Below are positions 1-64,000 of a stretch of 64,000 nt of DNA, in pieces. The notes below the pieces were generated by a model. The model made no database searches. It was given only the letters and a program-made list of their open reading frames with translations, and had not been told where the DNA came from. Source of the stretch: Nocardioides sp. dk884 (lineage in GTDB: Bacteria; Actinomycetota; Actinomycetes; Propionibacteriales; Nocardioidaceae). The stretch's first letter is position 1; each line of letters starts with the position of its first letter. The DNA lies in assembly GCF_009557055.1 (NCBI RefSeq), contig NZ_CP045649.1:1463501-1527500 (forward strand). Reading direction: 5' to 3'. The position numbers and the translations under genes are program-made.

Positions 1-2
1 CG

Positions 3-809
3 CGTCCCGCGATGGTGCTGGGTCTGTCCTCGGTGCCCGGCGCGGGTCAGAACTTCCTCGTCGTCGAGGACGACCGGATGGCGCGCCAGATCGCTGAGAA
101 GCGTGAGGCTCGTGAGCGTGCGGCCATGCAGGCCAAGCGTCGCGTCCGCCGCACCCTCGAGGACTTCATGGCCTCCATGGAGAAGGGCGAGAGCCAGGAG
201 CTCAACCTCATCCTCAAGGGCGACGTGTCCGGTTCGGTCGAGGCCCTCGAGGACTCGCTGTCGCAGATCGACGTCGGCGACGAGGTCACCCTGCGCGTCA
301 TCGACCGCGGTGTCGGTGCGATCACCGAGACCAACGTCGACCTGGCCGCCGCCTCCGACGCCATCATCATCGGCTTCAACGTCCGGCCCCAGGGCAAGGC
401 GACCGAGATGGCGGACAAGGAAGGCGTCGAGATCCGCTACTACTCGGTCATCTACCAGGCGATCGAGGAGATCGAGGCGGCCCTCAAGGGCATGCTCAAG
501 CCGGAGTACGAGGAGAAGACCCTCGGCCAGGCGGAGATCCGCGCGATCTTCCGCTCGTCGAAGATCGGCAACATCGCCGGCTGCATGGTCACCAGTGGCC
601 TGCTGCGCCGCAACGCGAAGGTCCGGGTCATCCGCGACGGCAACGTCATCGCGGACAACCTCGACCTCGCCTCGCTCAAGCGTGAGCGCGACGACGCATC
701 CGAGGTCCGCGAGGGCTTCGAGTGTGGTCTGGTCCTGAAGAACTTCCAGGACATCAAGGAGGGCGACGTCATCGAGGCGTTCGAGATGCGGGAGATTCCC
801 CGCAGCTGA
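3..809 (+). CDS. infB: Translation initiation factor IF-2, C-terminal part (5' truncated by window)
   Basis: IF-2 is the GTPase that brings initiator fMet-tRNA to the 30S subunit. Only the last 269 codons are present; the frame is open to base 3, so the gene starts outside the window. What remains follows the G domain: a charged helical stretch (residues about 25-55), domain III with the [10 protein letters not shown] motif, and the C-terminal fMet-tRNA-binding beta domain ending with [11 protein letters not shown]. The protein is typical for the family and intact in this part. A strong hairpin terminator follows at 820-859, then rbfA, the usual infB-rbfA-truB order. Confidence 0.97.
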
Positions 810-819
810 TCCCTGTCAT

Positions 820-859
820 CGAGTCGGCGCCACTCCCCACGGGGGGTGGCGCCGACTCG
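820..859 (+). terminator. Hairpin terminator after infB
   Basis: An 18-bp stem (820-837 with 842-859, one G.U) with a CACG loop is followed by CAGTTT. It starts 10 nt after the infB stop. The stem is built on GAGTCGGCGCCA, a sequence that recurs in the terminator at 24.3 kb. Confidence 0.85.
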
Positions 860-915
860 GCAGTTTCGGGACCGTCGGTACTGCGCCACCTGGCGCGGAG
901 GAGTAGGAAGACACC

Positions 916-1416
916 ATGAGCAACCCCCGTGTGCGCAAGATCGCCGATCGGATCCAGGTCATCGTCGCCGAGATGCTCGAGCGTCGGATCAAGGACCCGC
1001 GCCTCGGCTTCGTCACCGTCACCGACGTCCGGGTGACCGGCGACTCCCAGCAGGCGACCGTGTTCTACACCGTCCTCGGCGACGAGGAGGCGATGGTCGG
1101 TACCGCCGCCGCGCTGGAGTCGGCCAAGGGGCTGCTGCGCTCCGAGGTCGCCAAGCAGCTGCAGATGCGCACCGCGCCGACGCTGACCTTCGTCCACGAC
1201 GCGCTGCCGGAGACCGCCCGCCAGCTCGACGAGGTGCTGGCCCGCGCGCGCCAGTCCGACGAGCAGGTCGCGGCCGCCCGCGAGGGCGCGACGTACGCCG
1301 CCGGCGAGGACCCGTACAAGAAGCCGCGCGTCGAGGGCGACGAGGACGAGGACGACGCCGAGGAGCCGGAGACCTCCGGGCCGGCCGCGGAGCGCGACCG
1401 GGCCGACGAGGAGTGA
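916..1416 (+). CDS. rbfA: Ribosome-binding factor A
   Basis: RbfA is a cold-shock 30S maturation factor that binds near helix 1 of 16S rRNA. The 166-aa product starts [20 protein letters not shown] and carries the KH-type core through about residue 110, including [20 protein letters not shown]. The final ~45 residues form an acidic low-complexity tail ([12 protein letters not shown]), common in actinobacterial RbfA and dispensable for the fold. The purine-rich GGAGGAGTAGGAAG before the ATG gives the ribosome binding site. The stop overlaps the GTG of truB by 4 bases, so the pair is probably translationally coupled. Confidence 0.97.
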
Positions 1417-2297
1417 GTGCCGGGTCCGCGGCTGCGGGGCCGGCGGGGCTCGTCGTCGTCGACAAGCCGGGAGGGATGACCTCCCACGACGTCGTCGCTC
1501 GCGTCCGGCGGCTGGCCGGCACCCGCAAGGTCGGGCACGCCGGCACCCTGGACCCGATGGCCACCGGGGTGCTGGTGCTCGGCATCAACCGGGCGACCCG
1601 GCTGCTGGGGCACCTGATGCTCACCGAGAAGGCCTACGACGCGACGGTGCGCCTCGGTGTCGCCACCAGCACCGACGACGCCGAGGGCGAGGTGCTCGCC
1701 AGCACCCCTGCCGGTCACCTCGACGAGGCCACGGTGCGGGCGGCGTTCGCCACCCAGGTCGGTGACCTCGAGCAGGTGCCGACCGCGGTGTCGGCGATCA
1801 AGGTCGACGGCAAGCGCGCCTACCAGCGGGTCCGCGACGGCGAGCAGGTCGAGCTCAAGGCCCGTCCGGTGACCGTCCACGAGCTCGCCGTCTCCGACGT
1901 GCGCACCGTCGGCGAGCACGTCGACGTCGACGTCTCGCTGCGCTGCTCCAGCGGCACCTACGTCCGCGCGATCGCGCGTGACGTCGGCGCCGCCCTGGGC
2001 GTGGGCGGCCACCTCACCGCGCTGCGGCGTACCGCGGTCGGCCCCTACGACCTCGGCGTCGCGCGCACCCTGGAGGAGCTGCAGGAGTCGTTCACGCTGC
2101 TGCCGATCGCGGACGCCGTGCGTGCGGCGTTCCCGTCGGTCGACCTCGACGCGGGCGCCGCCGACGACGTGCGCGTGGGCCGGCGCCTCGAGCTGGACCT
2201 GGACTCCCTGTCGGCCGTGTTCGCCCCCGACGGGGAGTTCCTGGCCCTCTACGAGCCGCATGAGGGCCGGGCGCGCGCGGTCGCGGTGTTCGTGTGA
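1413..2297 (+). CDS. truB: tRNA pseudouridine(55) synthase TruB
   Basis: TruB makes pseudouridine 55 in the T-loop of tRNAs. The 294-aa protein begins [20 protein letters not shown] and has the TruB signatures: [12 protein letters not shown], then [16 protein letters not shown], where the aspartate of GTLDP is the catalytic residue, and later [14 protein letters not shown]. The GTG at 1413 is chosen because it overlaps the rbfA stop (GTGA) and leaves a normal family length; the frame is open much further upstream but that part has no TruB similarity. The C-terminal PUA-like part is short, as in other actinobacteria. Confidence 0.96.
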
Positions 2298-2352
2298 GCG
2301 GCGACGCACCCGAGGTGGCCGGACCGGCGCGGAGCGCGCCCGATCGCGCCAG

Positions 2353-2358
2353 TAGGGT
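2353..2358 (+). promoter_or_regulatory. -10 box of leaderless ribF promoter
   Basis: TAGGGT lies 7 nt before GTG 2366, placing the transcription start at or next to the start codon. This supports the inner GTG as the ribF start. Confidence 0.6.
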
Positions 2359-2365
2359 TCGGGAT

Positions 2366-3301
2366 GTGGAGATCTGGCGTTCGCTCGACGACGTACCGGC
2401 CGACCTGGGCCGCACCTCGGTCGTCATCGGCAACTTCGACGGCGTGCACGTGGGTCACCGCCAGGTGCTCGCGCGGGCCCGCGCGATCGCCGACGCCCAG
2501 GGCCTCACGGTGGTCGCGGTGACCTTCGACCCGCACCCGATGGCGGTGCTGCGCCCCGAGCACGCGCCGACCACGCTGACCACGATGCAGGCCCGCGCGG
2601 AGCTGCTCGGCGAGGCCGGTGCAGACGCCGTGCTCGCCGTACCGTTCGACCGCGAGGTCGCCGCCTGGTCGCCCGAGGACTTCGTGCGCCGGATCCTGGT
2701 CGACGCGCTGGGCGCGGCGGCGGTCGTCGTCGGCGCCAACTTCCGCTTCGGCAGCCGCGCGAGCGGCGATGTCGCGACGCTGCAGGAGGCGGGGGAGCGC
2801 TACGGCTTCACGGCCGAGGGCATCCCGCTCGACGGCGGACCGATGGTGTGGTCCTCCACCTACGTGCGCACCTGCCTGGCCGCCGGCGACGTCGCCGGCG
2901 CCGCCGAGGCGCTCGGCCGGCCGTACGCCGTGCGCGGCGCGGTCGTCCCGGGCGACAAGCGCGGTCGCGAGCTGGGCTACCCGACCGCCAACGTGCCCAC
3001 CGACGGCATGACCGCGGCGCCCTCCGACGGCGTGTACGCCGGGTGGCTGCGTCGCCTCGACACCGGCGAGCGCTTCCCGGCCGCGATCTCGGTCGGCACC
3101 AACCCCACCTTCGACGGCGTCCGGGCCCGCCGCGTGGAGAGCTACGTGCTCGACCGCACCGACCTGGAGCTCTACGGCGTGGAGGTCGAGGTCTCCTTCG
3201 TGGAGCGGCTGCGCGGCATGGTCGCGTTCGACTCCGTCGACGCGCTGATCGTCCAGATGGAGGACGACGTGCGCCGCGCCCGCGAGCTGCTGGTCCCGTG
3301 A
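2366..3301 (+). CDS. ribF: Bifunctional riboflavin kinase / FAD synthetase
   Basis: RibF phosphorylates riboflavin to FMN and adenylylates FMN to FAD. The N-terminal adenylyltransferase domain has IGNFDGVHVGHR near the start and ANFRFGSRASGD; the C-terminal riboflavin-kinase domain has KRGRELGYPTANV and ISVGTNPTF. Start GTG 2366 (311 aa, VEIWRSLDDVPADLG) is preferred because homologues begin EIWR and a TAGGGT -10 box sits 7 nt upstream, suggesting a leaderless transcript. An alternative GTG at 2294 overlaps the truB stop and would add 24 unconserved residues; both could be used. Confidence 0.95.
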   Translation: MEIWRSLDDVPADLGRTSVVIGNFDGVHVGHRQVLARARAIADAQGLTVVAVTFDPHPMAVLRPEHAPTTLTTMQARAELLGEAGADAVLAVPFDREVAAWSPEDFVRRILVDALGAAAVVVGANFRFGSRASGDVATLQEAGERYGFTAEGIPLDGGPMVWSSTYVRTCLAAGDVAGAAEALGRPYAVRGAVVPGDKRGRELGYPTANVPTDGMTAAPSDGVYAGWLRRLDTGERFPAAISVGTNPTFDGVRARRVESYVLDRTDLELYGVEVEVSFVERLRGMVAFDSVDALIVQMEDDVRRARELLVP

Positions 3302-4326
3302 CGCGCGGGCCCGCGCCCGAGCGCGGCCTCCTGGAGGCCACTGACGCGTGGTTCCTCACCCACGGCCTGGCCTACTTCGTCCCCGAGGAGCGGGCCGCCG
3401 CCCACGCGGCCCTGCGCGGGCGACGCACGCTCCCGCTGGCGGTGCTCAGCGGTCTCGTGGCCGCGGCCGCGGGCGCCGGGCTGGCCTGGGTGACCGGGCA
3501 GCCGAGCGTCGCCCCGGCGCTGATGATCTCCGCGGCGATGGTCGCGGTGCTGGTCTACGCGCTGACCTCCCTGCGGGCCGCGCCGATCGTGCGCTGGGCA
3601 CTGGGGCGCACCTTCGGCAGCCTGCGCACGCTGCTGCCGATGATGAGCCGGGCGCTGCCGCTGCTGTTGTTGTTCGTGACGTTCTTGTTCATCAACGGCG
3701 AGGTCTGGCAGGTCGCCGCCGACCTGCCCACCGGCACCCTGTGGCTGACCGCCCTGCTCTTCGTGCTGCTGGCGACCGGCTTCCTGCTGGTCCGCCTGCC
3801 CGAGGAGGTCGACAAGGTCGACGACGAGGTGGACGCCGACTTCCTGCGTCGCACCACCGCCGGGACCCCGGTGGCCGACGTCGCCCGGGAGCTGCTCAGC
3901 GACGTCGAGGGGCGCCCGGCGCTCGCGGCGTACGCCGAGGTGCGCGGCTTCGAGCGCTGGAACCTGGTGCTGGTGCTGGTCGTCATCCAGGCGGTCCAGG
4001 TGCTGCTGATGAGCGTCGGCGTCTTCGTGTTCTTCCTCGCCTTCGGCGGCCTGGTGATGGACCTCGACGTGCAGTCCGCGTGGACCGCGATCCCCGAGTC
4101 CGACATCCGCGCGCTGCCGGTCCTGTCGCAGGTGAGCGAGCCGCTCGTGCAGGTCTCGGTGTTCCTGGCGTCGTTCTCCGCGCTCTACCTGACCGTCTCC
4201 ACGGTCACCGACGAGACCTACCGGGTGCAGTTCTTCGGCAGCGTCATGCGCGAGCTGGAGCGCGCCGTGGGCGTCCGCGCGGTCTACCTGGCGGTGCGCG
4301 ACCGCGACGCCGACGTGGTGGTCTGA
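3298..4326 (+). CDS. Uncharacterised polytopic membrane protein
   Basis: This 342-aa protein is not recognised. It has a hydrophilic N-terminus with TDAWFLTHGLAYFVPEER, then about six membrane segments (near residues 44-65, 72-92, 112-132, 143-163, 220-250 and 277-300). A conserved-looking linker, LPEEVDKVDDEVDADFLR, follows TM4. The GTG overlaps the ribF stop by 4 bases, so it is co-translated with ribF. No catalytic motif is visible. Flavin synthesis context is suggestive of nothing specific; the coupling may only be operonic. Confidence 0.85.
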   Translation: MTRGPAPERGLLEATDAWFLTHGLAYFVPEERAAAHAALRGRRTLPLAVLSGLVAAAAGAGLAWVTGQPSVAPALMISAAMVAVLVYALTSLRAAPIVRWALGRTFGSLRTLLPMMSRALPLLLLFVTFLFINGEVWQVAADLPTGTLWLTALLFVLLATGFLLVRLPEEVDKVDDEVDADFLRRTTAGTPVADVARELLSDVEGRPALAAYAEVRGFERWNLVLVLVVIQAVQVLLMSVGVFVFFLAFGGLVMDLDVQSAWTAIPESDIRALPVLSQVSEPLVQVSVFLASFSALYLTVSTVTDETYRVQFFGSVMRELERAVGVRAVYLAVRDRDADVVV

Positions 4327-4375
4327 CCCGCACCACCTCTTCCTAAGTGCACGAATCTGATGTAGTAAATGGTCC

Positions 4376-5659
4376 ATGACCACGACTCCCGCGCGGCCGG
4401 TCAGCCGCCGCAGCGTCCTGAAGCTCTCGCTCGCGACCGCCGCGGTGGCGCCGGTGCTCAGCGCCGGCCCCGCGCTGGCCGGGGGAGCCCGGTCGCCCCT
4501 GGCCCCGCGGGCAGGCGCCCCGGCGCCGACCGGCCCGATCCTCAAGCCGCTGCCGCCGGACCGGTTCGTGGTCCACGGCACCAACGCCGAGATGCGGTGG
4601 GGCTCGGTGCGGGCCCGCGAGGCGCTGACCTCCCAGGCGGACCTGTTCGTGCGCAACCACACCCGCACGCCGGTGATCGAGCCCGCGACGTACGCCCTGC
4701 GGGTGCACGGTGACGGCCTGGCCCGTGGGCGCGGTGCGGACGAGGGGCTGTCGTTCCGGCTGGCGGACCTGAAGCGACTGCCGCGCACCACGATCACCGC
4801 CACCCACGAGTGCACCGGCAACGGGCGCCGGTTCTTCGCCGAGCAGCAGGGCACGCCCGCCTCCGGGACCCCGTGGGCGCTGGGTGCGGTCGGTGCGGTC
4901 CGGTGGGAGGGTGTGCTCCTGCGCGACCTGCTCCACCGCATCGGGATCCGCCGCGACGCGGTCTCGGTGATGGCCACCGGCCTCGACGATCCGTACGTCA
5001 GCGGTGGCGTCGACTACGGCCGGGTCCGGCGCCCGTTCGGCATCGACAAGGCGCTCGACGACGCGCTGCTGGCCTGGAGCGCGAACGGCGAGCCGCTGCT
5101 GCCCGACCACGGGTTCCCGCTGCGCCTGGTGCTGCCCGGCTGGGTGGGCATCGCCAGCATCAAGTGGCTGGGCTCGCTCGAGGTCTCCACCACCGAGCAG
5201 ACCTCGCCGTGGAACACGCTGTGGTACCGGATGACCGGCGGCGACCACCCGGCCGACGCGGCGCCGCTGAGCCTCAACCCGGTGCGCTCGGCCTTCGAGC
5301 TGGACTGGGACGAGGTGCTCCCGGCTGCGCGGACGATCACGCTGACCGGTCGGTCCTGGAGCGGCGCGGCGCCGATCGTGCGGGTCGAGGTGAGCGTCGA
5401 CGGCGGATCGACCTGGCGTGCCGCCGGGCTGCGCGACAAGCCCCGCTGCGGGGCTGGTCACGGGGCTGGTCACGGGCGCACCCGCGACCTGTCCTGGACG
5501 CGCTGGTCCTACCAGTGGCGCCGGCCCGCCGCCGGCGCGCACGAGCTGCTCGCCCGGGCCACCGACGCCGCGGGCCGCACGCAGCCGCTCACCGCGGCGT
5601 ACAACGACGGGGGTTACCTCTTCGACGCCGTGGTCCGCCACCCGGTCACGGTGGTCTGA
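4376..5659 (+). CDS. Exported molybdopterin-dependent oxidoreductase, sulfite oxidase family
   Basis: Members oxidise sulfite or similar substrates with a Moco cofactor. The 427-aa product has a twin-arginine signal (VSRRSVLKLSLATAAVAP, residues 9-26), so it is likely exported folded by Tat. The Moco domain contains HECTGNGRRF, where Cys146 is the expected molybdenum ligand, and GGVDYGRVRRPFGIDKAL. The C-terminal Ig-like dimerisation domain carries VRVEVSVDGGSTW. A 12-bp tandem duplication at 5450-5473 encodes GAGHGAGH in a surface loop. No cytochrome partner gene is adjacent, so the electron acceptor is unknown. The ATG is preceded by TAGTAA at 4363-4368, 7 nt away, a possible leaderless promoter. 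Confidence 0.88.
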   Translation: MTTTPARPVSRRSVLKLSLATAAVAPVLSAGPALAGGARSPLAPRAGAPAPTGPILKPLPPDRFVVHGTNAEMRWGSVRAREALTSQADLFVRNHTRTPVIEPATYALRVHGDGLARGRGADEGLSFRLADLKRLPRTTITATHECTGNGRRFFAEQQGTPASGTPWALGAVGAVRWEGVLLRDLLHRIGIRRDAVSVMATGLDDPYVSGGVDYGRVRRPFGIDKALDDALLAWSANGEPLLPDHGFPLRLVLPGWVGIASIKWLGSLEVSTTEQTSPWNTLWYRMTGGDHPADAAPLSLNPVRSAFELDWDEVLPAARTITLTGRSWSGAAPIVRVEVSVDGGSTWRAAGLRDKPRCGAGHGAGHGRTRDLSWTRWSYQWRRPAAGAHELLARATDAAGRTQPLTAAYNDGGYLFDAVVRHPVTVV

Positions 5660-5669
5660 GGCTCAGACC
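5653..5669. terminator. Bidirectional hairpin made of two stop codons
   Basis: GGTCTGA (5653-5659), loop GGC, TCAGACC (5663-5669). Both convergent stop codons (TGA 5657-5659 and TCA 5663-5665) are inside the stem. Confidence 0.5.
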
Positions 5670-6301
5670 CGCAGCCAGGCCAGCACGGCGCGGACCCGGC
5701 GGTGGTCGTCGGGCGCCGGCGGCAGGTCGAGCTTGGTGAAGATGCTGTTGATGTGCTTGGCCACGGCCTTGTCGGTGACGACCAGCCGCGCCGCGATCGC
5801 GGCGTTCGAGCGTCCCTCGGCCATCAGCGCCAGCACCTCCCGCTCCCGCGGGCTGAGCCGGTCGACGGGCTCGGGGCCGCGGCTCATCACCGAGGCGACC
5901 ACCTCCGGGTCGAGGACGGTGCCGCCGGCCACCACCCGGCGCAGGCCGTCGACGAACTCCGCGACGTCGGCGACCCGGTCCTTGAGCAGGTAGCCGACCG
6001 CGCCCTCGCCGCTGGCCAGCAGCTCGCGGGCGTAGAGGTGCTCGACGTACTGGCTGAGCACCAGCACCGGGAAGCCGGGACGGGCGGCGCGCACCTCGAT
6101 CGCGGCACGCAGGCCCTCGTCGGTGTGCGTCGGCGGCATCCGCACGTCGAGCACCGCGGCGTCGACGCCGGGGTCGCGCAGCGCGGCGCGCAGGTCCGCC
6201 TCGTTGTCGACGGCGGCTGCGACCGTGCAGCCGTGGATCTCGAGCAGCTGGGTCAGGCCGGCCCGGAGGAGGGCGTGGTCCTCGGCGAGGACAAGGCGCA
6301 C
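5663..6301 (-). CDS. NarL/LuxR-family response regulator
   Basis: A 212-aa DNA-binding response regulator. The receiver domain starts VRLVLAEDHALLRAGL with acidic pair E7/D8, phospho-acceptor D52 in AAVLDVRMPP, and the extended loop PPTHTDEGLRA typical of regulators paired with HisKA_3 kinases; the lysine is in GYLLKDR. The C-terminal LuxR HTH begins near residue 145 with LSPREREVLALMAEGRSNAAIAARL. GTG 6301 lies 49 bases inside the 3' end of the kinase gene, so the two are strongly coupled. It probably controls the divergent MMPL gene and its own operon. Confidence 0.93.
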   Translation of the reverse strand: MRLVLAEDHALLRAGLTQLLEIHGCTVAAAVDNEADLRAALRDPGVDAAVLDVRMPPTHTDEGLRAAIEVRAARPGFPVLVLSQYVEHLYARELLASGEGAVGYLLKDRVADVAEFVDGLRRVVAGGTVLDPEVVASVMSRGPEPVDRLSPREREVLALMAEGRSNAAIAARLVVTDKAVAKHINSIFTKLDLPPAPDDHRRVRAVLAWLRV

Positions 6302-7422
6302 GGGACCTCCACGGTGACGAGGGTCGGCCCGCCGGTCGGGCTCGCCACCGCCATTGTCCCGTCGAAGGCGCCCAGGCGCCGCATGACGCCGAGCATCCCG
6401 GTGCCGTGTCGCGGGTCCGCGCCGCCGACGCCGTCGTCGCCGACCTCGCCGCGCAGCACGCCGTCGGCGTGGGTGAGGCGCACCCAGGCGTGCTCGGCGC
6501 CGGCGTGCTTGACCACGTTGGCCAGGCACTCGGCCAGGGCGAAGTAGACGGCCGACTCGACCGGCGCCGGCGGGCGTCCCGCGAGCGAGGCGTCCACCCG
6601 CACCGGTACGGCGAGGTCCAGCGCGAGCGCCTCGACGGCACCGCCCAGCCCGCGGTCGGCGAGCACCGGCGGGTGGAGGCCGCGCAGCACCGCGCGCAGG
6701 TCGCCGATCGCGGCGACGCTGCTGGCCCGGGCGTCGGCCACCAGGCGCCGGGCCGCGTCGGGGTCGTCGGCGAACGTGGACTCCGCCATCCCGAGGTGCA
6801 TCGACAGCGCGACCAGGCGGGCCTGGGTGCCGTCGTGCAGGTCGCGCTCGAGTCGGCGCAGCTCCGCCGCGGAGTGGTCGACGGCGTCGGCACGGGTCAC
6901 GGTGAGCTCCTGGACGCGCTGCTCCAGCCGCTCGGTGTGCCCGACGCTGAGGAACCAGCGGTCGACGACCGACCGGGCGCGCATCAGCGGCTCCACGCCG
7001 AAGTACCAGAGCCCGCCGGTGACGACCAGCACCAGGAGCAGCACGACGAGCAGGGACAGCGCGAAGCCGAAGGTGGCCGTCCACAGCAGCCAGCCCAGGT
7101 CGCGCCAGGTCATCGGGTCGCGCGCCCATCCGAGCACGCGCGGCACCGGGCCGCGCTCGGCCGGGCGGTACTGCTCGGGGATGGCCGTGCCCAGGACTCG
7201 CTCGGCCATCCGGCGGTGCCGGTCGGCCAGCCAGCGGGTCGCCGGGATCGCCACCAGCAGCACCGGGATGCCGATCCACAGCAGGGCCAGCACGCCACCG
7301 AGGACCGAGGCGACCACGAGCAGCACCGCGGGGACGAAGCACGCCAGCTGCCACGCGGCGTACGACGTCAGGCGCAGCCGGCCCGCGTGGGCGGGACGGG
7401 CAGCGGCCGGCGAGGTGCTCAC
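6253..7422 (-). CDS. Sensor histidine kinase, NarL-type (HisKA_3)
   Basis: A 389-aa membrane kinase partnered with the downstream regulator. The N-terminus is a putative-sensor-type membrane domain with hydrophobic segments around 22-62 and 112-142, and no large extracytoplasmic loop, suggesting intramembrane or membrane-stress sensing. The dimerisation helix has LRRLERDLHDGTQARLVAL with phospho-acceptor His196. The ATPase domain has FALAECLANVVKHAGA (N box) and GDDGVGGADPRHGTGMLGVMRR (G boxes). The start is GTG 7422 (VSTSPAAARP). Context with the divergent MMPL transporter suggests control of export of a lipid or drug. Confidence 0.92.
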   Translation of the reverse strand: MSTSPAAARPAHAGRLRLTSYAAWQLACFVPAVLLVVASVLGGVLALLWIGIPVLLVAIPATRWLADRHRRMAERVLGTAIPEQYRPAERGPVPRVLGWARDPMTWRDLGWLLWTATFGFALSLLVVLLLVLVVTGGLWYFGVEPLMRARSVVDRWFLSVGHTERLEQRVQELTVTRADAVDHSAAELRRLERDLHDGTQARLVALSMHLGMAESTFADDPDAARRLVADARASSVAAIGDLRAVLRGLHPPVLADRGLGGAVEALALDLAVPVRVDASLAGRPPAPVESAVYFALAECLANVVKHAGAEHAWVRLTHADGVLRGEVGDDGVGGADPRHGTGMLGVMRRLGAFDGTMAVASPTGGPTLVTVEVPCALSSPRTTPSSGPA

Positions 7423-7457
7423 CCGCCCATCCTCGCGGGATCCGGTCGCCGGCGACA

Positions 7458-7473
7458 GTGGTGCTGGCACCAC
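7458..7473. promoter_or_regulatory. Palindrome between kinase operon and MMPL gene
   Basis: GTGGTGC-TG-GCACCAC, 7-bp perfect arms with a 2-nt spacer, lies 36 bp before the kinase start and 99 bp before the MMPL start. NarL-type regulators bind inverted heptamers with short spacers, so it is a candidate operator for the adjacent regulator; this is inference. Confidence 0.45.
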
Positions 7474-7572
7474 CGTGCGGCCGGGTGCCTGCGTTCCTGA
7501 CCGGGACCCGCTCGCCTCGCCAGGCTGGCCGGAGGCCGGACCCCGTCGGCCCCGGACGCACCAGGAGCCCCG

Positions 7573-9741
7573 ATGTCGCACCTCCTCACCGCCCTGCCCC
7601 TGCGGGCCGCACGCTGGAGCGCGAGCCATCCGTGGCGCGCCATCCTCGGCTGGCTGGCGCTGGTGGCCCTCGCCGTCGGCCTGGCCGCCGCGATCCCCAC
7701 CCAGGAGACCACCTCCGCCGACTACCGGGTCGGCGAGTCCGGCCGGGCCGACGCGCTGGTCGAGGAGGCCGGTCTGGCCGACCCGGACGCCGAGCACGTG
7801 CTGATCACCACCACGGGCGGCGGTGCCCTCGACCGCGCCGAGGCGGGCGCGGCCGGGACGGCGCTGGCCGAGCGGCTCGGTGACGTCGACGGCGTGGCGG
7901 GGGTCGCGCCCCCGCAGTGGAGCGGGCCGGGGACGGCGGCGCTGGTCACGATCGCGCTCGACGAGGGTCACGACGACATCGAGGAGGTGACCGCGGCGAC
8001 CGAGGCGGTCCAGCGCGACCATCGTGACCTCGAGCTGCGCCAGGGCGGCGACGTCAGCCTCGAGAAGGAGATCAACGACCGGGTCGCCGACGACCTCGCC
8101 TCGGCCGAGCTCACGAGCGTGCCGGTCACCCTGGTGCTGATGCTCCTCGCCTTCGGTGCCCTGGTCGCCGCCGGGCTGCCCGTGCTGCTCGCCGGGACCA
8201 GCGTCGCCGCGACCATCGGGGTGATGGCGCCGATCTCCCACCTGGTGCCGACCGAGCCGACCGTCGGGAGCATGGTCGTGCTGATCGGCATGGCGGTCGG
8301 TGTCGACTACTCGCTGTTCTACCTCAAGCGTGAGCGCGAGGAGCGGGCCGCGGGACGCGGCACCCGCGACGCCATCGAGATCGCCGCCGAGACCTCGGGG
8401 CATTCGATCCTGGTCTCCGGCGGCGCCGTCATCGCCTCCCTGGGGGCGCTCTACGTGATGGGGGATCCCACCTTCAACTCGCTGGCGACGGGGGCGATCG
8501 TCGTGGTCGCGGTCGCCGTGCTCGGCTCGATCACCGTGCTCCCGGCGCTGCTGGCCACGCTCGGACGCTGGGTGGACCGGCCCCGGGTCCCGCTGCTGTG
8601 GCGCCTCAACGCGCGCATCGGGCGCGGCGGCATCAGCAGCCGGCTGCTCGCCCCGGTGCTGCGCCACCCGCTGGCCGCGCTGCTCGCCTCGAGCCTGGTG
8701 GTCCTCGCCCTGGCGGTGCCGGCGCTGGGCATGAAGACCGCGCACGCCGACCTCGACACCCTGCCGGCCGACCTCCCCGCGGTGGCGACGACGAAGGCGA
8801 TCGCCGCGGAGTTCCCCACCGAGGGCGCCTCGGCGCGGGTGGTGGTCAGCACCGCCGGTGACGAGGCGAGCGCGAGGCGTGCGCTCGAGCGGCTCGGCCG
8901 GACCGCCCTGGCCGGTGGCGACTTCACCGGGGCCGGCGAGGTCGAGACCTCCGCGGACGGTCGCACCTCGACCCTCGAGCTCGGGATGGACTGGTCCGAG
9001 ACCGACCCGCGGGCGGCGCAGGCCGTGCGCACGCTGCGCGCGGACCTGGTGCCCGAAGCCCTCGACGGCATCGAGGGCGAGCGCGCCGTGGGCGGCGGGG
9101 TCGCCGAGGCGCTGGACTACGACGAGGACCAGCGCCTCGCCCTGCCCCTGGTGATCGGAACGGTGCTGCTCCTCACGATGCTGATGATGTACGCCGCGTT
9201 CCGCAGCGTGCCGATCGCGCTGCTCTCCACCGTGCTCAACCTGGCCTCGGTCGGGGTCGCGTTCGGGGTGCTGGCACTGGTCTTCCAGCACGGCTGGGGC
9301 AGCGGCGCCCTCGACGTCACCACCCCCGGCTTCGTGATCCACTGGATCCCGCTGTTCGTGCTCGTGGTGCTGGTGGGCCTGTCGATGGACTACCACGTGT
9401 TCGTGGTGAGCCGGATCCGCGAGCACGTCGCCCGCGGGCTGCCCACCCGCCTCGCGGTCGAGCGCGGGATCGCCGACACCGCCGGCGTGGTCACCAGCGC
9501 GGCCGCGGTCATGGTCTCGGTGTTCTCGATCTTCGCGACCTTGAGCATGCTGGAGATGAAGATGATGGGCGTGGGCCTGGCCGCCGCGATCCTGCTCGAC
9601 GCCACGCTGGTGCGCCTGGTGCTGCTGCCCGCCGCGCTGGTGCTGCTGGGGGAGCGGGCCTGGTGGCCGCGCCGGCCCCGCCGCCCGGTCGGTGAGCAGG
9701 TCGTCGAGCAGGACCCGGCGTACGCTCTGCAGGGCCGGTGA
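7573..9741 (+). CDS. MMPL/RND-family transporter
   Basis: A 722-aa exporter of the MMPL (YdfJ-like) branch of the RND superfamily, which moves lipids or drugs across the membrane using the proton gradient. It has the twofold repeat: TM1 at about 23-43, extracytoplasmic loop, a five-helix block with VGVDYSLFYLKREREER, then a second half with TM near 365-385, loop, and LVGLSMDYHVFVVSRIREH. Each half carries the GXXXDY motif linked to proton relay. AGGAG is well placed before the ATG. It faces a two-component operon across 150 bp, which is the likely regulator. Confidence 0.93.
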   Translation: MSHLLTALPLRAARWSASHPWRAILGWLALVALAVGLAAAIPTQETTSADYRVGESGRADALVEEAGLADPDAEHVLITTTGGGALDRAEAGAAGTALAERLGDVDGVAGVAPPQWSGPGTAALVTIALDEGHDDIEEVTAATEAVQRDHRDLELRQGGDVSLEKEINDRVADDLASAELTSVPVTLVLMLLAFGALVAAGLPVLLAGTSVAATIGVMAPISHLVPTEPTVGSMVVLIGMAVGVDYSLFYLKREREERAAGRGTRDAIEIAAETSGHSILVSGGAVIASLGALYVMGDPTFNSLATGAIVVVAVAVLGSITVLPALLATLGRWVDRPRVPLLWRLNARIGRGGISSRLLAPVLRHPLAALLASSLVVLALAVPALGMKTAHADLDTLPADLPAVATTKAIAAEFPTEGASARVVVSTAGDEASARRALERLGRTALAGGDFTGAGEVETSADGRTSTLELGMDWSETDPRAAQAVRTLRADLVPEALDGIEGERAVGGGVAEALDYDEDQRLALPLVIGTVLLLTMLMMYAAFRSVPIALLSTVLNLASVGVAFGVLALVFQHGWGSGALDVTTPGFVIHWIPLFVLVVLVGLSMDYHVFVVSRIREHVARGLPTRLAVERGIADTAGVVTSAAAVMVSVFSIFATLSMLEMKMMGVGLAAAILLDATLVRLVLLPAALVLLGERAWWPRRPRRPVGEQVVEQDPAYALQGR

Positions 9742-9793
9742 GCACGCTGCTCGCCCCGCCGCCCGCGTTTTGGGCGGGTGTCGCGCCGCGCGC

Positions 9794-9952
9794 TAGTCTG
9801 ATGCGGTTGTCCGGGGCCTCGTGCGCCGGCCGACACCAATCCATTGCTGAGTCATCTGCCGTGCAACGGCCGCGGATCCAGAGTGCCCGGGAGAACAGGC
9901 CCCGGCGCGCCGCGCAGCGAGAGTGCCCTGGAAGGGGCGGAGGGGAGCCCGC
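9794..9952 (+). promoter_or_regulatory. rpsO promoter and 5' leader
   Basis: TAGTCT at 9794-9799 is a likely -10 box, giving a leader of about 150 nt before ATG 9953. The leader contains a possible long-range stem CGGCCG 9827-9832 with 9867-9872 and ends in the Shine-Dalgarno sequence GGAGGGGAG. S15 represses its own mRNA through structured leaders in several phyla, so this leader may be such a regulator; no consensus was matched. Confidence 0.4.
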
Positions 9953-10228
9953 ATGTCGATCGGTACCGACGCGGAGACCAAGAAGAAGATCATCGCCGAG
10001 TACGCCCTGACCGAGGGTGACACCGGTTCGCCCGAGGTGCAGATCGCGCTGCTGAGCCACCGCATCTCGCACCTCACCGAGCACCTCAAGCAGCACAAGC
10101 ACGACCACCACAGCCGTCGTGGTCTGCTGCTGCTGGTCGGTCAGCGCCGTCGCCTGCTGAACTACCTGCAGAAGACCGAGATCGCCCGTTACCGGTCGAT
10201 CGTCGAGCGCCTCGGCCTGCGTCGCTGA
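9953..10228 (+). CDS. rpsO: 30S ribosomal protein S15
   Basis: S15 is a primary 16S rRNA binding protein of the 30S platform. The 91-aa product carries the full family sequence, including [19 protein letters not shown], the [19 protein letters not shown] rRNA-binding loop and [13 protein letters not shown] 9953 is chosen over an upstream in-frame ATG because GGAGGGGAG is correctly spaced and the length is normal. rpsO-pnp is a conserved pair. Confidence 0.98.
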
Positions 10229-10247
10229 CGCTTGGTCCTCGCGGGCG

Positions 10248-10276
10248 GGGCGGCCGCTCCTCGAGAGCGGCCGCCC
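10248..10276 (+). terminator. Hairpin after rpsO
   Basis: A perfect 12-bp stem, GGGCGGCCGCTC (10248-10259) with 10265-10276, and a 5-nt loop, 19 nt after the stop. No U tract follows, as is common in actinobacteria, so some read-through into pnp is possible. Confidence 0.75.
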
Positions 10277-10302
10277 TGCTCCATTTCCGGGCCGGCGTTC
10301 GC

Positions 10303-10524
10303 TAGGCTCGCAAGCACAACTTCATAGCATCCACATCCAGGAGCGACCGCATCGTTTCGGCCCGGTCCTCGGTAGTGGCCTTCAGATCGTCTCGATCTGC
10401 GGGCCTCGATCGAAGACCGGCCCCTCGCACCAAGGCGAGGCCCCGGCGGGCACCTCGAGATCGAGATCCCCGCACCCCCACCGGGACGACGCGGAGCTCC
10501 GCGCACAGAACAAGGACAAACCCC
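10303..10524 (+). promoter_or_regulatory. pnp promoter and long structured leader
   Basis: TAGGCT at 10303-10308 is a probable -10 box, leaving a leader of about 210 nt. It can fold into CCGGTC 10362-10367 with 10415-10420 and CCTCGC 10423-10428 with GCGAGG 10435-10440. AAGGA (10512-10516) lies 8 nt before the TTG start. PNPase often controls its own mRNA through leader structure, so autoregulation is plausible but unproven. Confidence 0.45.
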
Positions 10525-12762
10525 TTGACTGAACCCGTCATCAGCGCCGTCGAGACCGTTCTCGACAACGGCAAGTACGGCACCCGCACCATCAAGTTCG
10601 AGACCGGGCTCCTCGCCCGCCAGGCCGCCGGTTCGGTGACCGCCTACCTCGACGACGACACGATGCTGCTCTCGGCGACCACCGCCGGCAAGCACCCGAA
10701 GGACCACTTCGACTTCTTCCCCCTGACGATCGACGTCGAGGAGCGGATGTACGCCGCGGGCAAGATCCCCGGCTCGTTCTTCCGCTCCGAGGGTCGCCCG
10801 GGCGAGGACGCGATCCTCACCTGCCGCCTGATCGACCGCCCGCTGCGCCCGACCTTCAAGAAGGGTCTGCGCAACGAGGTCCAGGTCGTCATCACGGTCA
10901 TGGCGCTCAACCCCGACGCGCCGTACGACGTGCTCGCGATCAACGCCGCGTCGCTGTCCACCCAGCTCTCCGGTCTGCCGTTCTCCGGCCCGGTCGGCGG
11001 CGTGCGCGTCGCGCTCATCGAGGGCCAGTGGGTCGCGTTCCCGACCCACAGCCAGCTCGAGGACGCCGTCTTCGACATGGTCGTGGCCGGCCGTGTCACC
11101 GACACCGGCGACGTCGCGATCATGATGGTCGAGGCGGAGGCCACCGAGACCACCTTCGACAAGGTCCAGAACGGTGCCCAGGCGCCGACCGAGGAGGTCG
11201 TGGCCTCGGGCCTCGACGCCGCGAAGCCCTTCATCAAGCAGCTCTGCGAGGCGCAGAGCGAGCTGGCGAACGTGGCCGCGAAGCCGGTCCAGGACTTCCC
11301 GGTCTTCCTCGACTACGAGGACGACGTCTTCGCTGCCGTCGAGTCCGCCGCCCGCGAGGACCTCGCCGCCGCGATGAAGATCGCCGACAAGGCCGAGCGC
11401 GAGGCGCGCACCGACGAGATCAAGGCCTCGCTCATCGAGCGCCTCGCCGCCCAGTTCGAGGGCCGCGAGAAGGAGATCGGCGCGGCGTTCCGCTCGCTGA
11501 ACAAGCAGCTGGTCCGCGAGAGCATCCTGCGCGACAAGATCCGCATCGACGGCCGCGGCCTGGCCGACATCCGTCCGCTGCACGCCGAGGTCGGCGTGAT
11601 CCCGCGCGTGCACGGCTCGGCGCTGTTCGAGCGTGGCGAGACCCAGATCCTGGGCGTCACCACCCTCGACATGCTCAAGATGGAGCAGCAGCTCGACACC
11701 CTCTCCCCGGAGAAGTCGCGCCGCTACATGCACAAGTACGTCTTCCCGCCGTTCTCGACCGGTGAGACCGGCCGGGTCGGCTCCCCGAAGCGTCGCGAGG
11801 TCGGCCACGGCGCCCTGGCGCGCCGCGCGCTCCTGCCGGTGCTCCCGGACCGCGAGGTCTTCCCCTACGCGATCCGCCAGCTCTCCGAGGCGATGGGCTC
11901 CAACGGCTCCACCTCGATGGGCTCGGTCTGCGCCTCGACCCTCTCGCTGCTCCAGGCCGGTGTGCCGCTGAAGGCCTCCGTCGCGGGCATCGCGATGGGC
12001 CTGGTCTCCGGTGAGATCGACGGCCAGACGCAGTACGTCGCGCTGACCGACATCCTCGGTGCCGAGGACGCGTTCGGCGACATGGACTTCAAGGTCGCCG
12101 GCACCCGCGAGTTCGTCACCGCGCTCCAGCTCGACACCAAGCTCGACGGCATCCCCGCCGAGGTCCTGGCCGCCGCGCTGACCCAGGCGCGCGACGCCCG
12201 CCACGTCATCCTCGACGTCATGGCCGAGGCCATCGACGCCCCCGAGGAGATGTCCTCCACCGCGCCGCGGATCATCAGCGTCAAGATCCCGGTCGACAAG
12301 ATCGGCGAGGTCATCGGCCCGAAGGGCAAGGTGATCAACCAGATCCAGGACGACACCGGCGCCTCGATCTCCATCGAGGACGACGGCACCATCTACATCG
12401 GTGCCACCAACGGTGAGGCGGCCGACGCGGCCCGCTCGGCGATCAACGCGATCGCCAACCCGACGATGCCCGAGGTCGGCGAGCGCTACCTCGGCACCGT
12501 CGTGAAGACGACGAACTTCGGTGCGTTCGTCTCGCTCATGCCCGGCAAGGACGGCCTGCTGCACATCAGCAAGCTGCGCCCGCTCGCCGGTGGCAAGCGC
12601 GTCGAGACCGTCGAGGACGTCGTCTCCGTCGGTCAGAAGATCCAGGTCGAGATCGGCGAGATCGACGACCGCGGCAAGCTCTCCCTCATCCCCGTGGTCG
12701 AGGAGACCGCTGGCGAGGGCGAGACCGCGGAGCCGGCCGCCGAGGCGACCGAGGAGGCCTGA
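10525..12762 (+). CDS. pnp: Polyribonucleotide nucleotidyltransferase (PNPase)
   Basis: PNPase degrades RNA 3' to 5' with phosphate and is a degradosome component; in actinobacteria it can also add 3' tails. The 745-aa protein has two RNase PH-like domains (about residues 10-240 and 335-560, the second with [20 protein letters not shown]), then KH ([19 protein letters not shown], near 590-645) and S1 ([20 protein letters not shown], near 655-725). TTG 10525 is chosen because AAGGA is spaced 8 nt upstream and the protein begins [15 protein letters not shown] as in homologues. The C-terminus is an acidic tail. Confidence 0.97.
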
Positions 12763-12786
12763 CCTCCACGTGGCTGAAGCCAACAC

Positions 12787-12822
12787 GACGACCGGCCCGC
12801 AGGCGACTGCGGGCCGGTCGTC
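12787..12822 (+). terminator. 16-bp perfect hairpin with GCGA tetraloop after pnp
   Basis: Stem 12787-12802 with 12807-12822, loop GCGA (GNRA type), 24 nt after the pnp stop. No U tract. It sits 14 nt before the preferred start of the M16 gene and could act as terminator, attenuator or 3' end protection. Confidence 0.7.
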
Positions 12823-12835
12823 CGGTTCCCGGGGC

Positions 12836-14203
12836 ATGTCGCCCACGATCGTGTCCGGCGCCGAGCAGGAGCCGGGCACCACGATCACCGTCCAGACCGT
12901 CACCGACGCCGCCGGTCAGGTGACCTCCGAGATCCGTCGTACCGTCCTTCCGGGCGGGCTGCGGGTCATCAGCGAGCGCCTCGCCGGCGTGCGCTCCGCG
13001 AGCGTCGGCGTGTGGGTCGGGGTGGGCTCGCGCGATGAGTCCGCGACCCTCCACGGCTGCTCGCACTTCCTCGAGCACCTGCTCTTCAAGGGCACCAGCA
13101 CGCGCTCCGCGCTCGACATCTCCATCGAGCTCGACGCGGTGGGCGGGGAGTTCAACGCCTTCACCGCCAAGGAGTACACCTGCTTCCACGCGCGGGTCCT
13201 CGACGAGGACCTGCCGCTGGCCGTCGACGTGCTCGGAGACATGATCACCGACTCGCTGATCACGCCGGAGGACGTCGAGGCCGAGCGCGACGTGATCCTC
13301 GACGAGATCGCCATGCACGACGACGACCCCGACGACGTGGTGCACAACCTCTTCGCCGAGCAGGCCTTCGGCGCCGACACGCCGTTGGGCCGGGGCATCG
13401 CCGGCACCATGGAGTCGATCGGTGCGCTTACCCGTGAGCAGATCCACGACTTCTACCGCGCCCACTACCGCCCGGCGACGATGGTCGTCTCGGTGGCCGG
13501 CAACGTCGACCACGACGCCCTGGTCGAGCAGGTCAGCGCCGCCTTCGGGCGCAACGACTTCCTCTCCGGCGACGAGCGCCCGGTCCCGCCGCGCGGTGCG
13601 AACGGCGCGGTGCCGGTGCACCCCGGCACGGCCAGCACCACCCGGCCCTTCGAGCAGGTCAACGTCGTGCTCGGCATGGCCGGCATCCGTCGCGACGACG
13701 AGCGCCGCTATGCGCTCGGGGTGCTCAACACCGCGCTCGGCGGCGGCACCTCGAGCCGGCTGTTCCAGGAGGTGCGCGAGCGCCGCGGACTGGCCTACTC
13801 GGTCTACTCCTTCGGCAGCCACCACGCCGACGCCGGACTGGTCGGGGTGTCGGTCGGCTGCCTGCCGGCCAAGCTCGACGACGTGCTCGCCGTGGTCCGC
13901 GCCGAGCTGGCCAAGGTGGCGGCCGACGGCATCACCGCCGAGGAGCTCGCCCGCGGCAAGGGCCAGCTGCGCGGCGGCCTGGTCCTCGGCCTGGAGGACT
14001 CCGGCTCGCGGATGTCGCGCCTGGGCAAGGGCGAGCTGGTCCACGACGAGCTGCTGAGCATCGACGAGGTGCTCGCGCGCATCGACGCGGTCAGCCTCGA
14101 CGACGTGCGCGAGGTCGCGGCCGCCGTCTTCGGCGCACCGGAGATCCTCGCGGTGGTCGGCCCCGAGAGCGGGCCGGGCGCCACCGAGGAGCAGCACGCC
14201 TGA
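12836..14203 (+). CDS. M16-family zinc peptidase (PepR/processing protease type)
   Basis: M16 peptidases degrade peptides or process preproteins. The 455-aa product has the inverted zinc motif HFLEH (HXXEH, residues about 77-81) within CSHFLEHLLFKGT, the downstream glutamate in the helix ERDVILDEIAMHDDDP, and the C-terminal RRGLAYSVYSF loop that completes the active site. Start ATG 12836 is preferred: GTG 12770 would place a 16-bp hairpin in the coding sequence and add 22 low-complexity residues absent from PepR homologues. GTG 12770, with GAGGAGG 12 nt upstream, remains possible. It follows pnp as in mycobacteria. Confidence 0.92.
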   Translation: MSPTIVSGAEQEPGTTITVQTVTDAAGQVTSEIRRTVLPGGLRVISERLAGVRSASVGVWVGVGSRDESATLHGCSHFLEHLLFKGTSTRSALDISIELDAVGGEFNAFTAKEYTCFHARVLDEDLPLAVDVLGDMITDSLITPEDVEAERDVILDEIAMHDDDPDDVVHNLFAEQAFGADTPLGRGIAGTMESIGALTREQIHDFYRAHYRPATMVVSVAGNVDHDALVEQVSAAFGRNDFLSGDERPVPPRGANGAVPVHPGTASTTRPFEQVNVVLGMAGIRRDDERRYALGVLNTALGGGTSSRLFQEVRERRGLAYSVYSFGSHHADAGLVGVSVGCLPAKLDDVLAVVRAELAKVAADGITAEELARGKGQLRGGLVLGLEDSGSRMSRLGKGELVHDELLSIDEVLARIDAVSLDDVREVAAAVFGAPEILAVVGPESGPGATEEQHA

Positions 14204-14221
14204 CGTGGCAGTGGGTCGGGG

Positions 14222-14778
14222 TCAGCGCACCAGCACCACGACGGCGGCGCAGGCCCCGGCCCACAGCACGCTCGCGAAGGTGCCGATGATGAACCGCTCC
14301 GCGGCGCCGGTGCGGACGCCGTCCTCCGCCGCGCGCAGCTCGGGGTAGCGCCCGAACGCCTTGACGGCCAGCACCACCGCGATCCCTTCGGGCCAGCCGG
14401 CCACGAGCGAGGCGTAGACCGCCGCCCGCTCGAGCACCCCGATCCAGGTCCCGCCGCGCAGCACCGACCCGGCGCCCTGGGTGGTGGTCGTGGTCCCGTC
14501 GGCCCGCGGGCGGTCCACGAGCGCGAACAGGCGCGCGGTGACCGGCCGCCGCCCAGGACGGCGGCTGCGGCGCCCAGCACGACCAGCAGCGCGGTGGCGG
14601 CGCGAGCGCCGCTGTCGATGTCGGCAGGTGTCGCGGCCACCCCCGCCGCGGCGGCGAGCAGCAGCAGCGTCGCGGGGGTCCACACGTCGCGCCCGGTGCG
14701 GCTCCACGAGCACGCCGCCGCGACGGTGGTGGCGGCGAGCAGCGCGGTGACCAGCTGGCCCCAGTTCTCCGGACTCAT
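14222..14778 (-). pseudogene. DUF3307-like integral membrane protein, frameshifted
   Basis: Two reading frames together make one protein. From ATG 14778 the frame gives MSPENWGQLVTALLAATTVA, then WTPATLLLLAAAAGVAA and ALLVVLGAAAAVLGGG. After about 14545-14556 the matching continuation, PVTARLFALVDRPRADG, is in the next frame. It runs through GGTWIGVLERAAVYASLVAG, VLAVKAFGRYPEL and ERFIIGTFASVLWA to the stop at 14222. The IGxLER, VLAxK and IIGT spacing resembles the C-terminal half of DUF3307 proteins. The span is one base short of a multiple of three, in a GGC run, so a single base was lost or missed in sequencing. The start overlaps the SatD-like gene by 4 bases. Families like this are often next to SatD; function unknown. 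Confidence 0.65.
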
Positions 14779-15383
14779 GGGCCCATCCCAGCACCAGGCA
14801 CCCTCAGCAGGGGAGTGGCGAGGTGGGTGACGAGCTCGCGGGCGCGCCGTCCCTCGGCGAGCCCGGCGGCCTGGGCGCGTTGGCTGACCGCCGACTGGCT
14901 GATGCCCAGGCGGCGCCCGATCTCCTCGTGGGTGAGGCCCTGGTCGGCGAGGTCCACGACGTCCCAGCCCCGCGGCGTACGACGGGCGAGGACGGCCGCC
15001 CACAGCCACAGCGCCGACTCCAGGTGCCGGGCGTCGTCGGTGTCACCGTGCACGCGCAGGTGCCACGGGCTGTTCTTGGCCCGTCCGACCGCTTCGCGGG
15101 CGTGGAGGTACGCCGGGCCCCGGCCGGCGCGCGCGTGGTCGGGCAGCGGCTCCTCGACCGTGCCGGCGCCCAGGCCGATGTGCCAGGTGTCGTCTCGCAG
15201 CAGCGGCTCGAGCACGAGAGCCACGTGCTCGGGGCGGTCCAGGACGCCCTGGACCTCATCGCCGGCCGTGCGCTCGAGGGGCCGCAGGAGAGGCACCCCG
15301 GCGGTGGCCTCCATCGCGCGGGGCACCAGGTCGGCGCCGGCGCGGCTGGAGCGCTGGTCGACGGTGAGCACGAGCACGGGCAC
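14775..15383 (-). CDS. SatD-like protein with C-terminal helix-turn-helix
   Basis: A protein of about 202 aa. Its body resembles SatD proteins: TAGDEVQGVL, WHIGLGAGTVEEPL and GRGPAYLHAREAVGRAK are spaced as in that family. The C-terminus is a clear HTH: DVVDLADQGLTHEEIGRRLG followed by SQSAVSQRAQ. GTG 15383 is preferred because GGAGG lies 5 nt upstream; GTG 15389 overlaps that site. It is co-translated with the DUF3307-like gene. Its promoter contains a perfect palindrome between the -35 and -10 boxes, consistent with autoregulation. Biochemical role is unknown; SatD was named in a streptococcal acid-tolerance operon. Confidence 0.78.
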   Translation of the reverse strand: MPVLVLTVDQRSSRAGADLVPRAMEATAGVPLLRPLERTAGDEVQGVLDRPEHVALVLEPLLRDDTWHIGLGAGTVEEPLPDHARAGRGPAYLHAREAVGRAKNSPWHLRVHGDTDDARHLESALWLWAAVLARRTPRGWDVVDLADQGLTHEEIGRRLGISQSAVSQRAQAAGLAEGRRARELVTHLATPLLRVPGAGMGP

Positions 15384-15415
15384 CGGCACCTCCGGAGTGA
15401 GCGGGTCAGTTCCGA

Positions 15416-15444
15416 GGATGCATCAGGAAATTTCCTAATGTCAA
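15416..15444 (-). promoter_or_regulatory. Promoter with palindromic operator for the SatD-like operon
   Basis: On the minus strand TTGACA (15444-15439, perfect -35) is followed after 18 nt by CATCCT (15420-15415 region). The spacer holds AGGAAATTTCCT at 15425-15436, a perfect 12-bp palindrome, a classic repressor position. Confidence 0.6.
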
Positions 15445-15449
15445 TGCCA

Positions 15450-15469
15450 GATAAGGGGAAAACCTTATC
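15450..15469 (-). terminator. Hairpin at the methyltransferase stop codon
   Basis: GATAAGG (15450-15456) pairs with CCTTATC (15463-15469) around a 6-nt loop. The stem includes the TAA stop (15467-15465) of the methyltransferase gene. No U tract follows on the minus strand. Confidence 0.45.
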
Positions 15470-15980
15470 GACGGCCGATGATGCCGATGACCGCCGGGTT
15501 CTTCTGCTCCACGACCGAGACCCGGAAGCCGCCCTTCGCGAGCGCCGCCGACGCCTTCGACACCACCGTGGGCATCTGGTCGGGGAACTTCACCTCGAAG
15601 AACAAGAAGACAGCACCGCCGGGCAGCACGCGCTCGTGCAGCAGCGCGATCTCGTCGTCGCAGTCACGCACCCAGAACAGGTTGACGTTGAACGCGTAGA
15701 CCTTGTTGAGCCGCTTGACCGGGACCCGCAGCGTGGCCAGGTCGATCTGGCGCACCGTCAGTCGGCCGGCCTCCACGAAGCGCGCACAGCGTCGCTTCGT
15801 GCGGTCCACGCCAGACTCGGACCGGTCGATCGCGAAGAGCTTGCCGGTGGTCAGCCGGGAGCAAATAGCCTCCGCTCCAGCCCCGGGTCCACAACCGATC
15901 TCCAGGACGTGGTCGGTCGGCTGGACATCCATGAACTCAACCGCCCACCGAATCCGCGCAGGGATCGTCTGCACCACCAT
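15465..15980 (-). CDS. Class I SAM-dependent methyltransferase
   Basis: A methyltransferase of 171 aa from ATG 15980 (or 188 aa from TTG 16031). The Rossmann motif I is HVLEIGCGPGAGAEAI, followed by an acidic strand-2 end in LFAIDRSESGVDRTKRR and motif IV-like KVYAFNVNLFW. No substrate domain is recognisable, so the target (small molecule, lipid or protein) cannot be stated. The start is uncertain; neither candidate has a clear ribosome binding site. Local base composition is less GC-rich than in neighbours (TAA stop, AAA and AAT codons), hinting at horizontal acquisition. It lies upstream of the SatD-like operon in the same orientation. Confidence 0.8.
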   Translation of the reverse strand: MVVQTIPARIRWAVEFMDVQPTDHVLEIGCGPGAGAEAICSRLTTGKLFAIDRSESGVDRTKRRCARFVEAGRLTVRQIDLATLRVPVKRLNKVYAFNVNLFWVRDCDDEIALLHERVLPGGAVFLFFEVKFPDQMPTVVSKASAALAKGGFRVSVVEQKNPAVIGIIGRR

Positions 15981-16101
15981 GGGGTCAAGACTGCCAGAAG
16001 CCCAGACCTCGTGGTGCCACCCGGTCCCCAAGGTGCGCTGAGTCTCACACCGATCGGTCTCGCCGGACCCGTCCCGGACCGGTCCTGGGGCCCCGACGTC
16101 C

Positions 16102-16875
<774 letters not shown>

Positions 16876-16887
16876 CGCGCCCAGCGC

Positions 16888-17190
16888 TCAGCCCAGGGCG
16901 CGAAGCGCCGCGGCGAGCAACGCCGAGCCGAAGACCACCACCAGGAACGGCGCCCGCAGCACCAGCAGCACCGCCGCCGCGGCGAGCGCCGCCAGCCGCG
17001 CGTCCACCACCAGCTCGCTGCCGCTGGCCGCGACCTGGACGGCGATCAGGGCGGCCAGCAGGGCGACCGGGATCAGGTCGGCCACGCGACGTACCAGCGG
17101 GTGCTCCAGGACCCGTGGCGGGACGCTGAGCCCGGCCAGCTTGAGCAGGTAGCACCCGGCCGCGGCGAGGAGCACCGCGAGCCAGGTCAC
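16888..17190 (-). CDS. azlD: Branched-chain amino acid exporter small subunit AzlD
   Basis: AzlD is the small membrane partner of AzlC, together exporting branched-chain amino acids. The 100-aa product has four hydrophobic segments, starting VTWLAVLLAAAGCYLLKLAG and ending LVVVFGSALLAAALRALG, with the family PRVLEHPLVRRVADLIPVALL core. GTG 17190 overlaps the azlC stop by 4 bases (GTGA), so the subunits are translated together in about equal amounts. Confidence 0.93.
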   Translation of the reverse strand: MTWLAVLLAAAGCYLLKLAGLSVPPRVLEHPLVRRVADLIPVALLAALIAVQVAASGSELVVDARLAALAAAAVLLVLRAPFLVVVFGSALLAAALRALG

Positions 17191-17894
17191 GACGCCGCCT
17201 CGGGGCGCTCGGGGCGGCGCAGCAGGCCGGCGAGCACCGCGACCGCGCCCGCGGCCAGCACCGGTACGCCGGCGGGCGTGAGCGGCACCGCGCCCAGCGC
17301 GACCGCCGCGGCGAGCACCGCGACCACCCGGTGGTGCCAGGAGTCCAGGCGCGGCCACAGCAGCGCCAGGAACGCGGCGCCCACCGCGGCGTCGAGGCCG
17401 TAGGTCGCGGGGTCGCCGATGGCCGTGCCGGCGAGCGCACCGAGGAGCGTGAAGAGGTTCCACAGCACGAAGATCGAGACACCGGTCGTCAGGAACCCCA
17501 GCCGGGCTGCCGGCACCGAGTCGCGCCCGACGCTCATCGCCGTGGACTCATCGATCAGCAGGTGCGCCCCCAGGGCGCGTCGCCAGCCCCGCCAGCGCAG
17601 CAACGGGCCCACCTTGAGCCCGTAGAGGGTGTTGCGGGTGCCGAGCAGGAGCGCGGCGGCGGTGCCCGCCAGCGGCGCGCCACCGCCGGCGACGACGCCC
17701 ACCAGCGCGAACTGCGAGGCGCCGGTGAAGACCAGCAGCGACAGCGCGCACGTCTGCCAGACGTCGAGCCCGGCCGCGACGGAGACGGCGCCGAAGGACA
17801 CGCCGTACGCTCCGGTGGCGATGCCGACGCCGAGGCTGTCGCGCACGATCGCGGTGCGCTCCGGGGCCGGCAACGTCGGGTCGGACCTGGACAC
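17187..17894 (-). CDS. azlC: Branched-chain amino acid exporter large subunit AzlC
   Basis: AzlC is the large membrane subunit (AzlC/YgaZ family) of the AzlCD exporter. The 235-aa sequence shows ATGAYGVSFGAVSVAAGLDVWQ, the signature LLVFTGASQFALVGV, and ALLLGTRNTLYGLKVGPLLR, with about five to six membrane segments. GTG 17894 lies 6 nt behind a TAGGGT -10 box (17906-17901), indicating a leaderless message. The pair azlC-azlD is convergent with dapB. Confidence 0.94.
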   Translation of the reverse strand: MSRSDPTLPAPERTAIVRDSLGVGIATGAYGVSFGAVSVAAGLDVWQTCALSLLVFTGASQFALVGVVAGGGAPLAGTAAALLLGTRNTLYGLKVGPLLRWRGWRRALGAHLLIDESTAMSVGRDSVPAARLGFLTTGVSIFVLWNLFTLLGALAGTAIGDPATYGLDAAVGAAFLALLWPRLDSWHHRVVAVLAAAVALGAVPLTPAGVPVLAAGAVAVLAGLLRRPERPEAAS

Positions 17895-17900
17895 GCCGGG

Positions 17901-17906
17901 ACCCTA
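17901..17906 (-). promoter_or_regulatory. -10 box of leaderless azlC promoter
   Basis: TAGGGT on the minus strand, 6 nt before GTG 17894. Confidence 0.6.
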
Positions 17907-17959
17907 ACCGGTGGGCTCGGAGGCCTCGTGGGACGGGTGGCCGCAGGCGGCCGGGGCGC

Positions 17960-18178
17960 TCAGTGGCGGCGGGTGCGGGCCTGACGGGGGCGACGCGGCG
18001 CGTGCGGGTCGTGCAGGAGCCGGTGCGCGACGCCGACGCCGGTGAGTGCGCCGAGCACGGCGCCCCACGTGGTGGGAAGCGGTGTGGCCAGGGCGCTCCA
18101 GGCGCCGACCGTCGTGAGCGCCAGGATCACCACGGTGGCCACGACGAGCTGGTGCAGACGGGGCAGCGGGCCGAGCAT
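17960..18178 (-). CDS. Small two-helix membrane protein
   Basis: A 72-aa protein starting MLGPLPRLHQLVVATVVILA. Two hydrophobic helices (about 10-32 and 37-55) are followed by a basic His/Arg-rich tail, HDPHAPRRPRQARTRRH. ATG 18178 is chosen for the GAGAGGA Shine-Dalgarno sequence 8 nt upstream; the frame is open further upstream but is not coding-like. No family recognised. A CRP-like palindrome lies about 46-61 bp upstream of the start, so expression may respond to cAMP or a related signal. Confidence 0.6.
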   Translation of the reverse strand: MLGPLPRLHQLVVATVVILALTTVGAWSALATPLPTTWGAVLGALTGVGVAHRLLHDPHAPRRPRQARTRRH

Positions 18179-18222
18179 GCGGGGGTCCTCTCTCCGGTGC
18201 GCGCGTACGGCGCGCCCCTCCA

Positions 18223-18240
18223 TGGTGACGCATGTCACCA
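18223..18240 (-). promoter_or_regulatory. CRP/GlxR-like operator
   Basis: TGGTGAC-GCAT-GTCACCA, a perfect 7-bp inverted repeat. Its GTGA-N6-TCAC core matches the CRP/GlxR family core; the outer T is replaced by G. It precedes the small membrane protein gene. Confidence 0.5.
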
Positions 18241-18290
18241 CCCGAGCAAGACCTGAATGGGTGAAGTCGCCGCAGCGGCGTCTCCGGAGC

Positions 18291-18845
18291 TCAGGCCAGG
18301 GCGGTGTGCAGGCGCACCTGACGCACCCGGGTGACGCCGTCACCCTCGAGGTCGAGCTCGCGGTGTGCGCCGTCCGGCGCCCAGCCGGCGGAGGTGAGGA
18401 ACGTGCGCAGGGTGTCGTCGACCGAGACCGCCCAGAGCACCGACCGGGTGAAGCGGTCCGCGCGCATGGTGTCGACGGCCGCTTGGAGCAGCCGCGAGCC
18501 GTGTCCGGCGCCGCGGTGTGCCGGGTCCACGGTCAGCTCCGCGAGCTCGGCGTCCGCGACCGGGTCGCAGTCGGGATCGCTCGCCGGGCCGGTGACCGCG
18601 AAGCCCACCACCTGGGCGCGCTCCAGCGCGACCAGCACCCGGTGGCGCGCGTCTCCCGGCTTGGCGAAGGCGGCCTGCCAGGCCTCGGTCGCGGCGGCCT
18701 CGGCCTCGGGGCCGCTGGGGAAGGCCTCCGGTGGGACCAGGCCGGCGTAGGTCTGCGGCCAGGTGCGCAGCTGCAGGCGCGCGACGGCCGGGGCGTCGTC
18801 GGCCCAGGCGACCCGCACGGACACGTCTGCGGTGGGGGAGCTCAT
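18291..18845 (-). CDS. GNAT-family N-acetyltransferase
   Basis: A 184-aa acetyl-CoA-dependent transferase. It shows [20 protein letters not shown] at the start, [20 protein letters not shown] (the acetyl-CoA pyrophosphate loop R/Q-x-x-G-x-G/A) around residues 115-135, and [20 protein letters not shown]. Substrate cannot be inferred. ATG 18845 has AAGGA 7 nt upstream; an earlier in-frame ATG would add 16 unlikely residues. It is divergent from the aldo/keto reductase gene with 77 bp between starts. Confidence 0.9.
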
Positions 18846-18910
18846 GGCCTCATCCTTGCAGTCGCCGCCCGCGACCGCGTCGATCCCGCGCACGCGTTCG
18901 GGGTGCTGGC

Positions 18911-18916
18911 TATGGT
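18911..18916 (+). promoter_or_regulatory. -10 box of leaderless aldo/keto reductase promoter
   Basis: TATGGT lies 6 nt before ATG 18923. Confidence 0.6.
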
Positions 18917-18922
18917 CGGCCC

Positions 18923-19927
18923 ATGGAGTTTCGCAACCTCGGCGCGAGTGGTCTGAAGGTCTCGGCCATCTCGTACGGCAACTGGCTCACCCACGGCTCC
19001 CAGGTCGAGGAGGACGCCGCGCTCGCCTGCGTGCGCCGCGCCCTCGACGAGGGCATCACGACGTTCGACACCGCGGACGTCTATGCCAACACCGCTGCCG
19101 AGAGCGTGCTCGGCAAGGCCCTGGTCGGTGAGCGCCGCGAGAGCCTGGTGGTCTGCACCAAGGTCTACTGGCCCACCGGTCCGGGCGGGCCGAACGACCA
19201 CGGCCTCTCGCGCAAGCACATCGCGGAGGCCATCGACGGCTCGCTGCGCCGCCTCGGCACCGACCACGTCGACCTCTACCAGGCGCACCGCTACGACCAC
19301 GAGACGCCGCTGGAGGAGACGATGCTCGCCTTCGCCGACATCGTGCGCGCGGGCAAGGCGCTCTACATCGGGGTCTCGGAGTGGCGCGCGGAGGAGATCC
19401 GCGCCGCCGCCGAGCTGGCGCGCGAGCTGCGGGTGCCGCTGGTCTCCAACCAGCCGCAGTACAGCATGCTGTGGCGCGTCATCGAGGAGGAGGTCGTGCC
19501 GGCCAGCGTCGAGGCCGGGATGGGCCAGATCGTGTGGTCGCCGATCGCCCAGGGCGTGCTCACCGGCAAGTACCTCCCCGGCGAGCAGCCGCCGTCCGGC
19601 TCACGCGCCACCGACGACAAGGGCGGCGCCGACATGATCAGCCGCTGGATGCGCGACGACGTGCTCGAGCGGGTGCAGCTGCTGCGCCCGATCGCTGCGG
19701 ACGCCGGCCTCACGATGGCCCAGCTCGCGGTCGCGTGGGTGCTGCAGAACCCGCACGTCTCCAGCGCGATCATCGGGGCCAGCCGTCCCGAGCAGGTCAG
19801 CGACAACGTCAAGGCCGCCGGTGTGCGCCTGGACGCCGACCTGATGCGCTCCATCGACGAGGTGCTGGTCGGCGTGGTCGAGCGCGACCCCGCGCGGACC
19901 CAGTCGCCTCCGCAGCGGGACTTCTAG
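18923..19927 (+). CDS. Aldo/keto reductase (potassium-channel beta-like subgroup)
   Basis: A 334-aa NADPH-dependent TIM-barrel reductase. The catalytic tetrad is visible: Asp and Tyr in [15 protein letters not shown], Lys in VVCTKVYW, and His in [14 protein letters not shown] contacts include [25 protein letters not shown] and [14 protein letters not shown]. Length and the WSPIAQGVL motif match the AKR6/11-like subgroup. Substrate is unknown. A leaderless promoter precedes it. Its TAG stop shares CTAG with the stop of the convergent transporter gene. Confidence 0.95.
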
Positions 19928-20820
19928 GCCCCCACGGGGTCGGGCCGGGTGGCCGCGCGGGCCTGGGCGCGCGCCAGCCGCACCGCGCCGTACGTCGAGA
20001 CGAGCAGGCCGGCGACGACCGCCCAGCCCCACCCCTCCCGGACGCCGTCGCCGAGCGCGAGGATGCCGACGGCGGCCGGGATGAAGGTCTGCCCCACGAT
20101 CATCGGCGCCGAGGCGGCGGCGACCGCGCCACCGCTCATCGCGCGGGAGTACACCCAGAACGCCACCAGGCTCAGCGACGGGACGGCCAGCGCGCACAGG
20201 ACCGCAGGCCCGTCGAGGGGGAGCCCCACCCCGCGGACGGCGAGCGCGGACCCGGCGTACCCGAGGCCCGCCAGCGCGCCCAGACCTAGCCCGCCCAGAC
20301 CCAGACCGCCCAGACCTGGCCCGCCCAGACCCCCGGCGAGCCGGCGCCGCTCCCGGGAGACGGTCGCGAGCGTGAGCACGCTGAGCACCACGAGGCCGGC
20401 CCACAGCCCGCCCGCGAGCCACCAGCTGGAGACCGCGTCGCCGGCGCTCCCGGAGCCGGCCGCCAGCAGCACGAGCCCCGCGCTGACCAGCCCGACCGAG
20501 CCCCACTGGCTCGCGTCCAGGCGCTCGGCGACGCGGCGCGAGGCCAGGGCCGTCACCGGCAGCGACATCGCCACGGTCGCCTGGGCCAGATAGAGCGGGA
20601 GCAGCCAGATCGCCACCGCGTGCAGCACGAACCCGACGAGGTAGCAGACCAGCACCACCCAGATCCAGGCGTCGCGCACGGCATGCCGGACGAACTCCAC
20701 GAGCGTGTCCAGCCGGAAGCCGCTGCGGCGTACGGCGTGGGCCTGCGCGACCGCCGCGAGACCGAAGACCACGGCGCTGCCCAGGCCGGCCGACAGGCCG
20801 AGGACCTGGTCGGCACTCAT
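19924..20820 (-). CDS. DMT-superfamily (EamA-like) transporter
   Basis: A 298-aa polytopic protein with about nine to ten hydrophobic helices, starting [20 protein letters not shown]. The two-repeat DMT fold is suggested by [20 protein letters not shown] in the first half and [22 protein letters not shown] in the second. Between them a Gly/Leu linker (GLGGL repeats, about residues 165-182) is encoded by four 15-bp DNA repeats. Substrate unknown. It follows the DUF3043 gene by 12 nt and probably shares its transcript. Confidence 0.85.
20278..20337. repeat. Four 15-bp tandem repeats inside the transporter gene
   Basis: GCCCAGACC recurs at 20278, 20293, 20308 and 20323, exactly 15 bp apart, encoding GLGGL-type pentapeptides on the minus strand. 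In-frame unit gain or loss would change linker length only. Confidence 0.9.
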
Positions 20821-20832
20821 GAGGGCCCCCGG

Positions 20833-21420
20833 TCAGCGGTAGGTGTCGGGGAGGCGCTGGCCGATCTTGACCTGCGACTTGGGCAGGCGCATGAACTTCA
20901 TCTGCAGGGCGCGGGTGATCGCGTAGTACGTCGTGCCCTTGTGGGTCTCGTTCGGGAAGCGCGCGTCGAGCTCGCGACGCAGCCGCAGGCGCAGGAAGAC
21001 CATGTCGAGCACGATCAGCACGATCGTGGCCATCAGCACCAGGCTGCTCAGGTTGGCCATGGCGGGGTTGCCGGAGTAGCCGAGGATCATCGAGACGATC
21101 AGCAGCGGGATCATCAGCTCGATGAAGGAGAAGCGGCTGTCGACGAAGTCGCGCACGAACCGACGCTCCGGGCCCTTGTCACGCGGCATGAAGTAGCGCT
21201 CGTCGCCGGTCTTCATGGCCTGGCGGACCTGCTGGCTGGAGGTCGCGCGGGCCTCGCGCTGGGCGCGGGCCTGCTCCTTGCGGGTGCGCGGCGCGGCCTT
21301 GGCACGCGCACGCGCGGCGGCCTCGGCCTCCTTGCGCGACGGCGTCGGACGACCCTTGCCCCCGGGCTTGGTCGCGACGGGCTCCGGGGTGACGGTGACG
21401 GTCTTGGTACGACGGAACAA
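20833..21420 (-). CDS. DUF3043 family membrane protein
   Basis: A 195-aa actinobacterial protein of unknown function. It has a long basic N-terminus (about 1-75, rich in Arg/Lys/Ala: AAARARAKAAPRTRKEQARA), the motif DKGPERRFVRDFVDSRFSFIE, two membrane helices (about 100-120 and 124-143), and a cytoplasmic tail with THKGTTYYAITRALQMKFMR and the end LPKSQVKIGQRLPDTYR. TTG 21420 is chosen because GAGAAGG is spaced 6 nt upstream. It is divergent from pspA. Confidence 0.9.
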   Translation of the reverse strand: MFRRTKTVTVTPEPVATKPGGKGRPTPSRKEAEAAARARAKAAPRTRKEQARAQREARATSSQQVRQAMKTGDERYFMPRDKGPERRFVRDFVDSRFSFIELMIPLLIVSMILGYSGNPAMANLSSLVLMATIVLIVLDMVFLRLRLRRELDARFPNETHKGTTYYAITRALQMKFMRLPKSQVKIGQRLPDTYR

Positions 21421-21531
21421 CGCGGGCCTTCTCGCTGAGGGCGTCCTGCTGCGGACGTGCGGGTGTGCGGAACGCCGCCACTCTACCGGCGTACTGGAGG
21501 TGAGGCCGCCGCACGGTTGGTCACGGTGCCC

Positions 21532-21537
21532 TAGAGT
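21532..21537 (+). promoter_or_regulatory. Probable -10 box of pspA promoter
   Basis: TAGAGT, 50 nt before ATG 21588; no convincing -35 box was found at the usual distance. Confidence 0.4.
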
Positions 21538-21587
21538 GAGACGAGACCTGCAGCACAGAACGTTTCGTCCGAGAGGGACCGCACCAC

Positions 21588-22373
21588 ATGAGCATCATGA
21601 AGCGCATGAGCCTGATCTTCCGGTCAAAGGCCAACAAGGCCCTCGACCGGGCCGAGGACCCTCGCGAGACCCTCGACTACAGCTATCAGCGCCAGCTGGA
21701 CCTGCTGGCCAAGGTGCGCCGCGGTGTCGCCGACGTGGCGACCAGCCGCAAGCGCGTCGAGCTCCAGGTCAACCAGCTCGAGCAGCAGGCGACCAAGCTG
21801 ACCGGCCAGGCCGAGAAGGCGATCCAGATGGGTCGCGAGGACCTCGCCCGCGAGGCCCTGACCCGCAAGTCCGCCCTCGCCGGGCAGATCAGCGACCTGC
21901 AGGGACAGCACGCCAACCTGATGGCCGAGGAGGAGAAGCTCACCCTCGCCCAGCAGCGCCTCCAGGCGAAGGTCGAGGCCTTCCGCACCCGCAAGGAGAC
22001 CATCAAGGCCACCTACACCGCGGCCGAGGCGCAGACCAAGATCGGCGAGGCCGTCTCTGGCATCAGCGAGGAGATGGGCGACGTCGGCCTGGCGATCCAG
22101 CGTGCCGAGGACAAGACCGCCAACATGCAGGCCCGCGCCGGCGCCATCGACGAGCTGATCGCCTCCGGCGCGCTCGACGACGCGAGCTCGCTGAGCCGTG
22201 GCGACGACATCAGCCGCGAGCTCGAGGCGATGAGCTCGCAGTCCGACGTCGAGGCCGAGCTGGCCCGGCTCAAGGGCCTCGGCGCCCCCAGCCAGCCCGA
22301 CGCCATCGAGAGCGGCGACGTGCTCTCGCCCGAGCAGCAGAAGCAGGCCGAGCCGCGCGAGGGCCAGGCATGA
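21588..22373 (+). CDS. pspA: Phage shock protein A / IM30 family
   Basis: PspA proteins are ESCRT-III-like membrane remodellers that bind damaged inner membrane. The 261-aa protein starts MSIMKRMSLIFRSKANKALD, an amphipathic helix for membrane binding, followed by long coiled coils to about residue 200 (DLLAKVRRGVADVATSRKRV, MAEEEKLTLAQQRLQAKVEA). It ends in a disordered Gln/Glu tail. GAGAGGGA precedes the ATG. Its stop overlaps pspAA (ATGA). It heads pspA-pspAA-htpX-pspAB, an actinobacterial envelope-stress arrangement. Confidence 0.95.
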   Translation: MSIMKRMSLIFRSKANKALDRAEDPRETLDYSYQRQLDLLAKVRRGVADVATSRKRVELQVNQLEQQATKLTGQAEKAIQMGREDLAREALTRKSALAGQISDLQGQHANLMAEEEKLTLAQQRLQAKVEAFRTRKETIKATYTAAEAQTKIGEAVSGISEEMGDVGLAIQRAEDKTANMQARAGAIDELIASGALDDASSLSRGDDISRELEAMSSQSDVEAELARLKGLGAPSQPDAIESGDVLSPEQQKQAEPREGQA

Positions 22374-22648
22374 TCGTCCGGATCCTGGGTGAGGGGCAGT
22401 TCGACCTGACCGAGGCCGACATCGACCACCTCAACACCCTCGACTCGGCCGTCGAGGCCGCCGTCGAGGCGGGCGACCAGGCGGCTTTCGAGCCCGCCCT
22501 CGCCGCGCTGCTGAACGCCGTACGCGCCCACGGGGGCGTGCACGACCCGGCTGCCCTGGACTCCTCGGACCTGATCCTGCCGCCCTCGGACGCCACGATC
22601 GAGGAGGTCCGCGCGATGCTCGGCGAAGAGGGCCTGCTGCCCGGCTGA
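22370..22648 (+). CDS. pspAA: PspA-associated protein PspAA
   Basis: A 92-aa acidic protein starting MIVRILGEGQFDLTEADIDHL, the PspAA domain signature, and ending VRAMLGEEGLLPG. The family is defined by association with PspA in actinobacteria and archaea; a role as regulator or partner of PspA is inferred from that link. ATG 22370 overlaps the pspA stop by 4 bases. A strong terminator follows at 22684-22716. Confidence 0.88.
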   Translation: MIVRILGEGQFDLTEADIDHLNTLDSAVEAAVEAGDQAAFEPALAALLNAVRAHGGVHDPAALDSSDLILPPSDATIEEVRAMLGEEGLLPG

Positions 22649-22683
22649 GCACCTGGACCGCTCTGCGGTCCGCACAGCAGTCG

Positions 22684-22716
22684 CTGAAGGGCGCGTCCAC
22701 CGGACGCGTCCTTCAG
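22684..22716 (+). terminator. Rho-independent terminator after pspAA
   Basis: 15-bp stem 22684-22698 with 22702-22716 (one G.U) around an ACC loop, then CAGTTTCTT. Confidence 0.85.
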
Positions 22717-22749
22717 CAGTTTCTTGGGTGTGACAGGGACAATGTGGCC

Positions 22750-23676
22750 ATGGCACACAGCCGCTTCCTCCCCGACCGTGGGCTCACCGCTCGCATGACC
22801 CTCGTGCTCTTCCTCCTGGGTCTCCTCTTCGTCGCCTTCGTGGCCGCCGTGATGGGTGTCTTCGCCCAGGCCGGCAGCCCCGGGATCGGCCTGCTGATCG
22901 GCCTCGCCGGTCTCGGGATCGTCTGGTACCAGTGGTACTCCTCCGACACGGTCGCGATGAAGGCGATGCGGGCGCGGGAGGTCACTCCGCAGCAGGCGCC
23001 GGAGCTGCACGGCATGATCGACCGGCTCTGCGCGATGGCCGACATGCCCAAGCCCCGCGTCGGGATCTCCGACAGCCCGATCCCCAACGCCTTCGCCACC
23101 GGCCGCTCGCCGCAGCGCTCGGCGGTGGTCGTCACCACGGGCATCCTGCACACGCTCACCACCGAGGAGCTGGAGGGCGTGCTCGCCCACGAGCTTTCCC
23201 ACGTCGCCCACCGCGACGTCCTGGTCATGACCGCGGCCTCGTCGGCCGGCATCGTCGCCGGCATGCTCGCCCAGGGCTCGCAGTACGGCGCGATGTTCGG
23301 CGGCAACCGGCGCGACAACAACAACGGCCTGCCCATCTGGCTGCTGGTGCTGCTCGTCAGCATGGTGACCTACGCCGTGAGCTTCGTGCTGGTCAAGCTG
23401 CTCTCGCGCTACCGCGAGCTCTCCGCCGACCGCTCTGGCGCCTACCTGACGATGAACCCGCAGGCGCTCGCGTCGGCGCTGCAGAAGATCACCGGGGAGA
23501 TGAACAGCATCCCGCAGAAGGACCTGCGCTCGGCGCAGTCGATGAACGCCTTCTTCATCGCCCCCGCCGTCCGCGGCGCCTCGCTGAAGACGCTCACCTC
23601 CACCCACCCGACCCTCGAGCAGCGCCTCGAGCAGCTCGCCCGGATTCAGGCCGACCTCGGCCGCCAGACGAACTGA
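22750..23676 (+). CDS. htpX: Membrane zinc metalloprotease HtpX (M48B)
   Basis: HtpX degrades misfolded or damaged membrane proteins. The 308-aa protein has N-terminal helices (about 15-37 and 40-60), PNAFATGRSPQRSAVVVTTG, the zinc site LAHELSHVAHRD (HEXXH with nearby His), two further helices, and the third-ligand helix RELSADRSGAYLT. The end STHPTLEQRLEQLARIQ is the usual HtpX motif. ATG 22750 is used; GTG 22744 is also in frame. GACAAT at 22738-22743 lies 6 nt upstream of the ATG and could be a leaderless -10 box. Membership in the psp locus fits membrane quality control. Confidence 0.94.
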   Translation: MAHSRFLPDRGLTARMTLVLFLLGLLFVAFVAAVMGVFAQAGSPGIGLLIGLAGLGIVWYQWYSSDTVAMKAMRAREVTPQQAPELHGMIDRLCAMADMPKPRVGISDSPIPNAFATGRSPQRSAVVVTTGILHTLTTEELEGVLAHELSHVAHRDVLVMTAASSAGIVAGMLAQGSQYGAMFGGNRRDNNNGLPIWLLVLLVSMVTYAVSFVLVKLLSRYRELSADRSGAYLTMNPQALASALQKITGEMNSIPQKDLRSAQSMNAFFIAPAVRGASLKTLTSTHPTLEQRLEQLARIQADLGRQTN

Positions 23677-23690
23677 GAGAGGCAGCACCC

Positions 23691-24272
23691 GTGGGATTCC
23701 TCGACGCCATCCTCGGCCGCACCAAGCCGAAGCAGGCCAACCTCGACTCGCTGTTCCTCGTGCCCGGCGCGGCGATCACCCTCGAGACCACCCTGGGCCT
23801 GCGCCCGACCGGCGACGGCTCGGTCTGCTACCGCGCGGCGAGCGGGCTGGCCTTCTCCCAGGTGCAGAAGGAGATCCTCGACCTGGTGCGCAGCACCGGC
23901 GAGGCGCCCGACGTGCGCGTCGTCCAGGACGGCTACGGCTACACCTGGGTCGAGGTCGACCGCGAGGAGGGCGCCGCGGTCGACGGCCTGTGCACCGCCC
24001 TGCACGCGGTGAACACGAGCCTCGAGGGACAGGGCTTCGGCCCCGGGCTGCTGTGCACGCTGATCGGCTTCGAGGACGGCGACGGGCGCCGGGTCGGGCT
24101 GGTCTACCTCTACAAGCAGGGCACCTTCTACCCGTTCGCGCCGGCCACGGGCGCGCGCGAGCAGCGCGACAACCTCCTCGAGCTGCAGGTGCGCGACGCC
24201 CTCGCCGGCGAGCTGCCCGTCGAGCAGGACCTCTCCCGCTGGCTCGCTGTCTGGGGCGCCCCCGGCCTCTGA
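23691..24272 (+). CDS. pspAB: PspA-associated protein PspAB
   Basis: A 193-aa soluble protein starting VGFLDAILGRTKPKQANLDS, matching the PspAB family found beside PspA in actinobacteria and haloarchaea. Recognisable blocks are AITLETTLGLRPTGDGSVCY, VVQDGYGYTWVEV and GLVYLYKQGTFYPFAP. No catalytic residues are evident. It follows htpX by 14 nt with GAGAGAGG before the GTG, so it shares the htpX transcript. Molecular function is unknown. Confidence 0.88.
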   Translation: MGFLDAILGRTKPKQANLDSLFLVPGAAITLETTLGLRPTGDGSVCYRAASGLAFSQVQKEILDLVRSTGEAPDVRVVQDGYGYTWVEVDREEGAAVDGLCTALHAVNTSLEGQGFGPGLLCTLIGFEDGDGRRVGLVYLYKQGTFYPFAPATGAREQRDNLLELQVRDALAGELPVEQDLSRWLAVWGAPGL

Positions 24273-24284
24273 CCCAACCCCGTA

Positions 24285-24319
24285 CGCCGACTCGGCGCCA
24301 ATGGCGTGCCGAGTCGGCG
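24285..24319. terminator. Bidirectional terminator between pspAB and phnA-like genes
   Basis: Perfect 12-bp stem CGCCGACTCGGC (24285-24296) with 24308-24319 and an 11-nt loop, between convergent genes. The adjoining 15-mer TCGGCGCCAATGGCG (24292-24306) is repeated exactly at 24336-24350. Confidence 0.75.
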
Positions 24320-24363
24320 CGTGTGGTGCGTCGAGTCGGCGCCAATGGCGGGGCGCGTCGCGC

Positions 24364-24720
24364 CTAGGAGCGCTTGACCACGCTCGACTTCAGCTGCATC
24401 GGCCCGAAGCCGTCGACCTTGCAGTCGATGTCGTGGTCGCCCACGCCCTGCACCAGGCGGATGTTCTTCACGCGCGTGCCGACCTTGATGGGCGTGGAGG
24501 AGCCCTTGACCTTGAGGTCCTTGACCACCGTGACGGTGTCGCCGTCGTGGAGCACGTTGCCGACCGCGTCGCGGATCTCGCGCTCACCCTCGGCGGCTCC
24601 GGGGTCCGCGGTGTCCGCGGGGGACCACTCGTGGGCGCACTCGGGGCACACCAGCAGGGCGCCGAGCTCGTAGGTGTACGCCGAGGCGCACGCCGGACAG
24701 GGAGGAAGCGCGTCGGACAC
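24364..24720 (-). CDS. PhnA/YjdM-family zinc-ribbon protein
   Basis: A 118-aa small protein. The N-terminal zinc ribbon has two CXXC knuckles, [21 protein letters not shown] (about residues 8-28). The C-terminal SH3-like domain has [20 protein letters not shown] and ends [13 protein letters not shown], diagnostic for the family named after PhnA. Despite the name, a direct phosphonate role is not established. GTG 24720 starts 5 nt after the nadA stop, so the gene is in the nadA transcript. Confidence 0.93.
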
Positions 24721-24725
24721 CGCGA

Positions 24726-25901
24726 TCAGGCCTGCGGCGCGGTGCGGCCGGGCAGCGCGAGCATCCGCTCCAGGGCGACCAGCGCCCAGCGCTCGGTCTC
24801 GGGGTCGACGGTGATCTGGTTGACGACCGTGCCCTCGACCAGCGACTCCAGCGCCCACACGAGGTGGGGCAGGTCGATGCGGTTCATCGTCGAGCAGTAG
24901 CAGACCGTCTTGTCCAGGAACGAGATGGACTTGTCGGGGTGAGCCTGCGCGAGCCGCTTGACCAGGTTGAGCTCGGTGCCGATGGCCCACGTCGAGCCGG
25001 CGGGCGCGGCCTCGATGGTGCGGATGATGAACTCGGTGGAGCCCACCAGGTCGGCGCGGGTGACGACCTCGTGCTGGCACTCGGGGTGCACGAGGATCTT
25101 GACGTCGGGGATCGTCGCGCGCAGTTCGTCGACGACCTCGGGGGAGAAGCGGCCGTGCACCGAGCAGTGGCCCTTCCACAGGATCATCCGCGCGTTGCGC
25201 AGCTCCTCCTGGGTCAGCCCGCCGTTCGGCTTGAACGGGTTCCACACGACGCAGTCCTCGAGGGACAGGCCGAGCTCGAGCACCGCGGTGTTGCGCCCGA
25301 GGTGCTGGTCGGGGAGGAACAGGATCTTAGCGTCCTCCTTCTGGGCGAAGGCCCAGTCGAGGGCGACCTCGGCGTTGCTGGAGGTGCACACGACGCCGCC
25401 GTTGCGACCGCAGAACGCCTTGATGTCGGCGCTGGAGTTCATGTAGGTCACCGGCACGACCTGGTCGGCCACACCGGCGTCGGCCAGCGCGTCCCAGGCG
25501 TCCTCGACCTGGGCGAGGCGGGCCATGTCGGCCATCGAGCAGCCGGCGGCGAGGTCGGGGAGGATCACCTGCTGCGCGGACGTGGTCAGGATGTCGGCGG
25601 ACTCCGCCATGAAGTGCACACCGCAGAAGACGATGTACTCCGCGTCCGGACGCGCCGCCGCGTCGCGGGCGAGCTTGAAGGAGTCGCCGGTGACGTCGGC
25701 GAACGCGATGACCTCGTCGCGCTGGTAGTGGTGGCCGAGCACGAAGACCCGGTCGCCGAGCGCCTCCTTCGCCGCCCGGGCGCGGGCCACGAGGTCGGGG
25801 TCGGACGGCGACGGCAGGTCGCCGGGGCACTCGACCCCGCGCTCGGCAGCCAGGTCGGTGCCGCGGCCGAGGGGGAGCAGCGGGAGGTCGACGGTCGTCA
25901 T
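24726..25901 (-). CDS. nadA: Quinolinate synthase A
   Basis: NadA condenses iminoaspartate with dihydroxyacetone phosphate to quinolinate in NAD synthesis and needs one [4Fe-4S] cluster. The 391-aa protein has [20 protein letters not shown], the cluster-region cysteines in [24 protein letters not shown] and [15 protein letters not shown], and [11 protein letters not shown] 25901 is 6 nt behind TAGGAT (25913-25908), a leaderless promoter. nadB and nadC are not adjacent. The Fe-S carrier gene erpA lies 2.2 kb away, which may be functionally relevant. Confidence 0.97.
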
Positions 25902-25907
25902 GGGCCC

Positions 25908-25913
25908 ATCCTA
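25908..25913 (-). promoter_or_regulatory. -10 box of leaderless nadA promoter
   Basis: TAGGAT on the minus strand, 6 nt before ATG 25901. Confidence 0.65.
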
Positions 25914-25960
25914 TTCGGGCGCGCGGGGCCCGGGACCGTTTCGTCCCACGCCTCCGAGGC

Positions 25961-26854
25961 TCAGAGCAGCGTGCCGTGATGGACGTACGGCGTGGGCGGG
26001 CGCATCCCGCGCAGCGCCAGGTAGCCGCCCTGGCCGAGCTCGAGGCGCGCGGCCAGGCCGACGTCGAGGGCCCAGGTGTTCGCGGCGGTGAGGTGGCCCA
26101 GCCGCACCGGGCCGTCGCTCTCGGCCAGCGCGGCCCACAGCAGGCGCGCGGCGGTGCGGCGGTTGGTGGCGGCCAGCAGGCCCACCGACCCGCCCGGTTC
26201 GACGTAGACGTAGCCGGAGCCGGTGGTGGTGTCGGAGACCAGCAGCCGCTGCTCGCCCAGCAGCAGCTCGTGGTCGGGGCCGTGGCCGGCGCCGCGGGTG
26301 GCCCGGTCGACGGAGTCCATCAGGTCCACGTCGCCGGCCGAGCCGTCACGCACCTTCTCGATCACGGGGATCTCGGCCCGGTCGACGGTGCCGGTCAGGT
26401 GCATCTGCGGGTGCAGGGTGAACCCGGCCAGGCGGTAGCGCCGGGCGGCCTGCGGGTCGGCCATCGCGCTCACCATGCCCCGCAGGCAGGCGCGGCCGTG
26501 GTGCATCGCGGCCGCGAGCAGCTGGACCCCGGTCCCGCGGCCCTGGCGGCCCGGCAGCACGGCGTACGTCGCGAGGCACCAGGTGGTCTCGCGCACGAAC
26601 GACGTCGCGAACCCGACCATCGTGTCGCCCTCCTCGGCGACCCAGCAGCCGCCGGGATCGGTGCGCAGCAGGTGGAGGGTGCGGCGCGCCCAGGACTCGC
26701 CGCGGTCGGCGGGGCGCGCCTGCGGCTCGGGAAGCGAGCGGGGGAGGTGGCGCCGCTCGACCTCCAGGAACGCCGCGGCGCTCAGCCGCTCGGCGGCCGG
26801 CACGTCCGCCGGCGTCATCGGCCGCACGATGACGGGATCGCCCTGCTCCACCAT
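25961..26854 (-). CDS. GNAT-family N-acetyltransferase (two-domain)
   Basis: A 297-aa protein. The N-terminal GNAT domain runs from VIVRPMTPADVPAAERLSAA through CLATYAVLPGRQGRGTGVQL, which contains the acetyl-CoA loop (QGRGTG), to about residue 150. The second half resembles another, degenerate GNAT fold (GSGYVYVEPGGSVGLLAATN) and ends LRGMRPPTPYVHHGTLL. Substrate is unknown. ATG 26854 is 7 nt behind a -10 box that overlaps that of the divergent glycerate kinase gene, so both are probably transcribed without leaders and compete for polymerase. Confidence 0.88.
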   Translation of the reverse strand: MVEQGDPVIVRPMTPADVPAAERLSAAAFLEVERRHLPRSLPEPQARPADRGESWARRTLHLLRTDPGGCWVAEEGDTMVGFATSFVRETTWCLATYAVLPGRQGRGTGVQLLAAAMHHGRACLRGMVSAMADPQAARRYRLAGFTLHPQMHLTGTVDRAEIPVIEKVRDGSAGDVDLMDSVDRATRGAGHGPDHELLLGEQRLLVSDTTTGSGYVYVEPGGSVGLLAATNRRTAARLLWAALAESDGPVRLGHLTAANTWALDVGLAARLELGQGGYLALRGMRPPTPYVHHGTLL

Positions 26855-26861
26855 GCCTGGA

Positions 26862-26871
26862 ACCCTAGGGT
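26862..26871. promoter_or_regulatory. Overlapping divergent -10 boxes in CCCTAGGG palindrome
   Basis: Minus-strand TAGGGT (26867-26862) is 7 nt before ATG 26854; plus-strand TAGGGT (26866-26871) is 6 nt before ATG 26878. The boxes share the central TA pair. Confidence 0.65.
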
Positions 26872-26877
26872 GAGCGC

Positions 26878-27960
26878 ATGCGGATCCTCGTGGCGCCCGA
26901 CAAGTTCGCCGGCACCCTCACGGCCGTGCAGGCCGCCCAGGCGGTGGCCGCGGGCTGGCACCGCCAGGCACCTGACGACGAGGTCGACCTCGCGCCGATG
27001 TCCGACGGCGGTCCCGGTTTCGTCGACGTGCTGCACGCCGCGCTCGGCGGGGACCTGCTCGCGGTCACCGTCCGGGGCCCCGGGCGCGAGCAGGTGCCCG
27101 GGACGGTGCTGCGGGTCGGCGACACGGCGTACGTCGAGTCCGCGCAGGCCTGCGGCATCCACCTGACCGGCGGCGCCTGGGAGAGCGCGACGACGCTGGG
27201 CGTCGGCGACCTGGTCGCCGCGGCGATCGACAGCGGCGCGCGGCGGGTGGTCGTCGGGCTCGGCGGGTCGGGGACCGACGACGGCGGCGCCGGGCTGCTG
27301 CACGCGCTCGGCGCGAGCGCGGACGCCGATCTCGACCGCGGCCCGGCCGGACTGGCCGGGATCACCGCCGTCGACCTTGCGGCTGCGCGTGCCCGGGTCG
27401 CGGGGGTGGAGCTGGTCGCGGCCAGCGACGTCGACAACCCGCTCACCGGGCTCTTCGGCGCGACGAAGGTCTTCGGTCCCCAGAAGGGGGTGCCGCAGGA
27501 CCGCCTCGTCGGGGTCGATGCGTGGCTGGAGGGCTTCGCCGAGGCCACCGACCGGCGCCTGTCGCTGGCCAAGGGGGCCGGCGCCGCCGGTGGCCTCGGC
27601 TTCGCGCTGCTGCTCCTCGGTGGCACCCGCGAGCCCGGGCTCGGCCTGGTCTCCGCGGCCGTGCGGCTGCCCGAGCGGGCCCGTGCGGCCGACCTCGTGG
27701 TCACCGGCGAGGGTGCCTTCGACATCAGCAGCCGCGCCGGCAAGGTCCCGTACGGCGTGGGTGAGGTCGCGGCCGAGGCGCTGCGCCCCTGCGTGGTGCT
27801 CGCCGGCAAGGTGCAGGTCGGGGCCCGCGAGATGCGGACCCTCGGCGTGGAGTCGGCGTACTCGCTGGTGGACCTGGTGGGGGAGGAGCAGGCGTTGGCC
27901 GAGCCCGCCGCTGCCCTGGAGCAGCTCGCGGCCCGCGTGGCCCGCACCTGGTCGCGCTGA
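26878..27960 (+). CDS. Glycerate kinase (GarK/GlxK family)
   Basis: The enzyme phosphorylates D-glycerate with ATP, feeding it to glycolysis. The 360-aa protein shows MRILVAPDKFAGTLTAVQAA, DLAPMSDGGPGFVDVL, the glycine-rich GLGGSGTDDGGAGLLHALGA and ITGEG-like LVVTGEGAFDISSRAGK plus KVPYGVGEVA, all family signatures. It is leaderless from the divergent promoter. The homologous gene sits beside the HesB/ErpA gene in mycobacteria (Rv2205c next to Rv2204c), the same order as here. Confidence 0.94.
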   Translation: MRILVAPDKFAGTLTAVQAAQAVAAGWHRQAPDDEVDLAPMSDGGPGFVDVLHAALGGDLLAVTVRGPGREQVPGTVLRVGDTAYVESAQACGIHLTGGAWESATTLGVGDLVAAAIDSGARRVVVGLGGSGTDDGGAGLLHALGASADADLDRGPAGLAGITAVDLAAARARVAGVELVAASDVDNPLTGLFGATKVFGPQKGVPQDRLVGVDAWLEGFAEATDRRLSLAKGAGAAGGLGFALLLLGGTREPGLGLVSAAVRLPERARAADLVVTGEGAFDISSRAGKVPYGVGEVAAEALRPCVVLAGKVQVGAREMRTLGVESAYSLVDLVGEEQALAEPAAALEQLAARVARTWSR

Positions 27961-28076
27961 GCCTGCGAGGCTTTCTCGGGCAGGCCAGTTCTTGGCGGAC
28001 CGGCGAGGAATATCCGGGTGTGTGCGACGATTGACGAAGTACCAACCCTTTGTCTTTCTATCTGGGAGCTGCACAC

Positions 28077-28439
28077 ATGACCGAGCAGGTGGACACGACC
28101 ACTGAGCGTCGTACCGACCAGATCAACCTGAGCCCGGTGGCGGCGGCCAAGGTGAAGAGCCTCCTGGCCCAGGAGGGTCGCGAGGACCTCCAGCTGCGGA
28201 TCTCCGTGCAGCCCGGTGGCTGCTCGGGCCTGCGCTACCAGCTCTTCTTCGACGAGCGCACGCTCGACGGTGACGTCGTCACCGACTTCGACGGCGTGGC
28301 CGTCGTCGTCGACCGGATGAGCGTTCCCTACCTCAACGGCGCGATGATCGACTTCGTCGACAGCATCGAGAAGCAGGGCTTCACCATCGACAACCCCAAC
28401 GCGACCGGTTCCTGCGCCTGCGGCGACTCCTTCCACTGA
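28077..28439 (+). CDS. erpA: A-type iron-sulfur cluster carrier/insertion protein
   Basis: A 120-aa HesB/IscA-family protein that delivers Fe-S clusters to target enzymes. The three conserved cysteines are in QPGGCSGLRYQLFF and TGSCACGDSFH (C-X-C near the C-terminus). The core begins LSPVAAAKVKSLLAQEG. ATG 28077 has GGGAG 8 nt upstream. TTGACG at 28031-28036 may be a -35 box, but no clear -10 was found. Likely clients encoded nearby are NadA ([4Fe-4S]) and QcrA ([2Fe-2S]); this is inference from context. Confidence 0.95.
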   Translation: MTEQVDTTTERRTDQINLSPVAAAKVKSLLAQEGREDLQLRISVQPGGCSGLRYQLFFDERTLDGDVVTDFDGVAVVVDRMSVPYLNGAMIDFVDSIEKQGFTIDNPNATGSCACGDSFH

Positions 28440-28498
28440 GTCACCGCTGACGCTGGATCGGCCGGCCCGCACCGCGGGCCGCTCGACCCGGACACCCT

Positions 28499-28530
28499 CG
28501 ACAGCCCCCGCCGCAAGGCGGGGGCTGTCG
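28499..28530 (+). terminator. Terminator hairpin after erpA
   Basis: 14-bp perfect stem 28499-28512 with 28517-28530 and a GCAA (GNRA) tetraloop. A second small hairpin, CGGCCCGC 28463-28470 with 28474-28481, precedes it. No U tract. Confidence 0.75.
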
Positions 28531-28621
28531 TCGTCTGTGGGGAGGCCGCGCCGATGATTCGAGCGGGGCCGGTGGCCGGGGGCGGTCCGGTGGTCGGGGC
28601 GCCCGATTGCCGGGCGCGGCC

Positions 28622-28671
28622 GGTTGAGGTTGTCGAGGCCGTCGCGGGCGGGGTCTCGACCGATCTCAATC
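28622..28671. repeat. REP-like imperfect palindrome at 3' end of HNH gene
   Basis: Arms 28622-28640 and 28652-28671 pair over 18 positions (3 G.U, one bulge) around an 11-nt loop. The sequence family (GGTTGAGG..GTCGAGGCC / GGTCTCGACC) resembles dispersed palindromes of related actinobacteria. The right arm overlaps the last codons of the HNH gene and could terminate its transcript. Confidence 0.5.
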
Positions 28672-29973
28672 GTCCGGTGGGTGCGCGGTGACGAGGCGCG
28701 TGGTGCCACTGTCCTTGATCAGGTGCAACCCGTGCGGGGATCGCCAGACGTAGGTGGCCGCGTCGGCCTTGTCATAGGTCCAGGCGGTGTGGGTCTTGGC
28801 CCGGTGATGTCGGCGGCAGAGCGGGGCGAGGTTGCAACTGCACGTCGGGCCGCCGGTCGGGCTGGCGCCGTGGGCGACGACGTGGTCGGTGTCGCAGCGG
28901 CGGGCGAGGCGCTCGCACCACGGGAAGGCGCAGACCGGCTGGGCCAGACGGGTCTGCTCGACCAACCGGTCGGGGATCGCGTAGGCGTCGGTGTGGTGGT
29001 GGGCCTCGAGGTCGATGATCGGCTTGATGACCACCTGGGCGTCGCCGCTGCACCACTCGCGGACCTGCTCGGTCGACACGATGCTGCGGGTCTCCTCGAC
29101 CTGCGCAATCCCGGCCTCATCACGGGAGATCGCTGCGTGGGAAAGGTGCACGTGGATGACGACCTGGCGGGGCTTGACCACCGGTGCGGCACCGTCGCCG
29201 GCCTCCGCCCGGAGGTCGAAGGCGAGCTGGCGCCGGGCGAGCTCACCGGCGGCCATGGATCGGCGCACGTCCAACGACTCGGTGGATCCGAGGGCCGCGA
29301 GCTCCTCGGCGCCCTGCCGGATCGCGGTGTCCAGGTCGATCGCGTCGGCGAGGTCGAGGACACCTTCGACGTGGACGGTGCCGTCGTGGGTGGCCTCGCG
29401 GGTGTGGACGTCGAAGCGGCGTCCCTCGGCAGCGGCGAGACGTTCCTTCTCCGCACCTTCGGGGTCGAAGGCGACGCGGGCCTGGTCGACGAGCCGTTCG
29501 ATCCCGGCCCAGCTGATCTTCCCGACGAAGGCGGCGAGCTGGCGGTCAACGAACTCCGCGCCGTCCATCGGCAGCGTGGTGGTCAGCTGCGCCAACCGCC
29601 GGGCCTTCCACAGCGGGACCTTGCCGGCCCGGACCAGCTTCCAGGTCCGCTTCAGCCGGTGTGCCAGCTCCAGCGCATCACCGACCAGCGCCCGCGCGGA
29701 GTCGGTCGACATGCCGATCGCGGCACCGAACTCCATCGGCGCGAACTCCGCCACCAGCGGAGCACCCTCCCCAGCAAGGGGCACCGCGAGCTCGCCGAAG
29801 ACCAACCCGGTGGTCGGCGCCTCGGCGACCGACTCCTCCGGGTGCATCGACGCCCACACCAGAGCGGCCTCTAAGACCTCGATCTCCGCCCGCTGGGCGG
29901 CAGCCCGGCGGCGCTGTGCGAACGCCAGCACGGCGGCTGGGGTGTCGCAGTCGGGGAGTTCGGGGGAGGCCAT
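28666..29973 (-). CDS. HNH endonuclease, DUF222 / 13E12-repeat family
   Basis: A 435-aa protein of the mobile-element-associated 13E12 group. The long helical DUF222 region spans about residues 20-320 (AEFVDRQLAAFVGKISWAGI, RREAT-like THDGTVHVEGVLDLADAID). The C-terminal HNH nuclease has CAFPWCERLARRCDTDHVVA, then CNLAPLCRRHHRAKTH, with paired cysteines for zinc and the catalytic DH. The promoter is TTGTTC-N17-TAAGAT and its spacer is a consensus LexA box, so expression should rise on DNA damage. 13E12 genes of mycobacteria also carry LexA boxes. A REP-like hairpin ends the gene. Confidence 0.92.
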   Translation of the reverse strand: MASPELPDCDTPAAVLAFAQRRRAAAQRAEIEVLEAALVWASMHPEESVAEAPTTGLVFGELAVPLAGEGAPLVAEFAPMEFGAAIGMSTDSARALVGDALELAHRLKRTWKLVRAGKVPLWKARRLAQLTTTLPMDGAEFVDRQLAAFVGKISWAGIERLVDQARVAFDPEGAEKERLAAAEGRRFDVHTREATHDGTVHVEGVLDLADAIDLDTAIRQGAEELAALGSTESLDVRRSMAAGELARRQLAFDLRAEAGDGAAPVVKPRQVVIHVHLSHAAISRDEAGIAQVEETRSIVSTEQVREWCSGDAQVVIKPIIDLEAHHHTDAYAIPDRLVEQTRLAQPVCAFPWCERLARRCDTDHVVAHGASPTGGPTCSCNLAPLCRRHHRAKTHTAWTYDKADAATYVWRSPHGLHLIKDSGTTRLVTAHPPDD

Positions 29974-29978
29974 GCCTC

Positions 29979-30007
29979 ATCTTACCCGAACACACGTTCG
30001 AGAACAA
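29979..30007 (-). promoter_or_regulatory. LexA (SOS) box inside promoter of the HNH gene
   Basis: CGAACACACGTTCG (29987-30000) matches the Gram-positive LexA consensus CGAACRNRYGTTYG at every position. It lies between TTGTTC (30007-30002) and TAAGAT (29984-29979), spaced exactly 17 nt; the start ATG is 5 nt further on. Confidence 0.85.
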
Positions 30008-30165
30008 GGGCTTTTCCACCGGTCGCTGATGATGATCTCGTCGCAGTCGTTGACCACGAGGACCTGACGCGTGGTCGACGTCGATCTTGGAGGAGGCGTT
30101 GTCGACGTGGATGGTGCCCGCGGTGCTCACCGTTCTGATGCGCGTGTCGGCGGGTAGGTCTGGGG
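30005..30165 (-). pseudogene. Remnant of IS481-type transposase C-terminus, frameshifted
   Basis: The minus strand encodes LPADTRIRTVSTAGTIHVDN then KIDVDH, and, in a second frame, RQVLVVNDCDEIIISDRW. Joined, these resemble the beta-strand C-terminal domain of IS481-family transposases (VxVxxxxYKVDxxH then xVLVVxDxDxIxIxD). There is no start, no DDE core and no inverted repeats. The segment ends where the HNH promoter begins. Assignment rests on pattern similarity only. Confidence 0.5.
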
Positions 30166-30557
30166 CGGCTTCGGCCGGTGTCGCCCTTAGCTTCGCGGGA
30201 CTCGACCCCCGGGCGTCGGGGGCCGGGGCTCGAGCACCGCAGTCGGCGCGTCGGTCTTCGCGCGGTAGAAGTGCCACCACCAACACCACCCGAACCGTCA
30301 CCGATGTCTTGAGACATGACACCACCGTGTTTCAGGTTCCTCGACCGTGGTCTCGGCAAGCTCGACCAACGGGGTGCCGCTCGATCGTCGGATCGCCGTC
30401 CGGCGCGTGCCCCTGCGCGACACCAGCCCCCGCCGTACGACGGGGGCTGGCGCGGTCGGTGGCGATGGGAGGGGGGAGGGTGCCACCGACTCGAGAGCCG
30501 GGTGTCGTGGCTCTCGCTCGTCCGGGCCGCCGGCGTGCCTGCGGACCGGAGCGGTCG
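30166..30557. other. Non-coding stretch between IS remnant and next gene
   Basis: No gene seen. It holds a REP-like segment at about 30340-30378 (GGTCTCGGCAAGCTCGACC) related to the palindrome at 28.6 kb, and a hairpin CCAGCCCCCG 30423-30432 with 30441-30450. Composition and loss of frame fit decayed mobile DNA. Confidence 0.5.
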
Positions 30558-30821
30558 TCAGTCGAGGTGCAGGTGCAGCGCGTTGGCGAGGCGCTGCGCG
30601 GCGGCGGAGACCTCGATGCCGCGCTTGGGCTGCTCGGCGGGGTAGTCGGCGAACAGGATGCTCGGGGCGGGGCGCACGGCGGCGCGGGCGGCGCGCTCGA
30701 GGTCGCGGCCGCGGGCGCCGGCGGGGAGGTTCGCGGAGGCCGCGCGACAGTCGGCGTGCATCTCCTGGAGCGTGCCCAGATCGTCGTAGGCGGGGCGTGC
30801 GGCAGGCGGGAGGGCGGTCAT
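30558..30821 (-). CDS. Small protein of unknown function
   Basis: An 87-aa protein starting MTALPPAARPAYDDLGTLQE and ending AAQRLANALHLHLD. It is Ala/Arg-rich and predicted mostly helical, with no membrane segment and no recognised family. Coding is supported by the TAGCGT -10 box 7 nt before the ATG (30834-30829) and by G/C-biased third positions. It is divergent from the PfkB gene with 63 nt between starts. Confidence 0.6.
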   Translation of the reverse strand: MTALPPAARPAYDDLGTLQEMHADCRAASANLPAGARGRDLERAARAAVRPAPSILFADYPAEQPKRGIEVSAAAQRLANALHLHLD

Positions 30822-30828
30822 GTCGTCG

Positions 30829-30834
30829 ACGCTA
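30829..30834 (-). promoter_or_regulatory. -10 box of leaderless promoter (small protein)
   Basis: TAGCGT on the minus strand, 7 nt before ATG 30821. Confidence 0.5.
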
Positions 30835-30871
30835 GGGGCTACCGCAGGGTAGAGACAGCGGTACCGACGGG

Positions 30872-30877
30872 TAGTGT
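30872..30877 (+). promoter_or_regulatory. -10 box of leaderless PfkB-family promoter
   Basis: TAGTGT lies 7 nt before ATG 30885. Confidence 0.55.
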
Positions 30878-30884
30878 CCGCGCC

Positions 30885-31862
30885 ATGTCTCTGCTGATCG
30901 CCGGATCGATCGCCACCGACCACCTCATGTCGTTCGGAGGGCGCTTCGAGGACTCCCTCGTTGTCGAGCAGCTGAGCAAGCTCTCGGTCTCCTTCCTCGT
31001 CGACGACCTCGAGATCCGCCGCGGCGGTGTCGCGCCCAACATCTGCTTCGGGCTGGCCGGCCTCGGTCTGCGCCCGGTGCTGGTCGGCGCGGCCGGCGAG
31101 GACTTCGCCGACTACCGCTCCTGGCTGGAGCGCCACGGCGTGGACTGCTCGCACGTGCGCATCTCCGAGAGCAAGCACACCGCGCGCTTCGTGTGCACCA
31201 CCGACACCACGATGGCGCAGTTCGCCTCCTTCTACCCCGGCGCGATGAGCGAGGCCCGGCTGATCGAGCTGGAGCCGATCGTCGCCCGGGTCGGGGCCCC
31301 GACCTACGTGCTGATCGGCGCCGACGACCCCGACGGCATGCTGCGCCACACCGAGGAGTGCCGCCAGCGCGGCTACCCGTTCATCGCCGACCCCAGCCAG
31401 CAGCTGGCCTTCGGCGAGGGCGACCTGATCCGCCAGCTCGTCGACGGCGCCGCGATCCTGCTCACCAACGAGTACGAGTCGCACCTGATCGAGCAGAAGA
31501 CCGGGTGGTCGGCCGACGACGTGCTGGCCCGGGTCGGCATCCAGGTCACCACCCTCGGCAAGGACGGCGTGCGCGTGCTGCGCAAGGGCGAGGAGCCGAT
31601 CGTGGTCCCCGCGGCCCGCAACGTCACCGCCATCGAGCCGACCGGCGTCGGCGACGGCTTCCGGGCCGGTTTCCTGGCCGCCTCCGAGTGGGGGCTCGGC
31701 CTCGAGCGGGCCGCCCAGGTCGGCTGCGTGCTCGCCGCCTACGTGGTCGAGACCGTCGGCACCCAGGAGTACTCCTTCACCCGCGCGGAGTTCCTGGCCC
31801 GCTTCGAGGACTCCTACGGCGACGCCGCGGCCGCCGAGGTCGCCCCGCACCTCGCCGTCTGA
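30885..31862 (+). CDS. PfkB-family sugar/nucleoside kinase (adenosine kinase-like)
   Basis: A 325-aa ribokinase-fold kinase starting MSLLIAGSIATDHLMSFGGR. The substrate-site motif is RRGGVAPNICFGLAGLGLRP; the second PfkB signature is AIEPTGVGDGFRAGFLAASE, with GVGD forming the anion hole and the catalytic Asp. Gene order matches mycobacterial Rv2202c, whose product is reported as adenosine kinase/carbohydrate kinase, so adenosine or a related sugar is likely but not proven. Leaderless promoter upstream. Confidence 0.92.
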   Translation: MSLLIAGSIATDHLMSFGGRFEDSLVVEQLSKLSVSFLVDDLEIRRGGVAPNICFGLAGLGLRPVLVGAAGEDFADYRSWLERHGVDCSHVRISESKHTARFVCTTDTTMAQFASFYPGAMSEARLIELEPIVARVGAPTYVLIGADDPDGMLRHTEECRQRGYPFIADPSQQLAFGEGDLIRQLVDGAAILLTNEYESHLIEQKTGWSADDVLARVGIQVTTLGKDGVRVLRKGEEPIVVPAARNVTAIEPTGVGDGFRAGFLAASEWGLGLERAAQVGCVLAAYVVETVGTQEYSFTRAEFLARFEDSYGDAAAAEVAPHLAV

Positions 31863-31895
31863 CTGGTGGGTCTCGTGCGCGCGGGCAGCTGATCC

Positions 31896-32585
31896 TCAGG
31901 GCTCCGGGTCGCTCAACGCCACGGCCTGGGGTTCGGTCCATCCGAGGAACTGAAGGATCCGCGCCCTCGTCCCATCGGGCTCGAGGTGTCCTTGGTCCCG
32001 TTCCACCCAGCGCCACAGGGCGCCGATCGCCTGTGCGGCCGACAGTCCCGGCCATGGTGAGCGGACCAGCCAGCGGTCGAGCAGCTCGTCGTCCTCGTCC
32101 TCGCCAGGACTCGGGCCCAGCTCGTCGAGCCAGCGCCGATGCTGCGAGGGCCAGAGCGGTCCGAGCCAGTCGGCCACCCCGGTCAGCTCGCGCAAGGGCA
32201 CGAAGCCGTCCTTCCTGGCCTCGGTCAGGCCGGGCGGTTCCGGATCTGATCGCCGAGATCCCCGATCCGCCCGCCGGAACGCCGCAAGAGGCGCTCGGAT
32301 GCCCTCTGTCACGTCCTCGTCGGCCACCGTCGGCCAGAAACCCGACGAGCGCATCAGCTCGGCTGCCGCGTCATCGTCCCCCGACGCGTAGACGTCTTCG
32401 CAGCGATCGCACAGCGCCCAGAACGTCGGCAGGGTGTAGCCCGTGCCCCGCACGCGAAAGGCCAGCAGGTCGTGGGCCAGGGGATGGACCCATGCGACAT
32501 CGTGGGTGTCGCAGAAGGCGCACGACTGACCGACTCCACTCCTCGGCGTACCGTCCGGCCAACCCGGCGGATCCTCGGGCTCCAT
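31896..32585 (-). CDS. Uncharacterised protein with two CXXC knuckles
   Basis: A 229-aa soluble protein starting MEPEDPPGWPDGTPRSGVGQ. Two cysteine pairs, CAFC near residue 23 and CDRC near 60, with intervening HDVAWVHPLAHDLLAF, look like a split zinc-binding site. The rest is Trp-rich (DWLGPLWPSQHRRWLDELG, AIGALWRWVERDQGH). No family recognised. ATG 32585 is chosen because GAGCAT, a weak -10-like box, lies 7 nt upstream and preceding codons are not coding-like. It interrupts the otherwise conserved PfkB-TusA/desulfurase-cta neighbourhood. Confidence 0.75.
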   Translation of the reverse strand: MEPEDPPGWPDGTPRSGVGQSCAFCDTHDVAWVHPLAHDLLAFRVRGTGYTLPTFWALCDRCEDVYASGDDDAAAELMRSSGFWPTVADEDVTEGIRAPLAAFRRADRGSRRSDPEPPGLTEARKDGFVPLRELTGVADWLGPLWPSQHRRWLDELGPSPGEDEDDELLDRWLVRSPWPGLSAAQAIGALWRWVERDQGHLEPDGTRARILQFLGWTEPQAVALSDPEP

Positions 32586-32644
32586 GGGCCCGATGCTCGC
32601 CCCTTCGGCTGGCCCTGGCAACGGGTCGAGCGGGGGAGTGCGGC

Positions 32645-32905
32645 TCAGCTGAGCCGGCGTACGACGTAGCGCGGCACGCCGTCCGCGGCGACGTCCTCCC
32701 CGACGTACTCCTGTCCGCGCATCCGGCACCACGCCGGTACGTCGTGGCGCGCGGCGACGTCGTCGGCGACGACGGCCACCCGTCCACCGACGGCGACCTC
32801 ACCGACCCGGCGGCCCAGCGCGATCACCGGCAGCGGGCACAGCTGGCCGCGGCAGTCGAGCTCGAGGTCGACCTCGCCGAGGCCCGCCTCGGGCGCGCCG
32901 CTCAC
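32645..32905 (-). CDS. TusA-family sulfur carrier protein
   Basis: TusA-type proteins accept persulfide sulfur from cysteine desulfurases and pass it on. The 86-aa product contains LDCRGQLCPLPVIALGRRV, with the signature CPXP and its sulfur-carrying Cys. VAVVADDVAARHDVPAWCRM then gives the usual second strand/helix. It overlaps the desulfurase stop by 4 bases (GTGA at 32902-32905), so donor and carrier are made together. Confidence 0.93.
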   Translation of the reverse strand: MSGAPEAGLGEVDLELDCRGQLCPLPVIALGRRVGEVAVGGRVAVVADDVAARHDVPAWCRMRGQEYVGEDVAADGVPRYVVRRLS

Positions 32906-34059
32906 AGCCCCGCCTGGCGGCGCAGGTCGGCCACCACCCCGGGCAGCACCGCGAGGAACCGCTCCACGTCGGCCTCGGCGGCGTCGCGGGTCAGTGAGAG
33001 CCGCACGTTGCCGTGGGTGAGCGCCCCCATCGCGGCGAGCACGTGGCTGGGCTCCAGGCTCGAGGAGGTGCACGCCGAGCCGCTCGCGACGGCGAAGCCG
33101 TGCCGCGCCAGCCCGTCGACCAGCGCCTCGCCGTCGACGTAGAGGCAGCTGAAGGTCACCACGTGGGGGAGCCGGTCGTCGGGATGGCCCACCACCTCGA
33201 CGTCGGGCATGGCCAGTACGCCGCGGCGCACCCGGTCCACCAGGGCGCGCTGTCGAGCGCCCAGCTCCTCGCTCTCGGTCAGCACCGCACGCAGCGCGGC
33301 GGCGGCGGCCAGGGCGGCCGGGACGTTCTCGAAGCCGGCGGTGCGCTCGTCGACCCGGTCGTCGCCGGGGAACGGGTTGCGCCAGCGCGCGCCCTTGCGC
33401 ACCAGCAGCAGGCCCACCCCGGCCGGGCCGCCCCACTTGTGCGCGGAGGCGGCCGCCGCCGACCAGCCCCCCGGCAGCGGCACGCGTCCGGCCGACGCGC
33501 ACGCGTCGACCAGCAGCGGCACCTCGCCGATCCGGGCCGCGACCTCGGCGACCGGCTGGCAGGTGCCGACCTCGTGGTTCGCGGACTGCAACGCGGCCAC
33601 GGCGACCCCCGGCGCCGCGCAGGCCGCGGCGAAGTCGTCCACCCGGACCCGGCCGTCGCTGTCCACCGGGACCGCCACGTGGTCCCCGCCGGCCCAGGCG
33701 GCCGCGTGGAGCACCGCGGAGTGCTCCACGGCGCTGTGGACCAGGCGCTCGCCCACCCGTCGGCGACCGCGCAGCAGGCCGAGCAGGCCGCGGTGCACGG
33801 CCTCGGTCCCGGACCCGGTGAAGGACACCTCGTCGGGGCGCACGCCCAGGCAGCCGGCCACGACCTCGCGGGCGTTGTCGAGCATCAGGCGCGCCCCGCG
33901 GGCGGGCGGGTGCAGGCGCCGGGGGTCGGCGTACCCCTGCTCGAGCGCAGCGAGGAGCACCTCGCGGGCGGCCGGGTGAAGCGGCTCGGAGGACGCGGCG
34001 TCGAAGTACCGAGGCGGGGACTGTGGCGGGGACTGGGGAGTCCCAGCGTCGTTTGTCAC
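32902..34059 (-). CDS. Cysteine desulfurase-family PLP enzyme
   Basis: A 385-aa aminotransferase class V enzyme that removes sulfur from cysteine. It shows YFDAASSEPLHPAAREVLL, FTGSGTEAVHRGLLG, VEHSAVLHA (PLP-stacking His near 113), ANHEVGT, the PLP lysine in SAHKWGGPAG (K208), and the loop ASGSACTSSSLEPSHVL with the catalytic Cys. Pairing with TusA suggests sulfur relay, possibly for tRNA thiolation, Moco or Fe-S assembly; which one cannot be told. GTG 34059 is 6 nt behind TAGGTT (34071-34066). A Pro/Ser repeat near the N-terminus comes from a short DNA duplication. Confidence 0.92.
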   Translation of the reverse strand: MTNDAGTPQSPPQSPPRYFDAASSEPLHPAAREVLLAALEQGYADPRRLHPPARGARLMLDNAREVVAGCLGVRPDEVSFTGSGTEAVHRGLLGLLRGRRRVGERLVHSAVEHSAVLHAAAWAGGDHVAVPVDSDGRVRVDDFAAACAAPGVAVAALQSANHEVGTCQPVAEVAARIGEVPLLVDACASAGRVPLPGGWSAAAASAHKWGGPAGVGLLLVRKGARWRNPFPGDDRVDERTAGFENVPAALAAAAALRAVLTESEELGARQRALVDRVRRGVLAMPDVEVVGHPDDRLPHVVTFSCLYVDGEALVDGLARHGFAVASGSACTSSSLEPSHVLAAMGALTHGNVRLSLTRDAAEADVERFLAVLPGVVADLRRQAGL

Positions 34060-34065
34060 ACCGGG

Positions 34066-34071
34066 AACCTA
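34066..34071 (-). promoter_or_regulatory. -10 box of leaderless cysteine desulfurase promoter
   Basis: TAGGTT on the minus strand, 6 nt before GTG 34059. The divergent ctaC gene has its own TAGTGT -10-like box at 34110-34115. Confidence 0.55.
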
Positions 34072-34154
34072 CCGGGCGACCCGCCCCTGACCGCCGGGCC
34101 CGGCCGCGATAGTGTGCGACGTATTCACGACCACCCGAGAGGAAGGCTCAGACG

Positions 34155-35075
34155 TTGAGTCTGCAACTCCCCAGGCGCAGGGCCGGATCCGGCGCTCGCC
34201 GGGTCCTCCTGCCAGCTGCCCTGGCTGCCAGCACGCTCGCTCTCGCCGGCTGCTCCGTCGACGAGGGCGCCATCAAGCGGATCGCCATGCCCGAACCGGC
34301 CACTACCCAGGGTGAGCACACCCTTGCCCTGTGGCAGGGCGCCTGGATCGCGGCGCTCGCCACGGGCGTGCTCGTGTGGGGCCTGATCTTCTACGTGATC
34401 TGGCGTTACCGCCGACGCCACGCTGATGAGGTCCCGATCCAGACGCGCTACAACCTGCCGCTCGAGATCTTCTACACGATCGCGCCGATCATGATGGTGG
34501 TCGTGTTCTTCGCGCACACCGTCCGCACGCAGAACGCGGTTCTCGAGGAGAGCCCCACCCCCGACAACATCGTCGAGGTGACCGCTCAGCAGTGGTCGTG
34601 GACCTTCAACCACGGTGTCGGCGAGCCCGACTACGCCGCGGAGGAGGACTCCAACGACGACGAGTGGGCCTACGACGAGTACGTCTGGGAGCTGGGCACT
34701 GGTTCCTACATCCCGACGCTTGTGCTGCCGGTCGGTGAGACGACCCGCTTCAACCTGCACTCGCCCGACGTCATCCACAGCTTCGGCATCCCCGGCTTCC
34801 TGATGAAGATGGACGTCATCCCCGGCCGGGTGAACCACTTCGAGGTCACCCCGAAGACCGAGGGCACCTACGTCGGCAAGTGCTACGAGCTCTGCGGCGT
34901 GTACCACTCGCGGATGCTGTTCAACGTGGAGGTCGTCAGCCCCGAGCAGTACGACGAGTACGTGGCCGACCTGGCCGCGGACAAGACGAGCACCAGCCCC
35001 CTCCGGGGCCAGGAGGACGCTCGCACGCAGGCTGGCCTTGCGGGCGAGGACGAGTCTGAGGGAGACACCGAGTGA
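34155..35075 (+). CDS. ctaC: Cytochrome c oxidase subunit II
   Basis: Subunit II of the aa3 oxidase carries the CuA electron entry site. The 306-aa precursor has a lipoprotein signal with lipobox LALAGC (about residues 31-36), a first-helix region and TM near 64-86, [20 protein letters not shown], then the CuA domain with [17 protein letters not shown] and [15 protein letters not shown] (Cys-X3-Cys-X3-His-X2-Met ligands). TTG 34155 is chosen because GAGAGGAAGG is spaced 8 nt upstream and it gives a complete signal peptide. It overlaps ctaD (GTGA). Confidence 0.97.
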
Positions 35076-36823
35076 CCGCCACCGTTGCACGAGCGATCGA
35101 CGTCGAGCCGGCCCGCCGGTCGCTCGGCCGTGAGCTCGTCCGCATCATGACGACCACCGATCACAAGCTGATCGGCAAGATGTACCTGATCACCTCGTTC
35201 GTGTGGTTCTGCGTCGGCGGCCTGATGGCGCTGCTGATCCGTTCCGAGCTGACCTTCCCGGGTCAGCAGGTCGTGAACGACGAGCTGTACAACCAGCTGT
35301 TCACCATGCACGGCACGATCATGCTGCTGCTGTTCGCGACGCCGCTGTTCTTCGGCTTCGCCAACGTGATGATGCCGATCCAGATCGGCGCTCCCGACGT
35401 GGCGTTCCCGCGGCTGAACATGCTCAGCTACTGGCTGTTCCTGTTCGGTGGCCTGATCGCGGCGTCCGGCTTCCTCACCCCGCAGGGCGCGGCCGACTTC
35501 GGCTGGTTCGCCTACACGCCGCTGTCGGACGCGGTCCGCTCGCCGGGTGTGGGCGGTGACCTGTGGATCATGGGTCTCTACATCGCCGGTATCGGCACGA
35601 TCCTCGGTGCGGTCAACTTCATCACCACGATCATCTGCATGCGCGCCCCCGGCATGACCATGTTCCGGATGCCGCTGTTCACCTGGAACACCCTGATCAC
35701 CAGCCTGCTGGTGCTGCTCGCCTTCCCGATCCTCGGTGGCGCGCTGCTCTCCCTGGAGGCCGACCGCCTGCTTGGGGCGCACATCTTCGACACCGCCCAC
35801 GGCGGTCCGATCCTGTGGCAGCACCTGTTCTGGTTCTTCGGCCACCCGGAGGTCTACATCATCGCGCTGCCGTTCTTCGGCATCGCGACCGAGATCCTGC
35901 CGGTCTTCAGCCGCAAGCCGATCTTCGGCTACGTCGGCCTGGTCGGCGCGACCCTCGGCATCGCGATCCTCTCGGTCGCGGTGTGGGCCCACCACATGTT
36001 CGTCACCGGCGCGGTCGATCTGCCGTTCTTCTCCGGCATGACGTTCTTGATCGCGGTGCCAACCGGAGTGAAGTTCTTCAACTGGATCGGCACGATGTGG
36101 GGCGGATCGGTGTCCTTCGAGACCCCGATGCTGTGGACGATCGGCTTCCTCACCACCTTCCTCTTCGGTGGTCTGACCGGTGTCATCCTGGCGAGCCCGC
36201 CGCTGGACTTCCACGTCTCGGACTCCTACTTCGTGGTCGCGCACTTCCACTACGTCGTGTTCGGCACCGTGGTGTTCGCGATGTTCGCCGGCTTCTACTT
36301 CTGGTGGCCCAAGTTCACCGGACGGATGCTCGACGAGCGCCTGGGCAAGGTCCACTTCTGGCTGCTGTTCATCGGCTTCCACCTGACGTTCCTCGTGCAG
36401 CACTGGCTCGGTGTCGAGGGCATGCCGCGTCGCTACGCCGACTACCTGCCCGAGGACGGCTTCACCGCCCTCAACCAGGTCTCGACGGTGGGCGCGTTCC
36501 TGCTCAGCTTCTCGATGCTGCCGTTCTTCTACAACGTCTACGTCTCGCGTCGTAACCCGAAGATCGAGGTGGACGACCCGTGGGGCTGGGGCCGCTCCCT
36601 GGAGTGGGCCACCAGCTGCCCGCCGCCGCGGCACAACTTCCACAGCCTGCCGCGGATCCGCTCGGAGTCGCCGGCGTTCGACCTGCACCACCCCGAGGTG
36701 GCGGCACTCGAGCTGGAGGAGAACGAGGCGGCCCGTGACGGCTTCGCCGACGCTCCCGACATGGAGGGTCGCCAGCAGGTCATCGACGAGCGCACCCACG
36801 AGACCCCGGAGGACAAGTCCTGA
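35072..36823 (+). CDS. ctaD: Cytochrome c oxidase subunit I
   Basis: Catalytic subunit with heme a, heme a3 and CuB. The 583-aa protein has 12 membrane helices; ligands are seen in [13 protein letters not shown] (heme a His), [15 protein letters not shown] (CuB His with cross-linked Tyr), WAHHMF (CuB His pair) and [11 protein letters not shown] (heme His residues). The C-terminal ~60 residues are acidic and cytoplasmic. It sits between ctaC and ctaF with overlapping stops and starts, so all three are produced from one message. Confidence 0.98.
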
Positions 36824-37239
36824 TGAAGGCCGAAGCCTGGATCTTCGCCACCTGCGCGATCTTCTTCACGCTGGTCACCCCGGCCTACTGGCTCATCACC
36901 GACGCCAGCGACACCGGCGCCGACTGGACCGGTACGTCGGCCCTCGCGATGGCGACGTTCCTCGCCATCATGGTCTCCCTCTACCTGGGGTTCCACGCCA
37001 AGCGCATGGACCCCCGTCCCGAGGACCGCAAGGAGGCGGAGATCGTGGAGGGCGCCGGTGAGCTCGGCTTCTTCCCGCCGTACTCCTGGTGGCCGCTGTG
37101 GTGCGCGAGCGCCATCGCCGTGATCGCCGTCGGCATCGCGTTCCTCGCCTGGTGGCTGGTGATCATCGGGTTCGCCCTCGGCGCCCTGGCCCTGTGCGGC
37201 CTGGTGTTCGAGTACTACCGCGGTGAGCACGCCCACTGA
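36823..37239 (+). CDS. ctaF: Cytochrome c oxidase subunit IV (actinobacterial)
   Basis: A 138-aa small subunit of the actinobacterial aa3 oxidase, with four membrane helices (about 6-27, 41-58, 85-103, 107-128) and the loop HAKRMDPRPEDRKEAEIVEG then ELGFFPPYSWWPLW, characteristic of the family. ATG 36823 shares one base with the ctaD stop (TGATG). A strong terminator closes the ctaCDF operon. Confidence 0.95.
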   Translation: MKAEAWIFATCAIFFTLVTPAYWLITDASDTGADWTGTSALAMATFLAIMVSLYLGFHAKRMDPRPEDRKEAEIVEGAGELGFFPPYSWWPLWCASAIAVIAVGIAFLAWWLVIIGFALGALALCGLVFEYYRGEHAH

Positions 37240-37265
37240 TCCTGGGCACACTCGCAACAATCGCT

Positions 37266-37296
37266 GGCCCCCGTGCGTCTCAGACGCACGGGGGCC
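37266..37296 (+). terminator. Terminator of ctaCDF operon
   Basis: 14-bp perfect stem GGCCCCCGTGCGTC (37266-37279) with 37283-37296 and a TCA loop, followed by TTCGGTGTTT. Confidence 0.85.
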
Positions 37297-37378
37297 TTCG
37301 GTGTTTCCGGCCGCGTTCGTGCACGGCCGGTGGCACCCTGGAGGTCCCGCACCCATCCCCCCAGCATCCGGAGCACGC

Positions 37379-38608
37379 ATGTCCACGCTGTCCCCGACCC
37401 GGCGCAGCCCCGCCGGGCGCCGTCGCGCCACCGTGACGGCCTCGATGCTCGCCGCGGTCCTCGGCCTCGCCCTGGTCGCCTGCTCCAGCGACGACGACGC
37501 GTCGCCATCACCGGACCGGCCCGCGGGCGGTGCGGCCGCCCAGGTCGCCCCCCTGGCCCTGCAGGTCAACGTGCGGCGCGACGCCCGCGACGTACCCGTC
37601 GAGCGCACCGTCGAGGTCGGCGCCGAGCACGGGCGGCTGAGCACCGTGCGCCTGGGCGCCGGCGATCGTCGCATCGCCGGCGAGCTAGCCGGCGACGGCG
37701 CGAGCTGGCGGGCCACCGAGCGCCTCGAGCCGGGTACGACGTACGCCCTGCGGGTGGTCGCGACCGACGAGGCCGGCAAGCGCGTGGTCGAGGTCCGGTC
37801 GTTCCGCACCCGCCCGCTGAGCCTGGCCGAGCAGACCTTCGCCTCGGTAGCGCCGCTGGACGGTGAGACGGTGGGCGTCGGCATGCCGGTCGTGGTCACC
37901 TTCGACGTCCCGGTGCAGGACCGCGCCACCTTCGAGCGCCACATGAGCGTCACCTCCGCACCCCAGCAGGCGGGCTCGTGGCACTGGATCTCCTCGACCG
38001 AGGTGCGGTGGCGCCCGCGGGAGTACTGGCGCCCCGGCACCCGGGTCAGCGTCGACCTCGACCTCAACAGCCTTCCGGCCGGCGCGGGCATCTACGGCCA
38101 GGAGAGCCGCCGCGTGGACTTCGAGGTCGGCGAGGCCCACCTCTACCGCGTGGACGCGGCGGCCCACCAGATGCAGGTGTTCACCGGCGACAAGCTGGTG
38201 AACAGCTTCCCGATCACCACCGGCAAGGAGGGGTTCACCACCCGCTCGGGAGTCAAGGTGATCATGGAGAAGTCGGAGAGCCGGCGGATGAACTCCGAGA
38301 CCGTCGGCATCGCCGCCGGCAGCGCCGACGCCTACGACATCGACAACGTGCAGTGGGCGATGCGGGTGACCAGCTCGGGGGAGTTCATCCACGCAGCCCC
38401 GTGGTCGGTCGGCTCCCAGGGCGTCGCCAACGTCAGCCACGGGTGCACCGGCATGAGCACCGAGGACGCTGCCTGGCTCTACGCCCAGACCCGTCGCGGC
38501 GACGTGGTGGAGTACGTCGGCACCGACCGCCCGATGACCGTCGAGAACGGCTGGGGCGACTGGAACCTCCCGTTCCGCGAGTACCGCGACGGCAGCGCCC
38601 TGGGCTGA
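37379..38608 (+). CDS. L,D-transpeptidase lipoprotein with Ig-like domains
   Basis: These enzymes make 3-3 cross-links in peptidoglycan and resist most beta-lactams. The 409-aa precursor has a Lys/Arg-rich start, signal and lipobox (LALVACSS, Cys near residue 36). Two Ig-like domains (about 55-260) resemble LdtMt2-type spacing, with FDVPVQDRATFERHMSVT. The YkuD catalytic domain contains FIHAAPWSVGSQGVANVSHG followed by CTGMS, with the nucleophile Cys. GGAG is 6 nt before the ATG. It lies between the cta and qcr operons. Confidence 0.93.
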   Translation: MSTLSPTRRSPAGRRRATVTASMLAAVLGLALVACSSDDDASPSPDRPAGGAAAQVAPLALQVNVRRDARDVPVERTVEVGAEHGRLSTVRLGAGDRRIAGELAGDGASWRATERLEPGTTYALRVVATDEAGKRVVEVRSFRTRPLSLAEQTFASVAPLDGETVGVGMPVVVTFDVPVQDRATFERHMSVTSAPQQAGSWHWISSTEVRWRPREYWRPGTRVSVDLDLNSLPAGAGIYGQESRRVDFEVGEAHLYRVDAAAHQMQVFTGDKLVNSFPITTGKEGFTTRSGVKVIMEKSESRRMNSETVGIAAGSADAYDIDNVQWAMRVTSSGEFIHAAPWSVGSQGVANVSHGCTGMSTEDAAWLYAQTRRGDVVEYVGTDRPMTVENGWGDWNLPFREYRDGSALG

Positions 38609-38630
38609 CCCCCGCCAGCCCGCCAGCCCC

Positions 38631-39683
38631 TCAGTGCCCGGGCGCCGGGTCCTCGGCGAGCAGCGCGCGCACCCGCGGTGCCACCTCCGTGCCGTAGAGC
38701 TCGATGCAGCGCATCAGGCGGGCGTGCGGCAGCGGGCCGTTGCTGTACTTGAGGTCGAAGCGGCTGAGCCCGAGCGTGCGGACGGTGGCGGCGATCTTGG
38801 CCGCGACGGTCTCGGGGGAGCCGACCACCAGGGCGCCGTGGTCGGCCTCGCGCTCGAAGTCGGCGCGGTCCACCGGCGGCCAGCCGCGCTCGCGGCCGAT
38901 CCGGTCCCGGCTGGCCTTGAAGTGCGGGAACAGCACGTCCCGTGCCTCGCCGTCGGTGTCGGCGACGAACCCGGGGGAGTGCACGCCGATCGGGAGGTCG
39001 GGTCGGCCGAGCTGGGCGAGCGCGCGGTGGTAGAGGTCGGTGTACGGCGCGAACCGCGCCGCCTCGCCCCCGATGATCGCGAGCATCAGCGGCAGCCCGT
39101 GCCGCGCGGCGCGTACGACGGACTCCGGCGAGCCGCCCACGGCGACCCAGGCGGGCAGGGGGCCGTGCTCGGGACGCGGGTGGACCTGGGCGTCGAGGAG
39201 GGGAAGGCGCGTGGTCCCGCTCCAGCTGACGGGGCCCTCGCCGCGGAGCGCGACGAACAGGTCGAGCTTCTCCTCGAACAGCACCTCGTAGTCGGCGAGG
39301 TCGAAGCCGAACAGCGGGAAGGACTCGGTGAAGGACCCGCGGCCCAGCGTCACCTCCGCCCGCCCGCCCGAGATCGCGTCGATGGTGGCGAAGCGCTCGT
39401 GCACCCGCACCGGATCATCCGAGCTCAGCACGGTGACGGCGGTGCCGAGGGTGATCCGGCTGGTCCGGGCGGCGATGGCGGCCAGCACCACGTCCGGGGC
39501 GGAGATCGCGAAGTCGTCGCGGTGGTGCTCGCCGACGTTGAACACATCGACGCCGACCCGGTCGGCCAGCACGCCCTGCTCGACGACGTCGCGCACGACC
39601 TGGGCGTGGGGGAGCGGGCGACCATCCTCGTCGACGGTGACGTCGCCGAAGGTGTCGAGGCCGAGCTGGAGCGGGCGGGTCAT
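38631..39683 (-). CDS. LLM-class flavin-dependent oxidoreductase
   Basis: A 350-aa luciferase-like monooxygenase with TIM-barrel fold. Visible blocks are GVDVFNVGEHHRDDFAISAP, TLGTAVTVLSSDDPVRVHER, AEVTLGRGSFTESFPLFG and AWVAVGGSPESVVRAARHGL, matching LLM proteins that use FMN with long-chain aldehydes or similar. Substrate cannot be predicted. GAGGAG is spaced 6-7 nt before ATG 39683. It is convergent with the transpeptidase gene, 22 nt apart. Confidence 0.92.
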   Translation of the reverse strand: MTRPLQLGLDTFGDVTVDEDGRPLPHAQVVRDVVEQGVLADRVGVDVFNVGEHHRDDFAISAPDVVLAAIAARTSRITLGTAVTVLSSDDPVRVHERFATIDAISGGRAEVTLGRGSFTESFPLFGFDLADYEVLFEEKLDLFVALRGEGPVSWSGTTRLPLLDAQVHPRPEHGPLPAWVAVGGSPESVVRAARHGLPLMLAIIGGEAARFAPYTDLYHRALAQLGRPDLPIGVHSPGFVADTDGEARDVLFPHFKASRDRIGRERGWPPVDRADFEREADHGALVVGSPETVAAKIAATVRTLGLSRFDLKYSNGPLPHARLMRCIELYGTEVAPRVRALLAEDPAPGH

Positions 39684-39724
39684 CGGGATCTCCTCGTGGG
39701 ACGGGGAAGCGGGGACGAAATGGC

Positions 39725-39754
39725 CGAAGGCCCCGGACGGATCCGGGGCCTTCG
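39725..39754 (-). terminator. Terminator of the ctaE-qcrCAB operon
   Basis: 13-bp perfect stem 39725-39737 with 39742-39754 and a 4-nt loop, 14 nt after the qcrB stop on the minus strand, followed there by GCCATTTCG. Confidence 0.8.
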
Positions 39755-39768
39755 GGTGACGCGGGTGA

Positions 39769-41511
39769 TCAGTGCTTGTCGCGCAGCGGCTCGTCGTCGA
39801 CGGGGTGCATGCCGTCGAACTGGTGGCCGTCGACGACGTGGCCGTCGAGCGCACCGGCGAGCTCGTGCTCGGGCTCGTCGTGGTGGTGCGCCGCCTCGAG
39901 CTCCGTGGCCGTCGGCTTCTGGACGTTGTCGGCGTACCAGAGCGCCCGCAGCTTGCGGCGCAGCTTCGCGCCGCGTCCGTCGTTCGACGGGTCGCCCTCG
40001 GTCTCGATGCTCTCGAGGTCCGGGTCACGGTCGCGGGCGGTGAGGGTGTAGGCCTCAGCCTCGCTGATCGGCAGGTGCTTCTCGGCGTAGGCACCCTGCG
40101 GCGAGCGCATGATGATGCCGGTCTCGTAGCCGTGCAGCAGCACGTCGTTGTCGTGACGCTGCAGCGAGATGCACCAACGACGGGTGATGAAGAACGCGAT
40201 GGCCGGACCCACGATCACCAGGACGCGCATGGCGTAGGTGATCTGGTTGATGCTCAGGTGCAGCTTGATCGCGATGATGTCGTTGCCGCCGGCGGCCCAC
40301 ATCAGACCGTAGAAGGTCATCAGCGACACCATCAGCGCGGTGCGCGTCGGGGCGTTGCGCGGGCGCTCGAGCAGGTGGTGCTCGCGCTTGTCACCGGTGA
40401 TCCAGGCCTCCAGGAACGGCAGGAGGAGCAGGATCGTGAACATCAGGCCCGGCAGGACGATGATCGGCAGGAAGACGTTCCAGGACAGGGTGTGACCCCA
40501 GAACTCCGACTCCCAGCCCGGCATGATGCGCAGCGCGCCGTCCGGCCAGCCCATGTACCAGTCGGGCTGGGAGCCCGCGGTGACCTTGGTCGGGTCGTAC
40601 GGACCGAACTTCCACACCGGGTTGATCGTCATCAGGCCACCCATGAGGGCGCTGACGCCGAAGACGATGAAGAAGAAGCCACCGGCCTTGGCGGCGTACA
40701 CGGGGAGCATCGGGAAGCCCACGACGTTGCCCTCGGTGCGGCCGGGGCCGGCCCACTGGGTGTGCTTGTGGTACACGAGCAGCAGCATGTGCGCCGCGAT
40801 GAGCGCGAGCAGCAGGCCCGGCAGCAGCAGCACGTGGGCGATGTAGAAGCGGGTGATGATGTCGTCGCCGGGGAACTCGCCGCCGAAGATGAGGAACGAC
40901 AGGTAGCTGCCGACCACCGGGATGGCCTTCATGAAGCCGTCCGCGGCCCGGACGCCGGTGCCCGAGAGCAGGTCGTCGGGCAGCGAGTAGCCGGTGAAGC
41001 CCTCGAGCGTGCCGAGGATCAGCAGCAGGCAGCCGATGACCCAGTTGAGCTCACGCGGCTTGCGGAATGCGCCCGTGAAGTACACGCGCAGCAGGTGGAT
41101 CATCATCGAGGCGATGAAGAGCATCGCCGCCCAGTGGTGCATCTGCCGCATGAGCAGACCGCCACGGATGTCGAAGGAGATGTCCAGGCTCGAGGCGAAG
41201 GCCTCCGTGACGTACATGCCACGGAACTGGTCGTAGGAGCCGTTGTAGACGATCTCGGCCATCGTCGGCTTGAACCACAGCGTCAAGAAGACGCCGCTGA
41301 TCAGCAGCACGACGAAGCTCCACAGGGCGATCTCGCCCAGCATGAAGGACCAGTGGTCCGGGAAGACCTTGCGCAGGTTCTTCTTCATCATGCCGGCGAC
41401 GCCCAGGCGCTCGTCGGCCCAGTTGGCGACGACGCCGGCCTTGCTCGGCTTGGAAGGCGTGGCAGCGGTCTTGCCGTTGCTCGACGCCACCTTGCTGGTG
41501 TCGGTGCTCAT
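39769..41511 (-). CDS. qcrB: Cytochrome bc1 complex cytochrome b subunit
   Basis: QcrB oxidises menaquinol and carries hemes bL and bH. The 580-aa protein has eight membrane helices; axial His pairs appear in LMRQMHHWAAMLFIASMMIH and IAHVLLLPGLLLALIAAHML, and PDWY in SQPDWYMGWPDG replaces the classical PEWY at the Qo site. The C-terminal ~100 residues are hydrophilic and His-rich (AAHHHDEPEHELAG), an actinobacterial extension. ATG 41511 shares one base with the qcrA stop. Confidence 0.97.
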   Translation of the reverse strand: MSTDTSKVASSNGKTAATPSKPSKAGVVANWADERLGVAGMMKKNLRKVFPDHWSFMLGEIALWSFVVLLISGVFLTLWFKPTMAEIVYNGSYDQFRGMYVTEAFASSLDISFDIRGGLLMRQMHHWAAMLFIASMMIHLLRVYFTGAFRKPRELNWVIGCLLLILGTLEGFTGYSLPDDLLSGTGVRAADGFMKAIPVVGSYLSFLIFGGEFPGDDIITRFYIAHVLLLPGLLLALIAAHMLLLVYHKHTQWAGPGRTEGNVVGFPMLPVYAAKAGGFFFIVFGVSALMGGLMTINPVWKFGPYDPTKVTAGSQPDWYMGWPDGALRIMPGWESEFWGHTLSWNVFLPIIVLPGLMFTILLLLPFLEAWITGDKREHHLLERPRNAPTRTALMVSLMTFYGLMWAAGGNDIIAIKLHLSINQITYAMRVLVIVGPAIAFFITRRWCISLQRHDNDVLLHGYETGIIMRSPQGAYAEKHLPISEAEAYTLTARDRDPDLESIETEGDPSNDGRGAKLRRKLRALWYADNVQKPTATELEAAHHHDEPEHELAGALDGHVVDGHQFDGMHPVDDEPLRDKH

Positions 41512-42563
41512 CAGCCACGCTCCCAGTAACTCGGCCCGACGGGCTCGGTGAAGTCGCTCTGCGCGATCAGGTAGCCCTCGTCGTCGACCGCCAGCGGAAG
41601 CTGGGGGAGGGGACGGGCGGCCGGGCCGAAGACGACGCGGGCGGAGTCGCCCAGGTCGAAGGTCGACTGGTGGCAGGGGCAGAGCAGGTGGTGCGTCGTG
41701 CGCTCGTAGAGCGAGATCGGGCAACCCACGTGGGTGCAGATCTTGGAGTAGCAGATGATGCCGTCGACGCTCCAGTCCTCACGGCCGGGGCCGGGGATGA
41801 TCTCGTCGGGCTCCATGCGGACGATGACGATGGCCGTCTTGGACTTGTTCACCTGCAGGTTGACGCCGTGGGCGTCCTCCGCCGGGTAGCCGTTCTCCGG
41901 AGTCGGGAAGAGCGCCTCGGGAAGACCGTTGACCAGGTCGCCGACCTCGAGGTCGGAGACCTTGATCGGGGTGCCGACGACGTCGCGGACCAGGCGCATG
42001 CCCGGGGCCCAGATGGTGCGGCCCAGCGCGGGGATGTCGATCTTGCCGAGGTCGCGCAGCAGCACGACGCTGGGCAGGGCGAGCATGCCGATCGCGCCGA
42101 GCATCGAGTTGCGGACCAGCGGGCGACGGGCGATGCCGGCCTCCTCCAGGCCCTGGGAGAGAGCCGCGAGGGTGGCCTCGCGGTCCTCCTCCGAGGACTT
42201 GGCGGGGTGGCGCATCTCCACGATCTCCTGGTCACCCATGAGCTTGCGGGCCCACTGGATGATGCCGATGCCGATGAAGAGCAGGGCGAGGCCGAGGAAC
42301 ACGCCGAGGAGGACGTTGGAGGCGCCGAGGTAACCCAGGCGAGTCGGGTTCTCGGTGCCGCCCTCCACGGCGAAGTACGCGACGACGAAGGCGATGGCGC
42401 TCAGTGCGGAGAGGCCGAAGAAGGCCGCCACCTGACGCTCGGCGCGCTTCTCCGCCTTGGGGTCGACATCGGTCGGGCGCCACTGGTGGGGCGCGAGCCC
42501 CGGGTCGCCGATCGGTTCCTGCTCCGCCGACTGGGCGGGCAGGTTGGGGTCGTGGGCGCTCAC
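41511..42563 (-). CDS. qcrA: Cytochrome bc1 complex Rieske iron-sulfur subunit
   Basis: The 350-aa Rieske subunit takes electrons from menaquinol. Three N-terminal membrane helices (about 45-65, 75-100 and 165-185), unlike the single helix of most Rieske proteins, are the actinobacterial form. The [2Fe-2S] site is ICTHVGCPISLYERTTHHLL followed by CPCHQSTFDL, giving the Cys/His ligand pairs. GTG 42563 overlaps the qcrC stop by 4 bases. Confidence 0.97.
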   Translation of the reverse strand: MSAHDPNLPAQSAEQEPIGDPGLAPHQWRPTDVDPKAEKRAERQVAAFFGLSALSAIAFVVAYFAVEGGTENPTRLGYLGASNVLLGVFLGLALLFIGIGIIQWARKLMGDQEIVEMRHPAKSSEEDREATLAALSQGLEEAGIARRPLVRNSMLGAIGMLALPSVVLLRDLGKIDIPALGRTIWAPGMRLVRDVVGTPIKVSDLEVGDLVNGLPEALFPTPENGYPAEDAHGVNLQVNKSKTAIVIVRMEPDEIIPGPGREDWSVDGIICYSKICTHVGCPISLYERTTHHLLCPCHQSTFDLGDSARVVFGPAARPLPQLPLAVDDEGYLIAQSDFTEPVGPSYWERG

Positions 42564-43429
42564 GCTTCCACCTTCTCCTTCTTCGAGCGCGTGGTGTGGG
42601 CCGCGATCCAGATCGCGAAGCCCACGAGGCCGCCGATGCCGAGCAGCCAGGCGAACATGCCCTCGCTCACCGGGCCGAGGGAACCGAGACCGAAGCCGCC
42701 GTAGCTGGGCTGCTCCTCGGTCGCCTCGAGGTAGGCGATGACGTCGCGCTTCATCTCGGGCGTGATGTTGCCGTTGGCGAAGTTCGGCATCTGCTGGGGT
42801 CCGGTCAGCATGGCCTCGTAGATGTGCTTGGCATCGACGCCGCGGATGGTGGGCGCGTTGCCGCCGCGCGGCATGGCACCGCCCGAGCCGTCGAAGTTGT
42901 GGCACGCGGTGCAGTTGGTGAGGAAGATCTGGCCACCGCGGACGATCGCCTCCTGGCGCTCCTCCTCGGTGAGGTCAGCGGTGCTGTAGTCCGCCTCGGT
43001 CGGGATGGCCGGGCCAGGACCCAGGGACGCGACGAAGGCCGCGAGCTGGTCGATCTCCTCCTGGTTGTAGACGACGTCCTTGCGGGGCGCCTGGGCGCCC
43101 GGCTGGGTCATCGGCATCCGGCCGGTGCCGACCTGGAAGTCGACGGCAGCGGCGCCCACGCCGACGAGCGAGGGGCCGATCTGGTTGCCGTTCAGGGTGC
43201 TGACACCCTCGCCGTTCTCGCCGTGGCAGAAGGCGCAGCCGACGAGGAACAGCTCGCGGCCCTTCTCCACCTCGGCTGCGGTGGTGTCGGTGTTCTCCGC
43301 GGTGGCCGGCGAGAGTGCGGCGTACAGGCTTCCGGTCAATACCAGACCGAGGAGCAGCAGCACCAGCCCGGCGACCTTCCCGCGACGATGGCGCGAGAGT
43401 CGTCCGGCGGAGCGGTTCAGAAGACGCAC
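42560..43429 (-). CDS. qcrC: Cytochrome bc1 complex diheme cytochrome c subunit
   Basis: A 289-aa diheme c-type cytochrome that passes electrons straight to CuA of the oxidase in the bcc-aa3 supercomplex. Heme-binding CAFCH (about residue 65) and CTACH (about 172) are present. An N-terminal signal-anchor (GKVAGLVLLLLGLVLTGSLY) and a C-terminal helix (MFAWLLGIGGLVGFAIWIAA) hold it in the membrane. GTG 43429 lies 39 nt after the ctaE stop. Confidence 0.97.
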   Translation of the reverse strand: MRLLNRSAGRLSRHRRGKVAGLVLLLLGLVLTGSLYAALSPATAENTDTTAAEVEKGRELFLVGCAFCHGENGEGVSTLNGNQIGPSLVGVGAAAVDFQVGTGRMPMTQPGAQAPRKDVVYNQEEIDQLAAFVASLGPGPAIPTEADYSTADLTEEERQEAIVRGGQIFLTNCTACHNFDGSGGAMPRGGNAPTIRGVDAKHIYEAMLTGPQQMPNFANGNITPEMKRDVIAYLEATEEQPSYGGFGLGSLGPVSEGMFAWLLGIGGLVGFAIWIAAHTTRSKKEKVEA

Positions 43430-43468
43430 GGATTCAGTCCTGTTCGATGGCTGCAGGGACGGGGCGGA

Positions 43469-44110
43469 TTACTGGACGAGGTAGATGGTGGCGAAGAGAG
43501 CGATCCACACCACGTCGACGAAGTGCCAGTAGTAGGACACGACGATCGCGCTCACCGCTTGTTCGTGGGTGAAGCGCCGCGCCATGTAGGTGCGTCCGAG
43601 GACGAAGAGGAAGGCGAGGAGACCGCCCACCACGTGGATGCCGTGGAAGCCGGTGGTCAGGTAGAAGACCGAGCCGTAGGCGGAGGACTGGATGGTGACG
43701 TCCTCCTGCACGAGGATCGCGTACTCCACGGCCTGACCGGCGACGAAGACCGCGCCCATCAGGTAGGTCAGGATGAACCACTCGCGCAGTCCCCAGCCCT
43801 TGACGTTGAGGAGCGATCCGGTGCGTCCCGCCTGGCCGCGCTCGGCGGCGAACACGCCGAGCTGGCAGGTCAGGGACGACAACACGAGGATCGTCGTGTT
43901 CACCGAGGCGAACGGAACGTTCAGCAGCTCGGTGTTCTGCGACCACAGGTCCGGTGAGACCGAACGGATCGTGAAGTACGCCGCGAACAGGGCCGCGAAG
44001 AACATCAACTCGCTCGAGAGCCAGATGATGGTCCCGACGCTGACCATGCTCGGACGGTCGTGATGCCCGTGAAGCCGGGATGCCGGAATGGAAGCTGCTG
44101 CTGTCGCCAC
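43469..44110 (-). CDS. ctaE: Cytochrome c oxidase subunit III
   Basis: The 213-aa subunit III has five or more helices and the motifs [40 protein letters not shown] and [20 protein letters not shown]. It starts the minus-strand ctaE-qcrC-qcrA-qcrB operon, joining oxidase and bcc genes. GTG 44110 is 6 nt behind CATAAT (44122-44117), a five-of-six -10 match, so this important operon is probably leaderless. Confidence 0.97.
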
Positions 44111-44116
44111 CCGGCC

Positions 44117-44122
44117 ATTATG
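44117..44122 (-). promoter_or_regulatory. -10 box of leaderless ctaE-qcr promoter
   Basis: CATAAT on the minus strand, 6 nt before GTG 44110. Confidence 0.65.
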
Positions 44123-44186
44123 TCCCGCCGGTATGTGCAGGCCACCACGACCCCCTGGATCGGACGCGTCGAGCTCCTCACGCGCG

Positions 44187-44234
44187 TCTCAGGAGGCTCT
44201 CAGGAGACTCTTGTGCAACTGTGCAAATACTCTT
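44187..44234. repeat. Cluster of short direct repeats between ctaE and pseudo-receiver genes
   Basis: TCTCAGGAG at 44187-44195 and 44198-44206; TGTGCAA at 44212-44218 and 44220-44226; ACTCTT at 44207-44212 and 44229-44234. Spacings of 11, 8 and 22 bp suggest a protein-binding array in the 254-bp divergent region. Confidence 0.45.
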
Positions 44235-44351
44235 ACCCGCCGCGCAGGATCCGCTCAAGGAAGATCGGCCACATCTGCGGCCCGGGCACCGCCGGTGGCG
44301 CCGACCTGCCCGGCCCCGCCGGGTCTGCGGGCGGGGAGGCGCTGCGCGTCG

Positions 44352-44357
44352 TACGAT
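44352..44357 (+). promoter_or_regulatory. -10 box of leaderless pseudo-receiver promoter
   Basis: TACGAT lies 7 nt before GTG 44365. Confidence 0.55.
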
Positions 44358-44364
44358 CGCCGGC

Positions 44365-44775
44365 GTGACCGACTCGAGGACAACCGCCCCGTTGAAGGTG
44401 CTCGTCTACAGCGATGACGTGAACACGCGTCAGCAGGTGATCCTGGCCCTGGGCCGGCGTCCCCACCCGGACCTGCCGGAGGTGGAGTACGTCGAGGTGG
44501 CCACCGAGCCGGTCGTCATCTCCAACCTCGACGCCGGCGGGATCGCCCTGGTCATCCTGGACGGCGAGGCCGTGCCGGCCGGCGGGATGGGCATCGCCAA
44601 GCAGCTCAAGGACGAGCTCACCCACTGCCCGCCCGTGGTCGTGCTCACCGGACGCCCCCAGGACGCGTGGCTGGCCACCTGGTCGCGCGCGGAGGCGGCG
44701 GTGCCGCACCCGATCGACCCGATCCAGCTCGCCGAGACCGTCGTCGGGCTGCTCGGCCCGCGCGTCGTCGCCTGA
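44365..44775 (+). CDS. Response-regulator receiver-like protein, probably non-canonical
   Basis: A 136-aa stand-alone receiver-like protein. It has the beta1 acidic residues ([16 protein letters not shown]), an Asp at the phospho-site position ([13 protein letters not shown]) and a Thr ([10 protein letters not shown]). The conserved lysine after beta5 is missing; the equivalent segment reads [17 protein letters not shown], with His. No output domain. It may be a phosphorylation-independent signalling module. It is 1 nt upstream of trpD and leaderless. Confidence 0.75.
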
Positions 44776-44776
44776 G

Positions 44777-45802
44777 GTGTCGAGCTGGGCCGAGGTGCTC
44801 TCGGCGCTCGTCGCGGGCGCCGACCTGAGCACCGACCAGACCGCCTGGGCCATGGGGGAGATCCTCAGTGGTGCGGCGACCCACGCCCAGGTCGCGGGCT
44901 TCGCCGTCGCGCTCCGGGCCAAGGGCGAGACCATCGAGGAGGTCTCCGGCCTGGTCGATGCGATGTACGACGCCTCCACGCCGCTGTCGGTGCCCGGTCG
45001 GGTGCTCGACATCGTCGGCACGGGCGGGGACCGCTCGATGTCGGTGAACATCTCCACGATGTCCGCCATCGTCGCGGCCGGCGCGGGCGCACGCGTGGTC
45101 AAGCACGGCTCGCGGTCGGCGTCGTCGAAGTCGGGCTCCGCCGACGTGCTCGAGGCCCTCGGCATCCGCCTGGACCTGCCCACCGACCGGGTGCCCGCGG
45201 TGCTGGAGCAGGCCGGCATCACGTTCTGCTTCGCCGCGGCCTTCCACCCCGCGATGCGGCACGCCGCGGCGCCGCGGCGCGAGCTCGGCATCGGCACGAC
45301 CTTCAACATCCTCGGCCCCTTGACGAACCCGGCGCGTCCCGGCGCCCAGGCGATCGGCTGCGCGGACCCGGCGATGGCGCCGGTGATGGCCGGGGTCTTC
45401 GCGGCCCGCGGCGTGGACGCCTGGGTGATGCGCGGTGACGACGGGCTCGACGAGCTCACGATCACCACGACCTCGACGCTGTGGCGGGTGCGCGAGGGCG
45501 AGGTCAGCACCGTCGCCATCGATCCGCGCGACTTCGGCATCGCGCTCGCGCCCATCGAGAGCCTGCGCGGCGGCGACACGGCGTACAACGCCGAGGTGGT
45601 ACGCCGCCTGCTCGCCGGGGAGACCGGTGCGGTGCGCGACGCCGTGCTGCTCAACACCGGTGCCGCGCTCGCCGTCTATGACGACCCCGGCGCCGACGTG
45701 TCCGAGGCGCTGGCGACCGGCATCGAGCGGGCCCGCGAGGCGCTCGACTCCGGCGCCGCGCGCGACGTGCTCGAGCGCTGGGTCGCGGCCTCGGCCGGTT
45801 GA
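44777..45802 (+). CDS. trpD: Anthranilate phosphoribosyltransferase
   Basis: TrpD joins anthranilate and PRPP in tryptophan synthesis. The 341-aa protein has the PRPP-binding [55 protein letters not shown] and [15 protein letters not shown]. It is separated from other trp genes, as in mycobacteria where trpD (Rv2192c) also neighbours ctaE. GTG 44777 is 1 nt after the preceding stop, implying coupling with the receiver-like gene. Confidence 0.97.
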
Positions 45803-45820
45803 GTCGGTCCCAGCCGGCCG
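45792..45820. terminator. Hairpin between convergent trpD and Lrp-type genes
   Basis: 9-bp stem 45792-45800 with 45812-45820 (one G.U), 11-nt loop, covering the trpD stop codon. No U tract. Confidence 0.5.
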
Positions 45821-45833
45821 GGCCCGCGAGCGA

Positions 45834-46112
45834 TCAGTCCAGGCCGAGGGAGAACGCGGCCTCGAGGTCGTGGCGCGAGTAGGTGCGGAACGCGATGTGG
45901 GTCTCGGTCGAGAGGATGCCCGGGACCTTGTTGACGCGGTCGGCGACGACGGCGGCGACGTCCTCGTGGTGGCGCACGCGCACCAGGGCGACCAGGTCGA
46001 TCTGGCCGGTCACGGAGTAGACCTCGCTGATGCCGTCGAGGGCGGCGATCGCCTCGGCGACCTCGGGGATCCGGGCGACGTCGGCCTTGACGAAGACGAT
46101 GGCGGTGATCAT
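45834..46112 (-). CDS. Stand-alone Lrp/AsnC ligand-binding (RAM) domain protein
   Basis: A 92-aa protein equal to the effector domain of Lrp regulators without the HTH: MITAIVFVKADVARIPEVAE, YSVTGQIDLVALVRVRHHED and LSTETHIAFRTYSRHDLEAA. Such proteins bind amino acids as octamers or decamers and may act as sensors for other regulators. ATG 46112 is 6 nt behind TAGCGT (46124-46119); the TA-G of this box is the stop codon of the upstream exonuclease gene. Confidence 0.92.
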   Translation of the reverse strand: MITAIVFVKADVARIPEVAEAIAALDGISEVYSVTGQIDLVALVRVRHHEDVAAVVADRVNKVPGILSTETHIAFRTYSRHDLEAAFSLGLD

Positions 46113-46118
46113 GGCCAG

Positions 46119-46124
46119 ACGCTA
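46119..46124 (-). promoter_or_regulatory. -10 box overlapping a stop codon
   Basis: TAGCGT; the first three bases (46124-46122) are the TAG stop of the exonuclease/GIY-YIG gene. ATG 46112 follows after 6 nt. Confidence 0.55.
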
Positions 46125-47981
46125 TCGCGCCGGGCGGTGCACGGGTGTCACGTCGGTGCGCTCGCCGAAGGGGACCAGGGTGCGGCGCGACTCGGTGACC
46201 GCGTCGTGGAGGGCGAGGTGGCGGGCGGCGCCGGCGACCGGACAGGTCCACTCGCCCTCGACGTCGACGAGGCGGACCCCGGGCGACTCCAGCCAGCGCA
46301 GCACCTTCTCGGTCTCCTCGGCGGTCGCGGCCGGGACCGGGCCCGGCGCGGTGCGCACGGTCTCGGCGCTGGCGCGCAGCTGCTCGACGTAGGCGTGGGC
46401 GTCGGCGCCGGCCGGGATCACGCCGGCCGCGGCGAGCCGGCCGTAGCGGACCACGTGGACGCTCCAGCGGCCGTCGTCGTCGCGGCGTGCGGCGACCACC
46501 TCGGGGCAGCGGGTCAGGGCCGAGAGCCGCTGGGTGCGTGACGCGGCCCGCACGAACGCCGCGAGCCGGTCGCGGTGCACGCCGGCCTCCTCGAAGCGCT
46601 CCTCGGCGGCCAGCGCGGCCATCTTGGCGTTGATCGCCTCGACGACCTCGTCGGGGCGGCGTACGAGCGCATCGCGCAGCTGGCCGACGACGATGCCGTA
46701 GGCGGCCTCGTCCACGCTGCCGTCGCACGGCGAGAGGCACCGGCGCATCTCGGCCAGCACGCACGGCACCCGGGAGGCGACCCGGCCGAAGCGGTCGGCG
46801 CACTGGCGCACGGGGAAGGTGTCGTGCAGCGCGGCGAGGCACTTCTCGGCGACCTTGCGCGAGCCGAAGGGCCCGACGTAGTCGGCGTCGTCGTCGAGCA
46901 CCTTGCGCACCAGGGAGAGGCGCGGCCAGGGCTCCCGGGTGAGCTTGAGGAAGTGGACCTTCTCGGGGAACCGGGAGCGGCGGTTGTAGCGCGGCTTGTG
47001 CTCGGCGATCAGCCGCAGCTCACGGACCTCGGCCTCGAGCGGCGTGGCGCACTCGAGGCCGGTCACGCTGGCGGCCAGCCCGATCATCTCGCCCATGCGC
47101 GAGCGGGTCTCGGAGGCGGTGAAGTAGGACCGGACCCGGGTGCGCAGGTCGCGGGAGGTGCCGATGTAGAGGACCCGGTCCTCGGCGTCGCGGAAGAGGT
47201 AGACCCCGGCGGTGCGGGGGAGACCCTCGGCGAGGTGGCGCTTCTGGCGCTGGGCGGTGCTGACCCGCGAGGAGAAGGTCTGCAGCTCCTCCAGGGTGTG
47301 CACCCCGAGGGCGCCGAGGCGCTCCATCAGCCCGTGCAGCACGTCGACGGTGGCGCGCGCATCGGCCAGCGCCCGGTGGTTGGGCGTCGTGCCTGCCCCG
47401 AAGAGTGCGGCCAGGGTGGAGAGCTTGCAGTTGGGCGCGTCGTCGCGGGTGATCACCCGGCGTGCGAGCCGCACGGTGTCGACGACCTCGAAGGCCGGCC
47501 AGGCGCGCTCCTGGCGGGCGGCGAAGTGCTGGAGGAACCCGATGTCGAACGGCGCGTTGTGGGCGACGAGCACCGTGCCCGCCGCGAAGTCCAAGAAGGC
47601 GGGCAGCGCGGTGTCGATGCCCGGGGCGTCGGCGACCATCGAGTTGGTGATGCCGGTGAGGACCGCGATGAAGGCGGGGATGTCGGTGTGCGGGTTGACC
47701 AGGGTCTGGAACTCGCCGAGCACCTCGCCGCCGCGGACCTTGACCGCGCCGATCTCGGTGATCATCGAGCCGCCCGCCGCCGAGCCGCCGGTGGTCTCGA
47801 GGTCGACCACGCAGAAGGTGATGTCGCGCAGCGGGCGGCCGAGCTCGTCGAAGGAGCGCTGGGACTCCCAGCGCGAGGGCGCGGGCGCGAGCGCGGCGCC
47901 CTCGGTCGGGTGCGGCGCTGGGCCCCCCTGCGATGCCGACTTCCGAACCACGTCACGTACTGCACTGCCGGCACTGCTCAT
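46122..47981 (-). CDS. DEDDh exonuclease / UvrC-like GIY-YIG fusion protein
   Basis: A 619-aa two-part nuclease. The N-terminal DNA polymerase III epsilon-like exonuclease has ITFCVVDLETTGG (residues about 54-66, DxE), LVAHNAPFDIGFLQ and PNHRALADARATVDVL (His..Asp). The C-terminal half is the GIY-YIG endonuclease of UvrC type, AGVYLFRDAEDRVLYIGTSR near 257-276, followed by UvrC-like RYNRRSRFPEKVHFLKL and a UVR-like EERFEEAGVHRDRLAAF. Same architecture as mycobacterial Rv2191. A role in repair or in processing of damaged strands is likely. ATG 47981 follows TACGGT (47994-47989) by 7 nt. Confidence 0.93.
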   Translation of the reverse strand: MSSAGSAVRDVVRKSASQGGPAPHPTEGAALAPAPSRWESQRSFDELGRPLRDITFCVVDLETTGGSAAGGSMITEIGAVKVRGGEVLGEFQTLVNPHTDIPAFIAVLTGITNSMVADAPGIDTALPAFLDFAAGTVLVAHNAPFDIGFLQHFAARQERAWPAFEVVDTVRLARRVITRDDAPNCKLSTLAALFGAGTTPNHRALADARATVDVLHGLMERLGALGVHTLEELQTFSSRVSTAQRQKRHLAEGLPRTAGVYLFRDAEDRVLYIGTSRDLRTRVRSYFTASETRSRMGEMIGLAASVTGLECATPLEAEVRELRLIAEHKPRYNRRSRFPEKVHFLKLTREPWPRLSLVRKVLDDDADYVGPFGSRKVAEKCLAALHDTFPVRQCADRFGRVASRVPCVLAEMRRCLSPCDGSVDEAAYGIVVGQLRDALVRRPDEVVEAINAKMAALAAEERFEEAGVHRDRLAAFVRAASRTQRLSALTRCPEVVAARRDDDGRWSVHVVRYGRLAAAGVIPAGADAHAYVEQLRASAETVRTAPGPVPAATAEETEKVLRWLESPGVRLVDVEGEWTCPVAGAARHLALHDAVTESRRTLVPFGERTDVTPVHRPAR

Positions 47982-47988
47982 GGGCTCG

Positions 47989-47994
47989 ACCGTA
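47989..47994 (-). promoter_or_regulatory. -10 box of leaderless exonuclease promoter
   Basis: TACGGT on the minus strand, 7 nt before ATG 47981. Confidence 0.55.
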
Positions 47995-48031
47995 GGGCGC
48001 GGCACCGACAACCCCGTGACGACGCGCGGCA

Positions 48032-48037
48032 TAGGCT
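48032..48037 (+). promoter_or_regulatory. -10 box of leaderless NYN-protein promoter
   Basis: TAGGCT lies 7 nt before ATG 48045. Confidence 0.6.
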
Positions 48038-48044
48038 GGTCACG

Positions 48045-49328
48045 ATGGACGAGGTCGTGAGCACCACCGCCGAGCCGGGGCTGGACGCGCTGCCGCCCGC
48101 GGCGCGCACGCGCGTGGTGACCCGCGCGGCCGAGGTGCTGCCCGAGGTCCCGCAGCTGCCGCCCAGCCTGCGCCGGGTCGCGGCCTTCGCCCCCGCCCGC
48201 CGCGCCAAGCTCGGCGCGGGCGCGATCGGCGCCGCGCTCGCCGACGACGACCTGCGCGAGCGGGTCGCGGTCCAGCTGAAGGCGCGCGCGCCGGCCGCCG
48301 CGGATCCCGCCGACGAGGTGGCGCTGGCCTGGCTGCTGCGCCCCGAGGGCTGGGTGGCGGTCGTCGCCGGCGGCGTACGCCGCCTGGCCGCGCAGTCCGG
48401 CACCGAGCAGCGCGACGCCGAGGTGGCGCGGCTGCGGGCGCGGCTGGAGCAGGCCGAGCAGGCCCAGCGCGAGCTGCGCGCCAGCCACCGCGTGCAGGTC
48501 GACGACTACAAGGCCGAGATCAGCTCGCTGCGCCGCCGCCTCGGGGAGAGCCGGGCGGCCGAGCGGGCGGCGCGCACGGGCGAGGAGCAGGAGCTGCGCG
48601 ACGCGGTGGCCGCCCGCGATGAGGCGCAGGCCCGGACGGCTGCCCACCTCAAGGAGGTGCGGCGCCTGCGTGCGCAGGTGGCGGCGCTCGAGGAGGAGCT
48701 GGCCGCGGGCCGTCGTACGACGCGCGCGGCGAAGGACGAGGCGACGGTGCGGGCCCGGGTGCTGTTGGAGACGCTGCTCGACGCGGCCGGAGGCCTGCAG
48801 CGCGAGCTCGCGCTGCCCCCGGTGTCGGGCAACCCCGGCGACCGGGTGGAGGCCGAGGTGGCGCAGACGGGGGAGTCGGCGCGGGCCGGCGGTCCGGTCC
48901 GGCCCTCGGTGACGCCGGTGCTGCTCGAGCAGTACCTCGCCATGCCGCGGGCGCGCCTGGTCGTCGACGGCTACAACGTGAGCAAGACCGCCTGGCCGCA
49001 GTCGTCGCTGGAGGCCCAGCGGATCCGGCTGCTCAAGGCGCTGGCGCCCGTCGTGGCGCGCACCGGCGCCGAGACCACTGTCGTCTTCGACGCGGCCGCC
49101 TCGAGCCACCGCCCGGTGGTCGGTGCGCCGCGCGGGGTGAAGGTCCTGTTCAGCCCGGAGGGCGTGATCGCCGACGACGTGATCCGCGACCTCGTCACGG
49201 CCGAGCCGGTGGGCCGGGTGGTGCTGGTGGTCACCAGCGACGGGGCGCTCGGTGCCGACGTGGCTCGTGCCGGGGCCCGCGTGGTGCCCTCCGACGTGCT
49301 GCGCGCGCTGCTCGACCGCACCGCCTGA
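48045..49328 (+). CDS. NYN-domain (YacP-like) predicted ribonuclease with coiled coil
   Basis: A 427-aa protein. The first ~110 residues are an Ala/Arg-rich helical domain, then a coiled coil (about 115-235, AEVARLRARLEQAEQAQREL). The C-terminal PIN-like NYN domain starts ARLVVDGYNVSKTAWPQSSL and includes TTVVFDAAASSH, VIADDVIRDLV and VLVVTSDGALGADVARAG, giving the acidic metal-binding residues. NYN proteins are RNases; the target is unknown. It is divergent from the exonuclease gene with 63 nt between starts. Confidence 0.9.
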   Translation: MDEVVSTTAEPGLDALPPAARTRVVTRAAEVLPEVPQLPPSLRRVAAFAPARRAKLGAGAIGAALADDDLRERVAVQLKARAPAAADPADEVALAWLLRPEGWVAVVAGGVRRLAAQSGTEQRDAEVARLRARLEQAEQAQRELRASHRVQVDDYKAEISSLRRRLGESRAAERAARTGEEQELRDAVAARDEAQARTAAHLKEVRRLRAQVAALEEELAAGRRTTRAAKDEATVRARVLLETLLDAAGGLQRELALPPVSGNPGDRVEAEVAQTGESARAGGPVRPSVTPVLLEQYLAMPRARLVVDGYNVSKTAWPQSSLEAQRIRLLKALAPVVARTGAETTVVFDAAASSHRPVVGAPRGVKVLFSPEGVIADDVIRDLVTAEPVGRVVLVVTSDGALGADVARAGARVVPSDVLRALLDRTA

Positions 49329-49432
49329 ACCGGCCGGTCCCGGCTCGGTGTGGCTGGACGGGGGGCGACGCGACACGCCGCCCCGGGCGTCAGCGCGGTC
49401 GACTGTCGGTGGTCGCTGTCAGCGTGCGGACC

Positions 49433-49639
49433 ATGACGACGAGGATCGACTGCGACACCTGCGTGGTGCGCGCCCTGGCCTGCCACGACTGCGTGGTGAC
49501 GGTGCTCCTGGGGCCGCCGCCCGAGCTCACCTTCGACGACGACGAGCGCCGTGCGCTCGACGTCCTGGCCGAGGGCGGCCTGGTGCCGCCGCTGCGACTG
49601 GTGAGCGCGGTCGACACGCCCTACACCGAGTCGGCGTGA
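49433..49639 (+). CDS. Small Cys-rich conserved protein
   Basis: A 68-aa protein starting MTTRIDCDTCVVRALACHDC. Two cysteine pairs, CDTC and CHDC (residues about 7-10 and 17-20), suggest a metal or disulfide site; the rest, TFDDDERRALDVLAEGGLVP, is helical. Similar small proteins occur upstream of the NlpC/P60 gene in many actinobacteria, from memory. No function known. ATG 49433 is the plausible start; no strong ribosome binding site is visible. Confidence 0.75.
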   Translation: MTTRIDCDTCVVRALACHDCVVTVLLGPPPELTFDDDERRALDVLAEGGLVPPLRLVSAVDTPYTESA

Positions 49640-49710
49640 GCCTCGTCCCACGGTGGCGGGGCATCGATGTGACCGGTCGGTAAATTCCGGTCCACACCGG
49701 GGGAGGCGGA

Positions 49711-49740
49711 TTGGCCGAGCCGGATCGCTGGGGTTAACGT
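49711..49740 (+). promoter_or_regulatory. Promoter of the riboswitch-NlpC/P60 transcript
   Basis: TTGGCC (49711-49716), 18-nt spacer, TAACGT (49735-49740). Transcription would start near 49747, just before the riboswitch. Confidence 0.55.
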
Positions 49741-49784
49741 GTCATCTCGAGGTGCCCGTGGGAGTGGATCACTCGATCCGCGCG

Positions 49785-49945
49785 GGCACCGCGCTGAGTC
49801 CCGGACCGTTCTCGAGCGGTCCAGGAGCCGGGGAACCACCATTCCTGGGGTGAATCCCTCGCAAGGCGGCGTGCGCGAGCACGCCGAGGAGCGGGGGTAG
49901 GGCAAGTCGTGCCCGAACCCGACAGCTCACCCGGTAGGCGTACGA
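49785..49945 (+). ncRNA. c-di-AMP riboswitch (ydaO-yuaA class)
   Basis: Conserved ydaO elements occur in order: GAGTCC-like 5' part (49796-49801), GGGGAACCACC (49830-49840), GGGGTGAATCCC (49847-49858), a variable stem capped by GCGA (CGGCGTGC 49867-49874 with 49879-49886), GGGCAAGTC, CCCGAACCCGACAGCT (49912-49927) and CCGGTAGGCG (49931-49940). In actinobacteria this class controls cell-wall hydrolases and usually turns expression off when c-di-AMP is high. An upstream stem GGTGCCCG 49751-49758 with 49783-49790 may belong to the structure. Exact ends are estimated. Confidence 0.92.
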
Positions 49946-49968
49946 CATGCAAGGGAGACCGCCCGCTC

Positions 49969-50964
49969 GTGCAGCACGGTCGCAAGCGATTCATCAGTGC
50001 CCTCGCCGGCACCGGACTCATCGGGGCCATCGCGTTCAGCCCCTCGACCCCGGCCCACGCCGAGCCCGACATCGACGATGTCAAGGAGCGGGTGGACCGG
50101 CTCTACCACGAGGCCGAGCAGGCTTCGGAGCGCTACAACGACGCCAAGCTCGAGCTGACCGACCTCCAGGGCGACCTCACCTCGCTGCGCGCCGACGAGA
50201 AGCGGCAGGACCAGCGCCTCTCCGGCGTGCGTGACCAGGTCGCCGACTCGATCGTGACGCAGTACACCGGCCAGGGCCTCTCGGCCGCCGGTGAGGTCTT
50301 CGTCTCCGACGACCCCGGCGCCTTCCTCGCCTCGCTCACCACGATGGCGGCGTTCAACGACCTCCAGGGCCAGCTGCTCGGCAGCTACAGCACCGAGGTC
50401 AAGGCCCTCGAGCTGCGCCGCGCGGCCACCGAGAGCCGGATCGCCAAGGTCGCCGAGACCAAGGAGGAGATGGCCGAGGAGAAGGCGGCCATCGACGAGA
50501 AGTTCGACGAGGCCCAGGCCCTGCTCGACCGTCTCGAGGCGGAGGAGCGCGAGGCGATCGTCTCGCGCAGCACCTCTCGCGAGGATGCCCCCGCCCCCGC
50601 GAGCGTCCCGAGCTCGGGACGCGCCGGCGCGGCGATCCAGTACGCCATGGCGCAGGTCGGCGACGCCTACGTCTACGGCGCGGCAGGCCCCAGCGCCTTC
50701 GACTGCTCCGGACTGACGATGATGGCGTGGGCCCAGGCCGGCGTCTCGCTGCCGCACTCCTCGAGCGCGCAGTTCTCCTCGGGCCCCCGGATCTCCGAGG
50801 GTGACCTCCAGCCCGGCGACCTGGTCTTCTACTACAGCCCGATCAGCCACGTCGGCATGTACATCGGCAACGGCCAGATCGTCCACGCGGCCAACCCGGG
50901 CAGCGGTGTCACCACCGCGCCGCTGCGCTCCATGCCCTACGTCGGCGCCGTCCGCCCGGGCTGA
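49969..50964 (+). CDS. Secreted NlpC/P60 peptidoglycan endopeptidase (RipA-like)
   Basis: A 331-aa wall hydrolase that cleaves stem peptides. Signal peptide about 1-31 (RKRFISALAGTGLIGAIAFS, cut after AHA), coiled coil about 38-200 (DLQGDLTSLRADEKRQDQRL), Ser/Pro linker, then the NlpC/P60 domain with catalytic Cys246 in SAFDCSGLTMMAW, His in PISHVGMYIGNG and a polar residue in IVHAANPG. GTG 49969 is chosen because it lies just after the riboswitch and gives a full signal peptide; AGGGAG is 11 nt upstream. Equivalent to mycobacterial Rv2190c by position. Confidence 0.94.
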   Translation: MQHGRKRFISALAGTGLIGAIAFSPSTPAHAEPDIDDVKERVDRLYHEAEQASERYNDAKLELTDLQGDLTSLRADEKRQDQRLSGVRDQVADSIVTQYTGQGLSAAGEVFVSDDPGAFLASLTTMAAFNDLQGQLLGSYSTEVKALELRRAATESRIAKVAETKEEMAEEKAAIDEKFDEAQALLDRLEAEEREAIVSRSTSREDAPAPASVPSSGRAGAAIQYAMAQVGDAYVYGAAGPSAFDCSGLTMMAWAQAGVSLPHSSSAQFSSGPRISEGDLQPGDLVFYYSPISHVGMYIGNGQIVHAANPGSGVTTAPLRSMPYVGAVRPG

Positions 50965-50993
50965 TCCGCCCTGGCACCCACGCCGTCCGCGAA

Positions 50994-51025
50994 GGCCGGT
51001 CACCCACGTCGGTGGGTGGCCGGCC
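50994..51025 (+). terminator. Terminator after NlpC/P60 gene, overlapping the next start
   Basis: 14-bp stem 50994-51007 with 51012-51025 (one G.U), GTCG loop, followed by TTTCG. The GTG at 51016, best start of the next gene, is inside the right arm. Confidence 0.75.
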
Positions 51026-52200
51026 TTTCGCTGTGCCTGCTGCTGGCGCTCGTGGCGGGCGTGGCCCTCGTGCTCACCTCGGGCCCGTACGTCGCCCCCG
51101 AGCACGACGAGCGCGGTGCCTCGGCCGGTGCGGTCGACCCGGCCGGCGCCGTGCAGGCGCTCGCCGCGCTGGAGCGGGCGGTCGGGGAGCGGCAGGACCC
51201 CGGGACCGGCCCGGAGGAGGTCGCGCACATCGTGACCAACGCCCGCCGGCTGCGGGTCGCCGACTTCGGCCTGCGCTACGTCGACGCCACCGGACCGGCG
51301 GACGACGAGGGCCGCTGGCGCGCCGCCGTCGAGACGACCTGGCGCTTCGCGGGCTTCGACACGGCCGTGGCCCGCGCCGAGCTCGAGGTGACGTTCCGCT
51401 CCGCCGAGGACGGCGTGGTCGTCGAGTCGGTGGGTGGTGCCGACCGGGCACCGTTGTGGCTGGCCACGCCGGTGCAGGTGCGGCGCACCCCGGAGACCCT
51501 CGTGCTGGTGGCCGAGAGCACCGACGACGCGCCCCGCTACGCCGCGCTGGCCCGCGAGGCGGTGCCCGTCGTACGCCGGGTGCTGCCGGCCTGGCCTGCC
51601 CGCCTGGTGGTGGAGGTGCCGGCGTCCTCGCGCGACCTGGACCGGGCCCTGGGTGCCGAGCCGGGGACCTACGCCGGGATCGCCGCGGTCACCGCCACGG
51701 TCGACGGCTCCCGCGACGCCGCCGCGCCCACCCACGTGCTGGTCAACCCCGAGGAGTACGACCGGCTGCGCCGCTCGGGCGCGCAGGTGGTGATGCGCCA
51801 CGAGGCGGTGCACGTCGCCACCGGCGTGGCCACCAGCTCGATGCCGCTGTGGCTGCTCGAGGGCTTCGCCGACTACGTCGCGCTGCGCGACGTCGACCTG
51901 CCGGTGTCCACGACCGCCGCCCAGATCGTGCGCCAGGTGCGCGAGCGCGGCGCGCCGCGGGCGCTGCCCGACGCCCGTGCCTTCGACGTCGCCAACGGCC
52001 GCCTCGGCGCGGTCTACGAGAGCGCCTGGCTGGCGGCGGTCGTGCTCGCCGAGCGCGCTGGCGAGGCCGGCCTGGTCAGGGTCTACGAGAGCGTGCGCGA
52101 CGGGGAGGACCTCGACGCCGTGCTCGGCAGGCTCGCCGGGTGGGACGTGGACGCGTTGACCGCCGCCTGGCGCGAGCGGCTGCGAGACTTGGCGGCGTGA
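51016..52200 (+). CDS. Membrane-anchored gluzincin-type metalloprotease-like protein
   Basis: A 394-aa protein with an N-terminal signal-anchor (VAGLSLCLLLALVAGVALVL). The C-terminal part has the zinc motif VMRHEAVHVATG (HEXXH near residue 262), with LLEGFADYVALRDVDLP about 22 residues on providing the third ligand Glu, as in gluzincins (peptidase MA-like). The middle is an uncharacterised beta-rich domain (about 60-200). Start is uncertain: GTG 51016 lies within the terminator stem, and internal GTGs would shorten the anchor. It overlaps the M48 gene (GTGA). Confidence 0.8.
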   Translation: MAGLSLCLLLALVAGVALVLTSGPYVAPEHDERGASAGAVDPAGAVQALAALERAVGERQDPGTGPEEVAHIVTNARRLRVADFGLRYVDATGPADDEGRWRAAVETTWRFAGFDTAVARAELEVTFRSAEDGVVVESVGGADRAPLWLATPVQVRRTPETLVLVAESTDDAPRYAALAREAVPVVRRVLPAWPARLVVEVPASSRDLDRALGAEPGTYAGIAAVTATVDGSRDAAAPTHVLVNPEEYDRLRRSGAQVVMRHEAVHVATGVATSSMPLWLLEGFADYVALRDVDLPVSTTAAQIVRQVRERGAPRALPDARAFDVANGRLGAVYESAWLAAVVLAERAGEAGLVRVYESVRDGEDLDAVLGRLAGWDVDALTAAWRERLRDLAA

Positions 52201-53429
52201 CCCCAGAGCACCGGCCGGCAGCGCTCGGCGTGAGCATCGTGGCCGGGCTGCTCTTCGTCGTTCTCGCCGCGTGGCTGGTGCCGTGGGACCCGGTCCCCGG
52301 CGGCGACCTGACCCCGGCCGACCCCGCGGCGTACTTCGGGCCCGAGCACCTCGCGCGCGCCGAGACCTTCACCACGTGGTCGCGGGTGTGGAGCTGGAGC
52401 TCGCTGGCGGTCTCGCTGCTCCTGGCCTGCTGGTTCGGGTTCACCCGGCGTGGGCGCGCGGTCGTCGCGCGCGTGCAGCGCGGGCCGTGGTGGCTCCAGG
52501 TGGTCGCGGCGGTGACCTTCCTCGACCTGGTCGGGCGGCTGGTCACGCTGCCCTTCGGCATCCGGCAGCGCCAGCACCTGCGCGAGTACGGACTCTCGGT
52601 GCAGTCGTGGGGCGGGTACGCCGCGGACCTGGTCAAGGGCGAGCTGCTCGACATCGTCGTGGTCTCGCTGGCGCTGGTGGCCGTGATGGCCTGCGCGCGG
52701 CGGTGGCGGCGTGCCTGGCCGGTGATCGCCGCGGCGGTCGCCGCGACGCTGGTGATGCTCGGCTCGTTCGTCTACCCCCTCGTCGTGGAGCCGCTGTTCA
52801 GCTCCTTCACCGAGCTGCCCGCCGGCGCGCTGCGTGACGGCGTGCTGGCGCTCGCCGAGGAGGAGGACGTCGACGTCGAGGAGGTGCTGGTCAGCGACGC
52901 CTCTGAGCGCACCACGACGTTCAACGCCTACGTCTCGGGCTTCGGCGGGACCCGGCGGGTGGTCCTCTACGACACCCTCGTCGAGGAGCTGCCGCAGGAC
53001 CAGGCGCTCACGATCGTCGCCCACGAGCTGGCCCACGCCCGCCACGACGACGTGCTCGTCGGCTCGGTGCTCGGGGCGACCGGGGCGGCGTTCGGCGTCG
53101 GCCTGCTCGGGCTGGTGCTCGGGGGACGGCGCCGGGCCACCACGCTCGGGGACCCCGCGAGCGTGCCGGTGGTGCTGGCGCTGGTCGCGCTCGCGACGTT
53201 CCTGTCCAGCCCGGTGCAGAACACCATCAGCCGCCAGGTCGAGCTGCGCGCCGACGTCGACTCGCTGCGGGCCACCGAGGACCCGGAGACCTTCATCGAC
53301 ATGCAGGTGCAGCTGATGACCCGTTCGCTGGCCGACCCGACGCCGTGGACGCCCTCGCAGCTGTGGTTCGGCTCCCACCCCACCGGCTGGACGCGGATCG
53401 CGCTCGCGCAGCGGATGGCTCAGGAGTAG
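52197..53429 (+). CDS. M48-family membrane metalloprotease (Ste24/CAAX-protease-like)
   Basis: A 410-aa integral membrane zinc protease. Helices near 12-32, 62-80, 97-115, 148-168 and 180-203 precede a soluble catalytic part with AYVSGFGGTRRVVLYDTLVE and the zinc site IVAHELAHARHDD (HEXXH near residue 276), then helices and VELRADVDSLRATED with the third ligand. The end WFGSHPTGWTRIALAQRM is typical of Ste24-type proteins. The substrate in bacteria is unknown. Its 3' end overlaps the convergent FadD gene by 10 bp. Confidence 0.92.
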   Translation: MTPEHRPAALGVSIVAGLLFVVLAAWLVPWDPVPGGDLTPADPAAYFGPEHLARAETFTTWSRVWSWSSLAVSLLLACWFGFTRRGRAVVARVQRGPWWLQVVAAVTFLDLVGRLVTLPFGIRQRQHLREYGLSVQSWGGYAADLVKGELLDIVVVSLALVAVMACARRWRRAWPVIAAAVAATLVMLGSFVYPLVVEPLFSSFTELPAGALRDGVLALAEEEDVDVEEVLVSDASERTTTFNAYVSGFGGTRRVVLYDTLVEELPQDQALTIVAHELAHARHDDVLVGSVLGATGAAFGVGLLGLVLGGRRRATTLGDPASVPVVLALVALATFLSSPVQNTISRQVELRADVDSLRATEDPETFIDMQVQLMTRSLADPTPWTPSQLWFGSHPTGWTRIALAQRMAQE

Positions 53430-55207
53430 AGCGCGTCGATCTCGCTGCGGTACTCGCGCACGACCTCGCGGCGCTTGAGCTTGAGGCTCGGGGTGAGCAG
53501 GCCGTCCTCCTCGGTCCAGTCGACCGCGAGGATGCGGAACTTGCGGATCGACTCGGCCTTGGAGACCGCGAGGTTGGCCTCGTCGATGGCGGACTGGACC
53601 TCGGCGCGCAGGTCGGGGTCGTCGAGGTGGTCGGCGAGCGGGCCGGTCTTGCCGTTGCGCTCGGCCCAGCGCGGCCAGGTCTCGACGTCGATGGTGACCA
53701 GGGCGGCGATGAACGGCTGCCCGTCACCGACGACGAGGCACTGGCTGATCAGGTGGTGGGCACGCAGGCGGTCCTCGAGCACGGCGGGCGCGACGTTCTT
53801 GCCGCCCGCGGTCACGATGATCTCCTTCTTGCGCCCGGTGATGCGGATGAAGCCCTCGTCGTCGACCTCGCCGATGTCACCGGTGTGGAACCAGCCGTCG
53901 GCCTCCAGCGCCTCGGCGGTGGCCGCCTCGTCGTTCCAGTAGCCGGCGAAGACCTGGCCGCCGCGGAACAGGAGCTCGCCGTCCTCGGCGACGCGGACGG
54001 CGGTGCCGGGGAAGGGGCGTCCCACGGTGCCGATCTTGGTCGCGGTCGGCATGTTGGCCGAGAGGGCGGCGGTGGACTCGGTGAGGCCGTAGCCCTCGAG
54101 GACGGTGAGGCCGACGCCGCGGAAGAAGTGGCCGAGGCGCTCGCCGAGCGCGGCGCCGCCGGAGATCGCATAGCCGCATTGGCCGCCGAGGGCGGTGAGC
54201 AGCTTGGCGTAGACCAGCTTGGAGAACACCGTGTGCTGGACGCGTACGCCGAGCGGGATCCGACCGGCCTCGATGCCGCGGGAGTAGGCGATCGCGACGT
54301 CGGCGGCCCGGTCGAAGATGCGGCCCTTGCCGTCGGCCGCGGCGTTCTGCGAGGCGGTGTTGAACACCTTCTCGAACACGCGGGGCACAGCCAGGAGGAA
54401 CGTCGGACGGAACGACTGCAGGTCGGCCATCAGGTTCGTGGTGTCCGGGGTGTGGCCGATGCGGGCACGCGCCTTGATGGCACCGATCTGCAGGATGCGC
54501 GCGAAGACGTGGGCCAGCGGCAGGAAGATCAGCGTCGAGGCGTTCTTGCCGGAGAACAGCTCGTGGAGCTCATCGACCGCCACGCCCAGCTCGAACATGA
54601 AGTTGCCGTGGGTGATCATGCAGCCCTTGGGCCGCCCGGTGGTGCCGGAGGTGTAGATCAGCGTGGACAGGTCCAGCGGGGTCGCGACCGTGCGCCGCTT
54701 CTCCAGGTCCGCGTCCGCGATGTCGCCGCCCAGGCTGGCGAGCACCTCGACGGCGCCGTCACCGATGGACCAGACGTGGTTGAGCTCGCTCAGCTCGCCA
54801 CGGATCTCCGCGATCCGGGAGAGGTGGTCGGTGCTCTCGGCGATGATCGCGCGGGCGCCGGAGTCCTCGAGGATCCACTGGATCTGGGTCGCGGAGGAGG
54901 TCTCATAGATCGGCACCGACACCGCGCCGGCGAACCAGATCGCGTAGTCCAGCAGGGTCCACTCGTAGCGGGTCTTGGAGAGCAGTGCGACCCGGTCGCC
55001 CGCCTCGATCCCGGCGGCGAGCAGTCCCTTGGCGGTGGCCTGCACCTCGGCGAGGAACTCCGCGGCGGTGACGTCGGTCCAGCCCTCCGGGGTCTGACGG
55101 CTGAAGAGGACCGCGTGGGGCGCCTCCGCTGCGTTGCGCATGACGTCGTCGGTGAGGTTGCCCGTGCTGGGCACCTCGATCGTCATGGGCGTGGAGAACT
55201 CCCGCAC
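53420..55207 (-). CDS. Long-chain acyl-CoA synthetase (FadD15-like)
   Basis: The enzyme activates long-chain fatty acids to acyl-CoA through an acyl-adenylate. The 595-aa protein carries the P-loop STLIYTSGTTGRPKGCMITH, the L/A motifs VLEGYGLTESTA and DGWFHTGDIGEVDDEGFI, and the C-terminal GRKKEIIVTAGGKNVAP with LKRREVVREY. GTG 55207 has AGGAGG 6 nt upstream; ATG seven codons later is an alternative. Gene order matches mycobacterial fadD15 (Rv2187). Confidence 0.95.
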   Translation of the reverse strand: MREFSTPMTIEVPSTGNLTDDVMRNAAEAPHAVLFSRQTPEGWTDVTAAEFLAEVQATAKGLLAAGIEAGDRVALLSKTRYEWTLLDYAIWFAGAVSVPIYETSSATQIQWILEDSGARAIIAESTDHLSRIAEIRGELSELNHVWSIGDGAVEVLASLGGDIADADLEKRRTVATPLDLSTLIYTSGTTGRPKGCMITHGNFMFELGVAVDELHELFSGKNASTLIFLPLAHVFARILQIGAIKARARIGHTPDTTNLMADLQSFRPTFLLAVPRVFEKVFNTASQNAAADGKGRIFDRAADVAIAYSRGIEAGRIPLGVRVQHTVFSKLVYAKLLTALGGQCGYAISGGAALGERLGHFFRGVGLTVLEGYGLTESTAALSANMPTATKIGTVGRPFPGTAVRVAEDGELLFRGGQVFAGYWNDEAATAEALEADGWFHTGDIGEVDDEGFIRITGRKKEIIVTAGGKNVAPAVLEDRLRAHHLISQCLVVGDGQPFIAALVTIDVETWPRWAERNGKTGPLADHLDDPDLRAEVQSAIDEANLAVSKAESIRKFRILAVDWTEEDGLLTPSLKLKRREVVREYRSEIDALYS

Positions 55208-55327
55208 GTGCTTCCTCCTGGTCGGACCGTAGGTGGTCAATGTCGTGCACGTTACCGCCGGGTTCGGCGGTGGCCGCATCCGGTACGCTGCCGACCGCCC
55301 TACCCGACCCGACCCCAAGGGGAACCG

Positions 55328-55768
55328 ATGGCCGAGCAGACCACCTCCTCGATCGTGATCGAGGCCGCTCCGGGCGAGGTCATGGAGGTCATCGGTGACT
55401 TCGAGGCCTACCCCCTGTGGGCCAAGGGCATGCAGGAGGTCCGGGTCGTCGACCCGGGCGAGGACGGCTGGGCCAAGCGCGTCCACTTCGTGCTCGACGT
55501 GGCCCCGATCAAGGACGAGTACACCCTCGAGTACGACTGGGACGGCTACGACGAGGTCACCTGGAACCTCGTCGAGGGCAACATGCTCAAGGCCCTCGAC
55601 GGCGCCTACACCCTGCGTGACCTCGGCGGCGGGCGCACCGAGGTCACCTACCGCCTGGCGCTGGACGTCTCGATCCCCCTGATCGGGATGCTGAAGCGCA
55701 AGGGCGAGAAGATCCTCATCGACACCGCGCTCAAGGGCCTCAAGAAGCGCGTCGAGTCGTCGCGCTGA
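55328..55768 (+). CDS. SRPBCC (polyketide cyclase/START-like) protein
   Basis: A 146-aa lipid-binding-fold protein starting MAEQTTSSIVIEAAPGEVME, with IGDFEAYPLWAKGMQEVRVV and TYRLALDVSIPLIGMLKRKG. Members bind hydrophobic ligands in a helix-grip cavity; none is known here. AAGGGG lies 6 nt before the ATG. It precedes the ArsA-like ATPase as in mycobacteria (Rv2185c-Rv2184c), next to lipid-activating FadD15, which suggests a lipid-related role. Confidence 0.9.
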   Translation: MAEQTTSSIVIEAAPGEVMEVIGDFEAYPLWAKGMQEVRVVDPGEDGWAKRVHFVLDVAPIKDEYTLEYDWDGYDEVTWNLVEGNMLKALDGAYTLRDLGGGRTEVTYRLALDVSIPLIGMLKRKGEKILIDTALKGLKKRVESSR

Positions 55769-55797
55769 GCGCGCCGCCGACGCCTCTCGCCACCGCC

Positions 55798-57012
55798 GTG
55801 CGCATCCTTCTCCTCACCGGCAAGGGCGGCGTCGGCAAGTCCACGCTCGCCGCCGGCACCGCCGCCCTGGCCGCCGCCGGCGGGGCGCGCACGCTCGTGC
55901 TGTCCACCGACGCCGCGCACTCGCTGGCCGACGTGTACGGCGTACCGGTCGGGGCGGAGCCCACCGAGGTGGCACCGCGGCTGTTCGTCCAGCAGGTCGA
56001 CGCCCAGCTCCGCTTCGAGCAGTCCTGGGCCGACGTGCAGCGCTACCTGCTCCAGGTGCTCGACGCGGCCGGGGTGGACAAGGTCGCCGCCGAGGAGCTC
56101 ACCGTGCTGCCGGGCGCCGAGGAGGTGCTGGCCCTGCTCGAGCTGCGGCTGCGCGCCCGCTCGGGGGAGTGGGACGCGATCGTGGTGGACTGCGGGCCGA
56201 CGGCGGAGACCCTGCGGCTGCTCGCGCTGCCCGAGGCGCTGGGGTGGTACATGCGGCGGGTACTGCCCGCGGAGCGCCGCCTCGTGCGGACCCTGCGCCC
56301 GGTCCTGGAGCGCGCCGCCGGCGTCCCGATGCCCGGCGGGGACGTCTTCGACGCCATCGAGCGGTTGCACGCCGAGCTCGCCGAGGTGCACGCGCTGCTG
56401 ACCGGCCCGGGCGCGAGCGTGCGGCTGGTGCTGACCCCGGAGGCGATGGTGCTCGCCGAGTCGCGGCGCACCTGGACCCACCTGTCGCTGTTCGGCTACA
56501 CCGTCGACGGGGTGCTGGCCAACCGGGTCTTCCCCGACGGGGGCGGCGACGACTGGCGCGCCGGCTGGGTGCGCGCCCAGGGGCAGGTGCTGGCCCAGGT
56601 CGAGCAGTCCTTCGCCGGCCTGCCGGTGTGGCGCTCGCTCTATCGGGCCGCGGAGCCGGTCGGCGTCGAGGCGCTGGCCGCCCTGGCCCGCGAGGTGTAC
56701 GACGGCGCCGACCCGCTCGCCGTACCGACCGGCGAGGGGCCGTTCGCGCTGACCCGCACCGAGAGCGGAGCCGTGCTGCGCCTCACGCTGCCGCTGGTCG
56801 AGCGTGGCGAGGTCGACCTCGCCCGCAACGGCGAGGAGCTGGTCGTGACGGTCGGCCCGTATCGTCGGCTGCTGACCCTGCCCTCCGGCCTCGCCCGGAT
56901 GCGGGTCGCCGGCGCGCACGTCGCGGACGGCGCCCTGCGGGTCCGGTTCGCCGAGGGCGGACTCGAGTCCGTCCCGCACCACCCCGACCAGCACACGGAG
57001 GACCACGCGTGA
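55798..57012 (+). CDS. ArsA/GET3-family ATPase
   Basis: A 404-aa P-loop ATPase starting VRILLLTGKGGVGKSTLAAG with the deviant Walker A GKGGVGKST, switch I-like VLSTDAAHSLADVYG and switch II-like AIVVDCGPTAETLRLLALPE. The C-terminal part has an alpha-crystallin-like beta domain (GAVLRLTLPLVERGEVDLAR) seen in actinobacterial ArsA-like proteins. It lacks the arsenite cysteines and no ars genes are nearby, so an arsenic role is unlikely; a targeting or chaperone role is possible. Confidence 0.9.
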   Translation: MRILLLTGKGGVGKSTLAAGTAALAAAGGARTLVLSTDAAHSLADVYGVPVGAEPTEVAPRLFVQQVDAQLRFEQSWADVQRYLLQVLDAAGVDKVAAEELTVLPGAEEVLALLELRLRARSGEWDAIVVDCGPTAETLRLLALPEALGWYMRRVLPAERRLVRTLRPVLERAAGVPMPGGDVFDAIERLHAELAEVHALLTGPGASVRLVLTPEAMVLAESRRTWTHLSLFGYTVDGVLANRVFPDGGGDDWRAGWVRAQGQVLAQVEQSFAGLPVWRSLYRAAEPVGVEALAALAREVYDGADPLAVPTGEGPFALTRTESGAVLRLTLPLVERGEVDLARNGEELVVTVGPYRRLLTLPSGLARMRVAGAHVADGALRVRFAEGGLESVPHHPDQHTEDHA

Positions 57013-57494
57013 GCGGCCCCCACGACGTACCCGGCGAGCACGCCGGCGGACCCGACGGCACCCCCGGACGTGACGACGGCGCCAGTGTCGGCAGCGTCGC
57101 GGAGGAGGCGGCCAAGCTCTTCGGCGCCCTCGCCGGCCTCGCCCGCGAGCACGCGCCCGACCTGGGCGAGGGGCTCTCCGGGCTCGCCGACCACGCCGAG
57201 CGCGCCTCGCAGGAGAGTGACGCGCACGGATCCGGTGATCACGGGGCCGGCGCCTCGGCCGAGTGCACCTGGTGCCCGGTGTGCCGCACGGTGCACCTGG
57301 TGCGCCAGACCAGCCCCGAGGTGCGCGCCCACCTGGCCAGCGCGGTGACCTCGCTGGCGCGGGCGGCGGCGGGCCTGCTCGCCACGGCCGTGCCGGACGA
57401 GGGGCCGACCTCACGCTCGGGGGTCGAGCACATCGATCTCGACGGGGACCCCGACGAGAACCACGACGAGAACCACGACGGAGGACAGCGGTGA
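57009..57494 (+). CDS. DUF5304 family protein
   Basis: A 161-aa protein of unknown function. After a Gly/Asp-rich disordered start, the helix SVAEEAAKLFGALAGLAREH and the motif CTWCPVCRTVHLVRQTSPEV follow, with CXXC likely binding zinc, then HLASAVTSLARAAAGLLAT. The end contains DENHDENHD from a 12-bp tandem duplication (57453-57476). It overlaps the ArsA-like gene and the glucokinase gene by 4 bases each, so all three are coupled. Confidence 0.85.
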   Translation: MSGPHDVPGEHAGGPDGTPGRDDGASVGSVAEEAAKLFGALAGLAREHAPDLGEGLSGLADHAERASQESDAHGSGDHGAGASAECTWCPVCRTVHLVRQTSPEVRAHLASAVTSLARAAAGLLATAVPDEGPTSRSGVEHIDLDGDPDENHDENHDGGQR

Positions 57495-58432
57495 GCCTGA
57501 CCTGCGGCATCGACATCGGCGGCACCAAGATCGCCGGAGGTGTCGTCGACGAGCACGGAACCGTGATCGAGGAGCTGCGCGTCGAGTCGCCGGCGACCGA
57601 CGTCGCCGCGATCGAGGACGCCGTCACCGGGCTGGTCAAGGACCTGGGCTCGCGCCACGACCTGAGCGCGGTCGGAGTGGGCGCGGCCGGCTACATCGAC
57701 CGCGACCGGTCCAAGATCTTCTTCGCTCCCAACATCGCCTGGCGCGACGTGGCCCTGCGCGCCGAGCTCGAGGAGCGCGTCGGCCTGCCGTTCGTGATCG
57801 AGAACGACGCCAACGCCGCGGCGTGGGGGGAGTTCCGGTTCGGCGCCGGCCTCGACACCGACGACCTGCTGATGCTGACCCTCGGCACCGGCGTGGGCGG
57901 CGGGCTGGTGCTCGACGGGTCGCTGTACCGCGGCGGGTTCGGGGTGGGCGCCGAGATCGGGCACCTGCGCGTCGTGCCCGACGGACTGCCGTGCGGCTGC
58001 GGCAACCGCGGCTGCCTGGAGCAGTACGCCAGCGGCTCGGCGCTCGTGCGCGAGACCCGCGCCGCGGTGCGCCGCGACCCCGCCCGCGCCGCCGCCCTGC
58101 TGGAGCTCGCCGGCGGCGACGCCGCGGCGATCGACGGCCCGCTCGTCACCCGGGCCGCCCAGGCCGGCGACGACCTGGCCCGCGCCCGGCTCGCCGAGGT
58201 GGGCCGCTGGCTCGGTGAGGGCATCGCCTCGCTGGCCGCGGTCCTCGACCCGGCCGTCGTGGTGATCGGCGGCGGGGTGAGCGAGGCAGGCGACCTGGTG
58301 CTGGACCCGGCGCGTGAGGCCTTCGACGCTCACCTGCCCGGCCGCGGCTTCCGCCCCAGCCTGACCATCCGCCGCGCCGAGCTCGGCAACCGGGCCGGCA
58401 TGATCGGCGCCGCCGACCTCGCGCGGCGCTAG
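57491..58432 (+). CDS. glkA: Glucokinase, ROK family
   Basis: ATP-dependent glucose kinase. The 313-aa protein has the phosphate motif TCGIDIGGTKIAGGVVDEHG, catalytic Asp in VIENDANAAAWGEFRFGAG, LTLGTGVGGGLVLDG, the glucose-binding GAEIGHLRV and the ROK zinc site CGCGNRGCLEQYASG. Position within a DUF5304/ArsA/PlsC/MacS neighbourhood matches the Streptomyces GlkA locus, where GlkA also mediates carbon repression; that role here is inference. Confidence 0.93.
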   Translation: MSLTCGIDIGGTKIAGGVVDEHGTVIEELRVESPATDVAAIEDAVTGLVKDLGSRHDLSAVGVGAAGYIDRDRSKIFFAPNIAWRDVALRAELEERVGLPFVIENDANAAAWGEFRFGAGLDTDDLLMLTLGTGVGGGLVLDGSLYRGGFGVGAEIGHLRVVPDGLPCGCGNRGCLEQYASGSALVRETRAAVRRDPARAAALLELAGGDAAAIDGPLVTRAAQAGDDLARARLAEVGRWLGEGIASLAAVLDPAVVVIGGGVSEAGDLVLDPAREAFDAHLPGRGFRPSLTIRRAELGNRAGMIGAADLARR

Positions 58433-58442
58433 GACGAGGAGG

Positions 58443-59402
58443 ATGGCGCTCCACATCGGCGTCGACGTCGGCGGCACCAAGGTGCTCGCGGCCGAGGTCG
58501 ACGCCGACGCGACGGTGCACCGCACCGCCCGGCGTACGACCCCGGGACGGCGGGTGGAGGTCGCCGTGCTCGAGGACGCGCTGACCGAGGCGGTCCTCGA
58601 GGTGGCCGGAGGGCGTCATGTCGACGGCGTCGGGCTGGCGGCGGCCGGGTTCGTGGACGCGGCGGGGGAGCGGGTGATGTTCGCCCCGCACCTGCCCTGG
58701 CGCGAGGACTCGGTCCGCGCGCGGCTCGCCCGGCGCTGGGAGACCACCGTCGTGCTCGACAACGACGCCAACTGCGCCGCGCGGGCGGAGGTCGAGCACG
58801 GTGGGGCGCGGGAGTTCTCCGACGCGCTGGTGATCACCCTCGGCACCGGGATCGGCGGAGCCGTGGTGCTCGGGCGCCGGCTGGTGCGCGGCCGCAACGG
58901 GATGGCGGGGGAGTTCGGCCACCAGCAGCTGGTGCCCGACGGGCTGCCGTGCGAGTGCGGCGGCCGCGGGTGCTGGGAGCAGTACTGCAGCGGCAACGCG
59001 CTGGTGCGCCACGCCCGCGCCCGGATCGGGCAGGAGTCGACGTCGCTGGAGCAGGCGTGCGGGGGTGACCCCGACCGGCTCGTCGGCCCGATGGTGACCG
59101 CCGCCGCCGAGGCGGGCGACGCGGTCGCGCGTCAGGCCTTCGCCGCCGTCGGTGACTGGCTCGGCGTGGGCGTGGCCAACCTGGTCGCAGCCCTCGACCC
59201 CGAGGTCGTGGTGGTCGGCGGCGGGGTGTCAGCCGCCGGCGAGCTGCTGCTGGAGCCGGCGCGCGCCGCCCTGAGCCGCAGCCTGGTCGGCGCCGGGCAC
59301 CGGGTGGTGCCGCCGCTGGTGCGGGCGAGGTTCGGCCCGGAGGCGGGCGTCATCGGCGCGGCACGCCTGGCCGCGAAGGCGACGCTACGCGACCGGGTCT
59401 GA
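58443..59402 (+). CDS. Second ROK-family sugar kinase (paralogue)
   Basis: A 319-aa ROK kinase adjacent to glkA and clearly related to it: MALHIGVDVGGTKVLAAEVD, VLDNDANCAARAEVEHGGAR, ITLGTGIGGAVVLGRRLVRG, GEFGHQQLVPDGLPCECGGR and zinc-site GCWEQYCSGNALV. All catalytic and zinc residues are kept, so it should be active; the sugar specificity may differ. GAGGAGG directly abuts the ATG with no spacer, an unusual and possibly weak initiation site. Tandem duplication is the likely origin. Confidence 0.92.
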   Translation: MALHIGVDVGGTKVLAAEVDADATVHRTARRTTPGRRVEVAVLEDALTEAVLEVAGGRHVDGVGLAAAGFVDAAGERVMFAPHLPWREDSVRARLARRWETTVVLDNDANCAARAEVEHGGAREFSDALVITLGTGIGGAVVLGRRLVRGRNGMAGEFGHQQLVPDGLPCECGGRGCWEQYCSGNALVRHARARIGQESTSLEQACGGDPDRLVGPMVTAAAEAGDAVARQAFAAVGDWLGVGVANLVAALDPEVVVVGGGVSAAGELLLEPARAALSRSLVGAGHRVVPPLVRARFGPEAGVIGAARLAAKATLRDRV

Positions 59403-59414
59403 CGCGAACTCACC

Positions 59415-59813
59415 TCAGACCCGGGCGCCGTCGTCCCAGGGGTCGCGCGGCTCGCGCGGCATCCGCCACACCAGGTAGACGAAGCCGCCGACGAAGCCCG
59501 AGACCAGCAGGTAGGACACGATCCCGGGCAGCCCGATGCCCAGCAGCAGGCACAGCAGCAGGATCGCGGGGGAGCCGAAGACCCCGATCCAGGCGATCAG
59601 CCGGTCCCGGGTCGGCCGGGGCAGCGGCGGGGGCGCCGGCGGCACGAAGCCGTCCTCGGGCTCCGGGTCGGGGTCCGGGTCGACGACGTACGCGGCGAAC
59701 GGCTCGGGATCCGGCTCGACCGGCTCCACGGCGGGCACGTCGTCGAGCTGCGGCCGCTCGCCGTAGTTCTCGACGATGCCGCGCCACACCTCGTCGTCGT
59801 TTCCACGCTGCAC
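59415..59813 (-). CDS. Small acidic membrane protein
   Basis: A 132-aa protein. The N-terminal half is acidic and proline-rich (EPVEPDPEPFAAYVVDPDPD), followed by LPRPTRDRLIAWIG, two membrane helices (about 75-96 and 98-118) and a short cytoplasmic tail, WRMPREPRDPWDDGARV. No family recognised. GTG 59813 is preceded by GGAGGG and, 6 nt upstream, TACGCT (59825-59820), so it could start leaderless or with a leader. Confidence 0.75.
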   Translation of the reverse strand: MQRGNDDEVWRGIVENYGERPQLDDVPAVEPVEPDPEPFAAYVVDPDPDPEPEDGFVPPAPPPLPRPTRDRLIAWIGVFGSPAILLLCLLLGIGLPGIVSYLLVSGFVGGFVYLVWRMPREPRDPWDDGARV

Positions 59814-59819
59814 CCCTCC

Positions 59820-59825
59820 AGCGTA
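59820..59825 (-). promoter_or_regulatory. -10 box before small acidic membrane protein
   Basis: TACGCT on the minus strand, 6 nt before GTG 59813. Confidence 0.45.
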
Positions 59826-59845
59826 GTTCCGTGGGGGTGGGGGCG

Positions 59846-60616
59846 CTATCGGATGCTCACGCGGGCGACGAAGTCGGCGGTCTCCTCGAAGATCCGCGGC
59901 GCGTCGTGGTCGAGGGTGGCCACGTGGTAGCTGTCCGCCAGGCGCACCACGCGCAGGTCGGTGGAGGACACCCGCTCGGTGATCAGCGGCTCGGAGAGGT
60001 CGTCGACCACGTGGTCGACCTCCGAGCGCAGGTACAGCAGCGGCGCGGTGACCCGGGGCAGCGCGGTCACCAGCTCGGGCCAGGCGCGGAACATCGAGCG
60101 CGCCGCGCGCAGCGGGGTGCGCGGATAGCCGTGCTCGGTCACGCCGGGCTTGGAGATGTCGTCGACGATGCCGGGCATCGAGGGCAGCACGTGCTGCAGC
60201 ACCGGCAGCAGGCGGACGTCGAGGCGGCGGGTCGCCACCGCCGGGTTCACCACCACCACGCCCGCGACCCGGTCGGGGTGGTCGGCCGCGAGCCGCAGCG
60301 CCAGCGCGCCGCCCATCGACAGACCACCCACGACGACCGCGTCGTTCTCCAGGCACAGACCGTCGAAGACGCGCGCCAGCTCGCCGTACCAGTCCTCCCA
60401 GCGCGTGGTGTTCATCTCCTGCCAGGTGGTGCCGTGGCCGGGCAGCCGGGGGACCTCCACGGCGTAGCCCAGGGCGGCGAGGTGCTCGCCCCAGGGCTTG
60501 ACCGAGGCGGGCTGGCCGGTGAAGCCGTGGCTGAGCAGGACACCGACGCGGCGACCACCCGTCAGCTCGGGGCGGGCGGGGGCCGAGAGCGGGGCGGCGA
60601 GCGGGTGGATCGTCAT
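59846..60616 (-). CDS. Alpha/beta hydrolase (monoglyceride lipase/carboxylesterase type)
   Basis: A 256-aa esterase. The oxyanion region is VGVLLSHGFTGQPASVKPWG, the nucleophile elbow VVVGGLSMGGALALRLAADH (Ser in GLSMG), the acid is in YLRSEVDHVVDD, and the catalytic His is in LADSYHVATLDHD. The pattern fits Est30/monoglyceride-lipase proteins acting on short acyl esters or monoacylglycerols. ATG 60616 lies 6 nt behind TAGGAT (60628-60623). It is divergent from the PlsC-type acyltransferase, another glycerolipid gene. Confidence 0.93.
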   Translation of the reverse strand: MTIHPLAAPLSAPARPELTGGRRVGVLLSHGFTGQPASVKPWGEHLAALGYAVEVPRLPGHGTTWQEMNTTRWEDWYGELARVFDGLCLENDAVVVGGLSMGGALALRLAADHPDRVAGVVVVNPAVATRRLDVRLLPVLQHVLPSMPGIVDDISKPGVTEHGYPRTPLRAARSMFRAWPELVTALPRVTAPLLYLRSEVDHVVDDLSEPLITERVSSTDLRVVRLADSYHVATLDHDAPRIFEETADFVARVSIR

Positions 60617-60622
60617 GGGCGG

Positions 60623-60628
60623 ATCCTA
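60623..60628 (-). promoter_or_regulatory. -10 box of leaderless hydrolase promoter
   Basis: TAGGAT on the minus strand, 6 nt before ATG 60616. Confidence 0.6.
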
Positions 60629-60673
60629 GGTCTAGAGTTCGGCTGTCCGGGTCGTGTGCGGAAGGTGCTTCGC

Positions 60674-61414
60674 GTGTTGTATTGGTTCCTCAAGTGGGTC
60701 GCGCTCGGCCCCCTGCTCAAGGTCGTCTTCCGTCCTGAGCTGCACGGGGTCGACAACGTCCCTGCCGAGGGGCCGGCCATCCTGGCCAGCAACCACCTCT
60801 CCTACGCCGACTGGCTGTTCATGCCGCTGCGGCTGCCGCGCCGGGTGACGTTCGTGGCCAAGGCCGAGTACTTCAACGGCACCGGCATCAAGGGCGCCCT
60901 GCAGCGCGCCTTCTTCGGCGGCTCCGGCCAGGTGCCGATCGACCGCGCCAGCGGCAGCGCCGCCGAGGGGGCACTCAGCGCGGCCAAGCGGATCCTCGAC
61001 GAGGGCCACCTGTTCGGCATCTACCCCGAGGGCACCCGTTCCCACGACGGTCGCCTCTACCGCGGCAAGACCGGCGTCGCGCGGCTCGCGCTCGAGACCG
61101 GCGCCCCGGTCATCCCGGTCGCGGTGATCGGCACCGACGTGGTCGCCCCGCCCGGCAAGAAGTTCGGCAAGTTCACCCGCCCGGTGGTGAAGTTCGGCGA
61201 GCCCCTGGACTTCTCCCGCTACGAGGGCATGGAGAACGACCGCTACATCCTGCGTTCGATCACCGACGAGATCATGTACGAGATCATGCGGCTCTCCGGG
61301 CAGGAGTACGTCGACATGTACGCCGCCCAGGCCAGGGAGCTCTCCAAGGAGCAGGCGAAGGAGCAGGCCCGCGCCGCCCGCCGCGAGGGCGCCGAGCAGA
61401 AGAAGGCGTCCTGA
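60674..61414 (+). CDS. 1-acyl-sn-glycerol-3-phosphate acyltransferase (PlsC family)
   Basis: The enzyme adds the second acyl chain in phosphatidate synthesis. The 246-aa protein starts VLYWFLKWVALGPLLKVVFR, a membrane-associated helix, and has the catalytic SNHLSYADWLFMP (HX4D), VPIDRASGSAAEGALSAAKR and FGIYPEGTRSHDGRLYRGK (EGT motif). GTG 60674 is chosen because GGAAGG lies 8 nt upstream and the N-terminus then aligns with mycobacterial Rv2182c; GTG 60656 is an alternative. The C-terminus is a Lys/Arg/Glu-rich helix. Confidence 0.94.
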   Translation: MLYWFLKWVALGPLLKVVFRPELHGVDNVPAEGPAILASNHLSYADWLFMPLRLPRRVTFVAKAEYFNGTGIKGALQRAFFGGSGQVPIDRASGSAAEGALSAAKRILDEGHLFGIYPEGTRSHDGRLYRGKTGVARLALETGAPVIPVAVIGTDVVAPPGKKFGKFTRPVVKFGEPLDFSRYEGMENDRYILRSITDEIMYEIMRLSGQEYVDMYAAQARELSKEQAKEQARAARREGAEQKKAS

Positions 61415-61479
61415 TCGACCCGCTCGGGTGGCGACGCCCGGCGCCCACCGTCGAGGACCGGCTGTTCCGCGCGCTCGCC

Positions 61480-62562
61480 GTGCTGCGGGTGGTGTTCTGG
61501 CTCAACACGGTCGCGATCAACCTCTGGAACGCCGGGAACTTCCAGCGCCCGCTCGCCGGGGTGGTGGTCGTGGCGCTGCTCGGCGGGTGGACGGCGTACG
61601 TGCTGCACGCCTGCGCCGACGCCGCCCGGCGCACGCCGCTGCTCCTCGGGCTCGACCTCGCGGTCGCCGTCGCGGCGCTCGTCTCCTCACCGCTGCTGAA
61701 GGGCGAGGGCTTCCAGGCCACCGTCCCGGGCTTCTGGGTCGCGGGCCCGCTGCTGGCCTGCGCGGCCCGGTACGGCGTGCGCGGCGGGCTGTCCGCCGGC
61801 GCGGTGCTGGCCGGCACCGACCTGCTGGTGCGCGAGGACATCGGGCAGGGCAACTACGGCAACGTCTTCCTGCTGCTGATCGGCGGGCCGGTGGTGGGCT
61901 ACCTGGCCGACTCGCTGCGGCGGATGGCCGCCGAGCGCGACCGCGCCCAGCGCGCGGCGGCCGCGGAGGCGGAGCGGGTGCGCCTCGGGCGCGCCGTCCA
62001 CGACGGGGTGCTGCAGGTGCTCGCGCTGGTGCAGCGCCGCGGCGCCGAGCTGGGCGGGGAGGGCGCCGAGCTGGGCCGCCTCGCCGGTGAGCAGGAGGCC
62101 GTGCTGCGGCGCCTGATCCGCGCCCAGGACGCGGTCGACCCCGACGCCGCGAGCGCCTCCGGCAGTGCCGACCTGGCCGCCGCGCTCGCCGGGCTCGGCT
62201 CCGCCCGGGTCAGCGTCGCCACCCCCGGCACGCCGGTGGAGCTCGCGGCGCACGCGGTCGAGGAGCTGGTCGCGGTGGTGCGCGCCTGTCTGGACAACGT
62301 GCGGGTCCACGTCGGTCCCGACGCACCCGCCTGGGTGCTGCTCGAGGCCGTCGGGGACAAGGTCGAGATCTCGGTGCGCGACGAGGGCCCCGGTATCCCC
62401 GCGGGCCGGCTCGACCAGGCCGTGGCCCAGGGCCGCCTCGGGGTGAGCCAGTCGATCTGCGGCCGGGTCGCCGACCTCGGCGGCAGCGCCGAGCTCAGCA
62501 CCGGCGGCTTCGGCACCGAGTGGGAGATCGTCGTACCCCGGGGCCCTAGGGTCGGCGCATGA
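61480..62562 (+). CDS. macS: MacS-family sensor histidine kinase
   Basis: A membrane histidine kinase with about four to five N-terminal helices (up to residue 145), then AERDRAQRAAAAEAERVRLG and the H-box RAVHDGVLQVLALVQRRG with His174. The ATPase domain has VVRACLDNVRVHVG (N box) and VRDEGPGIPAG. The start is uncertain. GTG 61480 is the first canonical start, but the upstream in-frame codons LIDPLGWRRPAPTVEDRLFR look coding. They would need CTG 61411, which overlaps the PlsC stop (CTGA) and has AGAAGG 4 nt before it. Partner regulator is probably the gene at 63133. MacRS of Streptomyces affects morphology and antibiotic production. Confidence 0.88.
   Translation: MLRVVFWLNTVAINLWNAGNFQRPLAGVVVVALLGGWTAYVLHACADAARRTPLLLGLDLAVAVAALVSSPLLKGEGFQATVPGFWVAGPLLACAARYGVRGGLSAGAVLAGTDLLVREDIGQGNYGNVFLLLIGGPVVGYLADSLRRMAAERDRAQRAAAAEAERVRLGRAVHDGVLQVLALVQRRGAELGGEGAELGRLAGEQEAVLRRLIRAQDAVDPDAASASGSADLAAALAGLGSARVSVATPGTPVELAAHAVEELVAVVRACLDNVRVHVGPDAPAWVLLEAVGDKVEISVRDEGPGIPAGRLDQAVAQGRLGVSQSICGRVADLGGSAELSTGGFGTEWEIVVPRGPRVGA
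62547..62552 (+). promoter_or_regulatory. -10 box of leaderless promoter inside macS 3' end
   Basis: TAGGGT lies 6 nt before ATG 62559, which itself overlaps the macS stop (ATGA), so the gene could be both coupled and independently transcribed. Confidence 0.55.
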
Positions 62563-63140
62563 CGATCCACTCCACGCATCCCTTCCCCACGGGGGAGGAC
62601 CCGGTGCGACGGCTGCGGGGACGCCTCGGCGGCGCGGTGTCGCTGTGGACCACCGGCGCCGGCGCGGACCGCGCCGGGCTCACCGTGACCTCGCTGATGG
62701 TCGCCGCCGGCGAGCCCGCCCGGCTGCTCGGCCTGATCGACCCCGACTCCGACCTGGCGGACGCGCTGGCGGATGCCGCTGGCGACTCGGGCGACTCGGG
62801 CGACTCGGGCGGCTCGAGCGGCTCGAGCGGCTCGGAGGGGGACGGCGCCCGCTGCGTCGTCCAGCTGCTGTCCTGGCCCGACCGGGGGCTGGCCGACATG
62901 TTCGCCGGCACCGCGCCCGCCCCCGGAGGGGTGTTCGGCCAGGCGGAGTTCGAGCAGACCCCGTGGGGCCCGCGGCTGGCGAGCGCGACCACCTGGGCCG
63001 GCGTACGACTGGAGTCGGTGACCTCGCTGGGCTGGTCGGACCTGCTCACCTGCGTGGTCGAGGAGCTGGTCGTGGGGGAGGACCGCGAGCCGCTGGCGCA
63101 CCGCCGCGGGCGCTACCACCGGGCGGCGGCCGATGCCTGA
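62559..63140 (+). CDS. Flavin-reductase-like (split-barrel FMN-binding) protein
   Basis: A 193-aa protein resembling flavin-reductase-domain proteins: VRRLRGRLGGAVSLWTTGAG, DRAGLTVTSLMVAAGEPARL and DMFAGTAPAPGGVFGQAEFE. A Gly/Asp/Ser insert (about residues 75-92, GDSGDSGDSGGSSGSSGS) comes from six 9-bp DNA repeats in the position of a loop. It is encoded between the kinase and regulator genes and overlaps both, suggesting a redox link to this signalling pair; no direct evidence. Confidence 0.8.
   Translation: MTIHSTHPFPTGEDPVRRLRGRLGGAVSLWTTGAGADRAGLTVTSLMVAAGEPARLLGLIDPDSDLADALADAAGDSGDSGDSGGSSGSSGSEGDGARCVVQLLSWPDRGLADMFAGTAPAPGGVFGQAEFEQTPWGPRLASATTWAGVRLESVTSLGWSDLLTCVVEELVVGEDREPLAHRRGRYHRAAADA
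62781..62834. repeat. Six 9-bp tandem repeats in flavin-reductase-like gene
   Basis: GGCGACTCG three times (62781-62807), then GGCGGCTCG and AGCGGCTCG twice (to 62834). In-frame, coding for GDS/GGS/SGS triplets; copy number can vary without frameshift. Confidence 0.92.
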
Positions 63141-63843
63141 GGCTCCCCTCCCCGCGCCCTCCCCGGCTCCCCTCGCTGCCGCGGGCACCGAGGCGGCGCC
63201 GGTGCGCGTGATGGTGGTCGATGACCACCCGATGTGGCGCGACGCGGTCGAGCGCGACCTGGCCGCGGCCGGCTTCGACGTGGTCGGGGTGGCCGCCGAC
63301 GGACGCCAGGCGCTGGCCCGGTTCCCCGCCTGCCGGCCCCAGGTCCTGGTGCTCGACCTGCAGATCCCCGAGCCCAACGGCGTCGCGGTCACCGCGGAGG
63401 TGCTGCGCCACGACCCCTCGGCGCGGGTGCTGATCCTCTCCGCCTCCGGCGAGCAGGGCGACGTCCTCGAGGCGGTCAAGGCCGGCGCCACCGGCTACCT
63501 GGTGAAGTCCGCGTCGCGCGAGGAGCTCATCGACGCCGTACGACGGGTGGCGGCGGGCGACACGGTGTTCACCGCCGGGCTCGCCGGTCTGGTGCTGGGG
63601 GAGTATCGCCGCATCGCCGAGCCGGGCGCCGACGACCCGGGGCACCCGGAGCTCACCGAGCGCGAGACCGAGGTGCTGAAGATGGTCGCCAAGGGGATGA
63701 GCTACAAGCAGATCGCGGAGCGGCTGGTGCTCTCCCACCGCACCGTGCAGAACCACGTGCAGAACACGCTGCGCAAGCTGCAGATGCACAACCGCGTCGA
63801 GCTCACCCGCTGGGCGATCGAGCAGGGCCTCGACGGTGACTGA
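63133..63843 (+). CDS. NarL/LuxR-family response regulator (MacR-like)
   Basis: A 236-aa response regulator. After a Pro/Ala-rich start, the receiver begins VRVMVVDDHPMWRDAVERDL (acidic pair D30/D31), with phospho-acceptor D75 in VLVLDLQIPEPNG, Ser/Thr in LILSASGEQ and Lys in GYLVKSASREE. The LuxR HTH is ELTERETEVLKMVAKGMSYK followed by QIAERLVLSHRTVQNHVQNT. ATG 63133 overlaps the preceding stop by 8 bases. Likely partner of the MacS-like kinase. Confidence 0.94.
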   Translation: MPEAPLPAPSPAPLAAAGTEAAPVRVMVVDDHPMWRDAVERDLAAAGFDVVGVAADGRQALARFPACRPQVLVLDLQIPEPNGVAVTAEVLRHDPSARVLILSASGEQGDVLEAVKAGATGYLVKSASREELIDAVRRVAAGDTVFTAGLAGLVLGEYRRIAEPGADDPGHPELTERETEVLKMVAKGMSYKQIAERLVLSHRTVQNHVQNTLRKLQMHNRVELTRWAIEQGLDGD

Positions 63844-64000
63844 CGACGCGCAGCTGCTGGAGATCGCCGACGAGCTCTACGCGTTGGCGCTCGCGGACTT
63901 CACCCCCGCGCGAGACGCCCGGGCCAAGCAGCTGCGCGGCACCGACGAGGCCGCCCCGGTGCGCAAGCTGCGCAAGCCGTCCACCGCGGCCTGGGTGGTC
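63836..64000 (+). CDS. Uncharacterised actinobacterial protein, 3' truncated by window
   Basis: Only the first 55 codons are present: VTDDAQLLEIADELYALALA, then DFTPARDARAKQLRGTDEAA and LRKPSTAAWVV, with no stop before the window end. This N-terminal pattern is seen in an actinobacterial family of unknown function, from memory. GTG 63836 overlaps the regulator stop by 8 bases, implying coupling to the two-component genes. Confidence 0.7.
   Translation, partial: MTDDAQLLEIADELYALALADFTPARDARAKQLRGTDEAAPVRKLRKPSTAAWVV

Follow-up and report, generated by a model that had tools for sequence, protein, structure and literature searches.

A SatD-like regulator with a predicted cyclase-type fold and its membrane partner: a proposed autoregulated operon in Nocardioides

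Results

A proposed two-gene operon with its own operators

The window, that is, the whole stretch of 64,000 nucleotides analyzed here from Nocardioides sp. dk884, carries on its minus strand a SatD-like regulator gene that runs directly into a membrane protein gene. The explanation that we favor, with modest confidence, is a negatively autoregulated two-gene operon, in which a helix-turn-helix (HTH) repressor with a cyclase-type fold sets the dose of the membrane partner. According to this model, a SatD dimer would sit on the two operators, O1 and O2, one of which lies between the −35 and −10 elements, and would block its own promoter; the N-terminal palm, of class III cyclase type, would bind a metal-nucleotide or related ligand and thereby modulate repression, similar to the PucR/CdaR regulators, in which a degenerate GGDEF domain is joined to an HTH; and the output under control would be the membrane partner, a multi-pass protein co-transcribed with SatD that would have to be kept at a low dose. 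We infer repression rather than activation, and likewise dimerization of SatD, a nucleotide as the ligand, and harm from the partner. Computed here were the homology, the fold, the invariant metal-type residues, the layout and rarity of the operators, the conservation of the pair, and a 1-nt deletion in the partner gene. The original prediction had proposed an autoregulated membrane response module, and this is well supported by the two-site operator overlapping the promoter and by the conserved partner gene. Features of the locus are listed in Table 1.

Table 1. Features of the SatD locus (positions in the window; residues for protein domains).
Feature	Position	Strand	Sequence or size	Remarks
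Membrane partner gene	14222..14778	-	~185 aa	ATGA overlap with SatD; split after codon 77 here
Single-nucleotide deletion site	14545..14546	-		DNA alignment against Nocardioides sp. zg-DK7169; relatives intact
SatD-like regulator	14775..15389	-	204 aa	Basis: Pfam, alignment, AF2, PDB fold and sequence searches, profile comparison with shuffle controls
SatD-like regulator, N-domain	residues ~1-115			Predicted class III nucleotidyl-cyclase-type palm domain
SatD-like regulator, helix-turn-helix	residues ~137-176			Sigma70-r4/NarL-type HTH
-10-like hexamer	15415..15420	-	CATCCT	TAGNCT in most relatives
Operator O2 (predicted)	15423..15438	-	TTAGGAAATTTCCTGA	Inside 18-nt spacer of SatD promoter
-35-like hexamer	15439..15444	-	TTGACA	Position relative to O2 conserved in relatives
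Operator O1 (predicted)	15450..15469	-	GATAAGGTTTTCCCCTTATC	29 bp from O2; holds stop codon of upstream methyltransferase gene
Class I methyltransferase	15465..16031	-		Neighbor, judged outside the module

The regulator is SatD-like

The Pfam SatD profile (PF16264) matched the window protein with an E value of 2.2e-5 and 24.6 bits, which does not reach the curated cut-off of 29 bits, and the SatD family HMM run on the whole source genome missed this very protein. Its HTH was recognized as Sigma70_r4 (E 4.1e-7). In a diverse alignment, the N-domain of the window protein was homologous to that of accepted SatD proteins and was likewise followed by the HTH, and all 22 aligned proteins matched Pfam SatD (best E 2.9e-19). 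Judged by these comparisons, the protein is clearly a SatD homolog although it stays below the Pfam threshold, and its original description as a SatD-like HTH protein was right. Of the SatD and DUF3307 profile matches anticipated for the two proteins, only the former was found, below its cut-off.

Nine residues, D11, S15, G43, D44, E45, Q47, G74, G76, and G91, are invariant across bacteria in the 22-sequence alignment. The metal-type pair D11 and D44 is in addition invariant in 67 close SatD sequences, and the pair is retained from actinobacteria to archaea, while R98 is nearly invariant.

The N-domain is predicted to have a class III nucleotidyl cyclase fold

An AF2 model of SatD built from 67 sequences had a pLDDT of 96. 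Among the best 50 rows of a VIA-align search with this model, Z scores were 8.9–10.7 across 102–130 aligned residues, and all hits were class III cyclases but one, GTP cyclohydrolase III, whose fold is the same. Foldseek likewise matched the model to mycobacterial cyclases with a probability of 1.00, and the PucR/CdaR-type regulators 3onq and 9f80 also ranked high, so AF2, Foldseek, and VIA-align all gave the cyclase-type palm. Independently of structure, the SatD sequence profile matched the cyclase domain of Rv1900c among PDB sequences (E 9e-4), and its comparison with a profile of 24 actinobacterial cyclases gave P 3.9e-5; the lowest value from 60 column-shuffled controls was 0.053, and the reversed profile gave 0.1. 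By model and profile together, then, the N-domain is assigned a class III nucleotidyl-cyclase fold. The PDB entries 1ybt and 1ybu bear the molecule name 'hydrolase, lipJ', yet contain the Rv1900c adenylyl cyclase domain, so filtering by name would miss the link between SatD and the cyclases. A PMC literature search found no paper joining SatD with cyclases or GGDEF proteins.

D11 and the GD44 motif align with the metal-binding Asp positions of the cyclases, that is, SatD has both of the metal-binding Asp that mark class III cyclase enzymes. The equivalence of R98 with the cyclase Arg comes from an alignment by eye and is one residue off. SatD has no conserved counterpart of the transition-state Asn; aligned by eye, the GxxVNxAAR motif of the cyclases corresponds to GPAYLHAR, and the cyclase family PF00211 was absent from the hits of the window SatD at E values up to 1. 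Catalysis by SatD is therefore uncertain, although an enzyme may work without this Asn, as Rv1900c is active in the absence of the canonical residue (PMC4886424).

Two rare palindromes overlap the SatD promoter

Upstream of SatD lie two palindromes of the form TWAGG-N6-CCTWA, 29 bp apart. The regulon was checked genome-wide by a search for this pattern, which with at most one mismatch occurs at four places in the 4.28-Mb genome, two of them at SatD, compared with 23 for a reversed-pattern control. Of 52 SatD promoters from Nocardioidaceae, 48 carry at least one site, where shuffled sequences would give 0.36, and in every Nocardioidaceae promoter with two sites (16/16) the spacing is 28–29 bp. 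The 18-nt spacer from the −35-like hexamer to a TAGNCT-type −10 is taken up by the proximal copy in most of the Nocardioides loci that were compared. An operator in the spacer between −35 and −10 is in the classic position for repression. A generic scan of the operator region for sigma-70 promoters and terminators returned nothing; the blank promoter result is due to the divergent −10.

The regulator had originally been credited with one palindromic operator, which holds; there are in fact two, rare genome-wide and conserved in position and spacing at the promoter of the gene itself. Their near uniqueness in the genome indicates an autoregulator dedicated to this locus and not a global regulator, and from their location and rarity SatD is predicted to bind them. 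The methyltransferase gene upstream has its stop codon within O1, and several relatives are alike in this, with GTTAGG or GATAAG after the last codon.

The membrane partner and its interrupted frame

The membrane ORF first listed at 14222–14794 is in the wrong frame: the partner gene starts at 14778, overlaps SatD by the four nucleotides ATGA at 14775–14778, and is broken after codon 77, where one base is missing in comparison with Nocardioides sp. zg-DK7169, the nearest relative of the source genome (single contig, 4.28 Mb). SatD-adjacent partner genes are uninterrupted in the relatives examined, so the deletion is either a private event or an assembly error. Beyond the break, 17 synonymous and 4 non-synonymous differences separate the codons from those of zg-DK7169, so that any loss must be very recent. 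The partner in the source genome is thus recently disrupted, or appears so, with the regulator and operator kept. Programmed frameshifting is unlikely, because the relatives read straight through. For an intact homolog of the partner, AF2 modeled seven confident helices (pLDDT 92), and this model had no significant match in the PDB (best E 0.86).

The partner had been described as a DUF3307-like membrane protein. Pfam DUF3307 (PF11750) was found neither in the window frames, nor in the read-through protein, nor in 16 partner homologs, and a DUF3307 domain in the partner is accordingly rejected. Two haloarchaeal plasmids, however, encode SatD followed by an annotated DUF3307 protein with a 4-nt overlap identical to that of the window pair, and the C-terminal ~75 aa of the partner are homologous to the C-terminal half of this haloarchaeal protein (hhalign P 9.5e-14, 37% identity). 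The module has the motif GxxIGxLER ... K..xR ... AExFxxGT, which the partner carries; DUF3307 proteins found independently of SatD gave no significant match to it. On these alignments, the description is true only of the C-terminal module, one that Pfam does not describe. No paper characterizing SatD/DUF3307 was found in the PMC search.

Conservation and setting of the pair

The predicted tight coupling of the two genes, seen here in the ATGA overlap, was confirmed in related loci, as was the recurrence of the pair as neighbors elsewhere, including the haloarchaeal plasmids: the partner adjoins SatD in 76 of the 77 loci in which the SatD gene could be read, and 67 of these 76 have the 4-nt overlap. 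In 246 genomes of the class, most apparently unpaired cases arose because the first profile had failed to detect divergent SatD proteins; the genuine exceptions were a few orphan SatD genes and three genes for the membrane module that had no SatD. In one actinobacterial family (L185, L186, and L188), the module is found without SatD, as part of a longer protein with a different N-terminal architecture. Two of the orphans have lost metal-site residues, one (L193:2434-3111) with GDE changed to GSA and D11 missing, the other (L194:2011-2664) with D11 changed to N and G43 to E, whereas other orphans keep them; this loss in partnerless proteins is suggestive only. In another genus of the family to which Nocardioides belongs, two different SatD-type proteins (L191:520-2493 and L192:2593-4590) lie close together upstream of an ilvD-like gene; no membrane partner was detected for them.

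In Nocardioides, the pair has a fixed place between an M16 peptidase gene and methyltransferase-dapB, and it is vertically inherited within the genus; in one sample of congeners, about two thirds have no member of the close SatD subfamily. In Marmoricola, the pair adjoins dapB and the methyltransferase is missing there, and in Kribbella, Rhodococcus, and others, the pair lies elsewhere, among unrelated housekeeping genes. In Rhodococcus and on a Tsukamurella plasmid, the pair has a convergent SPFH/Band_7 gene downstream of it (L174:4216-5930, L141:4640-6334, L140:4602-5795), accompanied by an NfeD gene in L174 and L141.

The methyltransferase, which had been placed in the cluster as an AT-richer gene, is real and does have a lower overall GC content (66%), but it is neither foreign nor a member of the module. 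Its third-position GC of 0.87 is host-like and rules out a horizontal origin deduced from low GC. As a third component it is ruled out by its orthologs in all 24 of 24 congeners, those without SatD included, and by Kribbella, Marmoricola, and Rhodococcus, in which it does not accompany the pair.

Discussion

The main alternative to a repressor is a catalytic SatD, which we consider rather unlikely: SatD would be an active nucleotidyl cyclase, or a related enzyme that converts nucleotides, and the partner would be the target of its product, and the HTH would only tie expression to activity, making the genes a second-messenger/effector pair. The invariance of both metal-type Asp from actinobacteria to archaea, the nearly invariant R98, a fold matching active cyclases and GTP cyclohydrolase III, the activity of Rv1900c without the Asn (PMC4886424), and the two partnerless orphans devoid of metal-site residues all point this way. 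However, SatD has no conserved transition-state Asn and no PF00211 match, other orphans retain the metal residues, and a palm fused to an HTH is equally expected for a non-catalytic sensor of the PucR/CdaR kind. An unlikely reading is that SatD acts as in toxin-antitoxin systems, neutralizing the membrane protein directly as an antitoxin and repressing the operon as well. Two overlapping genes with the regulator first, autoregulation, a patchy distribution, the disruption of the partner beside an intact regulator in the source genome, and the 'essential yet accessory' satD of S. pyogenes (PMC11323703) are what such a system would offer, but the pair is stably and syntenically inherited in Nocardioides, is not enriched on plasmids or phages, and has an invariant cyclase-like metal site, needless for an antitoxin.

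That the locus in the source genome is a decaying regulator/transporter remnant with no present function is improbable. The partner ORF is split by the 1-nt deletion and about two thirds of the sampled congeners are without the close subfamily; against this stand the predominantly synonymous differences downstream of the deletion (17 vs. 4) and the preservation of both operators, and the deletion could be an assembly error. An anti-phage or general stress defense system, which had been suggested initially, is very improbable. A cytoplasmic sensor-like protein is coupled to a membrane protein, and streptococcal satD has been linked to acid tolerance (PMC10326533), but PADLOC gave only weak or generic hits in the window and no known defense family, the neighbors are housekeeping genes in all clades examined, the pair is vertically inherited in the genus, viral contigs contained no relatives, and a search with a distant SatD gave no phage hit.

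For the repressor model, harm from an excess of the partner is suggested mainly by S. pyogenes, in which satD is essential in all strains tested, yet is present in 178 of 249 genomes and absent from 29% (PMC11323703), and further by the operon layout. The membrane partner is thus perhaps toxic in excess; the S. pyogenes gene is a distant homolog, and its essentiality could reflect an unrelated function. The few SatD proteins without a detectable partner and the few membrane-module genes without SatD count against the model.

More broadly, SatD might represent a widespread bacterial and archaeal class of proteins in which a cyclase fold is fused to a DNA-binding domain. Such proteins would produce or sense a nucleotide signal and in this way keep in check a membrane protein with which they are obligately paired and which could be lethal; this generalization is possible but doubtful. 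If true, the pair would act as a membrane switch that regulates itself and is gated by a nucleotide, and would differ from the second-messenger and toxin-antitoxin systems known so far. Release of a harmful membrane partner is also a candidate explanation for the essentiality of satD in those S. pyogenes strains that carry the gene, which others do without. For a long time, no function has been attached to the names SatD and DUF3307; the placement among cyclases, the private operator, and the membrane module, which is common to actinobacteria and archaea, make the pair testable.

Comparison with known systems

Class III cyclases (Rv1900c, Ma1120, and OaPAC) resemble SatD in the palm fold, the co-linear order of motifs, and the two metal-type Asp. 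SatD differs from them in having no cyclase Pfam match and no conserved transition-state Asn, in the shorter region from the GxG strand to the next helix, and in its fusion to an HTH. The PucR/CdaR-type regulators (3onq and the Rv2242 fragment 9f80) have, like SatD, a GGDEF/cyclase-like domain followed by an HTH; their GGDEF is degenerate, whereas SatD keeps the metal-type acidic residues, has only ~200 aa, and comes with an operator of its own and with a fixed membrane partner. The DUF2652 nucleotide-cyclase-like proteins are likewise an uncharacterized cyclase-like bacterial family, with the Arg conserved and the Asn lost, but they form a separate family stated to be single-domain save for one protein (PMC4886424).

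Closest in architecture are the SatD/DUF3307 pairs. The SatD family PF16264, named for SatD of the streptococcal sat operon and found with a DUF3307 partner, has the same N-domain motif (D..S, GDExQG, GxG), a C-terminal HTH, and an ATGA-overlapping membrane gene. In contrast, the window SatD falls below the family cut-off, and the window partner lacks the DUF3307 domain and is shorter in its N-terminal helical part. The haloarchaeal SatD/DUF3307 pairs have the same layout as the window pair and share with it a homologous C-terminal membrane module.
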